Source: Hysterangium stoloniferum (taxonomy: Eukaryota; Basidiomycota; Agaricomycetes; Hysterangiales; Hysterangiaceae). Taken from it: DNA of 64,000 nt. The stretch covers positions 372,001 to 436,000 of the forward strand of contig WHVD01000044.1 in the NCBI GenBank assembly GCA_015178975.1, read 5' to 3'. The first letter of the stretch is position 1. Each line of letters opens with the position of its first letter. The position numbers and the translations under genes were made by a program. Below, piece after piece: positions 1 through 64,000 of the stretch. A model generated the notes under the pieces. The model had not been told where the DNA came from and made no database searches. It saw nothing but the letters and a program-made list of their open reading frames with translations.

Positions 1-1215
1 AGATTCTTTTAGATTCAGATAGATTCTCTTAGATTCAGATAGATTCTTTTAGATTCAGATAGATTCTTTCAGATTCACATAGATTCAGATAGATTCTGTT
101 AGATTGACATAGATGCAGATAGATTATTTTAGATTCAGGTAGATTCTTGTAGATTCACATAGATTCTTTTAGATTCAGGTAGATTCTTTTAGATTCACAT
201 AGATTCAGATAGATTCTTTTAGATTCTTTTAGATTCAGATAGATTATTTGAGATTCAGGTAGATTCTTGTAGATTCAGGTAGATTCTTTTAGATTCAGGA
301 TAGATTCTTTTAGATTCACATAGATTCTTGTAGATTCAGGGAGATTCTTTTAGATTCAGATAGATTCTTTTAGATTCAGATAGATTCTTTTAGATTCAGA
401 TAGATTCTTTTAGATTCAGATAGATTCTTTTAGATTCAGATAGATTCTTTTAGATTCAGATAGATTCTTTTAGATTCAGATAGATTCTTTTAGATTCAGA
501 TAGATTCTTTTAGATTCAGATAGATTCTTTTAGATTCAGATAGATTCTTTTAGATTCAGATAGATTCTTTTAGATTCAGATAGATTCTTTTAGATTCACA
601 TCGATTCAGATAGATTCAGATAGATCCAAATAGACTCTTTTAGATTCACATAGATTCAGGTAGATTCTTTTAGATTCACATATATTCTTTTAGATTCAGA
701 TAGATTCTTTTAGATTCACATAGATTCTTTTAGATTCAGATAGATTATTTTAGATTCAGGTAGATTCTTGTAGATTCAGATAGATTCTTTTACATTCAGA
801 TAGATTATTTTAGATTCACATAGATTCAGATAGATTCTTTTACATTCAGATAGATTCTTGTAGATTCACATAGATTCTTTTAGATTCACATAGATTCTTT
901 TAGATTCACATAGATTCTTTTAGATTCAGGTAGATTCTTTTAGATTCAGATAGATTCAGATAGATTCAGATAGATTCAGATAGATTCAGATAGATTCAGA
1001 TAGATTCAGATAGATTCACATAGATTCACATAGATTCACATAGATTCACATAGATTCACATAGATTCACATAGATTCAGATAGATTCAGATAGATTCAGA
1101 TAGATTCACATAGATTCACATAGATTCACATAGATTCACATAGATTCACATAGATTCAGATACATAGATTCTCTTAGATTCACATAGACTCTTTTAGATT
1201 CACATAGATTCTTTT
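1..1215 (+). repeat. 10/20-bp AGATTC satellite, left arm
   Basis: Head-to-tail array with strict 10-bp spacing of the hexamer AGATTC. The four bases between hexamers vary (TTTT, AGAT, ACAT, AGGT, TTGT). The commonest higher-order unit is the 20-mer AGATTCTTTTAGATTCAGAT, nearly perfect from about 353 to 595. From about 950 to 1165 the array changes to AGAT/ACAT linkers. No coding potential is visible. The array starts at the window edge, so its true left end is unknown. Confidence 0.95.
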
Positions 1216-1227
1216 ATGGTTTAGGGT

Positions 1228-2584
1228 GAATCTAAAAGAATCTAAAAGAATCTATCTGAATCTCAAACAATCTATCTGAATCTATGTGAATCTAAAAGAA
1301 TCTACCTGAATCTAAAAGAATCTATCTGAATCTCAAAGAATTTATCTGAATCTAAGAGAATCTACCTGAATCTAAAATAATCTATCTGAATCTATGTGAA
1401 TCTGAAAAGAATCTATCTGAATCCAAAAGAATCTATCTGAATCTCTCTGAATCTTTGTGAATCTATGTGAATCTATGTGAATCTATCTGAATCTATGTGA
1501 ATCTAAAAGAATCTATCTGAATCTAAAAGAATCTAAAAGAATCTATGTGAATCTAAAAGAATCTATCTGAATCTAAAAGAATCTATCTGAATCTAAAAGA
1601 ATCTATGTGAAGCTATGTGAAGCTAAAAGAATCTATCTGAACCTAAAAGAATCTATCTGAATCCAAAAGAATCTATCTGAATCTAAAAGAATCTACCTGA
1701 ATCTACAAGAATCTACCTGAATCTAAAATAATCTATCTGAATCTAAAAGAATTTCAAAGAATCTATCTGAATCTATGTGAATCTAAAAGAATCTACCTGA
1801 ATCTAAAAGAATCTATGTGAATCTAAAAGAATCTATCTGAATCTACAAGAATCTACCTGAATCTAAAATAATCTATCTGCATCTAGTCAATCTAAAAGAA
1901 TCTATCTGAATCTAAAAGAATCTATCTGAATCTAAAAGAATCTATCTGAATCTAAAAGAATCTATCTGAATCTAAAAGAATCTATCTGAATCTAAAAGAA
2001 TCTATCTGAATCTAAAAGAATCTATCTGAATCTAAAAGAATCTATCTGAATCTAAAAGAATCTATCTGAATCTAAAAGAATTCATCTGAATCTAAAAGAA
2101 TCTATCTGAATCTAAAAGAATCTATCTGAACCTTAAAGAATCTATCTGAACCTAAAAGAATCTATCTGAATCCAAAAGAATCTATCTGAATCTATGTGAA
2201 TCTATGTGAATCTATGTGAATCTATGTGAATCTATCTGAATCTATGTGAATCTAAAAGAATCTATGTGAATCTAAAAGAATCTATGTGAATCTAAAAGAA
2301 TCTATGTGAATCTAAAAGAATCTATGTGAATCTAAAAGAATCTATCTGAATCCAAAACAATCTATCTGAATCTAAAAGAATCTATCTGAATCTAAAAGAA
2401 TCTATCTGAATCTAAAAGAATCTATCTGAATCTAAAAGAATCTATCTGAATCTAAAAGAATCTATCTGAATCTAAAAGAATCTATCTGAATCTAAAAGAA
2501 TCTATCTGAATCTAAAAGAATCTATCTGAATCTAAAAGAATCTATCTGAATCTAAAAGAATCTACCTGAATCTAAAACAATCCT
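1228..2584 (-). repeat. 10/20-bp AGATTC satellite, inverted right arm
   Basis: This is the same satellite read on the opposite strand (GAATCT every 10 bp), starting about 12 bp after the left arm ends. Pure 20-mer blocks lie at about 1888-2130 and 2345-2570, and an ATGTGA-linker block at about 2190-2340. The array degrades at 2575-2600 into unique AT-rich DNA. With the left arm it forms an inverted repeat of about 2.6 kb with almost no spacer. Confidence 0.95.
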
Positions 2585-3526
2585 CTTAAATATTTGTGAA
2601 TCATGCTCAATCAGGAAAAATCAGTTCAAGGTTTCTCATCTTGAAAAACCTTTAAGAAACTCATGTGAAATTGTTAATTTCTTCAAGATTTCACCAACAC
2701 ATTTTTTGAATTTCCATAGTGTTTGTGGCCAAGGAAAATCCTATTGAAATCTATAATTATTCAATGATTTCCCATATAATTAAATTGTCAATTTCATTAT
2801 GGGTTTTCCCCTTGACAAAACATTAACAAAACATTGTCTTGGCACAAGATTTTCCTGGTAAAAAATTATAGTTTTCACCCCCTTCCCTGAGCAGAAAAAT
2901 TGAGCAGAAATATGTTGTTTTCAATTGATTTCTCTAGGCAAATTATTACAGTTTTCATAGAATTCTGTTGGGTGGAAAAACCTAACAAAACCCAGGGTTT
3001 TTTAAGAATTTCCCCATTTAGAAAATCCACACAAAATAGGCTATTTCCAACAATCTTTCCTTAGAATTTCCTGATCAACATCTTTAGGGTTTTCAGATAC
3101 AATTTTTGTCCTCAGAAAAACCTACTAAAACTCAAGATTTTCGAACAGTTTTTCAGTTCAAAGAATGCTTAGCAAATTTGGCCAAATAGCAAGATTTTTT
3201 GAAGGTTTTGCAACTCCAAAAATCTTGGGGTGCCTCCAGTGTAAGTAGTTTTGTGGGTCAGAGTGGTCAGCAAAAAAACCCTTCTCATAAGTCTCTTGTA
3301 TATAAATATTTGTAGTATTTCCATATTTGGAGATTATGTAATGGTATTGTACTTCCACAATCTAGATATAATAGAGCATATTCACAAATATTTTTGATAT
3401 TTTTGCATTTTTATTCTTTGAGTTACATAGAGTATACATCTGAAGTATAAAACATGAGAAGAGTTTTTTGAGGCACTGTAACTCCATAATGGGGTGGAAG
3501 TGAGATATAATACTTGGTAACAACCA
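2585..3526. other. AT-rich non-coding stretch
   Basis: This stretch is AT-rich with many short A and T runs and no supportable gene. The only ORFs are about 60 codons long and show no recognisable protein. Bases 3475-3530 resemble, in inverted orientation, bases 12020-12080, so a dispersed repeat family touches this interval. Confidence 0.6.
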
Positions 3527-3972
3527 TATATATATATGGGGCAAGCTATTCCTGTAATTAGAATTACTTATTTCCTGTCATGTAACATTTCCTTTGTGAA
3601 AGAATCAGCTCTCCTACCACAATTGCACACTTGTTTGGGTTGAAACCTAGGGAGAATAATATGATATGTATATATACTATATAAATGTCCAAAGAAGAAT
3701 GGATGTTTATACAGTGCAGAATGTAGGGAACAGCAACACTTGTATGCTGCATTAGTGTAGGTCTGGCCTTTCCCTACATTCTGTCCTGTATAGGCATCCA
3801 TTCTTGTTTATACTGTTATATATAATATCTAATATTATTCTCCCTGAGTTTCAAACCAAAAAAGTATGTAATTGTGGCAGGGGAGCTGATTCTGTCACAG
3901 AGGTCCAAATGTTAAATAACAGGAAATAAGAAATTCTGAGTATAGGAATAACTTGCCCCATATATATATATA
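3527..3972. mobile_element. Foldback (MITE-like) element
   Basis: The two halves are imperfect inverted copies. The left edge reads ATATATGGGGCAAGCTATTC and the right edge is its near reverse complement (GGAATAACTTGCCCCATATAT). Inner blocks also pair: the sequence around 3570-3660 with 3835-3925, and 3690-3730 with 3770-3805. Both ends abut (TA)n, so a TA target duplication cannot be told from the flank. There is no transposase, so this would be a non-autonomous element if mobile. Confidence 0.7.
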
Positions 3973-4114
3973 CTGTATATGGTGTATGTATTGACATGAA
4001 TTGAATTTCCTTTGATAAAGTCAAATAATAATTGTAATATATTCTACCTAAACTGAATAGAGAAGCCTTGTTCAATGAAGTATACATAGATTTGCCCTGT
4101 CAATGAAGTAAGAG
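3973..4114. other. Unique flank between foldback element and LTR element
   Basis: A short AT-rich spacer that ends in the AGAG target-site copy at 4111-4114, immediately before the LTR. No gene is visible. Confidence 0.5.
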
Positions 4115-4588
4115 TGTGAAGAGTGGTAGAAGTTCAGACCGTTCTATATACGAAGAAATGAGTAGAAGAGGAGGATATTGACCTATTCGGTGCAATATAA
4201 GAGAAAGTGAGAGAAGGAACACGAGATGACGAAGGAGTCAACGAGTGCGATGGTTCGAGTGGAGGCCTTGACTATTACAGTTCGAGGCCAGAAGTGTTTA
4301 GTAGTTCAGATATTGCTACTTATGTAGTAGCTGACACGTTACCCTGATCACCGCTCGTAGTAGACCTAGTTTGTGTCTTACGAGTGGTGGTTCTTGGGTT
4401 AAAGTGTGTCTGAGTTCTAATTGGTGCTGAGTGCACCCACAAGTATACACAATGCTTCGAACTAATGAAATATGCGATATTCGAAGAATATGAAAGATAG
4501 TAAAATATGAATAGAATATGTAAAATATAAATGAAATAAAAGGAGTGTTTTACCACAATGAAACTGTGGTAAAAGCATACTCCTCACA
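4115..4588 (-). repeat. 3' LTR (474 bp)
   Basis: Downstream LTR copy of the minus-strand element. Its left edge in plus coordinates is preceded by AGAG, which is repeated after the other LTR. The inner edge is preceded on the minus strand by a polypurine-like G-run. Confidence 0.9.
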
Positions 4589-4600
4589 GTGCCCCCCAGT
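4589..4600 (-). other. Polypurine tract candidate
   Basis: The minus-strand reading ACTGGGGGGCAC lies directly against the 3' LTR, where plus-strand DNA priming is expected. It is short but correctly placed. Confidence 0.55.
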
Positions 4601-5277
4601 TCGAAGGGATGTGCTATACGAAGTTCTGGAAGGCTTCAGGGATGCCCCCCAGGTGTCTTGTGTGGAGCCCCCCAAACTGCAAGGTGCCAAGACCCCAGTA
4701 TTCGAAGAGAGGTTGGTGGGTTTATGGGCAGTAAGGAAAGATGTCGATGTGGAAAAAGGGAGGGAAGTGTTGGGATTTATTAGGATATGTTGCAAGCCGT
4801 TGAGCTTGATGGTCTCATACTGTACAGTAGCTTAGTCATCGGATGTATTTCGTTAAAAGGGTTTTGTCACCCCTTCACCCACATGGAAACCTGCCGCATA
4901 TTCTTACAGGAAGGGAAGGGGAAAAAAAATAGATCCATTCTTTTCCTTCGGTCCCTAGTCGAGCACTCCTTCAGTCCTCAAACAGCAAATGGACTACTTG
5001 ATAGCCTTCTAGACACTGCCACATTGTCTCCTTCCAGGACACGAGGCATTCCTCATAGTAGATGTCCTGTAGGCGGACAGACTGTCATGTAACTCGTTGG
5101 GCAGTGCATCTTGGGGTTAGGAGGGTAAGCTATCATTTGAGTCCATCGGAATCTCCTCCTCCTTAAATGAGTACTGGAGGAGGTTTATGATGCTTTGCTG
5201 TGGCAAGATAGTGTAAGACTCAGGATTAGGATCTTTCCATGCTGCTAGTCTATGGGACCTAGCAGCATGCCAGGATA

Positions 5278-5342
5278 TATACCCTATACCCCCTATACCG
5301 CCCCCCACTTTGCGATATTGTGATTCCACCACGATCTCGCAA
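5278..5342 (-). repeat. Internal duplicate of gag 3' segment
   Basis: About 65 bp here match 8606-8662 in the same orientation: CCTATACCCCCTATAC, then GCCCCCC, then TTGCGAYATTGT and ATCTCGCAA. On the minus strand both encode a similar peptide (LRD..G.T.SQ.GG). The two copies bracket the minisatellite-filled interior of the LTR element. Confidence 0.75.
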
Positions 5343-5689
5343 ATTAACCATCATTGTGCACCAGTCTGTGTTCCCAAAAGGTCTAGCCCATGGCAGGTCT
5401 AGAAAGTGTCCAGAAATGCTGCGAGTAGGTGGGCAAGTCCGGAGGAAAAAGAAAAAATGACAAAATCGACTGAGTTCAGTACGATTGTAATAATGAACCC
5501 GAATACGGTACTTGAGTTGGGTGTGTACGCATTCCTCACTCCAAAATCCCAACACTGGCACATAACCGCTTTTCCTGCCCCCGTCGCAGCCAAATTTGAC
5601 ATCACAAGTCATGTCTATCGAAAATGTGTGTCGTCGCTATGCCTAACGAAAGCACACGAACTGAAATCGAAAGTGAAAGGGGTGAAGGG

Positions 5690-6215
5690 GAAAGAGTCCC
5701 TGTCTGTTGGCGAGACGTTGTCAGGGTATGGTGTTGCATGGCCAGTGAGCTTAGAGTGTACCACCGTCGTTGTCACATCGTCACGGATGTCGCACACCTT
5801 CCTGACACTCGTACTACGATGTCAACCTGGACCGCCGCCACGCCTCGTTGGAAGGCGTGCGCTGCACTGAACCCAAACCCGAACTTGTCGAACAATGCTG
5901 CATATAATGGATGGGTAACCGGGCATTCGTGACGAGTTCCATGTACCCAGGAGGGGAAAGAGCCCGTGTCCATTGGCGAAATACTGTCAGGGCACGGTGT
6001 TGCGTGGCCAGAGGACTACAGGTGCGTCGATGGGTGTGAGAAGGATGCTCGTGAATTTGACCATGAGAGATGAGCACATCAACGCAACTCGCAAATTCGA
6101 CCACAAATGACAAGCGTGTTGGTGTGGCTCATGAACTCCATTAGAAGTCAGCATCTGTCGGTGAGGTCATTGAGGCATGGTGTTATGCAGCCCGTGAGCT
6201 ACGAGCGCATCAATG
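5690..6215. repeat. Diverged tandem copies of about 200-260 bp
   Basis: Three related segments begin near 5690, 5948 and 6150. They share a run resembling GTCAGGGYAYGGTGTTGC followed by TGGCCAGTGAG. They are imperfect and lie upstream, in plus coordinates, of the short-period GC-rich arrays. No protein is recognisable. Confidence 0.55.
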
Positions 6216-6249
6216 TAGTATATCTTCAAGCTGTGCCCCCACACCGTAT

Positions 6250-6715
6250 TTGCGCACCCGTGTAGCACAAGTTGCGCCCTCATGTAGCCCAGTCACATGG
6301 TCGTACCGTTGTGCAGTCGCACCATCACGCAGTTGCGCCGTCGCGCTGTAGCACAGTCGCGCAGTTGTGCCGTCGCACACCCGTGCATCGCGGTCGTGCC
6401 GTTGCACCCTCGTACAGCGCGATCGCGCAGTCGCACCGTCGTGCAGTCGCACCATCGCGCTGTAGCACAGTCACGCAGTCACGCCGTCGCGCACCCGTGC
6501 AGCGTGGTCGTGTGGTCGCACCCTCGTACAGCGTGATTGCACCCTCGTACAGCATGATCGCACCCTTGTACAGCGTGATCGTGCAGTCACACCATCGTGC
6601 AGTTGCACCGTCACGCTGTAGCACAGTCACGCAGTCGCGCCATCGCGCACCCGTGCAACGCGGTTGTGCGGTCGCGCACTCGTACAGCGCGATCGCGTAG
6701 TCACACTGTCGTGCA
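6250..6715. repeat. Degenerate GC-rich minisatellite
   Basis: Irregular tandem variants of CAGTCGCACCGTCGTG and CGCACCCTCGTACAGCG. This looks like an older, diverged version of the pure 16-bp array next to it. Long open frames on both strands come only from the repeat lacking stop codons. Confidence 0.8.
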
Positions 6716-7228
6716 GTCGCACGGTCGCACTGTCGCACGGTCGCACTGTCGCACTGTCGCACGGTCGCACTGTCGCACGGTCGCACTGTCGCACTGTCGC
6801 ACGGTCGCACTGTCGCACGGTCGCACTGTCGCACGGTCGCACTGTCGCACGGTCGCACTGTCGCACGGTCGCACTGTCGCACGGTCGCACTGTCGCACGG
6901 TCGCACTGTCGCACGGTCGCACTGTCGCACGGTCGCACTGTCGCACGGTCGCACTGTCGCACGGTCGCACTGTCGCACGGTCGCACTGTCGCACGGTCGC
7001 ACTGTCGCACGGTCGCACTGTCGCACGGTCGCACTGTCGCACGGTCGCACTGTCGCACGGTCGCACTGTCGCACGGTCGCACTGTCGCACGGTCGCACTG
7101 TCGCACGGTCGCACTGTCGCACGGTCGCACTGTCGCACGGTCGCACTGTCGCACGGTCGCACTGTCGCACGGTCGCACTGTCGCACGGTCGCACTGTCGC
7201 ACGGTCGCACTGTCGCACGGTCGCACTC
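6716..7228. repeat. Pure 16-bp minisatellite GTCGCACGGTCGCACT
   Basis: About 32 copies of a 16-bp unit made of two 8-bp halves (GTCGCACG and GTCGCACT). It is nearly perfect across 500 bp, with an irregular start where the two halves alternate unevenly. The unit contains no stop codon in any of six frames. That produces overlapping apparent proteins of 169-372 residues on both strands, which I do not regard as genes. Confidence 0.95.
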
Positions 7229-7739
7229 CCATGCAGCGCGATCGTGCGGTCGTGAACTCTTGCAGCGCAGTCACGCAATCGCACCATCATACCCCGTCCC
7301 TCTATTTTTTGACATTCCTTTGAAACAACCTCTGCTAGACCAGATTCCCCGGACGTCTCCCTGACCAAGATAAGTTCCGTCGATGCCATTTCCCGCAAGT
7401 CAACAATGTCGTGGGACAGTAGTAGTGTCGATGCTGATGACAAGGAGTGGGGAAGAGTACGAGACCGAGGTCAGGACCAAGACCGACGTCGAGACAAGTC
7501 AGAAAGGAAAAGCTTTGACTATTTCAGTACAAAGCTTTAACAGAGGGGAAGGCTAAGAGTAGAAGACGGTGTGAAGGCTTCGTTGTGAGGTGACATGGCC
7601 ATGCATCCACGTGTGTCCACAAGTTTTGGAGGTCAGCTCCTTTACTCTGTTGTACTCGACTGTCAACCTCACCCCATCTCCTCATCGTTTGGAAGGACAG
7701 GATAAGGTAAGTCCACTTCTCTGGCATCGTCTTGCTCAG

Positions 7740-8490
7740 TGATGCCATCCACCAACTGACTTGTACACCTGCACAGCGCACCCTTGAACCTGTACAGCAC
7801 ACCCTCAAACCACGCCCATGTACCATACGCCCATACCCACACTGCGCACCTGTGCAGCGCCGTTGTGTGTACTCGTGCAGCGCGGTCGCACCATCGTGCA
7901 GTCGCACAGTCGCGCACTTGTGCGACGCGGTTGTGCGCACTTATGCAGTGCGGTTGCGCACACTTGTGCACCCGTGCGGCACACCCACATCCATGAGCCG
8001 TGCGTGCGCACCTCATCCATGCGCCGTGCGCGCGCACCACATCCACACGCATCCACACGCCGTGCACACACCACGTCCACGCGCCACCACACGCCGCGCG
8101 CACGCACCACCTCCATGCGTTGTGCACACGCACCACCTCCACGCGTTGTGCGCACGCACCACCTCCACGCATTGTGCGCACACATCACTTCCACGTGTTG
8201 TGCGCACGCACCACCTCCACGTGCCTCCACACACGTGCACCACGTCCATGCCCCGCGCACGCGCACCACATCTACGCTGCATGCGCACACACCACGTCCA
8301 CGCCCCACACACATGCACCACCTCCATGCCCCGCGTGCGCACATTCACCATATCCACGCGCCGCGCACGCACACCAACTCCACGTGCCGTGCACACGCAT
8401 GCCCCGCGCAACGTGTTGGCACGCTCGCGCAGCGTACTTGCATACCCGAGCGACGTGTTGACGCGCTCGCGCAGTGTGCTTGTGCACCTG
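7740..8490. repeat. CACC/CACG-rich minisatellite
   Basis: Irregular tandem units of about 25-30 bp around CGCACGCACCACCTCCACGC, flanked by CGCGCAGTGTG-type units to about 8490. All frames read as His/Thr/Arg/Ala-rich low complexity. It abuts the 3' end of the gag-like ORF and may be expanding into it. Confidence 0.85.
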
Positions 8491-8503
8491 TGCAGCTACA
8501 TGC

Positions 8504-9916
8504 TTACACACTGCACCAGCTCTCGACCATTTCATTGGCGAGACTGGTGATATAGTTGTTTGCATGCTCTTGCTGGCTGTAGGTGACGATCCATGTGCCT
8601 TCTCCTATACCCCCTATACTGCCCCCCTGTTGCGACATTGTTGTTCCAGAACAATCTCGCAACATCACGATGGTCCTCCATACGACATAAATTTTAAGGG
8701 AGCGTCCTGGGTCAAATGGAAAAGTATCTGTCCTCGGCTTGGTCTGTTGAGGGGTATCCAGTGCGGTGTGTCCGTGGTCGCCTTCCATTTTCAGAAACTC
8801 CATCAGTGCCCCCCGTTCTGGAACTAGGGGTTTATGTCGACAAATTCCCAGTGGTATCTCCATGGGAAAGCTTTGGTTGAATCCTGCAAGATAGGATGGC
8901 TTTACCGTTGGTGAGTTCTGTCCCATGCCTTTTATATCCTTAAAACCATCATCTGATTTCTGCTCCCCAGCTCCCAGGCCTCTATCACAATTCCAATCGT
9001 TTGAGTTATTGGACGACTTGTTGGAAGGTCCACTCGGGGAAGTAAATGGGATAGGATGGATAGATGATAGATGGTGAGATTCGTCAGGACACTGCGAATC
9101 TCGACCTGAGAATGATGGGGAACTGGAGATGACTTTGACTGTGATCTTTTCCATAGACACATTCGAGGAAGACAACTGTCCCTTTTTGTCAGTCGATCTG
9201 GCATGGATCCCAGGACATTCTTCATGAAAGCGGCTAGAGCTGGAGGATGAAGATGTTTGTTCTGGCTCATCAAATCCACTGAGCAATTCCACCATCATCT
9301 TGTTACATCTCTCCAGGTTATGCATCAATTTCAACCTGAGAGTAAAGTAGGCGAAACACACATTCGAGGGTTTACCGCATATAGATTCCTTCAACATTTG
9401 AATGTATCTGAATTCTGTATCGACCCTTGGCACGATGTGGTCCCCTCCAAGTAACACGTGCATAATCTGTAGCAGATCATCATGCACACAAAGTAAATCA
9501 GTGAGCATGGTGAACAGTTCCATCTTGATGCCTGCTATTCCCTTTTCTCGAAAGAATATAACCTCGTTCGACCAATTTGGGATCAACTTTGTCACCTTAT
9601 CGAGAGTTCCAGGCCAAGTGAATAAGTCCTGTGCCGATATAATGCCATGGTACCTTCCCAGCCAGATGGCTATCCTCGTAGGCATGGATGGGTACTTTGT
9701 CTTGTAATCCTTTGTGGCAATGACAACCTTATCCCTCGAAACTCGAGAAGCGTAATAGGAGCTCCACTTCACATTGACAGGCTCCGAATAAAGTAGTTGG
9801 CCATGATGCTCGAGCATAACTTGTCTCGGCGGGAAGACCAGGGTATCCTTTATGAAGATGCGAGCATTTTGCCTTTCCAAGGGACTCGACTGCTCGAAGT
9901 TCGAGTTACCTTCCAT
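8504..9916 (-). CDS. Gag-like protein of the LTR element
   Basis: A single uninterrupted 470-codon ORF that starts about 140 bp after the primer-binding site, where Gag normally begins. I do not recognise a named domain. The N-terminal half (about residues 1-210) looks globular and contains a Trp- and Leu-rich region. A serine run follows at about residue 220, and the rest is polar and low complexity. No CCHC zinc knuckle is visible. Its last part contains LRDCSGTTMSQQGG, a segment duplicated at about 5280-5340. The assignment to Gag rests on position inside a bounded LTR element, not on sequence similarity. Confidence 0.6.
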   Translation of the reverse strand: MEGNSNFEQSSPLERQNARIFIKDTLVFPPRQVMLEHHGQLLYSEPVNVKWSSYYASRVSRDKVVIATKDYKTKYPSMPTRIAIWLGRYHGIISAQDLFTWPGTLDKVTKLIPNWSNEVIFFREKGIAGIKMELFTMLTDLLCVHDDLLQIMHVLLGGDHIVPRVDTEFRYIQMLKESICGKPSNVCFAYFTLRLKLMHNLERCNKMMVELLSGFDEPEQTSSSSSSSRFHEECPGIHARSTDKKGQLSSSNVSMEKITVKVISSSPSFSGRDSQCPDESHHLSSIHPIPFTSPSGPSNKSSNNSNDWNCDRGLGAGEQKSDDGFKDIKGMGQNSPTVKPSYLAGFNQSFPMEIPLGICRHKPLVPERGALMEFLKMEGDHGHTALDTPQQTKPRTDTFPFDPGRSLKIYVVWRTIVMLRDCSGTTMSQQGGSIGGIGEGTWIVTYSQQEHANNYITSLANEMVESWCSV

Positions 9917-10055
9917 TTGACCAGATTCGCAACGCTCAGCGTGCGAGAAGTTCCAAACAGCGTTTTGCGAAGTTGCGAATGTTGAGACCTCGCAGCTGTG
10001 TAGTTAGAATTTCGTATTGAATATAAAAAGAGGTTTTCTTCGTAGGGAAAGTACG

Positions 10056-10073
10056 GTCCGGCCCGGATCACCA
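10056..10073 (-). other. tRNA primer-binding site
   Basis: Read on the minus strand this is TGGTGATCCGGGCCGGAC, starting one base after the LTR ends. TGG complements the CCA tail of a tRNA, as in most LTR elements. It fixes the minus orientation. The tRNA used was not determined. Confidence 0.75.
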
Positions 10074-10074
10074 C

Positions 10075-10548
10075 TGTGAAGAGTGGTAGAAGTTCAGACC
10101 GTTCTATATACGAAGAAATGAGTAGAAGAGGAGGATATTGACCTATTCAGTGCAATATAAGAGAAAGTGAGAGAAGGAGCACGAGATGACGAAGGAGTCA
10201 ACGAGTGCGATGGTTCGAGTGGAGGCCTCGACTATTACAGTTCGAGGCCAGAAGTATTTAGTAGTTCAGATATTGCTACTTATGTAGTAGCTGACACGTT
10301 ACCCTGATCACCACTCGTAGTAGACCTAGTTTGTGTCTTACGAGTGGTGGTTCTTGGGTTAAAGTGTGTCTGAGTTCTAATTGGTGCTAAGTGCACCCAC
10401 AAGTATACACAATGCTTCGAACTAATGAAATATGCGATATTCGAAGAATATGAAAGATAGTAAAATATGAATAGAATATGTAAAATATAAATGAAATAAA
10501 AGGAGTGTTTTACCACAATGAAACTGTGGTAAAAGCATACTCCTCACA
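10075..10548 (-). repeat. 5' LTR (474 bp)
   Basis: On the minus strand it begins TGTGAGGAGTATGC and ends CTTCACA, followed one base later by the primer-binding site. It matches the partner LTR along its full length with a handful of substitutions, for example at the bases equivalent to 4177 and 4198. Confidence 0.9.
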
Positions 10549-10842
10549 AGAGGCTAATACCAGACATGAAGGCTCACTGAGGTAATGTTGAAGAGTTTTG
10601 ACAATACAAGACTTGGATTATTAATACAGAAACTAATACACAGATGATAGTCGAGATTTTCTGACTGAGGTCTTTCACTCTTCTCATTGCCCTTTTATGC
10701 CTTTCTTTGTTAAACTATGATTATACTATGACCTATGAATGAAATCATACAGTATGACATTGAAATGAGACAAGTCAAATGTAAGTCAAATGTTCATTGA
10801 ATATTTTTCAGGGTGTCAAATAGAATATCAAGTAAGAGTTTT
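10549..10842. other. Non-coding flank of the LTR element
   Basis: Starts with the AGAG target copy, then AT-rich DNA with no supportable ORF. Confidence 0.5.
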
Positions 10843-11054
10843 TGTTGAAGATGAGTTGAAGTGTCGAAGATGAGTTGAAGTGTCGAAGATGAGTTGAAGT
10901 GTCGAAGATGAGTTGAAGTGTCGAAGATGAGTTGAAGTGTCGAAGATGAGTTGAAGTGTCGAAGATGAGTTGAAGTGTCGAAGATGAGTTGAAGTGTCAA
11001 AGATGAGTTGAAGTGTCGAAGATGAGTTGAAGTGTCGAAGGTGAGTTGAAGTGT
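10843..11054. repeat. 19-bp minisatellite GAAGATGAGTTGAAGTGTC
   Basis: About eleven head-to-tail copies, nearly perfect. The last unit is interrupted by a solo LTR, and the same array motif (TGAAGTGTCAAAGATGAGTC) resumes at 11950. The minus-strand ORF STHLRHFNSSSTLQLIFDT is a by-product of the period. Confidence 0.9.
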
Positions 11055-11949
11055 TGTTACGACTGGAATTCCTGCTGGACTCTGGGCACTCCAATTGTCA
11101 GTTTACCGGAATTCCCACTGGACTCCGTACATCAGACTTGCCCACATTTGACTTTGTTACCTCCTGTATCAGTCACCAGAATACCCACTGGACTCCATCC
11201 CTATCTATGTCTGACCCTGTCCCACACATCAGTCACTGGACCCTGCTCAGAAAACCTATCATCCCTCTAACTGAGCCCCATTCCCATTTTAGTCAATGAC
11301 CTGACACGATTCGGACTCTGCTCAGAAAACCTATCATCCCTCTAACTGAGCCCCATTCCCATTTTAGTCAATGACCTGACACGATTCGGACTCTGCTCCC
11401 ACTCCATTTCCCATTATGGTTTATGACCTGTCACAATTTGGACTCTGCTCTGTCCTGTTCCATTCCTAACACCAAATTTGGTGTTTACTTATCTCGTTTT
11501 ATGTTTTGCTAGTTTCGTTTCATTATTACTGGATTTGGTATGTTATTCATTCCACAGTCTATATAGTCTGGCAGATGTTGTACATACAATCCAGTCAGAA
11601 AATCAGCTTAGATTCTCCCCAGTAATCTCAGTACATTTTCCTGCTCTATTCTCCTCTTTGAAACACACTGCTCTTACCTCATCGGAGTCCATGGGCTCTG
11701 ACCCATCTATCACTCGACCTACAACTCATCATCACCCAACCTCTTGACCTCTGCAGAATTCCCACACTCAACCCTCTGACCTCTCAACCCACCAACTACT
11801 CCCAGACTCCCCAGGATTCCCATCCACCCATCTGAAATTGGATGACATGATCTCGTGAGGGTACAGCCTATAAGCTGAAGCCACATCATACTGGCTTTCC
11901 CATGGGTTTCTCCAGAAACCCTCTGCTAAGCTCTGCACGCAACTTAACA
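11055..11949 (+). mobile_element. Solo LTR (family with TGTTACGACTGG start)
   Basis: Begins TGTTACGACTGGAATTCC and ends GCAACTTAACA. TGAAGTGT is present on both sides (11047-11054 and 11950-11957), but this is also part of the 19-bp repeat it sits in, so the exact target duplication is ambiguous. It contains an internal duplicated block (about 11245-11310 and 11315-11390) and, at about 11862-11885, the ATAAGCTGAAGCC core shared by other LTRs here. Bases 30,975-31,760 are a relative. Confidence 0.7.
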
Positions 11950-13701
11950 TGAAGTGTCAAAGATGAGTCAAATGTTGCCTTGAATGTTTTTGTGACAATG
12001 TTGTGACAGTGACAGTTGTGACATATATATATACAAAGTATTATATCTTACTCCCTCCCTGTTATGGAGTTACATGGCAATTTGTTTTTGGGACTAAAGT
12101 GGGACTTTTTTATTGACTTTCAAACTCTGCACTATGTATCCAAAACAGCTGTAATGTAAAATAAAGGAAATGTGTGTACCTCTCAGTGAGTGATAAACCT
12201 TCACTGGGGGGCTGTGCAATTGGTCTCCATCCCATATAATATCTGTAAGTGAGATGTAACTATACAATTGCCCTGCACTGCATTCCAGCTTACCTAAAGT
12301 AGCTTACATAATGTTATTGTTAGAAAACATAAGTAATGTAGAAAATGAATAGCCAGACTGGGGATTGAACCCAGGATCTCTCAATTACATAACAAAGGTG
12401 TTAACCACTACACCATCTGACCTTGGGTAGGTTTGATCTTACACTGTACTTAAGGATATAACCCTAAGTGCCATTCCTATTAGATCATATACACACTGAA
12501 CTCAGAGCTGTACACCATATGGTCCCAGTTGGAACAATGGTTGGTATTATATAATCTAACAGTTATTACTTTAACATGCAGCTTATCAGGCTGAATAGTT
12601 GGTGTGACTCATAACAAGCATCTGGAGGGTAGTGGAGCATGAACAATAAGATTGATAAGCTGAAGAACAATCTGTAGGTCTAGTTTTTCATAGAGCCATC
12701 AAACCTTTGTGATAAATCATGTCTACCATCAAATCATTTTACCCCTGGTTCTGAGGATTTACATAATATTCTAAGCTAGCACATCAAGAGGTACCTGTTT
12801 GAATATTTTTGCACAAAGGAAATATGAATTTCTGTTTTTAATAGAGACTGAGAGTTACATCCCAAAGCAAGTGTGATATCATTCAGTATGATGCCAGACA
12901 CAGACAAAAAATTTGACCACTTCAAATCTGAGTAGTTATTGAGCCAACTGGGTTGATAATTGTTAATGTTATTGAGTGCAGGTTCAAATCAATTCATGAT
13001 GGTACCCTGAAGAAATGAAAGCAAATATAGCTTTGCTTTTGTCAGTTGAGAATTCATCAGGCCAGTTGTTGAAGTTGAGACTGCATTGCATCAGGAAGGG
13101 TTGCAACTTTGAAGTGTCAGTTCCATGAAAAACATCAGGTTCCTTGACCTTGAGGCAGCAGGTGGACTTTCCCTTATTGTTTTAGAGGAAGGGAGTGAAC
13201 CCTTCAAGTACTGTTTCTGTGGCTGGGTTCAGGGATTGATGTGGAACCATGAGATACAGCAACTGAGCTATTGCCAGAATAGTGAGAACTGTGGTGTTGT
13301 TATGATCCACTCCCAGATATTTCAATACTCCAATATAACCTTCTGTTCTTGGATATTCTGATGTAGTCTCTGCCTCCAGAAACCAACTAATCTCCAGACA
13401 TACTGAACTTCACCCTTGTTCCATATTTGGTGACTTGTCTATTGACAAGTATTCATTCATTTGCTTATTACAATGTTCCCAATTCAGAACTTCTATTCTA
13501 ATATGTTCTTATTGTGATCTCAATTTGTAGTACAATAGCCAGAGAGTCTATATTAGTTTCCATGCATTTGTACTCACACCTTAGATCTGATATTGACTTA
13601 GTTAGCTTATTCCTTCTCTCTCTCTGTACACTTGACATTTGGAACTCTTCAGAACTCTGAATATCCATAAGCTCTCTGACACTTATCAGTTTGATGAAAT
13701 T
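11950..13701. other. Non-coding interval with repeats
   Basis: No supportable protein gene. It contains a tRNA-like sequence (separate entry) and a block at 13055-13200 that matches 20605-20790 in inverted orientation. The rest is AT-rich. Confidence 0.5.
12351..12422 (-). tRNA. tRNA-like sequence, Thr(UGU)-type anticodon
   Basis: The 72-nt minus-strand sequence folds as a tRNA. The acceptor GGTCAGA pairs fully with TCTGGCT (two G-U pairs). The D arm is GTGT/ACAC around AGTGGTTA, and the T arm is CTGGG-TTCAATC-CCCAG. Internal promoter boxes A (TGGTGTAGTGGTT) and B (GGTTCAATCCC) are present. The 7-nt anticodon loop TATGTAA gives UGU. The anticodon stem is poor (three G-U pairs and a T-T mismatch). 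It is therefore either a decayed tRNA gene or the head of a tRNA-derived SINE. Confidence 0.5.
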
Positions 13702-13762
13702 AAGGACATTCAAGCATTTGCATAGGGGTACAGCACATACATAAGCTGAAGTCAAGTCCTGA
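13702..13762 (+). repeat. LTR fragment with conserved core
   Basis: AAGGACATTCAAGCATTTGC followed by GGGGTACAGCACATACATAAGCTGAAG. This is a diverged copy of the block found in the gypsy-family LTRs at 16.8, 19.2 and 39.15 kb. Its outer limits cannot be set. Confidence 0.55.
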
Positions 13763-13984
13763 CCCTGGACAGGAAAGCATTTAAATGGGATGACTAAAAA
13801 CTATGTATAGTAAACCAGGTATTGGGGTGCTGCAGGTGATGACACTGTAGTTGGGGGGTACTGATATCAGGATGCTGGGGTTCCCAGGATGAAAACAAGT
13901 TGCAGGGGCCTGTCTGTGAGGTTGTTCACTGAGGCAACATGTCATACTTAAATATTGCCCTCCTCCACTCATTCATGTATGTAA

Positions 13985-14403
13985 TGGTATCAAATATCTG
14001 TGTGCTTGACCCTGGAATTATGTTTTGTGTTTTTCATCAGTGATATGGCTCCCATATTGTCATTCCATAGTAAGGTGGGTTTTGGTTGAGGATACCCGAC
14101 TTCATTCATAGCTGAGTGCATCCAAAGAACCTGTTTCATTCCCCAAGTTAAGGTGATATACCCTGCTTCCATAGTTGATAGGGCCACAGTGGGCTGGTAT
14201 TGAGTGCCCCAGGCTGTCAGTCCTCCTGCTTGGAGAAATATATGACCTGAACACAACTGCCAGTTATCTACATCACCACCATAATCTGTGTCAACATAAC
14301 CAATTGGTGTGAGGTCCCAAAATGTGCATCCATAAGTGATTTTGTAATGGAGTGTGCCTTTAATGTATGTATGTATCACAAAGCATGAGTTAATGTGTTC
14401 CAA
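13985..14403 (-). pseudogene. Copia RNase H region
   Basis: 137 open codons on the minus strand: YVDTDYGGDVDNWQLCSGH, then LSTMEAGYITL and WNDNMGAISLMKNTKHNSR. This matches the copia RNase H C-terminal part (D.D...E pattern). A stop replaces the expected continuation after KHTDI. Confidence 0.85.
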
Positions 14404-14560
14404 TGTTCTTTCCCTGGATTAGATGCATATTTCGCTAATGTGGAGACTGCATATGACAGGTCAGGACATGTGGCAATATTCATGTACATGATTGATCCCA
14501 GCAATTCACATTACAGTTTATCTGCCATAAAGGTTCACTCTTCTGGCATTGTAGGGGCTA

Positions 14561-15220
14561 TTACCATGTGAGTGTCACACCCAGTGGTAGTGGAGTTCTG
14601 TGTGGATTGCAGTCAGTCATGCCAAATCTGTCCAAAATGCACTCTAGGTAAGCTCTTTGTGAGATACTTATTGTACCAGTGGCCTGATCCCTATTGATCC
14701 ATATTCCCAGCACTAGGTTTGCATCTCCCAGATCCTTCATCTTGTACCTCCATCCCAACTCCTCTTTTGCCTGTTTGGCCTCCTCTTTTGATGACAACAC
14801 ACCTGTAATATCATCCGTGTATGTAATTGTTATCATTATATCCCTGTTAGCATGTCTAGATCTAACCACCAGGTCTGCTTTTGATCTGTAGTACCCCAAC
14901 TCTTCCATTTCTTCATTTAGTGCTTCCACCCAGTTGTAGGCTCCATCCATGGTCCCATATAATGTTTTGTTAAGTCATCCTATTTTTCCTTCAACTTTTG
15001 CTCCATCTTGTAACTCACTATAGGTTATAGCCTGTGGGTGTGAGTTTAGGTATGCAGCAACATAATCAACTTGCCAGGCCTCCATATCCAAGGCAGCTGT
15101 GATCGTGAGATTTATATGGAGCAACTCATAGCAGACCACCAAAGCATAGGTCTCAAAGAAATCTACACCTGGGATTTGAGTAAATCCTTTTGTTACTAAC
15201 CATGCCTTTCGTGCAACCAA
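14561..15220 (-). pseudogene. Copia reverse transcriptase region
   Basis: The minus-strand segment has KGFTQIPGVDFFETYA and the N-terminal palm (15220-14975). A stop/frameshift follows, then TYTDDITGVLSSKEEAK with the YTDD catalytic motif (copia normally has YVDD) and MKDLGDANLVLGI (14950-14561). This is a recognisable copia RT but non-functional here. Confidence 0.85.
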
Positions 15221-15815
15221 GTTTCTGTTAGCATCATATTTGTTTGTGAAGGTCCATTGTGTGCCTATAAGTTGTGCATCTTCTGGTGGGTCAATGTTAT
15301 CCCATACATTTCATGACTTCATGGCTGGTAATTCCTTGGACATTGGCCCACTCCATATATCTGGCTGTGTCATGGCTTTGTTATATGTATGAGTTTGGTG
15401 ACCAATAATTATAGTCACTTGCAACTGTATTTGTGTGATAAGCTCTAACAGTGTTAATGCCTGCCAGTTTCATGGTATCCATTGCCCACTTGAGTCCTGC
15501 TTCCCTCACCTCCTCTACTGTTCATTCAGAAGCTTGTGAGTCCAATATGGCCTGTGTTGCTACTCATATGCATGTGGAGCACCATGGTATTACATCATCT
15601 TCTGGACCTCCAGTGGTGGCTGGAGCTGAGTTTGGAACATTTCCCACTGTGGTTGGGGGTATGTTTGAGGGGTTTTCCTGGCCAGCTATTTTGTTGAGTG
15701 GATTTTCCTGTATCTCCTCCTCACTTGGCAGAATTAGTATCATTTTATTTCCTGTACCTTCCTCAAATATAACATCTCTGGACCAGATGATTTGTCTTGT
15801 TGCTGGGTCATATAA

Positions 15816-16751
15816 TCAGTAAGTATCTCTGCCAAAATACCCAATTAGCTTGCATTTTGTTGATTGTGGGTTGAGTTTGCTCAGACTGCCATTTGATTCG
15901 ACAGGTATTTTAGCATATGCATTGCAACCAATGGGATGGAGGTGAGAAATATCTGGTTTCTTACCATGCCATAGCTTAAAAGGTGTTGTTGTTGGGTGAC
16001 AACTTGTTGGGGTGAGGTTCCGCAGGTATGTTACCATGGATGCTAATTCACACCACATGGAGGCTGGTAGTCCTGTCTCATGCAGAATGATGTGTACTCG
16101 TTCAATAATTGTCCTATGTTCTCTTTCAGCAACTCCATTTGATGGTGAGGAATAGGCTATTGTTGTTTCATGGATGATCCCATGCCCTGTTAAGTATTCA
16201 TTCCAGAGTGAGTTACAAAACTCCATCCCTTCAACTGTGTGTATGCATTTGACCTTTCACTCAGTCTGTCATTCTGTTAAAACAATATTTTGTTTTATAG
16301 CATTGAGAGTTGTTTCTGCCTGTTTATCAGCCAGGAAGTATCCCTCAGCATAACCAGATGAGCTGTCAACAATTGTCATCATGTATAGCTTCCCTCCAAT
16401 GGATTTTACCTGTGATGGTCCCCACAAATATATATATGCATGTTCCCAATGCTTGTTTCCCAGTGGTCATTTGTATAGAATGGATGATGTGTATGTTTCC
16501 CCATGATACAATCCTCACATATTCCTGGTTGCCTATTGTGAGTAGTTATATCCAAACCTTTTACTATGGAGTTCCACTGCATATGGCTAATTGTTTGGTA
16601 GTTTATGTGCCCCAGTCAGCAATGCCACATATCAATATTGACCAGTTTTATATGGGACTTGTAGCATATATGGTAGCACCATCCTTTGTGGGTATCTGGT
16701 AATTGGCTGGGTATACATCTATCTTGTACATAGTACCTATTCCTTTCCCAC
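15816..16751 (-). pseudogene. Copia integrase region
   Basis: On the minus strand, remnants of the HHCC zinc region (CEDCIMGKHTHHPF near 16500) precede an open stretch of 136 codons (16226-15816). That stretch contains SPSNGVAEREHRTIIERV and LPASMWCELASMVTYLRN, typical of the end of the copia integrase core. Several stops separate the two parts. Confidence 0.8.
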
Positions 16752-17471
16752 TGTTAAGAACTGGAAACTGACTAATGTCGGTGGCCGACAGGGACCGATC
16801 GGAAGGACTTGGCTTCAGCTTATGGGCTGCGCCCTCGCAAATATCCACAGGATGTCCTTAAATTTCGGGCGGGTGAAGACTAGTCCTAGTGAGTACCTTT
16901 CGGCGTGATACCGATCGGAATCGAAGGACAAGTCGAGCGTCGGGCCAAGGGGTCGGGGCCGGAAGTGGGCGAGCGCACGCGAAGGCGGATGGGGGAAGTC
17001 TTAGTATGAGACTGATACAGGTGTATGAGGGTATTCTGAGTCGATATTCTGATTGTCCAGTAACTACAATTACAGCGGGTTCATATACAAGTAACAGGCG
17101 TCTGGAAAATACTAATGGGGAGAAGGGCGGAACACGGTATTAACAATAAGCTTGACTAGGAACGGGAAGTTCATGATTAGTTCGGAGGCCGATGATAACC
17201 GAGAGCGGAATTACGATAAAAGGAAATGGTTCGAGGACTACAAATATAGATAGACATATGCGAAACATAAGATTGAACGGATCAACATAATAAAGGGGAC
17301 GTATCAAAGTTTGACCAGACAATACGAGTTATTTGACGTGGGCGTAAATGGAGTTTGATCTTCGCGAAACATTCGTCAGCTTCGGGGCCGATGGTTTCCG
17401 AGGGGACGACTTGAAACGTTGACAAGTGGCGATAACCTCGGGGCCGATAGGGTTGCGACACGGTCGTAACA
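16752..17471 (-). mobile_element. Solo LTR of the gypsy family (720 bp)
   Basis: In plus coordinates it starts TGTTAAGAACTG and ends CGGTCGTAACA, the reverse complement of the gypsy-family LTR. An exact 5-bp duplication CCCAC flanks it (16747-16751 and 17472-17476). It splits the copia reading frame between MSG and the G.GTMY segment; the uninterrupted sequence can be seen in the copia copy at 39.9 kb. Confidence 0.92.
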
Positions 17472-18110
17472 CCCACTCATGAAAGGTTTGTCATCTTTAT
17501 TGGTGAAAATGACCTTCCCCTTTCCAAATATTGAGTGGTAACCAGCTTTATCAAAGCATCCAATGGATATGAGGTTGTGCGAAAGATCAGGTGTGTGTAA
17601 AGCATTTTTGAAACTAATGTTGATAGACCTCCCTTCAAAGAATACTCTTTTATTGACAGTCCCAATGCCATGTATTTGGAAAGTTCCCACTGTGGTCACA
17701 GTGGTTCCTTGTTTTCCTCTGAGTGACTCATAAGTTGTGAAATTGCTGATATTGACAAAGCAATGATCACTTGCTGTGGAATCCACATAGGTAAGTGTCT
17801 GCTTGAGGTGGGTTCTGGTAGCTTGAGTCATAAAAACATAGAATTCTTCCCCAGAAGTACCAGTTACAGGTTGTGTAGGTACAACAGCAATGTTTGCTGT
17901 TGGTGTGTGTTCCTGTTTTGAGTTCAAGAGATTGCTGATGTTTCCCTTTTTCCTCCACCAGTCAGGGTACTGGCCTTCCATCCCCCCCCCAGGTTTGAAA
18001 CATCTTTCTATTGTATGTCTGGTTCTATGACATACTGGGTTGGAGCAAACTAGTGCATGTGTAGTTTGCAATGTGGGTTTATGATGATGTGCTAGATTAG
18101 CATCATGCAT
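17472..18110 (-). pseudogene. Copia zinc knuckle, protease and pre-integrase region
   Basis: One open stretch of about 210 codons. It has a Cys/His cluster CSNPVCHRTRHTIERCF. The usual CX2C spacing is CX4C here, and the copy at 39.3 kb shares this. The protease site reads DSTASDH, where copia normally has D-S/T-G-A, so the catalytic glycine position is altered. It continues into the LLS-like segment HNLISIGCFDKAGYHS of the pre-integrase region. The frame then runs into the inserted solo LTR at 17471. Confidence 0.8.
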
Positions 18111-18594
18111 GGTGAGTCATGCAATCACTTCTACCAATGTTTTCTGTTCATAAAGAGTGCTAACGTATATCAACCATTCTCCAGGCATGGATCCCAGTAT
18201 AATTGTTCTGACGTCTGAATCATCAACCCTACTTCCTTGGCCAATTGCTCTTTCCCATGCTTTTCAAAGTGCTGCAAAGTGTGTGTTTATATCATGGCCA
18301 TCTTCATATCAGATGAATCATAGTGTATTTTCGGCATTTAGCCTCCCTATGTCTGATACTGCATCATATGTTGTTCTCAATGCTCTCCATGCTTCAGCTG
18401 CACTTTGAGTTGATTTGATCCCAAAACCTAGGGGGTTTTTAACATTAAGTATTACCAGACTTTTCACATAAGCATCACACTGATACCATTCTTCCATAGT
18501 TGAAGTCTTTGATCCCCAGTAGCTCATTGCAGTAACTTGGGATGTCATTATTGGTGGTTTAGTAATGTTCCTGTTTAGGTACTCATGGACTCCT
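18110..18594 (-). pseudogene. Copia Gag fragment
   Basis: Minus-strand reading gives YWGSKTSTMEEWYQCDAY and LNVKNPLGFGIKSTQSAAEA, the copia-type gag (UBN2-like) core. A near-identical relative is at 32061-32640 on the plus strand. The N terminus is absent, and stops follow at about 18318. Not a functional gene. Confidence 0.8.
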
Positions 18595-19331
18595 TGTTAC
18601 GACCGTGTCACAGCCCTATCAGTCCCTGAGGTTATCACCACCTATTGATTTCAAGCTACCATTCAAGTCATCACACGGAAACCATCGGCCCCCGATGCTG
18701 ACATATGCTTTCGCGGTGATCAAACTCCATTTACACCCACATCAAAATATACTCGAACTATCTGGTTAAACTCTGATACGTCCCTTTTATTATGATGATC
18801 TGCTCTATCCTATGTTTCACATATGTCTATATATATTTGTAACCCTCTAACTATTTCCTTTCTTCGTAATTCTGCTCTCGGTTATTTCACAGCCTCCGAA
18901 CTAATAGTAACCTCTCATTCCTAGTCAAGTTTATTTGTCAATACCGTGTTCCGCTCTTCTCCCAGTTAGTATTTTCTAGACGCCTGTTACTTGTATATGA
19001 ACCCGCTGTAGTTGTAGTTACTAGGCAATCAGAATATCGACTCAGAATACCCTCTTACGCCTCCAGAAGTCTCATACTGAGAATTCCGTCTTCCGCCTTC
19101 GCATGTGCTCGCTCACTCTTGGTCCCTGACCCCTTGGCCCGACACTCGACTTAACCTTCGGTCCCGATCGGTATTACGCTGAAAGGAACTCGTTAGGATT
19201 AGTCTTTGCCTGTCCAAAATTTAAGGACACTCAATGGATATTTGCAGGGGCGCAGCACATAAGCTGAAGCCAAGTCCTTCTGATTGGTCCCTGTCGGCCA
19301 ACCGACTTTAGTTAGTTTTCAGTTCTTAACA
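18595..19331 (+). mobile_element. Solo LTR of the gypsy family (737 bp)
   Basis: Starts TGTTACGACCGTGTC and ends CAGTTCTTAACA. An exact CTCCT duplication flanks it (18590-18594 and 19332-19336). It contains the ATAAGCTGAAGCCAAGTCC core at about 19258. It is closely related to the LTR at 38505-39248 and, inverted, to the one at 16752-17471. Confidence 0.93.
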
Positions 19332-19336
19332 CTCCT

Positions 19337-20550
19337 GTGATGTATCTAGTATATATTCACGAATTTACCCTTAATTTTCCAGAATTTATTTCAATTTATT
19401 TTATTCTATTTTATTTTATTTATTAATTCAAGAATTAGGCTATTTTCCTTTTAACTTCGAATACTCAAAGCTTCGAATGACATCATATTATGTAATCGAA
19501 GCCTAGAGCGGTCGAAATATAAGTATAATAAAGCCGGGTTATCTGATTTCGAGAGACCGGGTTTTTATTATATTATATTAGTACATATATGCGCATTATT
19601 ATCGCGCGATCACGTGACATCACGTGACGACGACGTCACGACGTGTTTACAAATCATCGCGAGTAGTTTTCGCAGCCGCCCGGCCGCATTTATTTCCGTT
19701 TCGGCGCCACGGCTTATTTTGCTTCCACCCTCGGCCATCTCGGGTTTATTCTCTGACTCGACCGGTTCGGATCTTCGGTTCGGATCTTCGAGTCGGGTGA
19801 TAGCTATGACATCATAGCGGAATTATAGAAACTTTTAGAAGCTTCCAATAATTTCCTAATTAGTTATTTAGCTATTATTAAGCAAAAATCTCTACATGTA
19901 TAAAAGGAGGCCTAAATCACTGAATAAAGAAGAACTACTTTACTACTATCAACAGCACCAGCTCAAAGCTTATCTAATCATCCTAAGGACAAAAATAGCC
20001 TTAGTCTGATATCTAACTGCAAGCACCTACACTTGCAGCATCTTGAAATCTTTCTCTTGAACTTAGCTAATTCATCTAAGTTCCCTCAGCTTCCCAGAAA
20101 ACCTTTAGGCTTACTAATCACTTAAGTAAATCTAAATTCTCATTACTGAAATCCCTGCCCGTTTAGGTTATTCAAGAGCCCATTTTAACAGCACAGTTAA
20201 TCGATCTTTAAACAAACGCTTGGATATTCGACTCTCGGACAATCTCTCTATTTATAAATTATTTAACAGCTTGTTAAATCTTTATAAATAGTAAACTAAA
20301 AGGCTACAAGAAAGCGAAGGCTTACGACAAGTTTCCGCCAACTTATTGCGCATACATTCAGCTCCCGAACCTTTATTCTCAAAGAGAACTTAACTTTCGT
20401 AGAGCACGTCACTACAAGTTCATCTGAATTTGTCAAGAGACCAAACAAATATTGACTTTAGTTGTTTAAGCTTAATAGCGCAGCTAATTAATCTATCAGT
20501 ATTTAAATTACTGGACCTTTATTTGTTTATTTCTTGAATCCCTTGCCGTG
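19337..20550 (+). promoter_or_regulatory. LTR-like promoter region
   Basis: AT-rich 5' part, then a cluster of two CACGTG boxes (19611-19616, 19621-19626) and a GACGTCAC element (19632-19639). A direct repeat of TTCGGATCTTCG follows near 19765-19790, then a TATA box TATAAAAGG at 19899-19907. The following 600 bp have a leader-like composition and no long ORF. The arrangement resembles U3-R-U5 of a long LTR. No partner LTR or target duplication was found, so the boundaries are nominal. Confidence 0.45.
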
Positions 20551-20604
20551 TCAACGTTTGTTAATTATTTGAGAGAGTAAATAGCCGGATACCTTACAAC
20601 TCCT

Positions 20605-20790
20605 CTTGCATGTGTGTTCCTTGAAAATAACAAAGGGAAGTCTGCCCAACATGCCAAAGTCCAAGAACCTGACATTTTTCCTAGAACTGACACTTCCAAG
20701 TTGCAACCTTTCCTCATGCAATGCAGACTCAACTTCAATGACCTGCCCCTGGAGCATCCAGGGGTGTTCCTGTAAGGGCAATCCCTGCAG
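20605..20790 (-). repeat. Dispersed repeat shared with 13055-13200
   Basis: On the minus strand, GAAGTTGAGTCTGCATTGCA and the following 150 bp match the plus strand at 13055-13200 with scattered changes. The protein it could encode is not recognised. Further right, CTAGCAGGAGGGAATCTGAA occurs twice (about 20813 and 20878). Confidence 0.65.
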
Positions 20791-20810
20791 CCTGCGGTAC
20801 TCACACTAGG

Positions 20811-23800
20811 CTAGCAGGAGGGAATCTGAAGATATATTAGAACTAATACATACATACAGACAACTACCTCACTCACCTAGCAGGAGGGAATCTGAAGAGA
20901 AACAGTCTAAGGAATTCCCCCTGCCAGGTGTGACCCATAGGCACCCAGTAGTCTAAAAATAATTTTACCTATTACAGAACAGAGGTTCTTCCCACAATGG
21001 AATATTACTCCTATGAACTTCTGAAGTTAGTCCTCTATTCTACATATTAGCCAGAGTGGTTGATATCCACAAGGAGAGGGAGTGTGACAAAGGCAGGGTT
21101 GGACTGTGGACTCAGGGACTTCAATGAGATGAGAAAATGGTGCTTCCTAAGGTTTGTGACAGAGAGTCCCCTGACAGTTCCCCAGATATCTACCCATAAG
21201 GAGGATATCTGAAAACTATTAAGTATACCAAATTATAATATACTCTAAAGGTCATTTAAACATCTGGGATGTGATTCAAACATAACTTGGTTTTTAAAAC
21301 TTTCAAAAAGTTTTAAACTCTCTTTTACATTACAAACTAAAGAATCTTTCTGGACACAGGTAGACAAAAAAAAAATTAGTAGTTTGAAACGCTAATACTT
21401 TTAAAAAATAGATACCTTTAGATAGTCCATTCCATGTATATGTATGTATATCATTGGCACCTCTAAATACATATGTATGTATTACTTCGGAATGGATCTG
21501 TCAATCTGAACAGATTTCTATTTGATTCAACATACCCAGAATATATAGGTGATTTCACTTAATAAAGAAGGCCATAGGATGAAAATTTCCAATTATATAT
21601 CACATATTTTACTAGGAAATAACTACAGTTTAGCTTTTAAAAAACAAATTAACAACAAAAGTATTAGCAAGTATTTACATAACTTGGAAAACCATATACA
21701 ATAGGTTCTATTAATTGACTCTGAATTGTTTAAGATGTAATATGGAGAATTGTTTCTTATGGTTGGTGGTTAAGAATATAATAGTCTCAGATGATACATC
21801 ACTATTTAAAGATGGAGTTTTGTAGAAATATAAAGTTTACCAGTAAACATCTGATATTATAATGATTATGGACAACCTCCTAAGATGAAGCTTAACACAC
21901 TGTCATAGATGCCACTATCAGGGACACTAATGTCAGAATGCCAGAGGATAGTAGAGGCCCGAAAGACACCATTCCTAACACACTATGTGTAAGACAACTG
22001 AGGTGGGCAATGAAATGAATTCATATATATATATAAAGGTGTTGCTATAGAGATTGTCCAAACATTGGCTGAATATAATGTTGTATTTGGTTATGTCTGC
22101 TGGTCAATCAACACCTCATACTAACAACAGTGAACACAACTGTATAGGTGTGTATTCAATTGGACATGTTGATAGTAATAGTTTACTTCCTACCATCTCA
22201 GTTATTATTAGCTGCGTAATATAACTTCAACATATAAGGCTCTGGAAAGAAGCTAAAACTATATCAATATACTGATGAATGAATTTGAGTTCTCGACATC
22301 CTAGAGTAATATTCAATTGATTACTATTTGTTTGTTTGTTTCCGCGGTATGTGTTCCACGCGTTGTTCGAATCATTTTCTTTTTGCAATTTCTGCTGGAT
22401 GCACTCAATTTGGATGAGGTTCGATATCGATGATTAAGCACGCTAGAGAGCCTAGAGACGATCCCAACGTGTAGTGCCACGGTAACACGAATATACATGA
22501 AAACACGACGACAGATAGCCCTCTTCTTGTTACATATTATGACCACACGCTAAAGCAACAGTTTGATAGCAACTCGGCCAATCTAAGAAGTCGCAACGAA
22601 CCAATCAGTACATAAGTACACGCTGGTCTGTTACAGTCCGGCGGAAAACGTGATCCACCGGGTGCTTGAACCAGACTACATAAATGCAGATATTCTTAAC
22701 AAACTAAATACATAATAGGGTGGTGGCTTGGTGTATGGACTATATCCAACAGGGCGTCGAATAGTATCATGACACCAACGACAATCATTAGGAATCGCCG
22801 AAAACATAGAAATAGATGGCTATCCTAGTCTAGGCTCAGAAAAGGCGTGTACTCCACGTGACCCCGACATTATCCCATCGCTGAAAATACTATTCACTGT
22901 CACGTTCCTTATGTAATTAGTTAATTCCTAGAGTTTGTAAGAAAGTGTGAGAAAATGATTGGGGCATCAGACTGGAGCAGACCACTGATCTTTCTAGAAG
23001 GGACATAACCGAGCTGGTTTCGATTTAAAATTAAATGACAGGAGGACAGACCTTAAAGGTAACTAAACCGCGTGTTTAGTAGGTGAACATGAGAGGCTGC
23101 CAGGTTTACGATGCTTAGCATCATCTGGGATAAAATTTCTGGGTAGAAGCGAAAGCTTATGCCTTGGGATATCTACTATAGGTGGAAAAAGTGGGATTTT
23201 TGCTTTGATGTCAATGAGGTGAGGTGGGGAAGAAATGGACGTGCTGAGGGTGCTGGAGAAGCTTTAAATGGCCAGCTTGTTGATCCGCATCATGCAGGTG
23301 TAAGAACTTCTGACAGCGGGACGGTATGGGCGACTACGACGGAACGACAGTACAGTTAGGGGCCTGGGCTAAGGAAGGAAGTCTTCTATTGACAATTGCA
23401 TTAAGTGGCAGTGAAAGTCGACATGGAAGATGCTAATGGAATCTTGAACTATCCAACTAAGTGGTAAGTCCCTTTTGGGAAGAGATTTCAACAAGCGGTT
23501 GACGAATGAGGGCTATGCAATTAAGTAGCCATCCGGTATGCACTGCTTTCGAGGTGGCGTGGGACCATCCTTAATCGAGTTCAAGACCCGGCATTTGGAG
23601 ATCGTCCCGTCTTATCTCATTTCGGACCCAGCGTCCGAATGTGACTAAGGATCTGCAAGTACTAGATAGCTCTCCTCAGATAGAACTAGAGATATAGCCG
23701 CAGCCCCTGTGTGCCCAATCAGTCATGGCCTTCTCTTGTGGTGCACTCGTGAATGAGCATACGTACTCGTGGGCAAAAGCATCTGCCGAATGCGGTGCTG

Positions 23801-24344
23801 CTCGATAGCTGCAAGCTTCGTCCAGGCATAGATACCTTTCGTTCACGGACGTCCTCGCCATTTGGGCGTGCACTCGCGGTTGGCGGCCTGCACTCAGCTG
23901 TCCGGCACCCTAAATTGAAAAGGAGCTGAACTCAGACACAATGCTGTGCATGCCTTCTGACGGTTGGGCGCATCGCAGTTATAATTTCAAATAAAGGACC
24001 AAAAAGTCACATGCTCCGCCAGGGTCCAGAATATCGGTCAATCACTATTTGGGGATACTATGATAAGGGAGAGCCAGCAGGCGAAAAAACATCTAGCGAT
24101 TTTATTAGCAGAGTGTGTGGTCAGTGTGTACATCATGACGCGGCAGCAGAACTAAAGTGAATTCGAAAGCGAGGAATCCGCGCGGAGTCTAATCGCCTGA
24201 TCGATACACGTGTTGAAGGCATTGGCTTAGTCAGCTCTAGTTGAAAAACGGACCCCGCCGATCCGTTGGCGATATGCACAACTTGATATCTCCAGCTATT
24301 TCGATTATATCTCTCTCACTAGCATTTCTCAGCTGTCAGGTATA
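20811..24344. other. Gene-poor interval
   Basis: 3.5 kb with no supportable protein gene or RNA gene. The left two thirds are AT-rich; the composition becomes more balanced from about 22.6 kb. ORFs up to 77 codons look random. A short inverted repeat (TCCATTCC...GGAATGGA) lies at about 21425-21505. Confidence 0.5.
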
Positions 24345-25551
24345 ATGTCAGAACCCCTTTCTACCTACAATAATGTACCCCTTAATGTGTGGGCGGTCAC
24401 TATCAATCGCAAAGTTACCAGAGAGGTTAGTACGCCAATTCTCCCCCTTTTTATTATCTATAATCTCATGCTGCTACAAGGAATTCGAGACGTGCCTTAA
24501 CTACGTAGATCACAAAGCTCGAGTCAAGGCAGAGAAATCCTCCAGTCGCGGGGACGGATTCCGTGAGCTGCATCCCGGAACTGTTGCATTCACCACTCGA
24601 ACTTCCACAGGTCACGTCATAGCGAAGCTGTTGCCTTCACTCGTCGTTTGGAATGAGCATCCGAATATCCATGCGTCTCAGTGGAACCACAACAAGACAA
24701 AAGCGGGCAAAGAATATATGGTAAGCCGCCACATTATGTGCAAATGCTTCTATCGGATTAATCCTGAACTCGCCACTCAGGACTCTGCAGAGGTCAATAA
24801 AGTTCTTGGCTACGAGACTGCATGTGGTGTATCTCTGGTGATAATGGCTTGGGCATACGGACCTAAGCTTCACGTCATCAACATTGGTATCGATATCATG
24901 CAACTTAGTCTTCCTAAAGCTATGAATGCGCGGACGTTTGCAGATGCTTACTCACATAAGGTGAGCGCATCTTGCATGTTCAAGATAATAAACTTTACCC
25001 CATTTCTTCCTTGCACCCGTGTTGACTCTTCGCGACAGATCACAAAGAGCGAGCAGGTATTCCTGGATGCGAAACTCAAAGACGAGGTGATCCTGCGCCG
25101 GCTATGCATTCTCATCACCATCAAAGCGGCCTATATTAAGGCTTTGGGCCAGCCCCCAGGTTTTGATTACAGTCGTGTTGAATGCAATATTCCCGAAGAG
25201 ACGGTTACCGTTGACGGCAATCCGCTCCATGGTTGGGAATTCAGGCTATTCAAGGTCAATCTGGGAGTAGTGCGAAACGGCCTCCTCCTCGAGGAGGCGT
25301 ACCAGTGTGCCACGGCTATATTCCGCGGCGGAAACACCGTCATCATCTGGGAGGAGAGTCCGAAAGACATGGAAAAATGGCTGCATTTTATCACAACTGA
25401 CGTGATTCTGGCGAATCTTCCCAGGAAACACTCTCAGAACTCTTCGGCCTCGGGTTCAAACTCAGGTACACAGTCCACTTCGGCCGCAGGGTCGGGTTCT
25501 GGCCCCGCGTCGTCTGGCCAGCAACAACGAGCACAGACATCCGCACCGTAA
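24345..25551 (+). CDS. 4'-phosphopantetheinyl transferase-family protein with altered active site
   Basis: The five-exon model is 24345-24425, 24481-24562, 24611-24720, 24781-24960 and 25039-25551, giving 321 residues with all GT/AG introns. Three introns (48, 60 and 78 nt) are multiples of three without stops, so the DNA also reads through them. The start MSEPLSTYNNVPLNVWAVTI is chosen because VWA and VTREEFE match the family N terminus. INIGIDIMQLS corresponds to the G-[IV]-D motif. ITIKAAYIKALGQPPGFDYS corresponds to the W-x-x-K-E-A motif but has I for W and A for the catalytic Glu. The NVSH-type motif before it is not recognisable. The C-terminal 50 residues are Ser/Gly/Gln-rich. Active family members attach phosphopantetheine to carrier proteins; this one may be inactive or repurposed. 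Confidence 0.75.
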
Positions 25552-27651
25552 AAACTATCAAGAATCTCGCCTGTGTCGATCGACTCTGCGCTTATTTATT
25601 GGAGACCTTGCAGACAGATCAGGACCCATCTGTGCATAATATCATATTTCCCGTCCCACCAGTCTACCATTTTTGATCCCCTGTTTTAGTTCAAAGTTGT
25701 TACCCCGCACCCCTGCCCCCTTTCCCCGGTCCCCCTGTCCCCCTTGCACGATCCATCACGTCTGGTTTGCATTCGGCATTTATTGTACAATATCTGTACC
25801 ACCTGAAATTCAAAGGAAGTCCTGGCATGATTAACGATGGTGTGGTTAGTAATCTCTGAGAGTATATTCTCTCCAATTCAGAATCGACCCTATTTTAATG
25901 AAACAAAAGTCAATAAGGGGGCATGGCGTCTCTTAGTAAGTACGGTGGTTATAGTCTCCATATGGCAGATAGCTGTGCTTTGCAAATCGCCAATGTCTTC
26001 CGTTTTCCTTTATGTCTAGTATCGCGTGAGTCGTATTATACATCCTTTTATTTTACGCGCCTCGTCAACATTGAAGTGCCTTCGGGGGATCATCAGTACT
26101 TAGTAGACGAATAACGTTGGGCCATTGTATGTAGTGAGCATACCTAGCACAAGCTGTCCGACAGGCCAAGATCGATATGACACATTGATGTCAGATAGCA
26201 ATGTTATTAAAGGGTCCACTGACTCTTTTCACGCCGTGAACGCCGGAGCTCCAGCTTCAGCCGAGAGCCCAATCAAGTAAATAGCACACAATACAATGGT
26301 GACATAAATCTGAGAAATTGTCAGCATAGTTTGCAGGGCATCAGGCCTCGCACTCGGCCATTGCGGAGTTGAGGTGGACATCTTTACGGCAGTGCAAACA
26401 TCGAAAGCACACTTGTCACAGTCATAATTCCTTAGAGGAGTTGTGCACTCTTCTTCCAGCATTCAATCACAGCCCGACCGGCACAATTTGATTCATCAGA
26501 ATAAAAAGTCTTTCGAGGTCAAAATCGCCAGTGGCAACATCTGGCTCCACAGCCAGTGTGTATGCACAGGGAGCATGAAGGTCTGGAATACGCTTAAAGG
26601 CTCGTGAGTTGGGGGGACCACACGTACGCATTCGGCTGTTCAAGATGTTCAAAGGCTGAAAAACCAGCTTGCTGCAGGGTCCGGGAAGATTTTTAGACTG
26701 CACTTGGTTCAATATCTGCTGCGTGTGACGCCCCTTTCTGTCGGTTGCTAAGGAAAAAGTGTCGCATATCATGGCTCGAGGGCCTTTGACACGCACACAG
26801 CAATCGCATGTTCTTGTCGGTATCTTGGTAGAAGCACAGGAGAAGGCGATAGTAAGCTTCTTCTATCGGGCTACATAACAAGAGGCCACTGCGAGGGCAT
26901 CAATGTCGTCGAAATCAAACCAGCCCGAGTGTCATGCTCGATCTGTGCTTCCAGAGGTATACTGCGACTAGTGCCTTGGATGAGAGAGCAACACCCCGTA
27001 AGACTGCAAGTAGGAGTTTCCGGGTACTCGAGAACAATTGGTTCAACATAGAACTTGTGTAACCCTGAGTTTGAAAGGATAACTGTCACCCCGCGCTGTA
27101 CCCGAACTGTCCGCCTCTGGGCCCATAATATCAGTAGTATGTATCACAAGATACATCAGGTCCGACGGCCCGCGGCCTCGCTGCCCGTCGAAACAGCTGA
27201 TACAGTCAAAACTTTCGGTCAACACACCTTTAGGAGTTGATACTCTGGAAGGGGCAGATTCTGGGTCTGAATCCACGTGTCAAGACAACATGCGAAAGTG
27301 GCACATGAGCAAACCTGTGTCTCCGTCCTGGCTCGCTGGCAGCTGAGCGAGTACACGTACGCATTTCCTGGGTACTGGGTGGCGGAACTGGCCCTTGACT
27401 GTCGAAGTGTGCTTGAGACAGGTAGCCTTGTTGCAATCCTCTTTGTGGGTTTTTCAGTTGAATCGCGGAGCCTGAACCGCATTGGCGAGAGTAGGGGGAT
27501 CAGTCGAAAGGTTGCCATTCGGCTTCCAGAGGAGGAGATCGGTCACCTTCCACTGGCCAAGGATAATTGGTTATCTCATGGATTTTATGTGCAAGTGTGT
27601 CAATTGTTGGAGTAAGCAGTACCAACTGCATATCACCGGGAAAAGCCCTTG
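25552..27651. other. Interval with only weak ORFs
   Basis: A pyrimidine-rich stretch (about 25700-25745) follows the transferase gene. From 27.5 down to 26.2 kb the minus strand carries several 60-110-codon ORFs. One of them (26462-26229) has a C-terminal hydrophobic segment (ISQIYVTIVLCAIYLIGLSA). I could not join them into a convincing spliced gene or recognise a family. This could be a decayed host gene on the minus strand. Confidence 0.35.
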
Positions 27652-28139
27652 CTCCAAAAATCTTTAGGATCCTCAGTAGAGGCTAATTTTATATAAACTC
27701 CCCCAATAACTCATCGAATCCTTAACCGATTTAATGTCGGTTAAGGATCCAACATGTGATTGGCGGGCCCAGAACCCAATGAACCCCTGGACCCTAAAAG
27801 AGCCACAACCGAGTTAAAATCGGTTAAGGATCTAACACATGATCACTGTTGGAGTCTGCGAGCCATAGAAGCTGCGAGACTCTGGTGTTGTCTCAGATGT
27901 TTGATTCTGAGATTGAATTGGGTATTTGGTATATAAACGTCATGTAGTGAGTGCTATACAACAATGTGCTTTGCCCCTTGAACATTAGGGCTCCCGAAAC
28001 ATCTAACAATCACAGGGTTTAGAATCCAATAAACTTTAGGATCCTCAAAGGATCCCTTAACTCTTATAAGGATTCAATGAATGACTATTGGAGTTTATAT
28101 AAAATATGGCTCTATTAAGGATCCTAAAATCTTTTGGAG
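27652..28139. mobile_element. MITE with about 75-bp terminal inverted repeats
   Basis: The left end CTCCAAAAATCTTTAGGATC and the right end (reverse complement CTCCAAAAGATTTTAGGATC) are inverted copies over about 75 bp, including TTTTATATAAACTCC. Inside are hairpin-prone copies of CCGATTT/TCGGTTAAGGATC. A 162-bp solo LTR plus its 5-bp duplication (27842-28008) interrupts it; without that it would be about 320 bp. No coding capacity. Confidence 0.75.
27847..28008 (+). mobile_element. Small solo LTR (162 bp)
   Basis: TGTTGGAGTC...ATCTAACA, with an exact ATCAC duplication on both sides (27842-27846 and 28009-28013). A TATA-like TATATAAAC lies near 27930. No other copy was noticed in the window. 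Confidence 0.75.
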
Positions 28140-28262
28140 AGGGGGGTGATCCTGGTGTATGTTGTAAAAGAGGCTTACACAGGCTCCTACATGGGAAACA
28201 ATAGGGCTGGACAATAGATGAAGTTTGTGAGTTGAAATGTAATGAGAGACATGTCATGCACA

Positions 28263-28413
28263 TGTTGGATTTTGGGAATCTGATATGTGAGCAACAAGAA
28301 GCATGGACCATATGCCTATATTAGTAAGCAGTTACTAGACGTATACATATAAGGACAATACATGTATTGTAGCCCTTATCCATTTGTAATGAGACTCACT
28401 TCATATTCCAACA
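28263..28413 (+). repeat. 5' LTR, 151 bp
   Basis: TGTTGGATTTTGGGAATCTG to ATTCCAACA. Followed directly by the putative primer site GGTTATGGGCCC. Confidence 0.88.
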
Positions 28414-30518
28414 GGTTATGGGCCCTGGCAGTGCACTCCTGCACATTTGAAATGTCAACTTCACAAAACACAAATGGATCATGGTTAGCTACCATTCACC
28501 AAAGCTACTGTAGGTGCTGTTGTAGACCATCTTTAATCTCATTGCACAAACTGCCATTCCATGCATTGACATTAACTGTGAGAACTTCACTCTTCACATA
28601 CTACCACTAATTCTACAGTCATTACCATAACAAGAATTTACACTCAAAACTGTAATATCCTGCACATGCTCCCAATAACACTGTGACAATCTGGCTGACT
28701 GAGGTGCCGAAAATCCCAGAGCCATTGAGCCTGAGGATGGCCAACCCGACAGGTTGATTGTGAGCTGGAAAGACAGGATGTCATCACCAGAGGGAATGCT
28801 ACAACTATCAAGTCTTGGAGAGTCACAGTGCAATAGGATGAAGTTGCAGTGAGAAAAAACTTGGACTGGGAAAATTGGACAGTATGGATTTATCATTTGA
28901 GGGAGTGGGAATGGTCACTGCAAGTACCTTATGCTTGAGGGAGTGCATTATATTTGGGATAGCAAGGGATAGGGAGCATTAGGACTCACGTCACAACATG
29001 CAGGGACTGCCACATATGCAACAGCCAGGAACAGCTGTCAAAGTCAAACATGTCATGGGTGGCTCCCGCTAACCACAGCTGAACTGCAAACAAGTGAGAC
29101 TCAAATTGAGATGACTCGATGTACAAAGACCTGCAGGCAGTTCCAGGCATCAAACAAAGTCCTCACTTTTTCAAGGCACCACAAATCACAACTACCACCA
29201 ATATCATGATCAACAACAGCTGCGATAGAGACAAATGTGAAAGTATGGAATGCAGGAAAACCCAGCAGATGACTGAGGTAATGACCAAATCACAATCTCA
29301 TTGTGAGCCAGAGAGATGGAAGAGCTCTACTGGAGGGAATGCTGAACTGGGTGATTAGCTAGATGGGCAAAGGAACATTGGTGATAGGGTGATGAATTGG
29401 AAGAAGAAAACCAAGAATTTTACTTTGAGGCATACCACACAGGATGACATCAACCAAATGCTCAAGGGTGACCTTGACAACTAGGTCTAGTTGACTTGAT
29501 TGGCATACTGGCTGAGGGAAGGAATGAACGTATGGACACCCAGTACATCATGCAAGATAACATGCTTGTCACACTGCAATTGCCACCTGCAATACAAGAA
29601 GCAAAGATGATGATGAGACATGACAACAATCAATGCACCTGCATGGACCTGCTCAAATATTTCAAGGAGTCCACACATGCTGAAATTGGAACCATCAGGT
29701 CGAGGCCATCATGCATGCAAATTGTTAGCATACACCTGCATATTCAATCAGCAGCTATGAAGGCATGGTTGAAGGGGACATTAGTATCCCTATGCTGCCC
29801 TAGAACAACTTGCCATGAGATGTTGCTGCCATTGCAGCCTTGTTACACATAGACGATCAGCCCCAGGACAGGATGGACGAGAACTTACCTGGAATCTCAA
29901 CATCATTCAAAAATGCAATGGCAACAGCCATATAGGATCTCAATGATCCAGTGTGAATGCTATGGAGGTGAAACAACGTCAGAACTGCCAATGAGAAGAT
30001 GGTGCAACACCATGTCAATGCCACCAAGTACATCAATGTCAAACCCGCTGAGTATACCAGTGTCAAATGTTCAATTGAACTGCCACGTATCGAGAAAGTG
30101 ACTGTTCCCCCTTTTAATGTCATACATCGTTCATCTTTTATCACACATCACATTGGCACTACAACACTCATTTATGCCTACATACATTCACACACCAACA
30201 ACTCTTATGATCTGCATTTATCATTGCACACCCATGGAAAGGGCTGAGTCGCCATTTTACTATTTAACAAGTTTATCCTAGATTGCTATTGAACATCATC
30301 ACTTGCCATTATCGCCTGTGATATCCAGGATGGGATTCGCAATTGGATTGGGAGTGGGAGTTGAAGTGATGGACAACTATGTGAGTACTCGGGATTCAAG
30401 GAGTGCATTTGATTTGGAGGATGTTGCAGTTATCTCATGGAGTTCAGGCAAATGAACTCAAGGATATGTTTAAGGGAGTGCTCTGATTTAGTGTGATCTC
30501 CTTGTGCTTGAGGGAGTG

Positions 30519-30669
30519 TGTTGGATTTTGGGAATCTGATATGTGAGCAACAAGAAGCATGGACCATATGCCTATATTAGTAAGCAGTTACTAGATGTAT
30601 ACATATAAGGACGATACATGTATTGTAGCCCTTATCCATTTGTAACAAGACTCACTTTGTATTCCAACA
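30519..30669 (+). repeat. 3' LTR, 151 bp
   Basis: Second copy of the 151-bp LTR, preceded by TTGAGGGAGTG and followed by the GCACA target copy. Confidence 0.88.
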
Positions 30670-30824
30670 GCACATACCCTCATAACTGAGTATTCCCATT
30701 CTATTCCTTTTTGTTCTTTTTTCCCTTTTGTCTACAAAACACATACATATAACTGGCATCAGGATAGAATCTACAGTAGTTAGTTTTCCATATCTTCATA
30801 ATGACAGAGATATTACTTGCAACA
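30670..30824 (+). repeat. LTR 3' end fragment of the plus-strand copia element
   Basis: The segment ends TTACTTGCAACA and is followed by GGTTATGGGCCCTATCC, the same junction seen after the 151-bp LTR. It is therefore probably the right part of the copia 5' LTR into which the short-LTR element inserted. It is not clearly similar to the LTR at 40393, so the pairing is uncertain. Confidence 0.45.
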
Positions 30825-30860
30825 GGTTATGGGCCCTATCCCACATTGCTGAACTATGTA

Positions 30861-31967
30861 TGTATATCTAACTACTGATTTCTTTGAACCCAATTTCTGA
30901 ACCCCCCTGTCAGGAACTGGAAAACCCGCCAGCCTCCAGGCCCTGGACCCCATCCTACATGCTCCCAAACCTCTATATTGTATAGTTACAACTGGAGTTC
31001 CCACTGGAGCCCGCACATCAACTTGTTTATGCCTGACTCTCTGTATGTACCCCACCTGTCTGCACCTAACCCTCTGTGTCTCATACACCAGTCCTCGGAC
31101 TCCACCGGACTCTGGACTCCACCCTATATACACCCAACACTCTGTGTCTTATATACCTGTCACCGGACTCCGACCAGACTCCCGGAACCCCTCTAACAGA
31201 GCATAGAACCCCACTCCTGTTATGATCTGTCTCTGCATCTCATACACCAGTCATCGGAAAACCCACCAGACTCTGCCAGACCTCCTGCACATCAAGCCTG
31301 TCTATACCCAACACTATCTTGTGCACCAAGTCACTGGACTCCGACCAGACTTCCAGAGCCCTCTAACTGAGCCCCACTCCCATTATGGTCTAATGACCTG
31401 TCATGATTCATTCTCCACTCCCATTCCGTTCTGTCCCTAATTCCCAGTTTAGTATTTACTTGTTTTGTTTTATGTTTAATAGTTCTGCCTCTCATTAATA
31501 CCGCATTTGGTATTATTACATTTCACAGTCTATATAAGTCTGCTATATTCATGTACTTAGAATCCAGTTTCAATCTCAAACAAGTTTCCCCTCGAACAAG
31601 TTTGTCTCTAGTCCTCTTGTCTGTCTGCACACTCAATTCCCGGAACTCCCACTCCGGAATCTATATCTTCCTGTATGCATCCTGTCAGCTCGAAATATGG
31701 ACACCTGAATGAGTGTACAAGGGTGCAGCCCATAAGCTGAAGCCAAGTCCATCTCAGCTGTACCCATTCTCTGGTAATTATTCTGACACAATGTCTTGTA
31801 CTACTAATATTCCCGGAAACTCCCTGGACCTATTACCCGGGGATTCGTGGGACTATTATCCGGAAAGTGTGTGTTCAGAATATAGTTACCAGAGAAACCT
31901 GTATATCTAACTACTGATTTCTTTGAACCCAATTTCTGAACCCCCCCCCCCCCCCCCCCCCCCCCCT
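30861..31967 (+). mobile_element. LTR-related insert between 47-bp direct repeats, with a C27 run
   Basis: TGTATATCTAACTACTGATT and the next 27 bp, ending in a C-run, occur at 30861-30907 and 31900-31946. Between them is a sequence related to the solo LTR at 11055-11949: tandem CCCACTGGACTCC-type units, then CACAGTCTATATAAGTC and the core CCCATAAGCTGAAGCCAAG at about 31728. The second flank runs into 27 consecutive C. The repeats are too long for a target duplication, so a local duplication or recombination is more likely. Confidence 0.6.
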
Positions 31968-32060
31968 GAACTGACATTGACCCCAACTCAGCTACAATCA
32001 AGGAGCTGACCCCAAACCTGAAAGCACAGCATGACTGAACACTAAAATTGAGTAGTTACA

Positions 32061-32642
32061 ATGTCATCACATTCACAACCTGCACTGTTCCAGCTCACAG
32101 TGGAGGAACACTTCAATGGTACCAAATGGTATTCCTGGAAAGAAACAATCATGTCAGTAGCAAATGCCAGAGGAGTTTGCAGATACCTTGGTGGAACCAT
32201 AACTAAACCATTGACAGCACAAACAACCACAACAAACTATTGGGGTTCTAAAACACTGACATCAGATGAATGGGACCAATGGGATGCCTATGGATCACAC
32301 TAAATGTCAAAAACCCACTAGGATTTGGAATTAAATCAACTCAAACTGCAGTGGAAGTGTGGAGCACACTTACAACAATATACGATGCTGTTTCAGACAT
32401 TGGATGCCTGAACATGGAAAATGAAATATGATCTATCAAACATGAGGATGGTACTAACCTAACCACACATTTTGCAACACTCTGCAAAGCATGGGAATGA
32501 GCTGTTGGGCAGGGAAGCAGAATAGATGACTGGGAAGTCTGAACAATTATACTAGGATCAATGCTGGCAGAATGGTCTATATACATCAGTACAGTTTATG
32601 AACAGAAAAAACCTTTGCAGATGTAATCACAAAACTTACAAT
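32061..32642 (+). pseudogene. Copia Gag, 5' part of a split element
   Basis: ATG at 32061 opens 80 codons (FNGTKWYSWKETIMSVANAR, RYLGGTITKPLTA). A frameshift and TGA stops follow, after which NVKNPLGFGIKSTQTAVEVW and SDIGCLNMENE continue in a second frame. It is the same family as the Gag at 18.1-18.6 kb. The frame is broken at 32642 by the gypsy element and resumes at 39254. ACAAT is duplicated at the break. Confidence 0.85.
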
Positions 32643-32849
32643 TGTTACGACCGTGTCACAACCCGACGGTTCCCAAGGTTTTCGCCACCTATCGATGATT
32701 CAAGTCATCGCTCAAGTCCTCACATCGGAAGACGTTGGTTTCCCGACACTGACATATGTATGCCTTTGTGGTGATCAAACTCTGTTTACGCCCCATCAAA
32801 CTATACTCATACTATCTGGTTAAACTCTGATACGTCCCTTTTCATTATG
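32643..32849 (+). repeat. Truncated 5' LTR
   Basis: TGTTACGACCGTGTCACAAC onward aligns with the first about 205 bp of the 3' LTR. Similarity stops after TCCCTTTTCATTATGA, where gag sequence begins directly. U3/R/U5 remainder, primer site and gag start are deleted. Confidence 0.85.
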
Positions 32850-33590
32850 ACCCGCATTCTCCAGCCTCACCTCCGAAGATCCCGATTGGCTTCACGATTG
32901 GGATGCCTTTGTTGAGGAAATCGAAACAAACTTCAGTCCCTACGACCAAACCGGCGATGCCGAAACCACGCTTTCTAATCTCAAAATGAAAGACACCCAG
33001 CGCATCACCGATTACATTGTCCAGTTCAACAACCTCACTGTGCGTTGTGACTGGGGCAATTTGGCCTCCATTACCAGTTTTACTCCAGCCTCCCATCTCA
33101 CCTCAAAGACAAAGTTTCTAAAGGAGAGACCAGCAAACTGAAGACTCTCCCCCTCATGCATCTAAAGGCCCAAAACGCGGATGCCCGATACTGGGAACGA
33201 TGTTTGGAAATTAGTCGTGAAAACCCATCAGACAAAAAATCATCAGACAATAAGAATGCCAACAAGTCTGGTAATCAAAACACCAACAATAGTAGCCACT
33301 CGAACTCCAATAAGAAGTCCAAAAACAAGGGTTCTAACGACAAAAAAGGCAAGGGCAAACAGTCGAATAAGTCTCAAGATAAAGACAAACCCGACTCAAA
33401 TGGCAAACTCGGCTCTGACGGCAAACTCCTACCACAGGAAAAGCAATGTCGAATGGACAACAACCTTTGCTTGTTGTGTGCAGATCCCGGACACCGAGTC
33501 GCCACATGCCCAAAGGCCACAAAAGCCCGATCGGCCAATATGGCCACCACCTCACAACCAGCTAAGCTGGCTGAGTCAAAAAAAGATTAA
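32850..33590 (+). pseudogene. Gypsy Gag with CCHC zinc knuckle
   Basis: Codons read WLHDWDAFVEEIETNFSPYD and RITDYIVQFNNLTVRCDWG, the retrotransposon-gag core. A frameshift occurs near 33075, after which the frame continues LKDKVSKGETSKLK. From 33156 the frame is open and Lys/Asn/Ser-rich, and then has CLLCADPGHRVATC, a CX2CX4HX4C nucleic-acid-binding knuckle. The N-terminal part is deleted together with the 5' LTR. Confidence 0.85.
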
Positions 33591-33607
33591 GCAACTCTCT
33601 GGATTCC

Positions 33608-34400
33608 GTGCAGTTGGAGAGTTGCATTGAATCTCCCCGCACACCAGAAAATTGTCATCTTAATGCATCCACCCTGTATGATCCTAATTCCTTGTTTATA
33701 AATCTTACTTCGGAACCCCTCGGGAGTCTCACCTTTCGAGCTCTCATAGATTCAGGTTCAACCCATTGTTTCATAGATACAAGTTTTTCCCAAAAAAATC
33801 AGTTAAAAACCTATGCAATAGATCCGATTCCGCTCCAACTCTTCAATGGTACCTCAAACTCCGTAATCTCACAAGCCTGTGAACTCTGACTTCAGTTCCT
33901 GTGTGGAACCTTTCAGACAGTTATGTTTTTTGTAACACAGTTGGACCCGAGCTGCTCCATGGTTCTAGGACATAACTGGCTCACCTGCTACAATCTGTTG
34001 ATTGATTGGGTATTGGGCAGTATCCATTCCCGAACCCCATCGGCACCCAATACGACTGGTCCATTTCCACCTGTTTCAGAAAATATGGCCTCTACAGCAC
34101 CTCCGCAGCAAACCCGAGCTCTCCGCTGCCCATCTCTCTAATAAACGCTGCAGCTTTTATGAGAGCCATCAAGTTGGATGGCTCCTGAGCATTTACAGTC
34201 AATCTTAAAGTTGACGAAGTCACCGGTCGCTTTGCATCCCCAGTGACCGAACCGATCGCAGATTTGGAAGGTGTTCCAAAAAAATACCATGAATTTGCAG
34301 ATGTCTTCAGTAAACAGAAAGCTGATCGACTTGCCCCTCACAGGCCTTATGATTTGAAATTGATATTGAAGATGGTTCACATCCACCCCTAGGCCCAGTT
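33608..34400 (+). pseudogene. Gypsy aspartic protease and linker
   Basis: The 93-codon open frame includes FRALIDSGSTHCFIDTSF, the retropepsin D-S-G active site. [12 protein letters not shown] follows in another frame and is also typical of the C-terminal part of this protease. Frameshifts near 33890 and 34345 interrupt it before RT. Confidence 0.85.
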
Positions 34401-35640
34401 TATCCTCTCTCGCAGTCCAAGTTATCGGCTATCTGAGATTTCTTGGATGAACATTTGACTATAGGTTTTATCTGACCCTCAAAGTCTCCTTATGGAGCCC
34501 CTGTCCTATTCATGGGGAAAAAAGACAGTTCCCTTCGGCTTTGCATTGACTTTCGAGGACTAAATGCGATCACTCGTAAAGATAAGTACCCATTACCACT
34601 AATTTCCAATTTACTTGATGCCCCTTGGAAGGCCTGAATCTATACAAAGATAGACCTCAAGCATGCCTATCATTTGGTTTGGATCACTGAAGGTGACAAA
34701 TGGAAAACGGCTTTTTGCACTTGCTATGGCTCCTTCGAATGGTTAGTGATGCCTTTCGGCCTCACCAACGCTCCATTGGTCTTTCAATGTTTTATCAATG
34801 ACGTCTTTTCCGACCTCCTCGACGTCTTCATCATTGTGTACTTAGACGACATTCTCATATTCTCCAAAGACCCTACACTTCATGATGAACATGTTCGTGA
34901 AGTTCTCCGAAGACTCCGAAAACATGGTCTTTTTGCGAATGGTAAAAAATGTTCTTTTGATGTCGACACAGTTGAATATTTAGGCTTCATGATGGGACCC
35001 GACAGTCTCCACATGGATGACTCTAAAATTCAAGTCATTCAAGATTGGCCGGAACCCCGAAAGGTTAAGGATATTCAGTCCTTTTTAGGCTTCACCAATT
35101 TTTATCGACGTTTCATTCACAACTACTCCAAAATTACCGTTCCACTCACTCGTCTTACTTGTAAAGATGCCCTGTGGAATTTCTCCGAGGAATGCCGAAC
35201 GGCATTCCGAGAATTGAAAAGTGCATTTACATCTGCTCCTATTTTGTTGCACTGGAAGCCCGACGTTCAACTCATTGTGGAAACTGATGCCTTGGATTAT
35301 GCGCTTGCTGTGATATTATCCATTGTGGACACCGATGGTGAAGTACACCCAGTAGCCTTTTTATCTCGCACATTTTCAGCACCCGAACTCAACTATGATG
35401 TTCATGATAAAGAACTACTTGCAATCTTTGAAGCTTTCAAAACATGGCGACATTATTTGGAAGGATCAGCTCACCCGCTAGATGTTATTACCGACCACAA
35501 AAATTCAGTTTACTTTTCAACCACAAAACTGCTCACCCGTCGGCAAGCCCAATGGTCCAAATTCCTCTCTGCTTTCAATATGGTAATCCGTTTCCATCCC
35601 GGCCACCTTGGTGGAAAACCTGACGCTATGACTAGATGAT
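34400..35640 (+). pseudogene. Gypsy reverse transcriptase and RNase H
   Basis: RT begins about 34410. Stops at about 34434, 34471 and 34637 are TGA where the family has Arg. From 34674 to 35639 the frame is open for 321 codons: FGLTNAPLVFQCFINDVF, VYLDDILIFSKD (catalytic YLDD), GFTNFYRRFIHNYSKI. RNase H follows with VETDALDYALAVILS and EKELLAIFEAF-like residues. The final TGA at 35637 is again at a likely Arg (TRR). Confidence 0.9.
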
Positions 35641-35779
35641 GGGATGTCTATCCTAAAGAGGGGAGTAGCGACTATGCCACAGTTAATCCGCATAATTTCA
35701 AGCCTATGTTTTCATCAGAACAACTGTCCGCATCTATCCGAGCCACTTACATTCATCCAGTCTTGTGAAGTGTTATTCT

Positions 35780-36780
35780 TATGGATACCGAGAAATTACA
35801 TCAAGATATATTATCGGCAATTCCATCAGACCCAGTCACCAAAGCACACCTCGATAACCCGTCCAACCCCGATCAACCCCGATGGTCACTAGACTCACAA
35901 GGTTTCATTAGACTTGACAACCGCATCTATGTACTGGATTCTGATACCTTACAGCTGCGAATCCTACAACATAAGCACGACCACCCGATCTCGGGACATT
36001 TCAGCCACAATAAGACTCTTTTACTCATTAGAAGAGAATATACATGGCCTGGCATCCGAGATTTCGTTAAGCACTATTGCAAATCTTGTACAACATGTTT
36101 ATGCTCTAAATCACAGTGACACAAACCATATGGCCTACTCAAACAATTACTGATACTGGAAAAACCCTGGAACTCAATTTCTATGGATTTCATTGAGCAC
36201 CTACCGGCATCCGAAGGTCATACAGCAATCCTAGTTGTTGTGGATCGGCTCACGAAGCAAAGTATTTTCATTCCAACACATGACACAATAACATCTGTAC
36301 AGTTAGCCGAATTATTTGTCACCCACGTATTTTCCAAGCACGGTGTTCCGTCACATGTTACATCCGATCGTGGATCCAAGTTTGTCTCTCACTTTTTAGG
36401 GCACTCGGAAAAGCACTAGACATGAAGTTACATTTCACTTTGGGCTATCACCCGGAAGGTGACAGCCAAACTGAACACATGAATCAAACTTTGGAACAGT
36501 ACATTCGTGTCTATTGTAACTATCAACAAGACAATTGGAAATCACTACTACTGCTAGCTGAATTCACATATAACAACGCACTGAATGCCACTACTGGTAT
36601 TTTGCCTTTCTTCGCAAACAAAGGCTACAACCCCAATATCGTAATCCACCTGGAACGCGATCTCACATCCACCCATGCTCAAGACTTCATTACAAACCTT
36701 GACGAGCTACATCAAGAACTTCATAAAACTATCGCAATGGCCCAAGAACGATACCAATGGTCCACAGATAAGAATTGACT
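35780..36780 (+). pseudogene. Gypsy integrase
   Basis: The H2C2 zinc domain HDHPISGHFSHNKT...CKSCTTCLCSKS is open to 36119, where TGA replaces Arg. The core begins at 36183 with MDFIEHLP (first Asp), then TSDRGSKFVSHF (second Asp). One base is missing near 36395, and the core resumes with GYHPEGDSQTEHMNQTLEQY (Glu). It ends in PPPDFKIRDRVFV-like sequence after another TGA at 36776. Confidence 0.9.
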
Positions 36781-37351
36781 TCCGCCTCCTGATTTCAAGA
36801 TCAGAGACCGAGTATTCGTTAAAGCTGAGTTTTTCTGAACTACTAGACCCTCTAAGAAGCTCTCTGAAAAATATTTAGGTCCTTTTGAAGTTATAGCACA
36901 AGCTGGCACGCTTTCATGGACACTTCAGCTTCCTGACAACATGCATGCAGTGCATCTGGTATCTATGTTAGAACCATGTGTTGCTAACAAAATACCGGAT
37001 TGCATACAACCACCACCGCCACCCGTGATCATTGACAGAGAACCCGAATTCAAGATATTGGAGATCCTAGACTCAAAAATCGACAATCACCGACGCTCAT
37101 GCAAATTACTTTATTTGGTTAAATGGGCTCGCTATGAAGGTACAGATGAAGAAACTTCATGGATCCTAGCTACAGAGCTCAGCAATGCCTCAGAAATCAT
37201 TTTAGGGTTTCACCAAGCCTATCCGAATAAACCCGGTCCTCTAAATTCTTTATTAGTCTCTCATGCGGTATCTGACCTTTTTCCGACTATGCCTTATGAA
37301 TTCATGCTTTGTTTGTTTGGTTTAAAATCATTATATTTTCCAATTATTTAA
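36780..37351 (+). pseudogene. Integrase C terminus with chromodomain
   Basis: After RPSKKLSEKYLGPFEV the frame from 36941 is open for 136 codons. It carries YLVKWARYEGTDEETSWI, a chromodomain core with the aromatic residues (Y, W, W) used to bind methylated histone tails. Chromodomains at this position define chromoviruses and steer integration to heterochromatin. That fits this repeat-filled neighbourhood, though targeting itself is not shown. Confidence 0.88.
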
Positions 37352-37360
37352 AAGTTTCCT

Positions 37361-38330
37361 CTACCACCTCCCCTTCTTCTCTGGCTTCTGAACCCTCCCC
37401 CTCACCGACAGCCACCAATACAATACCTCTTTGCTGACCTTTTCCGATACCTCAACACTAGGCCCAATTCCATTGCAACTCAACACCTCTAAATACTGCT
37501 CAAGTTGCCCTCCAAGGGACTCTATAATGCTGGTTTGTTTCTCCAGCCCGACACCCAAAAGTCACAACTGCTCGATCATGAGCCCTTGTTGTCATAGTGT
37601 CTCGAATCAGAACCGCGTCGTCTCCGAGAAATAGGTGTGTATGAGGCAGTTTTGCTCCTCTAATGTGTTGGCCTGCCATTCTTGGTAAGACCCATTTCTG
37701 TTGGCATCCGGGAATATGCATCCAAGTTTTTGGTTGGCACAATCCTGACAGGTGCTGCCCTGACCACTTGCCTGAGGATGGCAAGTCTGACCCCATTTGG
37801 TGCACCAGTTGCACTTGGGGTCGTTTTCGGGGCTTGTTTTTGTTTCTAATCAAAGAAAATTAGAAAGTTTTTAAATTAGGAAACCGAACCCACCTTGGGG
37901 GTCGATGGCCCCAGTACATCTTCCTCGTCCTCCTCTTCCTCCTCATCATTGGACTCCGAAGGCGTCGCAGCCTTGCGCTAATAAAAAAAAAAATCAGTGA
38001 AGGTTCGCGAAAGAAATGGGAACCCACTTATCTTTCCCTCTCGTTTTTTCTTCGCCACCTCCTCTCGCACCTGATCGGCTTCCCGCTGCTTTTCTTTGCA
38101 AGCACTGCATCCCAGTGCTTCCGTGCAGCCTCTTCTGCTGCCAGCTTCTTCTCCTCCACCTTGATGGCTGCCAGCTCCTCCTTCTCTTTCTGCTCCTCCT
38201 CCTCACGTGCTTTCCTCTTCTCCTCGAGAAGGTGTCGATGTTCCTGCACACTAAATGGTCCACTCAGGACCGACATGGGAGCAACCATCAAATGAACTGG
38301 GAATGGCTTCGACCCCAGACCTATGGTCAT
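37361..38330 (-). pseudogene. Antisense Cys-rich accessory ORF of the gypsy element
   Basis: Opposite strand to pol, between chromodomain and 3' LTR. From 38330 the minus strand encodes a Lys/Glu coiled-coil (EEEEQKEKEELAAIKVEEKK) followed by an acidic stretch (NDEEEEEDEEDVLGPSTPK, about 37960-37890). A Cys motif follows at about 37822-37730: CNWCTKWGQTC, ten residues, then CQDCANQKLGC (CX2CX6C twice). A Gln/Leu-rich coil ends near 37361 (QTSIIESLGGQLEQYLEVL). AG/GT intron-like breaks separate the parts, and a TGA and a frameshift damage the third part. The pattern resembles a zinc-binding domain; its function is unknown. Confidence 0.6.
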
Positions 38331-38504
38331 GGTGGTGGAGGGAAGAGAAGTGAAAATTCAAGTGCCAGAACCCCTTGAATTTTTATATGTAAATTTTTAC
38401 CGAGTCACATGATGTTTTGACACACCAACCGTACCCGACAAGTTTTTACATACAGAATCTAGATTTTTCGGCCTCCTTGGGATTTTGGCCAAATGGGGGG
38501 ATAC

Positions 38505-39248
38505 TGTTACGACCCTGTCGCAACCCGATGGTTCCCGAGATTTTCACCACCTATCGACGATTCAAGTCATCGCTCAAGTCCTCACATCAGAAGATGTCGG
38601 TTTCCCAATGCTGATGTATGCCTTTGCGGTGATCAAACTCCATTTACGCCCCCATCAAATGATACTCATACTATCTGGTTAAACTCTGATACATCCCTTT
38701 TCATTATGATGATCCATTCTACTCTATGTTTCACACATGTCTAAATATACTTGTAACTCTCAGACTTTTTCCTTTTCTCATAATCCCGCTCTCGGTTAAT
38801 GTATGACCTCTGAACTAATTCATAACCTTCCCATTTCTAGTCAAGCTTATTTGTCAATACCACTTTCCACTCTTCTACTAGTTAGTGTTTTTTAGATGCC
38901 TGATACTTGTATATGAACCCGCTGTAGTTGTAGTTACTAGGCAATCAGACTATCGACTCAGAATACCCTCTTACACCTCCAGAAGCCTCATACTAAGTGC
39001 TCCACTATCCACCTTCGCATGCACTCGCCCACTCTCGGTCCCCGACCCCTTGGCCCGACACTCGACTTATCCTTCGTTTCCGATTGGTAGTTTTGCCAAG
39101 AGGTATTTGTTAGGACTAGTCTTCACCTGCCCGAAATTTAAGGACACCTGACAGATAACTGTGAGGGTGCAGCACATAAGCTGAAGCCAAATCCTTCTGA
39201 TCAGTCCCCGTCAGCCCACCGACATTAGTCAGTTTTCAGTTCTTAACA
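38505..39248 (+). repeat. 3' LTR of the gypsy element (744 bp)
   Basis: Starts TGTTACGACCCTGTCGCAAC after the purine tract AAATGGGGGG and ends CAGTTCTTAACA. It carries the core ATAAGCTGAAGCCAAATCC near 39177. The following ACAAT is the target copy. Confidence 0.93.
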
Positions 39249-39253
39249 ACAAT

Positions 39254-40392
39254 GCACAATGCCACATTGGCAAGGCACCAAAAACCCACTGCACAAACTA
39301 GTCATGCATTGGTCACAATTCAACCCAAAACAACATGAAACACATTGGTATGTTCCAATCCAGTATGTTGTAGAACTGGTCATACAATAGACAAATGTTT
39401 CAAACTGGGGGGAGGTATGGAAGGCCAATACGCAGACTGGTGGAGGGAGAAAGGGAATGTCAGTAGTCAGCCAACTCCAAAGATGGATGCACAGTCACCC
39501 ACCGCTAACATTGCACTAGTATCAGACCAACCAGTAACAGGTATGACCTCCAAAAATGATTTTTATGCCTTCATGACTCAAGCCACAAAATCCCAGAAGG
39601 ATCATATGATAACATATGCTGATTCTGTGGCAAGTGAGCATTGCTTCATAAACGTCAAAGATTTTACCACTTACAAACCAATCCATGGGAAGCAAGGAAT
39701 AATGGCCACAGCAGGGGGAACTTTCTGAATCCATGGGATAGGGTCAGTCAATAAGAAGGTGGTGCTTGAAGGAAGAACAATCAATATTAGCTTTACAAAT
39801 GTACTACATACCCCTGAAATATCACATAATCTGATATCCATAGGACATCTTGATAGGGCCAGTTACCACTCCATTTTTGGAGGAGGAGGAGGAGTGATGT
39901 TTGTCAACAAGATTAACAAGCCCTTCATGTGGGGACAGGGTGTAGGCACCATGTATGAGATGGATCTAAAACATACAAATGATGCTATAAGTGAGTCAAC
40001 TTTTGGAACTGAGGTAATAACAACAAGAAATGAAATAATCACATGTGCAACAAGATCCCATATATGTGGCATTGATGACTGGGTCACATCAACTACCAAA
40101 CTATTAGTCACATGCATCAAGAATCAGCAGTCAATGGTCTGGATATAACCTTCTGTGGAATGACAATGCTGGTGCTATATCACTAACCAGAATTCCAAAC
40201 ACAACATATGGGTGAAGCATGTTGATATTCATTATCACTACATTCGTGATTGTATCAAGGATGGTGATATCAAAGTATGCCATACCGCATCAGCCAACAA
40301 CCTCACTGATATGCTCACTACACCACTCATCCATTCCACACACAAGAGACAGTGCATCTCACTCCATCTGTGTGCTTAGCCAGGGGGAGTAT
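39254..40392 (+). pseudogene. Copia pol, 3' part of the split element
   Basis: Continues the Gag broken at 32642. The zinc knuckle CSNPVCCRTGHTIDKCF is followed by a protease-like ADSVASEH and the pre-integrase segment HNLISIGHLDRASYHS (39345-40148, one TGA at 39728). Then the sequence jumps directly to the RNase H end (DNAGAISL, YHYIRDCIKDGDIK, LTDMLTTPL). Most of integrase and RT is deleted. It ends in the purine tract AGGGGGAGTAT before the LTR. Confidence 0.85.
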
Positions 40393-40735
40393 TGTAACGG
40401 ATGCTATCACATGCCCCTGATCACAAGGTCTTTTCAGCCTTTCAATCATATCTTACAACTATTTTGGTTACTATGTCTCACTAAAATCTTTCTCTGTTTC
40501 TTTGTCTATTGTCTGATTCCCCTCAACAATTTTATATAAGTATGACCAAAGCCGAAACACTATACCTCAGTTGATTCTCACTCCATGTTGACTGAGGTAC
40601 ATTACTACATTACCCTTTTTTGTTTGTCCTTAGTATGACCATATTGATCTTGTCTCTTCTGGTAGATATAATTCTTGTTATAGGTTCCAACTAATTATAT
40701 TATATAGCTTTCCGCTATTTTCCTTTGTATCAACA
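40393..40735 (+). repeat. 3' LTR of the plus-strand copia element
   Basis: TGTAACGGATGCTATC...TTTGTATCAACA, preceded by AGGGGGAGTAT, the usual copia purine tract. A TATATAAG motif lies at about 40534. No 5-bp duplication could be matched because the 5' LTR is disrupted. Confidence 0.7.
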
Positions 40736-41449
40736 GGATGCTTGGGGTCACCTTCACCGGAAAGGGGCTGCCCACAGGGTCATTGGCATTGTTGATGACG
40801 ACACAGAAAAGGGTCATGAATTTCATAGTAATGGCAAGGGGTGTTATATAATCTTGTGGAGCGTTGTCCGGGCCGGATTCACAAATGATATTCCAATGCT
40901 GCGCTGCGCAGTGGCGTCAACTGGCACGGCCTGAAATCTGTTGGTCTCATCAAATTGCACAAAAATAACTACTATGTAGTAGCTTCGAAGAAGCTCGCTT
41001 CTTGCTTCCGACTGGTCCTCCCATCATATCATATAGATGCCTTGCTGCGCACGACCTTATCCTGAACATGCCATAGATATTGATGACATATCCCGAGACG
41101 GTCTCCCTGGTGTTACGTTTTCTTCGCTCGCACAATTTGCAGATGGTTTCCCAGGTTTCTAACTTTATCTTGCGGGAACGTCCGTGCAGCGCATGTGTAG
41201 CCCGTCTGGGCTCTGGGCTCTGGAGCTGCTGGGGATCTGTATCTGCAATTGCTTTTCCGATATCCCGAGATGGTCGGGCGGTCTGTTTTGCCCAAGACTG
41301 ATGCTTTGAAACGCACCATTCCTCCCTTTAGGCGGTTGCCTGGCGCACCTCCTTAACCGCCTTGGACCTCACTATACGCGGAGTCGCGGACAGCAGCACT
41401 CGAACATTGGCACTGGCAACTGTGGCTTGATCATCCCGCCACCGAATCC
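40736..41449. other. Transition from transposons to gene space
   Basis: A 69-codon plus-strand ORF near 40725-40934 is not recognised. A short self-complementary stretch (CTTCGAAGAAGC) lies near 40984. There is no supportable gene. Confidence 0.4.
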
Positions 41450-42215
41450 AGATTTGCACATCTCAACAATATATCTTGCAGTTACACAGTAGTAGCATGG
41501 GTGGATTGAGCATTCCGAAAGCGTATTTCAGTGCCGAGTTGCCAATCGCGGACCAAGTTTATGAGTATATGCACTCTTCTTATGCAATAGGTGTGAGCAT
41601 CTACCAGTATCTCTGCAAGTTGGGAAGTATGGCCAGGGTTTTGTGCGAAGGCGACAATTTTTTCTGAAATTATGTGTATTTTGTACACATCTTCCTTCTC
41701 AATCTATTGGTCAACATTAAACAGGTAACTACTGGTATTACTAGTTCAACTACATTTTAGCAGGGGTATGCAAGGAAGAGCCCATTTTCCCCCAAAACCA
41801 CCAAGAAATCAATCCACTATCTTGAAGGACAAGTCCAAGTTACAGATCCTACTGCAGCAGTAAGTTCACTGAGAACATTTCTCGTAGTAAGAATTCTGAT
41901 ATGCCTATCCTATTGTCCAAGCGGAAACTGACCTGCCCAGCCATGCACTCAGGTGGAATTGTTTTGGATGCCATTGCACCATACACCTAACGTGGCTCGT
42001 GATTACGAGGTACAACCAGCGAATCCACGAGAAAAAAATTGACAGGTGTACAAGCTGGTAATGAACCACACCTTTATACATTTGAAGGCGACATCCGTTC
42101 ATATCAGAATATACCTCGGCTTGAGAAGATGTCTTTCCTACAGCAAAGAAATCATCCACAGAATTACAGCATGTCCGACTATTTCCAAGATTTCTGTAGG
42201 ATTGCAATATATTGT
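41450..42215 (+). pseudogene. GH79 pseudogene (third copy)
   Basis: Aligns by eye with exons 1-5 of the two GH79 genes downstream. CTTGCAGTTACACAGTAGTAG corresponds to YVLQL..GG but carries stops. GGATTGAGCATTCC and GCGGACCAAGTTT match exon 1. The first donor GTGAGT is now ATGAGT. The 13-nt micro-exon survives as TTGGGAAGTATGG at about 41620, with its donor changed to CCAGGG. The exon 4 end reads VQAGNEPHLYTFEG, keeping the N-E-P acid/base motif, and exon 5 reads MSDYFQDFCR. The C-terminal exons are missing. Confidence 0.8.
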
Positions 42216-43981
42216 ACAGTCGAATACATTGCCCGTATCCATCGGTATATGGTATGCAGATAATAAAAAAGTGTTCGAGAGAGAATGCATAAGAATGCTG
42301 TAAGAAGCGATTGTAAAATGCAATGGCGCCAACCAGATTCCCCCGCCGAAAACCATGCCATGCCGAACACACCTTGGGCAGACATGACACCAGCAAAGAC
42401 ACTAAAAATACAAAGCGAATAAGTCCACAGAATGGTAAAATCGGTCGCAGAGAAGCCTGACGGACATCCCAACAAAGTATATCAGACTTCTGGTAGACAC
42501 CCGGTTTTAAGCCCATGCTTCCGAGGGGAGCCATTGGATGCCATGCCCATCTGTCATGCATCATTCCTGACAACAATCGCGACCCATATTCATCACGGTA
42601 ATTATGAATGGCCTTCCATTTTATGAGGGAGCAAATAATTGTTTCATGGATCAGTGACTGCAGCATAACTATTCAAGTTGCACTGACATGGCAGCCATTG
42701 AGTCCTGGGTGCATTCCAGATCCTATCGCATATTAGCAACAGGCTAGAAATATTGTTTTCATGGAACATAAGAACTCATTTATTGAAAATGGTATGAGTT
42801 GATTTATTGTAAATACACAATCTACAAGGGTTTTATGAACTTGTAATAGAAGTACTTGTGTGTCAGTCAATGTGTCAGTTAGTGAGTCACCTTCTGACAT
42901 GATAGGTTTGGTGATAGTTTAGGTGTAAATGGATAAAATCATGCATTAGCCTCCAAAACATGGTCCATAATATGCATTTTCAAGGATAAAGTGGAAGGAG
43001 AGGGATGAGCCGCCCCTAGAGAGGTGGGTGTTTCATCATCATTTCCAACATCATCAACAGGCATACCCCTAGTGCTAATATGATTACTAGTACTATAAGC
43101 AACTCGTTATTCGGTCTTTAAACGGCGTAAACCTTTTGAGTTGGTAGCTTAGTAAAAGGACAGCAATCTAGTGTTAACGAGATAAGCCCGCCCGACATAG
43201 CAGAATGACTTGATGCAAGACATAAGAGTGTCAATTCTATGCTTTCATCGAAAAAACTATGCCATGTTGAAGGTACCTTGGGTGGATGAATCAGCAGGTA
43301 ATTAAATCATCGACGCATACTGACGAGAGTAGCACCCACCAACCGAATGCGTTGCAGCTAGTGTTTGACATAGCCCCACCGTTACCCGCCCGGCCGCATT
43401 TGCCATTTTCCTAAAGACTGGCATCACCACTGCCACATGGACATTTGTGAGAGGTAACAAATAAGAAACGACCTGTCTCGAAATTACTTTGAAATATATA
43501 CTTCATGTTTGATTGTCAATCCCAAAAGTACAGACTTATCTTGTTCTGGCGTAGTGCGATAATCCCCGTGTTGGATGTGGCCAGCATCAAGAAGCACCTG
43601 GATTGTCGTGTTACCATGAACGGCCGGCACGACTCATACATGCAGTTACGGTGCCGACCCCCAATTATTCATCGCGTCTCCGACGGTCGTGTCAATAGAT
43701 TTGGAAGCTTTACCTTAGTTGGAGTCGAAGGACATGTGTTACTTGATGCGCGAAACGTGAAATGAGACTTCAGGCATTCTTCTGAGAGAAGTTTCATTCA
43801 TCTGATAACGTGTGAATTCACGCAACTTTACTGACCCTCCCGCGCATAGGAAATCAGTGGTCACTGTGATTTTTATTCATTAAACCTGATTGTTGACACA
43901 AACAGCGCAAACAGACCCCGAAAAAAAATCATTTCTTTCGCCATGTGACGGCGGGATCGATAAGCTAAGCGCTGCGATGAG
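42216..43981. other. Intergenic region upstream of GH79 copy 1
   Basis: No convincing gene. A 253-codon ORF on the minus strand (42666-41905) overlaps the GH79 pseudogene antisense and has no recognisable domain. An 86-codon plus-strand ORF (43505-43765) is also unrecognised. Confidence 0.45.
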
Positions 43982-44071
43982 ACTCGGAAGTAATGAAGAG
44001 GTTCTACATGCCATAGATTAATGATCAGCCATTAATATATGACATGTAGAACCTCTTCATTACTTCCGAGT
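43982..44071. repeat. Perfect 29-bp inverted repeat (hairpin)
   Basis: Arms 43982-44010 and 44043-44071 are exact reverse complements (ACTCGGAAGTAATGAAGAGG...). The 32-bp loop itself contains ATTAATG...CATTAAT. It sits 240 bp before the GH79 copy 1 start codon. Confidence 0.95.
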
Positions 44072-44312
44072 GATAATCTACATTCCTACATTTTGAGTGA
44101 AGGGGTATCGATATGTCAGTTGCACTCGGTGGTCGACAGTTCGAGTTGACCTTGGAGCCAAGTAGTGTACCCTTATTTCGCCTCCTTAAACGACCGCACA
44201 GACACTGAAAAAAATTAAGTTTTCTTTCTTCTTACCGCCAGCCTCCGCCTCGACTCATCCTCCTCCACCACGATCCCTCGTCTGATTCTGACACATTTTA
44301 CTCAGAATCCCC

Positions 44313-46847
44313 ATGCTTACTAGTAGACTCTGCTGGCCGATCATCCTTTCCGTCCTTTTGGTGTTCCTCAATTCATACTCGGTCAATGCTGTTACAATCT
44401 ACACACAAGTGACATTCGCAGACGGTAGCGTTCCCACTGCAACAGCATCTTCACCAACCCCTACTCATGCAGCATATGATTCAACCGTCCTTACTCCGCC
44501 CCCTGTTCCAAATCCAAACATTCCCACAAACTACGTCTTGCAGTTGCTCAGTGGTGGCATGGACGGATTGAGTATTCCGCAGACTGGTTCATTTGTGGGG
44601 TTTAGCGTCGAACTGTCAGTCGCTGATCAAGTTTGTGAGTATATGCGCTTCTGTACTCAGCGTTCCTGGGTGCTATGCTAAGTAATACTTCCGCCTGCTC
44701 CCAAAGTTGGCAAAAATGGGTAAGGACCGCGCTATCACGATCTTCGATTTTCTCTTTCTTATATGTTTAGTACACATATTCAACCCGTTCTTCTCAATCT
44801 GTTGGCCAATATCCAACGGAGGGCTGGAAGCGTTCAACTACGGGTTGGAGGTAACACACAGGAGCGAGCAGTTTTCTTTCCTGAAGGACTAGCCAATAAG
44901 TCCACGATATTGAAGGACAAGTCTAATTTGAAGAATCCGGTACGTGATTACGGCTTCCTAGATCACACTATAAGAATTTTGAGGTGTAATTTCGGTAGAC
45001 CGATACTCCGACTATTCAAGTGGGAATCGATTTACTGTATGCATTTGCGAATATATCATCCCACATCAATGCTGGATGGTATATTGGTATGCCATTTAAT
45101 GATACTCTTAACCCCCGGCTCGGTATTGCGGAGTATAGCCAGCGAATTCTCGGAAAGCATTTGTTGGGAGTGCAAGCTGGCAATGAACCTGACCTCTACG
45201 CATCTGTAAGCGATGCCTTTTCATATCAGGTTGTTTTCCAATTGACTGGGCACCTTTCATTCAGCATGGCGGCCGTCCAAAAGATTATAGCGTTACCGAC
45301 TATTTCCAGGATTTTCGTCGGATAATAGACGCAATAGGAAGCAATCCTAACCTCCAGGGCGATAACATCCTAGCTGGACCTAGTATCTGTTGCAATTATA
45401 ATCTTTCGCAGCTTCTCGACGCGGGTTACTCAGATTACCTTCATAACCTTGCTGTTTTAACTGTGGAACAGTAAGTATCATGATAAACTCTGTACGTCGA
45501 CGAGTGTGTACTGAATATTGTCATTAGTTGTGAGTACCTGTGACTTGGGTACGACACTGATGGGACTATCTAAATAATTTAACTTTAGATCCCGATAATA
45601 ATTGCAATGTGCGTATTTGATACTTTCCCGCAACAATAATTTCTATCTTGACAGTTAAAATAGATAGGCAAGAATATAAAGACACCTCAAGCTATATTCC
45701 AGAACTATCTTACACACGATTCAATCGTAAACACAGTCGCACCATACATGGGTGACGCTCGCAAAGCAGCCTCGGTCCAAAAGCCACTCGTCATGATGGA
45801 GACTAATACCGCATCATGTGGAGGCTTCCCCGGAATTTCAGATAGCTTTGGTGCTGCGTTATGGGGTATCGATTATGCCCTCCAGCTGGCGTATGCTAAC
45901 TTTAGCGCCGCATTCATACACATTGGTGGGCAGGATGTATACTATAATGTACGTGAAAAATCCCGTAACAACACGTTGATTTGACACGACCTTTCCAACA
46001 GCCATTTACGCCCCCTCCGACAAAGGATGCAAAGCGAGGAAAACAATGGACGATTGGGCCCATGTACTATGCCTCGTTAATCATAGCAGAAACGTTTGGT
46101 ATTACGGGGGCCGCACAGGTTATCGACCTTAAGGCGAATGGCGGTAACACCTTCACCCCAGCATATGCTGTCTACGAGAACGGAATTCCCATGCGCGTAG
46201 CTTTGTTCAATTATATCACGGATCCGTCCGGCGCAAGCAGCTACACCGCCCGGATCGCGATAGGCGGAAACGACGTCGGTCAACCCAACGCATCTCCCGC
46301 ATTGGTAACAGTGAGATACTTTGTCGCACCTTCTGTCTCATCCAAACACAACTTTTTATGGGGAAACCAAGTGAGTTTTTGTCATCATCCCTTGAAAGTA
46401 TTACTATTTTATACCACATCCCCTTTGTAGACATTCGGAGGTATGATGGAGTCCGACGGAATGCTGAAAAGACCCCAAGAGACTGTCACCGTCCAATGCG
46501 GTTCTGATAATTTTTGTCCGATAGATGTGCCAGCCCCGGGTTTGGCACTCGTTTTCCTGGCACCACAAGCCCAAGACGAATCGTCTGGCAACGATTTAGT
46601 CACATTTGCGACGACCGCAACGTCGGATATGCTCAGAAACACGGCGACCATCCCAGCGTCGGTTTTGGCGACGTCGAACGGATACGGCGGGCGGAATCAT
46701 CAGGTAGGGAGCACCAGTCCTGGAAGCAACGGCGCTTTGGGCATGCAGCATGCGGTTTCTGGCGCGCTCGTGTGTATGGCAGTGGGAGTGGTCACGGTGG
46801 TTATTGGCAGGGTCTCGGGCGGTGGCTACCATGGATTATGGATGTGA
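44313..46847 (+). CDS. Glycoside hydrolase family 79, copy 1
   Basis: Ten exons: 44313-44634, 44707-44719, 44771-44939, 44999-45205, 45265-45470, 45528-45529, 45589-45608, 45664-45948, 46002-46370, 46431-46847. They sum to 2010 nt (669 residues). A signal peptide (WPIILSVLLVFLNSYSVNA) precedes VTIYTQV. The catalytic acid/base Glu lies in QAGNEPDLY and the nucleophile Glu probably in METNTASCGGFPG. A C-terminal beta domain follows, and a hydrophobic tail (SGALVCMAVGVVTVVIGRV) suggests a GPI anchor. The family includes beta-glucuronidases that trim glucuronic acid from proteoglycans or arabinogalactan, so a wall-bound secreted enzyme is likely. Exon 2 is 13 nt and exon 6 is only 2 nt (TT). Confidence 0.88.
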
Positions 46848-47912
46848 CTGTTGTATTTTTTTTTCTTGTATGATTGGGACACATGTTGGGGATCACAGTC
46901 GTTAGCCACGGACTCAAGATAGTATGATGATAATTACCTACACACTGTAACAAGCAACGACACATAATGATGGTGTTTTATTGTGAGTTTCTCCCAATTA
47001 ATGTCTTCCAACTTGACTTTCATCATCAATATCAGCCAACCATCCGACTTCGATTTGACACAAAATACGGTATTCAGAACTTCAGGAACTCAAACATGAT
47101 TAAGAGCTTATAAAAAAAAAAGAGTATCTACGACAAATTATGGTAATACATAATATAATATTTTCGAGCCACGACTCGTCACTGCCACTCATCATCCGAT
47201 CTGGTTGCAACTTCGATCATCTTCCATTCCAGGGAGGCAGATTACTCATAAAAGATATATAAATTTGTAATTTGTAATTTGTAATAAGTTACAAGACCAT
47301 ATTATATCCTGAAAAGCAGCCGGGGGAGGTGGGGGGCGGCACATCTCTTCAGCGGGCGGCCGCCACTCATAACCGTCTGTTTTGTGGAGATTGTGGAGTT
47401 ACCTGTAATTATAGGTGGGATCCAGTGCAATGGCGGAGAGCGTTTATTGCTGTGGCCAGACTGTCGGGAGCACGTAGCACATGCATGAGTGTGTGAGCTA
47501 GGTTAATTTTTTCACACAGTGGTGCTGAGCTGCGAGACTGGTGATGCGGTGTTGTGAGTTAAAATTTTTCATTATCAGTGTAGTTACAGCTATACGCCTT
47601 TCCGCAGTTGGCAAATCAACCCCATCCTCGCATCGCTCGTTGTTATAGGTCATAAGTATTACATTACGACTCATTTTAGGCTCGAAGGAGCGGTCTGAAA
47701 AAAGAATACACACTTATAGCATTTCTAAATCTATAAATAATACTGTCACAAATTATGATATGAACTAACTGCCATGCGTATAAAGAACCGATCATCTGCT
47801 CTCACGCAAGACACCTTGGGAACGAACACCCCTCGCAAACGCTTAAAATGGCCCCCAATTATCGAGGTTCTTTGTATCCTGCGTAGCAGTCATTTTAATC
47901 TGCGTGGTCAAG
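46848..47912. other. Intergenic region between GH79 copy 1 and the S9 peptidase
   Basis: No supportable gene. It includes a poly-A/T-rich part (47100-47300) and a G-rich run GGGGGAGGTGGGGGGCGG near 47322 that could form a quadruplex. Confidence 0.5.
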
Positions 47913-50429
47913 ATGGCATTTACCATTGAAAATATCGCGTCAGCCGTAAAGCTCGGGGGAGTGGTACTTTCCCCAGATGGTAGCAAGTTGGTCTACGATG
48001 TCGGCCCTGGGCTGAAGAGCGGTTCGTCCTTTCAATTGACAACAATTATCTTGCTTAATTTATCCGGCAGGCGAGCATGCCACTTCTGCGCTGTGGTACT
48101 CGAAAGACCTCACGAAAGCAGATGGCGCGAAGCAGCTAACGTCAGGTCTGTTCAACGACAGGGGTGCACAGTGGCATCCAAACTCTGAGAGCATTTTCTT
48201 CTTGAGCGATAGACACAAACAGGGTGGTCCTAGCCAGATATATAAGTACTCAATGGATGGTCCTGGAGAGCCGGCTCTTTTGAATGACGCTTTCAAGGAA
48301 AAAAAGTGCGAGGAAAGTGGCTTGTTTTACCCTCCTGCATACTCCAGACAGTTTATGTTATGACTTCGTAGGTCAAGGAGTTCCAAGTTTCACCAAATGG
48401 AAATTATATTGCCTTTCGTTCTGCTGATGAGCCCACTGCCGAAGAAGAGGAGAAGGAGAAGGAGAAAGATGACGCGAAAGTTTTTGGCGAGAAGAAAGGT
48501 AAACACGTTGAACAGTCCGAAGTGATTGTGACTGACTCCGTCATAGGTTTTGTGCGACTTCGGCTCTACACGGTCAGCACAGGCCAAGTGAGGACACTAG
48601 TCGATGATCAAAACGTAGAAACCATTACATGGAGTCCTGATTCGAAAGTTTGTTCTCATTTTATATATAAATAACTCATGCAGAGAACCAACGTCAGAGT
48701 TTGGCTTATATGGCTTCAGTCCGGCCTGATTTTGAGGGATTGGACTATGAACCAACATCATTCCATACCATATCCATACTACCTACGGTCACCGAATCTC
48801 GTCGCATTAAGGAATTCAAGAATTCTCTCATATTACGCACTATATGGATTTCTGATGAATATTCCGAGGTGTACACCCTGCAACCCTTCGATCCCACCCA
48901 GCTCATTGACGCCACAGCCGTTCATAGACTCTCACTCGATACCTCATCTGGGGACGCTTCCAATAAGCACTTCTACGCGGGAGAAACAGAGGATGCCGCC
49001 GGTATAACAAATATAGGATCAAATGATGAATTTTCAGTCCCAATCGCTGCTGGGGTAAACACGCGCGTGGATATTCTAAACCGAGATGGGAAGGTGTTCA
49101 CGCTTGTAGATGCGAAGAATCGATGGGGTTTCAGTGCCTACGATGTTAAAAAAGTCGGCAATGATTATGTTGTCGCCTGTGTGCGTAGTTCCGGTCCAGA
49201 CAATGAAACACCCAATGTTTGGGTAGGGAAGAGTACTGGGAAACACATGGTACGATTCTGTGTCATGCCTCAATGAGTAAATGAATAATTGTCAGGGACA
49301 GGTTGATCTCAACACAAAGGTATCATCACATTATGACTGGTTAAAAGAACACAAGCTTGGCCCTGTAGAGATTTTTGAATGGACGGGAACGGACGGAGTC
49401 CAGCTGAATGGGTTTGCATGGTTCCCTCCGAACGTTGATCCCTCCAACATAAAGAAGCCATTGCCGACGATTTTATATATTCACGGAGGGCCGTATTAGT
49501 AGGTCCTACAGTACCTTTGAGCCTCTTTTCTAATATAGTGATAGTCGTGATACCCCAAAGTTTGAATTGGGCATATACGACGGCGGCTGGACGGCTTTAC
49601 TCGCAGAGAGAGGGTATCTCGTCCTAACACCGAATTATAGAGGAAGTGCGCCGATGGTACTGTTCTATCCAAGATTAAAGGTTGATTATTTTGGTTAATG
49701 TAGGTTCTGGTCGAGGATCTGTATTTGCAAGAGCAGCGTATCACGGAATGGGGACTATCGAGTGGTCGGACGTGGACGGCATGGTCGATGAGGCAGTGAA
49801 ACGTGGTCTGGCAGACAAAGACAAGGTGAGTTCAAGAGACGGCCCTCAAGTTCGAACCATTGATCAAGCGCAGTTGGCTATTGGCGGATGGAGCCAAGGG
49901 GGTTTTTTGACTGCGTGGGGTGTAAGCCAAACTAAATACAAATACAAATGTGGCATTATGGGCGCTGGCGTGAGTGACTGGGGAAAGATGGCGATTGAGA
50001 GTGACTTGCCAGGATTCGAGGTGGGATTTCTACCAATCAATACGTTTTTGCTGAAATCGGGATGTTTTCAAGAACGAACTTGGAAGCGCAGCGCCGTGGC
50101 TCGGAGCTGATGCGAGATTGGCTGGCGATCCTATCCGTCATATCAAAGACATCGAGACAGCTGTCCTCATCCTTCATGGTGAGAAAGATGTTCGTGTTCC
50201 TGTCAGTCAGGGGATAGGATTCCACAGAGGTCTCCGGCGTATGAGCAAGTTCCCTGAAAGGCATACTCTGGTGGTATATCCACGGGAAGGACATGGGTAA
50301 GGCTTCCTCGACTGGTGCAATATTTTATTCATTGATTAATTATATAATGAATAAAGATTCGAGGAGCGGAAACACGGGGAAGATCTCCTTCGACGAATTA
50401 TCGCACACTATGATGCATGGTTGAAATAA
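47913..50429 (+). CDS. S9-type serine peptidase (dipeptidyl/acylaminoacyl peptidase-like), one base out of frame
   Basis: Exons run 47913-48021, 48071-48305, 48372-48498, 48547-48647, 48686-49249, 49296-49498, 49539-49645, 49704-49825, 49874-50020, 50073-50296 and 50357-50429. An N-terminal beta-propeller has repeats such as VVLSPDGSKLVYDV, AQWHPNSESIFFLSD and FQVSPNGNYIAF. A C-terminal alpha/beta hydrolase has LYIHGGP (oxyanion), GGWSQGG (Ser), HGEKDVRVP (Asp) and YPREGHGF (His). There is no signal peptide, so it is probably cytosolic. It probably removes N-terminal acylated residues or dipeptides. The exons sum to 2012 nt, one short of a multiple of three. The slip lies at the exon 2/3 junction beside a run of seven A (48299-48305). 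The cause is either a sequence error or a real frameshift. Confidence 0.85.
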
Positions 50430-51038
50430 TTGAGGTAGTGGTTAAAGTTAGCTACTGTTCGTCATTCTGGAACTCAAGTTGCTCGGAAAGCTACATGTCG
50501 AAATCTTTTTATGTGCAATATCAAGACCACTATTTATGTATGAGACTAATACAGTTGTCTACTCTCACAAGTGCGTGCTGGTGCAAGTACATATTTATTA
50601 ATCTGATTCAATACGGCTTTAATCTCCTTATCAGCGGATCACATACCTTCTCACGAAAGGACCAGATGAATCCTTCGTGAATAGGTTATGTTGCAATTGA
50701 GTGTACGTATTAATCGGTATCGACTAACAAAAACGAGGTAAAGGTGTTAAATTTATAACTACGGCTCCGCAGGCAGGAGAGAAGCACGACTCGTCATATC
50801 CTTGGAGCACACCGTCTATCGTAATTTCAACACATTCTGGCAAGCTTGAACATATCCGATGCATTGAGCTGTGTCAGCGGCAAAAAATAAATGATGGATG
50901 CCGTGTCACTGTCACAAGATCATAATAGGACGTCGAAACACTAAACACTCCTAAACAACGCTTGCCTCTCACTATCCTTCCCCCCTGCCCATAGTTACGT
51001 TCGGTCTCGTCGATATTCTCGATACTCTTTGGCCTTAG
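50430..51038. promoter_or_regulatory. Upstream region of GH79 copy 2
   Basis: No gene. The last 80 bp are pyrimidine-rich (CCTCTCACTATCCTTCCCCC, then TCTCGTCGATATTCTCGATAC), a usual pattern just before fungal start codons. A comparable CT-rich block lies at 44220-44290 before copy 1. Confidence 0.45.
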
Positions 51039-53520
51039 ATGCAGGTCGTCCTCTCCCTCCTCTCATTGTATTTTGCGGCCTCTCCCGTCTATGCTTCTGT
51101 TACAATCTACACTCAAGTACCATTGGGAACAGCAACTGGATCATCTATATCCCCAGCTGGAACAGACACAACTCATGCAGCTTTTGACCCGACAGTTCTC
51201 AATCCGCCCGCGCTTCCCAGCCCTCCGATACCAACCACTTACGTCCTGCAACTTACCAGTGGCGGTGCGAACAACCTAAGTATCCAACAGCCTGGTAATT
51301 TCCTAGGATTTAGCGTCGAATTGTCCGTCGCAGACCAAATATGTACGTTTTTTTCGTGGTACCGTGTCCTCTAATAAGCCCTTTGTCTCATCTATCTTTG
51401 CACAGTTGGTAAAAATGGGTGATTACAGTCATATGTGTACCGTCTTTTGAGTCTAAGAATGTGACATATTAGAACACACATCCAACCAGTCCTCTTGAAC
51501 TTGTTGGCAAACGTTGAACGCCGTGCAGGTAGTGTGCAGTTGCGTGTTGGTGGTAACACCCAGGAAAAGGCCGTTTTCTTCCCAGAAGGGCTGCCTGGTG
51601 AGGCGACAATCCTGAAGGACAAATCGCAGATAACGAATCCAGTGTGTTGTCGTTATGGATGCTTCACACTATTGGCTATGAACTGATATCGCAATAGACT
51701 CAAACCCCTACTATCCAAGTTGGCATAGACTTGCTTTATGCCATGTCCAATATCACATCCCTCGTCAACGCAGTGTGGTATATGGGTGTACCATTCAACG
51801 ACTCTGCTAATCCGCGCCTCGCTATTGCACAATACAGCGAGCGGATTCTTGGGACGAGTTTAAAAGGCCTTCAAGTAGGAAACGAACCGGATTTGTATGC
51901 AGATGTACGTAGATGTGCTGAACGGCTTCCGATGTCTGACTTTTCTTTTTCCAGCATGGCGTTCGACCCCAACCATATGGTCCTCCAGAATATGTCGCTG
52001 AATTCGGTACAATGCTCGGTATAATTGGAAATGACTCCAATATCATAAACAAAACAAACATTATCGCGCCAAGTACCTGCTGTAATTATGGAGTTAACGA
52101 GGTTCTTGCTGCCGGCTTCCAACAATTCATCCCACAACTCGGATATTTGGCTGTTGAACAGTGGGTGATTCTTCACGTCTTCGAGCTCTCCGTATGCTAA
52201 CACGTCGTCTAGCTGTGAGTGAATTAAATCATGATATAATCCTGAGTATACTCATGGCGATATGAAGACCCCGACAACAATTGTGGAGTCCGTTTTATTT
52301 TCTGGATAGTTCTTTGGTGGTAGATACTAAACTATGTTTCACAACAGCTTGGCAATGTCACAGTCGACCTACAGAGTGAATTCCCAAAGTATCTGTCCCA
52401 CGCTGCCGTGGTAGCCATGGTACAGCCATTTGTAAATGTTGCTAACCAGGCTGTTGCTTTTCAAAAGCCGTTGTTAATGACAGAGACAAATACTGCGTCG
52501 TGTGGAGGGTTCCCTGGTATCTCAGATACTTTCGGTGCAGGTCTTTGGGGTATCGACTATGCGCTGCAGTTGGCATACGGTAACTTCAGCGGCGCTATGA
52601 TGCACATGGGTGGTCAGAATGTGTACTACAATGTAGGACAACTTTTTAATTTAGCGACTTTCTTGATGAATTTACACATGCCTTACAGCCTTTCACTCCA
52701 CCTCCTACTAATGATGCCAAGCATGGCAAGCAATGGACTATCGGTCCCATATACTATTCGACCCTGATTGTCGCAGAAGTCCTCGGTAGTTCGAACACAT
52801 CCCAAGTAGTAGATCTCTTTGCAAACGGTAACACTGACTCCACGCCCGCCTATGCCATCTACGAGAACGGAACCCCGGTTCGGGTGGCCTTGTTCAACTA
52901 CAACACTGACCCCAGCGGGGCGACCAACTATACAGCTCAGATTGCGATTGGCGGAAGCGGTGTCAATCAGCCGAATGCGTCCCCATCCCAGGTGACCGTT
53001 CGCTATTTCACGGCACCTTCTGTTAGTACCAAAACCAATCTCCTGTGGGCGAATCAGGTAGGGGTACCCTTTAGTTGTTCAAATCATGTCTTCGGCTGAA
53101 GCGTTTGACCAGACATTCGGTGGTGTCATGGAATCCGATGGCACATTCCAGGGCACACAGGAAACTGTCACCATACAGTGTGATACCACAAATAACATCT
53201 GTCCTGTCAACGTCCCCGCCCCTGGTTTCGCACTCGTATTCTTGACACCCGAGGCCCAGGCAGCATCGTCAGGCGGCCAAGCTGCCGTTGTCACGTTCGC
53301 AACCACTGCCACCACTGGTATATACCGCAACACGGCGACGATCCCACCTGGCGTTCTCGCGACCTCGAATGGTCATGGTGGATTGAACAACCAGGTTGGA
53401 AGCACTAGCTTTGGGAGTACCAATGGTGCATTGAATCTACTGCATGCCCTGCCAGGGATATTGTCACTGCTCTGCATGGCGATAGGTGCGGCAATGATCG
53501 GGCGGAGCCTTGTGCAGTGA
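51039..53520 (+). CDS. Glycoside hydrolase family 79, copy 2
   Basis: Ten exons: 51039-51342, 51406-51418, 51473-51641, 51698-51904, 51955-52160, 52213-52214, 52268-52287, 52348-52632, 52689-53057, 53113-53520. They total 1983 nt (660 residues). Exons 2-9 have exactly the same lengths as in copy 1 (13, 169, 207, 206, 2, 20, 285, 369). A signal peptide precedes SVTIYTQV. Acid/base Glu is in QVGNEPDLY, and the nucleophile candidate is in MTETNTASCGGFPG. The hydrophobic C terminus (LLHALPGILSLLCMAIGAA) suggests a GPI anchor. The 2-nt exon (CT) joins GAACA to ACCCC, giving the His-Tyr-Pro of VEHYPDNNC. It is probably secreted and wall-anchored, acting on glucuronyl side chains; the substrate is not determinable here. 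Confidence 0.9.
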
Positions 53521-54012
53521 GTGAGTGGATGTTTGCAATGAAGCGCGCAGTTGGACCGCGCAAGCACATCGGACTCGATGGACGATTTCTCTTGTTGCAC
53601 CTATTGCATAGATCATATATACCTAAATCGATCTATATCCTTAATCATAAGACAATCTCTGTATTTAGTTCATCGAAATATTCGGGATACATAACACACT
53701 TTGGAATTGGAAATACTGGCGTGTGGATAGGAGGATTGAATAATTGAGTTTGTTTTGTACCTGGTGGAGCAGTGTATCTTGAATTTGTCAGGGCCCAGGG
53801 ACTATCCGGCCTGTGGCCTAGGTACTAATACGAGCCTGAGGTGATAAAATCACATTAAAAGCCTTTTTAGCCATCAATGGGATATAGCATCGATATCTTG
53901 TGGGCGATGGCCGCCTTGCTCAGCCTTAAGTGCAAAAAAATTCTCGATCAAATAACGGTAATTTCCCTGATTGCGACTATTTATCCCTTGCCGGAACGCA
54001 TAGACCTCTTCA
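53521..54012. other. Intergenic region
   Basis: No gene recognised. Short ORFs of 60-76 codons lack features. Confidence 0.4.
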
Positions 54013-54874
54013 TTGCAATATGCTGACTGGAAAGAACATCAGATTCCCCTCCGAGTTGCTGTCGATGCAGGACGGTACAATAATGAATCCTCGTCAGAAG
54101 TCGGCATGGTGATGCAGGTAATAGTGACCTCAAACAAAGCGAAGTACACATGGTTGCTTCCCGACGAAATGGACGTTGCGCTGAATGGAATCACCCGCAA
54201 GTTTGCACGATTAAAAAAAGGCAAAGGAGGGTACAAATAACGTCGTCTATGGGGTTGGCAGTAATGGCTGGCCGAAGGGCGAAGGAACTGAAGGAGCCGT
54301 TGGCAATACTTATGAATACTTTGTTCAGAGAGGGGAATTGATCCAGGAGGCCCCTTTGACCACGAAGGTCAGTGCTCCTCGTAAGATGATTGTGTCAACA
54401 CAACACCTGAAGACACTCCACTTCTCACAGGTCGGCCCGCTCCTCCGATGGTGGAGAGAAGACTCAGATAATCATTATTGGCCCACCATGAAGGATTTGG
54501 GCGCGACGAATTTTCAGATGGACGAACTCTTGAAGTCTGACGAAAACAACAAGGACCGCGATGCGTGTTTGAACGCAATAGATGAGGCGGCGAAGACGAC
54601 TGTAACAGCCATGTGGAGCAAAGAAACGCGAGTATATGGATCCAAACCAGGCGATGGATTCTTCGACAGAAACATCTCCGAGGCTAGGCTAATAAATGGG
54701 GCTAGTGCACGAGAGAACGCTAAGGTTTCTGTGAGTTTATTTTATCCCATGACCTTGATGAATTTAATCCAATACAAGCCTTGCCAGCGAGCGCAGGAGT
54801 TCGACCGAGTCAAAACCAAACTTGTGGCGAAATTACTCCATGATTGGGTGGATAAGTCATGTCCAACGAAATGA
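54013..54874 (+). CDS. Hypothetical protein, incomplete model
   Basis: The plus strand carries overlapping open stretches that look like one coding region: WKEHQIPLRVAVDAGRYNNE, then GVGSNGWPKGEGTEGAVGNT after a shift near 54235, then SQVGPLLRWWREDSDNHYWP to a stop at 54874. Composition and the codon-like third-position pattern suggest coding. I do not recognise the family, and the 5' end and splice sites are not fixed. A probable intron starts at GTGAGTTTATTTTATCC (about 54731). It could also be a decayed gene. Confidence 0.4.
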
Positions 54875-55380
54875 AAAGGACACCATGATAAGATTTTCTG
54901 AGTTTCTCCCTTTTTTGCTCTATCCTCTTCTTCGTATTTCGTTGGGTATTCGTCTCGGTTTCTACACCTAATATATGCATGCGTGCCAATTCACTAAAAC
55001 ACCAGTAGTGGCCCGATGTGTAGCACGAACTGTGTCGATCTGTACGCTAGTGCATGGAGCGAGTTCAATCAGAGCAAAAGTGAAAGTAAACCCAGTTGAA
55101 GACTCGGACTTCCCCAACATAGGGGCCTACGGTAATTCTCCGACTGATCGAATATTCGAACCAGTGCAAAACTTCTTCAAAATAGCAGTGAGTGCAAGTT
55201 TTTGTTAGCTCACTTGTAGCATGTGACACGTGCATACGGCCATACAATTGAGTGAGAGAGGTGTGCAGAATCAAGTGGAAGCCTCATGGCAGAGTGTCAT
55301 GGTCAAGCTTAAGCTGCCACTAACTGCCCATATTTCCCCCATAGCCTCCTACAGCCGTCAGCACATTTTTATTGTACCCC
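54875..55380. other. Intergenic region before the RING genes
   Basis: CT-rich leader-like DNA near 54900 and one unrecognised 77-codon ORF. No supportable gene. Confidence 0.4.
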
Positions 55381-56393
55381 ATGCCGCTTATTATTGATCC
55401 ATCTTCCACCTGTGATATCTGCACGGAGAACTTCACCTCCAGTCGAGAGTGTTGTTGTACGCCCTGTGGTATGTACTAAACTCTTATGCGTCACCTGTTC
55501 CTACACTCTTCTCCTAATTATGCAAAGAACTTGCGCATGATTCTCACATCCTGGTCATTCAGGACACGTGTTCTGTCGCGAATGTCTGAATCAGCTCGAG
55601 CAAATATCCTGTCCAATATGTCGGGCATCTTTATGGAACTGCCCGGAATCCACACAGCCCATTCGCAAAATCTATATTGAGATTCCCGATTCTAATTCTG
55701 AGACCGTTCGTCGATGCAGGAGTCTTGAAAAATGGCTCGTCGATAAGACATCGGAGGATCGCCTAAGTCTGCGGCAGGTCGAAAGACTGGCGATCAATGT
55801 CAGTGTATTTAGGGATGTCAACGGGTCCTCCAATGTGGGTGCTTATCATTTCTGCTATTGGATTCCCACTTAGCCTTCTTCATGCGCCAGATGCAGTCCA
55901 ATGGCTGGTTGACCATCACCCACGCGCTGCTCATTAAACTTGCGGTATCGATGCTTCAGGGGCATGATCAAAAAATACTCTTCGCCGCAGTCACTTCAAG
56001 CGACGATGACGATGGGCAGTCTAAAAGAAATTGTTTTTTAAAAAGAGGCGTCCGGTACGTCAATCAAATAGTGAGGGCGAATTGTAATCAACACAAGACG
56101 GAGAGAGAAAAGAACGGGAGGTATGTCCTTCCAGCACTTCGTGAACATGCTGCTAATAAATAAACCTTTGTGTCGTGCGCAATTCCTCATTACCACAATA
56201 CAACAGTGCTTTGCTTCGCCGACATAGTCAAGAGAAAACGAAGAAATACCCTGAAAAGATCTCTCAGGCTGAAGAGGTCCTTGCTGCCCGCCCGAAAATG
56301 GTAAACCGCGCATCGTCCTCTCAAAGCTCTTATCCTCTGCCAAGGTATAGCCCTGTCACAAAATCTACTCGCAGGAGAGATCGACTGAGCTAA
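55381..56393 (+). CDS. RING-finger protein 1
   Basis: Exons 55381-55468, 55563-55834, 55897-56120 and 56207-56393 give 256 residues in frame. The N-terminal C3HC4 RING starts at Cys 11 with CDICTENF, then CTPCGHVFCRECL and CPICR, so the zinc ligands are complete. The remainder is helical and charged. It carries RRCRSLEKWLVDKTSEDRLS and an Asp-rich patch and ends in a basic, Ser-rich tail. RING domains of this type usually recruit an E2 for ubiquitin transfer; the target is unknown. It is paralogous to the next gene, with matching intron positions. Confidence 0.85.
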
Positions 56394-57019
56394 GAATTTG
56401 TTTGGGTGTGGTGGAGGCGCGGCCATGCACAGAACTATCTTTCTTCTCTTCAGCGCTGTCTGCCCTAAACTGCCGAGGTTTTTTTCGGGCGGTGTAATGT
56501 AACCGTATTTTGTATCTACAAGTTGGCAATGACCAACCATGCTACAGTCTGCCTCTGACATCGCTGTCAAGTGGGACTCATTATGGAAATAATAAAACCT
56601 GTAGTTTAATTAATGCCTCATCGAAGTTCTTGCCCACCGAGTCAACATACTTGAACGTCTGACCACCCGTGAAAGATTCGACCGCATATATCTATCAAGA
56701 ATCCTGTTTCTACTAGAGGGTATTTGCAACTAATGAAATATTAGCAAAGTGAATTGGTTCCGGATATTCATCTCTACTAAACTAATGCTGTAAGTCCGAG
56801 CTGGCGGCGTGTGTCTCTTCGTGACAGGCTTCCTGCTTTTACGACACGTCGAACAATTGAAGCTCATACTTGAATATTAAATCGTGGGAGATCGATTCAT
56901 CGAAGGATGCCTCGTGGCTGCCACTCGCGTAGCCTAGATAGGTTCTCATGTTCAGCTCATTGTAACTCCCAGAGTCACCTACTGTTAACATACTTTAATC
57001 TACTCCCAATTATCACCCG
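56394..57019. other. Spacer between the two RING genes
   Basis: About 630 bp, AT-rich in the middle. No gene recognised. Confidence 0.5.
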
Positions 57020-57964
57020 ATGCTTATCATCGATCCATCTTCTGCCTGTGATGTCTGTTTTGAAAAATTCTCTTCCAGTCGAGAATGCTGTTGTATTCCA
57101 TGTGGTACGTGGCAAGCTGTTACATGATTAGCTGTTTCTACAAATTTTTCTCATGTATTTAAACATTAATCATCACGCATTGATCGTGCAGGACACGTCT
57201 TCTGTCGGCCTTGCCTGATTCTGCTCCAGAATACGTCCTGTCCAATATGCCGAACATCTATATCAAGCATCTCTCTGTCAATACAACCGATCCGCAAGAT
57301 CCATCTTGAGATTGCCAGGTCGGACACAGGAACGTCTCGTAACAATGGAGATGCACCTGATGCGCATGCCATTCGTCGACGTAGGAAGCTCGGACGACGG
57401 CTGCTCGCCGCAACATCGGAGAATCCCCTAACTCTTTCGAAAGTGGCCGCCCTGACGACCGAAGTAACTCAGTTTAGGGCAGATGATCCCTCCAGCACGG
57501 TATGCGCGCGTCCATTCGCACGTCCTAGCTTTATTTAGTGACCCCCTGGCTGCAGTCGGATGGTCTGCTGAAAACGATCGAAATTCTGCTCAATACGGTC
57601 GCGCGGTCGATGGCCCAGCACTATGAAGAGTCCAGTCTCTCAACGGCAATCAAACAGAGCTACGAGCAGAGAATCAAGCAGCTTGAACGGTCGTTGAAAC
57701 AACGGGGCCAGCCTGTTGATCAAATCGCTGGCACCAGCCGCAATACCGAGTCGAGGAGACGTGACAGGTTCGTCCTTTCCCGTCCATCATGGAATGAGGC
57801 CAATGGAATGAGATGCCTTTTTTATTGTGCGCAGTGCCCATCGACCATCAGACCTTCCCACCCCCGACCAGCTGGTCGATTCTACCCGTCCTCCCAATCC
57901 AGGAAGAACATTTATCGAGGCACGCCGCCTCCATAAAATACGCCGAGAAAGAGTCGGGATCTAG
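57020..57964 (+). CDS. RING-finger protein 2
   Basis: Exons 57020-57104, 57192-57499, 57556-57767 and 57835-57964 give 244 residues. The RING is CDVCFEKF, CIPCGHVFCRPCL, CPICR with all eight ligands. The flanks LIIDPSS and QPIRKIHLEI match RING protein 1. All three introns fall at the same places; the second ends TGCAG before TCGGATGG, as in the paralog (TGCAG, TCCAATGG). A coiled stretch (KQSYEQRIKQLERSLKQRG) follows. Probable ubiquitin ligase of unknown target. The two genes have diverged strongly after the RING. Confidence 0.85.
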
Positions 57965-58880
57965 TTCGGATCTTCCCTCAACCCGTTCTAGGCTAGGGCT
58001 AGCTGAATCAAGCTAGCGGCTGATTCCAACTGTGATTCCTGTTTTCTAATATCAGTACCCCATGATTCCGCGTCGCGCGCAACGCGCAACTGTTGTGATA
58101 CAACAAGGAGCGGGGTCAGCACCCGTTTTTTCTGGCACGTGCTTTGGGTCTGCCCATCTCACTACAAAGGAGGGGAGATCTAGCGGCTCTTTTGCCACGT
58201 GCTTTGCAGCCGCTGTTCCGAGCGATGATCTTCATTTAGTGAGGCATAATCGCCATTGGCATGAAAGGTACGGGATCTCAACATAATTGACTTGCCTCGC
58301 CTTGAAATCCAATGAACGTATGCCTTATGGAGCTCGAGGTACCCTCATGGGTGTAATTGTGAAATGTCAGTTCAGACTCAAGGTAGTTTCGTTTTTGATG
58401 GGTGGTCTGTTTAAATCATATGACGTACCCATCGTTGGATTAGTAATGAGCTGTGTTATGGAAGTAAACATTTAATCGGCGTCATGAAGATTGCTTGATT
58501 TTTTCTGTCTGTCATATGTTATTTTTGCTTAGGTATATAGAAGCGATCCCGATCACTCCACTGCCAAACTGGCTCAGGCGCTATGGTAGTCCTACAGAGC
58601 AATTATCTCTCACAGCCGACAGATCACCTCTGAAACCGGTTTACGGACAGATGCGCTTAGTATTCAACGCTCATTTCTGGCTTACTCCTAAAAAAATTTG
58701 GACTTGCTTTGCTTGCGAAAACAACGTCCATAAAGCTTTATATTTGTGGTCAGGTTTGACAGTATATTTGTTCTATATTTCCTCAATTGGTTGCATGGTG
58801 ACTTGAGCTGACATGGTCTAAGTGGGTCTGTAATCGAGCAGCAATGTAGCGTTCTGATGTGTAACTCGATGGAACAGGTT
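57965..58880. other. Intergenic region with weak ORFs
   Basis: ORFs of 60-103 codons without recognisable domains. GCACGTGCTTTGGGTCTGCC and CCACGTGCTTTGCAGCCGCT (about 58135 and 58194) are a short imperfect direct repeat. Confidence 0.4.
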
Positions 58881-58883
58881 CAG

Positions 58884-58990
58884 AGGTACGCCTGGAGCCG
58901 GTTCGGGACTTCACTACTACCAGGTGTAAAGGGTCATCTGTAATGACGCCTGGAGGCGGTTCGGGATCTCACCACTACCAGGTTCAATGG
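58884..58990. repeat. Imperfect tandem repeat of about 55 bp
   Basis: Two copies of (A/T)CGCCTGGAG-SCGGTTCGGG followed by TCWCYACTACCAGGT and GGTCATC, the first from about 58884 and the second from about 58939. It is non-coding and lies between the RING and DUF6533 genes. Confidence 0.75.
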
Positions 58991-59578
58991 TCATCATGCA
59001 TTCGGCAACATATTACGGTGGCGAGAGCAACTGGTGCCATCTGCCGGCCGATTATCCAATTGTACGCTTTGCAATGATACTTGACGTGGCTTGGTGGGGT
59101 AGTATACGGCGTAGTCCAGGCACCCAGTAACTCTTTTGCAAATGGTAGCCTAAATAAGCTAGACTCAGTTGGTTGCTTTGGAAAAGCTTGACGTTTAGCT
59201 TTCTATTGGTCTTGCCATTGACAAGGCCCCACTTATTCACACGTTGCGTAGGATAACATTTCTGATTCGTAACTTTATTTCCCCGGTGTTCGGTCAGGTG
59301 AGACGGGAGGGGGGTTCACCATCTCCTTCCGGATGTATATCTTAAGCGGGAGAGAGATGCGTCCTGGACATCGCTTAACTAATAAAAGAGTGGTGGTTCC
59401 ATCTCTGCATCTCAGGCCACGTGCGGCGCGCTCGGTTGGAGTGAGCTCGTGCCAAAGCGCTAGTAAGGCAGTGCACCCTATGTCATTTAAGGGTGTGCTT
59501 TATGAAATATCACCATTTCTGTTCTTCCGCCCCACCTGTATATCCTCCTGGCGAAAGACAGCACTTGTGGACCCCAAG

Positions 59579-61029
59579 ATGACGGATGGTTCCAGCATGC
59601 CTAGTGCTGCTGAGTTGATGAAAGAGATGTATGTATTAGTTTCAGCCTTAACTGGGAGAAATTAACTCCCTTTGAAGGTATTCTACCAATGTATGCGCCC
59701 CTTCTTAGACCGCACAATCCCTCCGTTTTGTGATCATGTCCTACGCAGTACCTTGGTCTAGCTAGCTTTGTCCTTCTGGTCTACGATCATATGCTCACGT
59801 TTGACGATGAGGTGAAGATGCCTGTGCGCTAGTATTTGCGCTGTATCTGAAGGTATCTTCTTTTTTCCCCAGGTTAAATACATATGGCAAGGCAAGAAGA
59901 AGAGAGGTGTGAATGTCCGTACATGCGTAGCATGCCACCCACTGACTGTGTAAATCCAGTAATTATATTATTTTTGATTGTAGGCATTGTCTGCTACCAG
60001 CTAGGCTTTAATCAGTACTTATTCTCGTATGCGTCAGAATCGTTATGTAACACCTCTCGGATTTATTGTGAATATCTATGGTGGGTGGTGTATATTCCCG
60101 CCTCCATCTGTCAGGTTTCGTTGACAAGTCTCGCACAGCGTATCTGTCTTCATGGTCACCTGAAGTACGACCGTCCCGCTGCTTTCTCAGTTGCACAAAC
60201 TAATATTTTGTTTTACAAAGGGGTCGGTAGTCTGGACAAATCGAATATGAATTGACGTACACGCTAAAAACATCACAAATTAAAATGCAGATGTCGTCGT
60301 TTTGTGATTTATGAAGGGGTAATGGGCTTCTTGGGAATTGCGATCGCATGTTGGATAATGCTAATTCGGTATGCTTTTTTCATCGTGTATTCATGCCGTT
60401 TTGTATCCGAGCAAAAGATTTTGGTAGAGTACAGGCCGTCTGCAACAATGATCGTCGCATAATGACCTTCATGTGGCTACTTTTCTTGGCCTTAGTAGTA
60501 ATGAATGTGTGGCTTATCACGACCGGCGGACGTGAGTCGTCCTAACAATATTGCTTTGGGGTCCACTGATAATTTGGCCCTGGACAGCCGTTTCTCACCC
60601 CAATATTTCAGGTGAGCCAGCTCAGATCCTAACCATGTGGAAGTACATCTCAAACCCCACTTTGTTTTTAGAAGGATGCACTATGATCTATGGGCAACCA
60701 TATCCTATGTATGCAGCTTATCATCCAATTATTGGATCCGCGCGGATTAACTTTCTTTAGAGGATCTTGGGTATCTGCTGTAGCGTGGACTCCTTTGATT
60801 TTCGATACGGCCGTTCTCACTTTCGTCGTGCTTCGTACACGAAAAATCGTCCGCGCGAAAATTTTGGGCCAATCTCATGTTGTGCATGTACTCATTCGGG
60901 ATGGAATTGTGTATTATGTGTATGTCTTTGGTTGTAGTCAAGAGCGTCTGTATCCACTCATACCGCAACAGGGGCATCTTCACTATAAATCTTGTACTGG
61001 CGATCATGATCGTCCAAGCAGCGGTATGA
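59579..61029 (+). CDS. DUF6533-type seven-helix membrane protein 1
   Basis: Spliced pieces give YLGLASFVLLVYDHMLTFDD (59749-59811), VKYIWQGKKKR (59873-59906), a 20-nt exon VIILFLI (59960-59979) and NRYVTPLGFIVNIY (60038-60080). Later come RFVIYEGVMGFLGIAIACWI (about 60300-60368), FMWLLFLALVVMNVWLITTG, WTPLIFDTAVLTFVV and INLVLAIMIVQAAV before a TGA at 61029. The first segment is the DUF6533 signature, and seven hydrophobic helices are expected. These proteins are widespread in agaricomycetes and of unknown function. The start MTDGSSMPSAAEL at 59579 is tentative, and the first splice junction is not in phase as I read it. Confidence 0.7.
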
Positions 61030-62553
61030 TCTATTTCAAGACTGATTTTTAGCGAATTATTGACGATGCGTTTACGATCAGGACGGTGTGAAAAACATTT
61101 GTTCCCAGTGAGTGACTCAATATCTGCAAATGACTTGATAATATTAATAACTCTTGCTCATAGGTTGCAACTAATGTGAGTACAATGACACTACTTCCAC
61201 AGTTATCTGACACAGTGGCTTATCTCCTTCATATCCAGTTTAACAGTAAGATGTCACGGCATGCAAATATCCATTAAGACTAACTATTGAGACAAGGTGA
61301 CAATGATGAGTCGCATCACACTCAACATTCGCAAAAACATGGATAAAGAACCTTCGCACAAAGCCCATGGTTCATGGGGTCGGATAAGACTGTCGGATAT
61401 TAAATTACCCCCTCCAGCCCATCTGACGCTATATTCTTCGAAGTCCCCTGTATCTGTGTGATTTCAACATACCACCCGCATTGTATTGCTTGATCGATTT
61501 TACCTCTGGGAATTTATTTATATAACATGTTGCAATGCCATAGCCTGTATTACTAGTAGCAGTGAATGGGATTAAGGGGAAAAAATTTTTTTACGGTGTA
61601 CTGATGGTGTTTGCTCGGATGTATATTTTCAAGAAATTAGGGGAGCATAGTTCAAGATACGGAGGCCTAGATACGAGCTGATAGATAGGCGCTCATTAAA
61701 TTTTCGGACGCCCCAGTGTTATGATGATAGATGTATGTACAAGGACGACCTCTTGAGTTGCAAGTGAGTTGTCTCAAAAAAGTTGGTAGAAAGAGTACCT
61801 CAGCTAGTCACTTCCCCTCGATATGGTACTTGCATTTTCCACGGCACCGAGTTTGGCTGTTCGACCCCCTATCCGCCCATCGGACGCAGACACCATAGCC
61901 CCTTTGATCCGAAAGTTGACTGTAGTCCTTTCTTTAACATCAAAATCGAATTTGAAGTGGCACGGATCTGTCATACGGTATATGAACGCTGTGTATGTGG
62001 GGGGTTGGGTGCCACATCACGAAATTTGACATTCAAATTGGGGTCGAAGTTGATTGGCTAGCATTAAACGATATCAATATGCCTGCGGCAAACAAGCTAT
62101 AAGTTCGCATTAAGCATAGTAGTTCGGCTGTGGCCTCCAGCGATGTGCAGATAAAATGTAAATGTATTTCCTGTCCTTGGCAAGAGAGCTAGCTGATAGT
62201 CTCGAATCGCGGGTACGCCGTATTTTCCTGATTTACATTAAACGTTCCACACACAAAAAAAAAGAAAAGCCATCGAGGCCCATAGCAATGCGGTTGCCCG
62301 ATTCCGCCAAATTTGCATAGCGTCACAATGCTGTGAGCCTGCAATTTCCGACTTGGCGGGGATTTTTGTAAATGGGGGTTTTTCCTTGCATTGGCGCTCC
62401 AATTCCGGTGGGGTATGCCAGCACCGGTTTCCCTATGAAATATAGATGCTCCAAGCCCCACTGCCGGTCGTTCGAATCCCCCGCCTCAGCCCACCCTGGC
62501 TAACTTAAACGTCGTGAGAGACGGTAGCACACGCTAGCTAGTTGGCTGCAGCG
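61030..62553. other. Intergenic region between the DUF6533 genes
   Basis: No supportable gene; one 92-codon ORF (61783-62061) is unrecognised. Confidence 0.45.
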
Positions 62554-64000
62554 ATGTCAATAAACACTACTAATCTCAGTCTTGAAGATTTACAAGCTCT
62601 GCCCGGAGAACTTCATGAATTGTACGTTGGCTTTGTATATAGCATCGGTGATTATTGACCACAAATCCTAAGAATTTCTACCAACGTACGTTTCCAAAAC
62701 AAAAGGACCATTTATAATCTTAATATGCTTGCAGTATCTTGGTTTTGCTAGCTTTGTCATTTTGGTATACGATCATATGGTGACGTTTGACGATGAAGTG
62801 AGTACAGCGACACTGTTTGAAGGATGTTTCGTGATATTCCTCCTTGTGCAGGTCAAATACATCTGGCATACTAGCAAGACAAAACCCAGTGAGAGCTGTT
62901 TGCATATCTTGCATTTGACTTGCGGCTGACTGCCAATATCCAGTAATCATATTATTCTTGCTTGTAAGTACTGTCATTTTGTCTATCGATTGGACCGTCC
63001 CCATCTGCCACAAGAATCGTTACATCACTCCCCTCGGATTCATTGTGAATCTCAACGGTGAGCCCTTTACTTCAGTCTTCTCATTTTCCAAGCCTAAAGA
63101 GCCCATACAGCATATCTATCGCCCAGTTGGTCATTTGAAGTATGGACCCTCCAATTGCGGCTGTAACTGTGTACTGACGCGTCTTGCCCCATACAGACGT
63201 CCGTAATCCCAGCGTATTGACTATTCGTCCACACTGAGATAGAATGAAATTTAGTTGCCGGCGGTTTGTCGTCTACGAAGGCATAATGGGCTTCGTGGGG
63301 GTTGCAATCGCATCCCTGATGATGCTAATTCGGTATGAGACTCTTTCTTCAGCGCTCCGTCGCGAGTTTGGGGCTAACCATCCTTTCTGATAGGGTACAT
63401 GCCATTTATCGCGGCGACCGCCTCGTACTGCCGTTCATGTGGACCCTTTTTTTCATCATGTTGGGTGTTAACGTTTGGCTTTTAACGACGACGGGCCGTG
63501 AGTTGTCCTGACGCTCCGTTCTGTTGTCTACTCTGCTCATGTTTCATTCGAAAAAAAAAGCCGTGCTCCATCCGGGCATCTACTGTGAGCGTACAGCCTC
63601 CCCAATGTAAAGGAACATAGGGCTCATGTAATTGTTGTCACTAGGGGGATGCAGCATGCTCTTTGGAAAAAAAGGCCACATGTACGTAGCCAACACTCAT
63701 CACGAGTGTCACTTGATTTTATACCGATCTTGATTATTCAGAGGAACATGGGTTTCTGCCACAGCGTGGAGTCCCTTGATATTTGATACGGCTGTCATCG
63801 TCCTCGTCATTTCACGCACATACTCAATTGTCCGCGGGAAAATCTCAGACCAGTCCAAGGTCGTAACTGTACTCATGCGAGACGGAATCTTGTATTTCGG
63901 GTGCGTCTTAGCGTGCATACAAGGGTGTCCATATCTCATATTTCACGCAGCGTGATCCTCACTATAAATCTTCTCCTAGCGGTCATGATTGTAAAAGCAC
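62554..64000 (+). CDS. DUF6533-type seven-helix membrane protein 2 (cut by window end)
   Basis: ATG at 62554 (MSINTTNLSLEDLQALPGEL), then YLGFASFVILVYDHMVTFDD (62735-62797), VKYIWHTSKTKP (62852-62888), a 20-nt exon IIILFLL (62944-62963) and NRYITPLGFIVNLN (63015-63057). RRFVVYEGIMGFVGVAIASL, WTLFFIMLGVNVWLLTTTG, WSPLIFDTAVIVLVISRT and INLLLAVMIVKA follow and run to the window edge. The 63-, 20- and 43-nt exons have the same lengths as in paralog 1. Function unknown; a multi-pass membrane protein is likely. The C terminus lies outside the window. Confidence 0.75.

Follow-up and report, generated by a model that had tools for sequence, protein, structure and literature searches.

In the glycoside hydrolase family 79 (GH79) genes of Hysterangium stoloniferum, the sequence very strongly suggests that there is a real coding exon of just 2 nt, which is most likely used constitutively. 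The first example, copy 1, is in the window, the whole 64,000-nt stretch of DNA that was analysed, which comes from contig C377 (626,740 bases) in a 111 Mb genome; the fungus is truffle-like and belongs to the Hysterangiales in the subclass Phallomycetidae. The gene contains the dinucleotide TT between two short introns, each with GT...AG ends, such that one nucleotide completes a His codon and the other begins the Tyr codon that follows it (Table 1). With exon 5, TT and exon 7 joined, the translation of the gene model reads VEHYPDNNC, whereas with TT skipped the reading is CAA TCC CGA TAA, an immediate stop. The deposited protein for copy 1, P0003, also reads VEHYPDNNC and agrees with the gene model except at the junction of exons 1 and 2. 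It therefore already has the residues encoded by TT and, judged from its protein sequence, the depositors' copy 1 model is right at this site. Both readings had been put forward in an earlier note on this DNA and are reproduced here, and the coordinates, letters, intron sizes and intron ends which that note gave around 45528-45529 are all correct. We infer that the RNA is spliced as modelled.

Table 1. Coordinates in the window of the two GH79 genes, of the features around their 2-nt exons, and of neighbouring features.
Feature	Coordinates	Strand	Description
Decayed third GH79 copy	41470..42203	+	upstream of copy 1; pieces 41470-41559, 42033-42077 and 42156-42203
Inverted repeat	43982..44010 and 44043..44071		perfect, 29 bp, loop of 32 nt; copy 1 start codon about 240 bases downstream
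GH79 copy 1	44313..46847	+	10 exons, open frame of 669 aa (gene model); PF16862 over cut-off for deposited protein P0003
Exon 2, copy 1	44707..44719	+	13 nt
Exon 5, copy 1	45265..45470	+	ends GTG GAA CA, phase 2; end letters GTGGAACA
Intron 5, copy 1	45471..45527	+	57 nt, GTAAGT...CATTAG
Exon 6, copy 1 (2-nt exon)	45528..45529	+	TT; His codon base 3 and Tyr codon base 1
Intron 6, copy 1	45530..45588	+	59 nt, GTGAGT...CTTTAG
Exon 7, copy 1	45589..45608	+	20 nt, ATCCCGATAATAATTGCAAT
GH79 copy 2	51039..53520	+	10 exons, 660 aa (gene model)
Exon 2, copy 2	51406..51418	+	13 nt
Intron 5, copy 2	52161..52212	+	52 nt
Exon 6, copy 2 (2-nt exon)	52213..52214	+	CT; His CAC, Tyr TAC; sole open splice path there
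Intron 6, copy 2	52215..52267	+	53 nt, GTGAGT...TGAAG

The same organization is seen in copy 2 and in a third GH79 gene on contig C112. Exons 2 to 9 have identical lengths in copies 1 and 2 (13, 169, 207, 206, 2, 20, 285 and 369 nt). The C112 gene is built in the same way: its 2-nt exon is CT, flanked by introns of 62 and 53 nt, and its exons 7 and 9 measure 23 and 366 nt. The joined motif of copy 2 is VEHYPDNNC, as in copy 1, and that of the C112 gene is VEHYADTRC. A 2-nt exon is thus present at the same codons in all three full-length genes of the subfamily that were found (TT, CT and CT; His CAT or CAC, Tyr TAT or TAC), although the genome searches for GH79 loci give lower bounds and further copies may exist. 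The first base of the exon, at the His wobble position, is T, C and C in the three genes, and the second, which is the first base of the Tyr codon, is T in each; a variable wobble position next to a constant first base matches the expectation for coding sequence. At synonymous sites the three genes have diverged almost to saturation (pS of 0.79, 0.84 and 0.82 for the three pairs, against pN of 0.23, 0.30 and 0.28), so that the shared placement of the exon does not reflect residual similarity of the introns. Retention of the exon in three paralogues whose silent sites are close to saturation also shows that such exons can be stable and need not be accidents.

These comparisons bear on the possibility that exon 6 is skipped, with position 45470 joined directly to 45589 so that the immediate stop described above gives rise to a shortened product or marks the transcript for decay, as in a regulatory switch or a dead gene. 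Skipping as the main product would leave unexplained why both the 2-nt exon and the encoded protein, with pN well below pS, are conserved in three genes, and we consider it very unlikely; some skipping beside inclusion of the exon is quite possible.

Other GH79 sequences are present in the genome. The GH79 genes on contigs C268 and C541 (L020 and L021) belong to a divergent subfamily and show, by eye, a single intron close to the site and lack the 2-nt exon; this intron, in phase 2, lies a few codons ahead of an HRY motif. Three fragments on contigs C221, C496 and C290 (L017, L018 and L019) each correspond to a 5'-truncated GH79 gene of the C112 type; no match to exon 5 was found in the 2.5-3 kb fetched upstream of them, and they are uninformative on the 2-nt exon. 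We note that the C496 and C290 fragments, by eye, have non-GH79 sequence in common upstream of a breakpoint close to exon 7, as if a mobile element had carried them. Within the window, copy 1 is preceded by a decayed third GH79 copy and by a perfect inverted repeat (Table 1), for which a genome search, within its sensitivity, turned up no further copy.

All three proteins are predicted members of glycoside hydrolase family 79. They score 55, 74.3 and 73.4 bits against Pfam Glyco_hydro_79C, for which the curated cut-off is 27 (P0003 and P0006, the latter from the C112 gene, as deposited; copy 2 as modelled), and all three contain NEPDLY and ETNTAS, with the acid/base Glu in NEP and the nucleophile Glu in ETNTAS. 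A family profile matches the structures 5g0m and 3vny (E-value 3e-22) with NEPDL and ETN aligned, and in the profile alignment with these structures the Tyr with the split codon falls on Tyr243 of Acidobacterium capsulatum GlcA79A. This residue is described as offering a hydrogen bond close to the glycosidic linkage (PMC3832595), and the Tyr codon divided by the 2-nt exon should therefore encode an active-site residue.

The site is well conserved among homologues. Three protein searches (the best 120 of 864, 1184 and 889 proteins above threshold) gave 195 different proteins, including the three from Hysterangium. In a joint alignment, 190 of the 195 listed homologues have a stretch of the same length (8 residues) with the Tyr and Cys in place, and a Glu precedes the His position in 180 of the 195. 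The His itself is often replaced (H in 105 of the 190, R in 53, K in 11, N in 7, Q in 6, F in 5, Y in 2 and I in 1), whereas among the listed homologues the Tyr is missing only in broken models. The proteins nearest to the Phallomycetidae ones, P0007 and P0019, have EHY unbroken and are on contigs of 2180 and 2288 bases; these could not accommodate a gene containing nine introns of this kind, and the two sequences are probably transcripts.

To what extent the reading frame itself imposes the 2-nt exon can be seen by enumerating splice paths across the last 30 nt or so of exon 5 and onwards through exon 7, allowing up to three GT-AG introns of at least 35 nt. There are nine open in-frame paths in copy 1, just one in copy 2 and 15 in the C112 gene, and in each gene VEHY is produced by the 2-nt-exon path only; copy 2 has no alternative open path at all. 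The earlier note saw no other donor or acceptor that would restore the frame, which is not so for copy 1: eight further paths are open there, so it is homology and not the frame alone that forces TT. Its broader claim of a required 2-nt exon finds good support in the three paralogues, the homologues and the deposited copy 1 protein. One of the other copy 1 paths uses a 5-nt exon, TACCT, at 45535-45539 on the + strand (acceptor at 45534, donor at 45540), which is open and in frame between introns of 64 and 49 nt and gives VEHTYPDNNC. However, the stretch would then be 9 residues long, a length seen in none of the 195 listed homologues (191 of them have 8), and the deposited copy 1 protein has VEHYP rather than VEHTYP. 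The path is absent from copy 2 and unmatched in the C112 gene, and its splice sites (acceptor GAG, donor GTGACT) seem weaker than those of the TT path (ATTAG, GTGAGT). Use of TACCT by copy 1 is accordingly most improbable.

A more complex alternative is that there is no exon between the two introns and that they form a stwintron, in which one intron sits inside a splice element of another. Short introns that nearly abut do resemble the stwintrons described in published accounts (PMC5639578, PMC6616335), but nested GT-AG pairs across the junction that are open to exon 7 number 0 of 29 in copy 1, 0 of 39 in copy 2 and 2 of 42 in the C112 gene, and VEHY is obtained from none, so that a stwintron is extremely unlikely. 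The 2-nt exon is further set apart from chance by shuffling the intron interiors (20,000 shuffles per gene, with the first 6 and last 3 bases fixed). An AG-NN-GT split with any letters arises in 11.8%, 5.3% and 7.0% of shuffles in the three genes, and one that restores His-Tyr with both parts at least 45 nt long in 2.1%, 1.0% and 1.9%; the arrangement restoring His-Tyr is found more often than chance would give.

Comparison with related fungi provides an evolutionary context for the exon. Five proteins among the 195 are broken at the site: Hysterangium copy 2 (P0001), Gautieria (P0004), Clathrus (P0008 and P0173) and Sphaerobolus (P0009), although in P0173 a longer stretch is missing than the site alone. 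Broken models account for five of the nine listed proteins named as Phallomycetidae and for none of the 186 others, which include metagenome proteins (Fisher p of 6e-8, a guide only, as the proteins compared are related and the second and third searches used two of the five as queries). They span all four named orders, Hysterangiales, Gomphales, Phallales and Geastrales. P0019, which is 72.5% identical to the Clathrus model, reads AEHYITNNC where Clathrus reads AEQLIFSQRKDITNNC, and this contrast, together with the broken models, suggests that a 2-nt exon may be common to the subclass. A tentative scenario, which we place somewhat short of probable, is that the exon is old in Phallomycetidae GH79 genes, has been selected since before the split of the four orders and is upheld by a fixed GTRAGT donor, the broken protein models being the basis for extending it to the whole subclass. 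If true, this would provide a natural test case, across a fungal subclass, for how the spliceosome handles splice sites 2 nt apart.

Two Ramaria proteins, P0002 and P0005, read VEQY with no gap at the site, compatible with a 2-nt exon of different sequence as well as with the loss of one of the introns. They also lend some plausibility to a single intron of about 116 nt in the Hysterangium genes, starting after CAGT and giving VEQYPDNNC, since this keeps the spacing and places QY in all three genes. The ends of such an intron would have to be AA-AG, GG-AG and CA-AG in the three genes respectively, whereas both short introns have kept their GT-AG ends in every one of them, and it is H and not Q that is found in the deposited proteins P0003 and P0006 and in the probable transcripts P0007 and P0019. 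We therefore regard a single non-canonical intron as having very little chance of being correct, and return to the 2-nt exon.

As to mechanism, AG-N(1-3)-GT with canonical flanking introns of normal size is present in 3 of 3 genes (52-62 nt, where the introns of these genes are 47-72 nt). The exon would be the product of two ordinary short introns lying 2 nt apart, one in phase 2 within the His codon and the other in phase 1 within the next, Tyr, codon, which are presumably removed in turn by intron definition, either one first; after the first removal the remaining intron would be flanked by the long exon 5 and the small exon 7 (20-23 nt). Stepwise removal is likely because splice sites 2 nt apart could hardly be assembled simultaneously, and since both introns are of normal size with their own GT and AG, ordinary intron definition in turn should suffice. 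The earlier proposal of recursive or specially assisted splicing is thus borne out as far as removal in steps is probable, whereas nothing found in the sequences calls for a special splicing factor. Recursive splicing through a zero-length exon (an AG/GT ratchet site) was considered and rejected, because two coding nucleotides are needed between the introns. The donor that follows the 2-nt exon is GTGAGT in all three genes, and GTRAGT is present in 5 of their 24 other introns (one-sided Fisher p of 0.019, for a small sample of three genes related by descent). This strong donor probably offsets the exonic half of the donor site, which a 2-nt exon cannot supply. The genome provides three natural versions with differing introns, the same exon position and the same GTGAGT, so that the order of removal and the role of donor strength are testable.

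The consequences for annotation are illustrated by the deposited proteins. That of the C112 gene (P0006) carries the site correctly, as does P0003, whereas that of copy 2 (P0001) lacks the 2-nt exon, runs into intron 5 and has exons 6 and 7 dropped. Gene-prediction programs are liable to overlook such an exon between tiny introns, and copy 2 exemplifies a class of annotation error in which a conserved active-site motif is lost. A second very small exon is the 13-nt exon 2 (Table 1). Around it the deposited proteins of all three genes disagree with the gene models used here, and it too seems to have been missed or misplaced by gene prediction.

The Hysterangium exon falls into a small class of ultra-short exons already described, with 1-nt members in plants and in Fusarium, and adds a basidiomycete case of 2 nt. 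In searches of open-licence papers, the titles and starts of abstracts that were listed showed no 2-nt exon in any fungus and none for GH79. Several related systems have been described. The 1-nt exon of Fusarium CYP621A, published in 2026, is similar in being fungal, in having short GT-AG introns on both sides, in encoding part of a conserved motif, in being required by phase and conserved in orthologues, and in being missed by annotation; it differs in being 1 nt long, in an ascomycete P450 and backed by 18 RNA reads, whereas the Hysterangium exon is 2 nt long and predicted from sequence (PMC12940212). The same source states that exons of 2-5 bp are known in Arabidopsis, Drosophila and humans (PMC12940212). 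Among basidiomycetes, the Phanerochaete P450 genes share with Hysterangium the Agaricomycete setting, short introns and very small exons (microexons encoding 2-10 aa), but the shortest exon reported in the excerpted text is 6 bp (PMC1184071). Ascomycota stwintrons likewise consist of two short introns in close contact that are removed in turn, but there is no exon between them, whereas in Hysterangium there are 2 coding nucleotides and nested splicing fails (PMC5639578, PMC6616335).

In land plants, APC11 and VPS55 have 1-nt microexons that are supported by RNA-seq and RT-PCR (PMC8831610). These microexons resemble the Hysterangium exon in being tiny, conserved and often missed by annotation, and the GTRAGT donor conserved behind the VPS55 microexon may be compared with GTGAGT here; they differ in being from plants and 1 nt long (PMC8831610). 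For Arabidopsis APC11, stepwise removal has likewise been argued from the closeness of the splice sites (PMC4674806). The arrangement is AG-N-GT, although the natural exon is 1 nt long and is sited 333 nt into a 422-nt interval, such that one of its introns is longer (PMC4674806). An engineered TT version, AG-TT-GT as in copy 1, was spliced correctly in Arabidopsis and mis-spliced in rice protoplasts (PMC4674806). By analogy, the Arabidopsis result would support, and the rice result would count against, the reading of TT as a 2-nt exon in Hysterangium.
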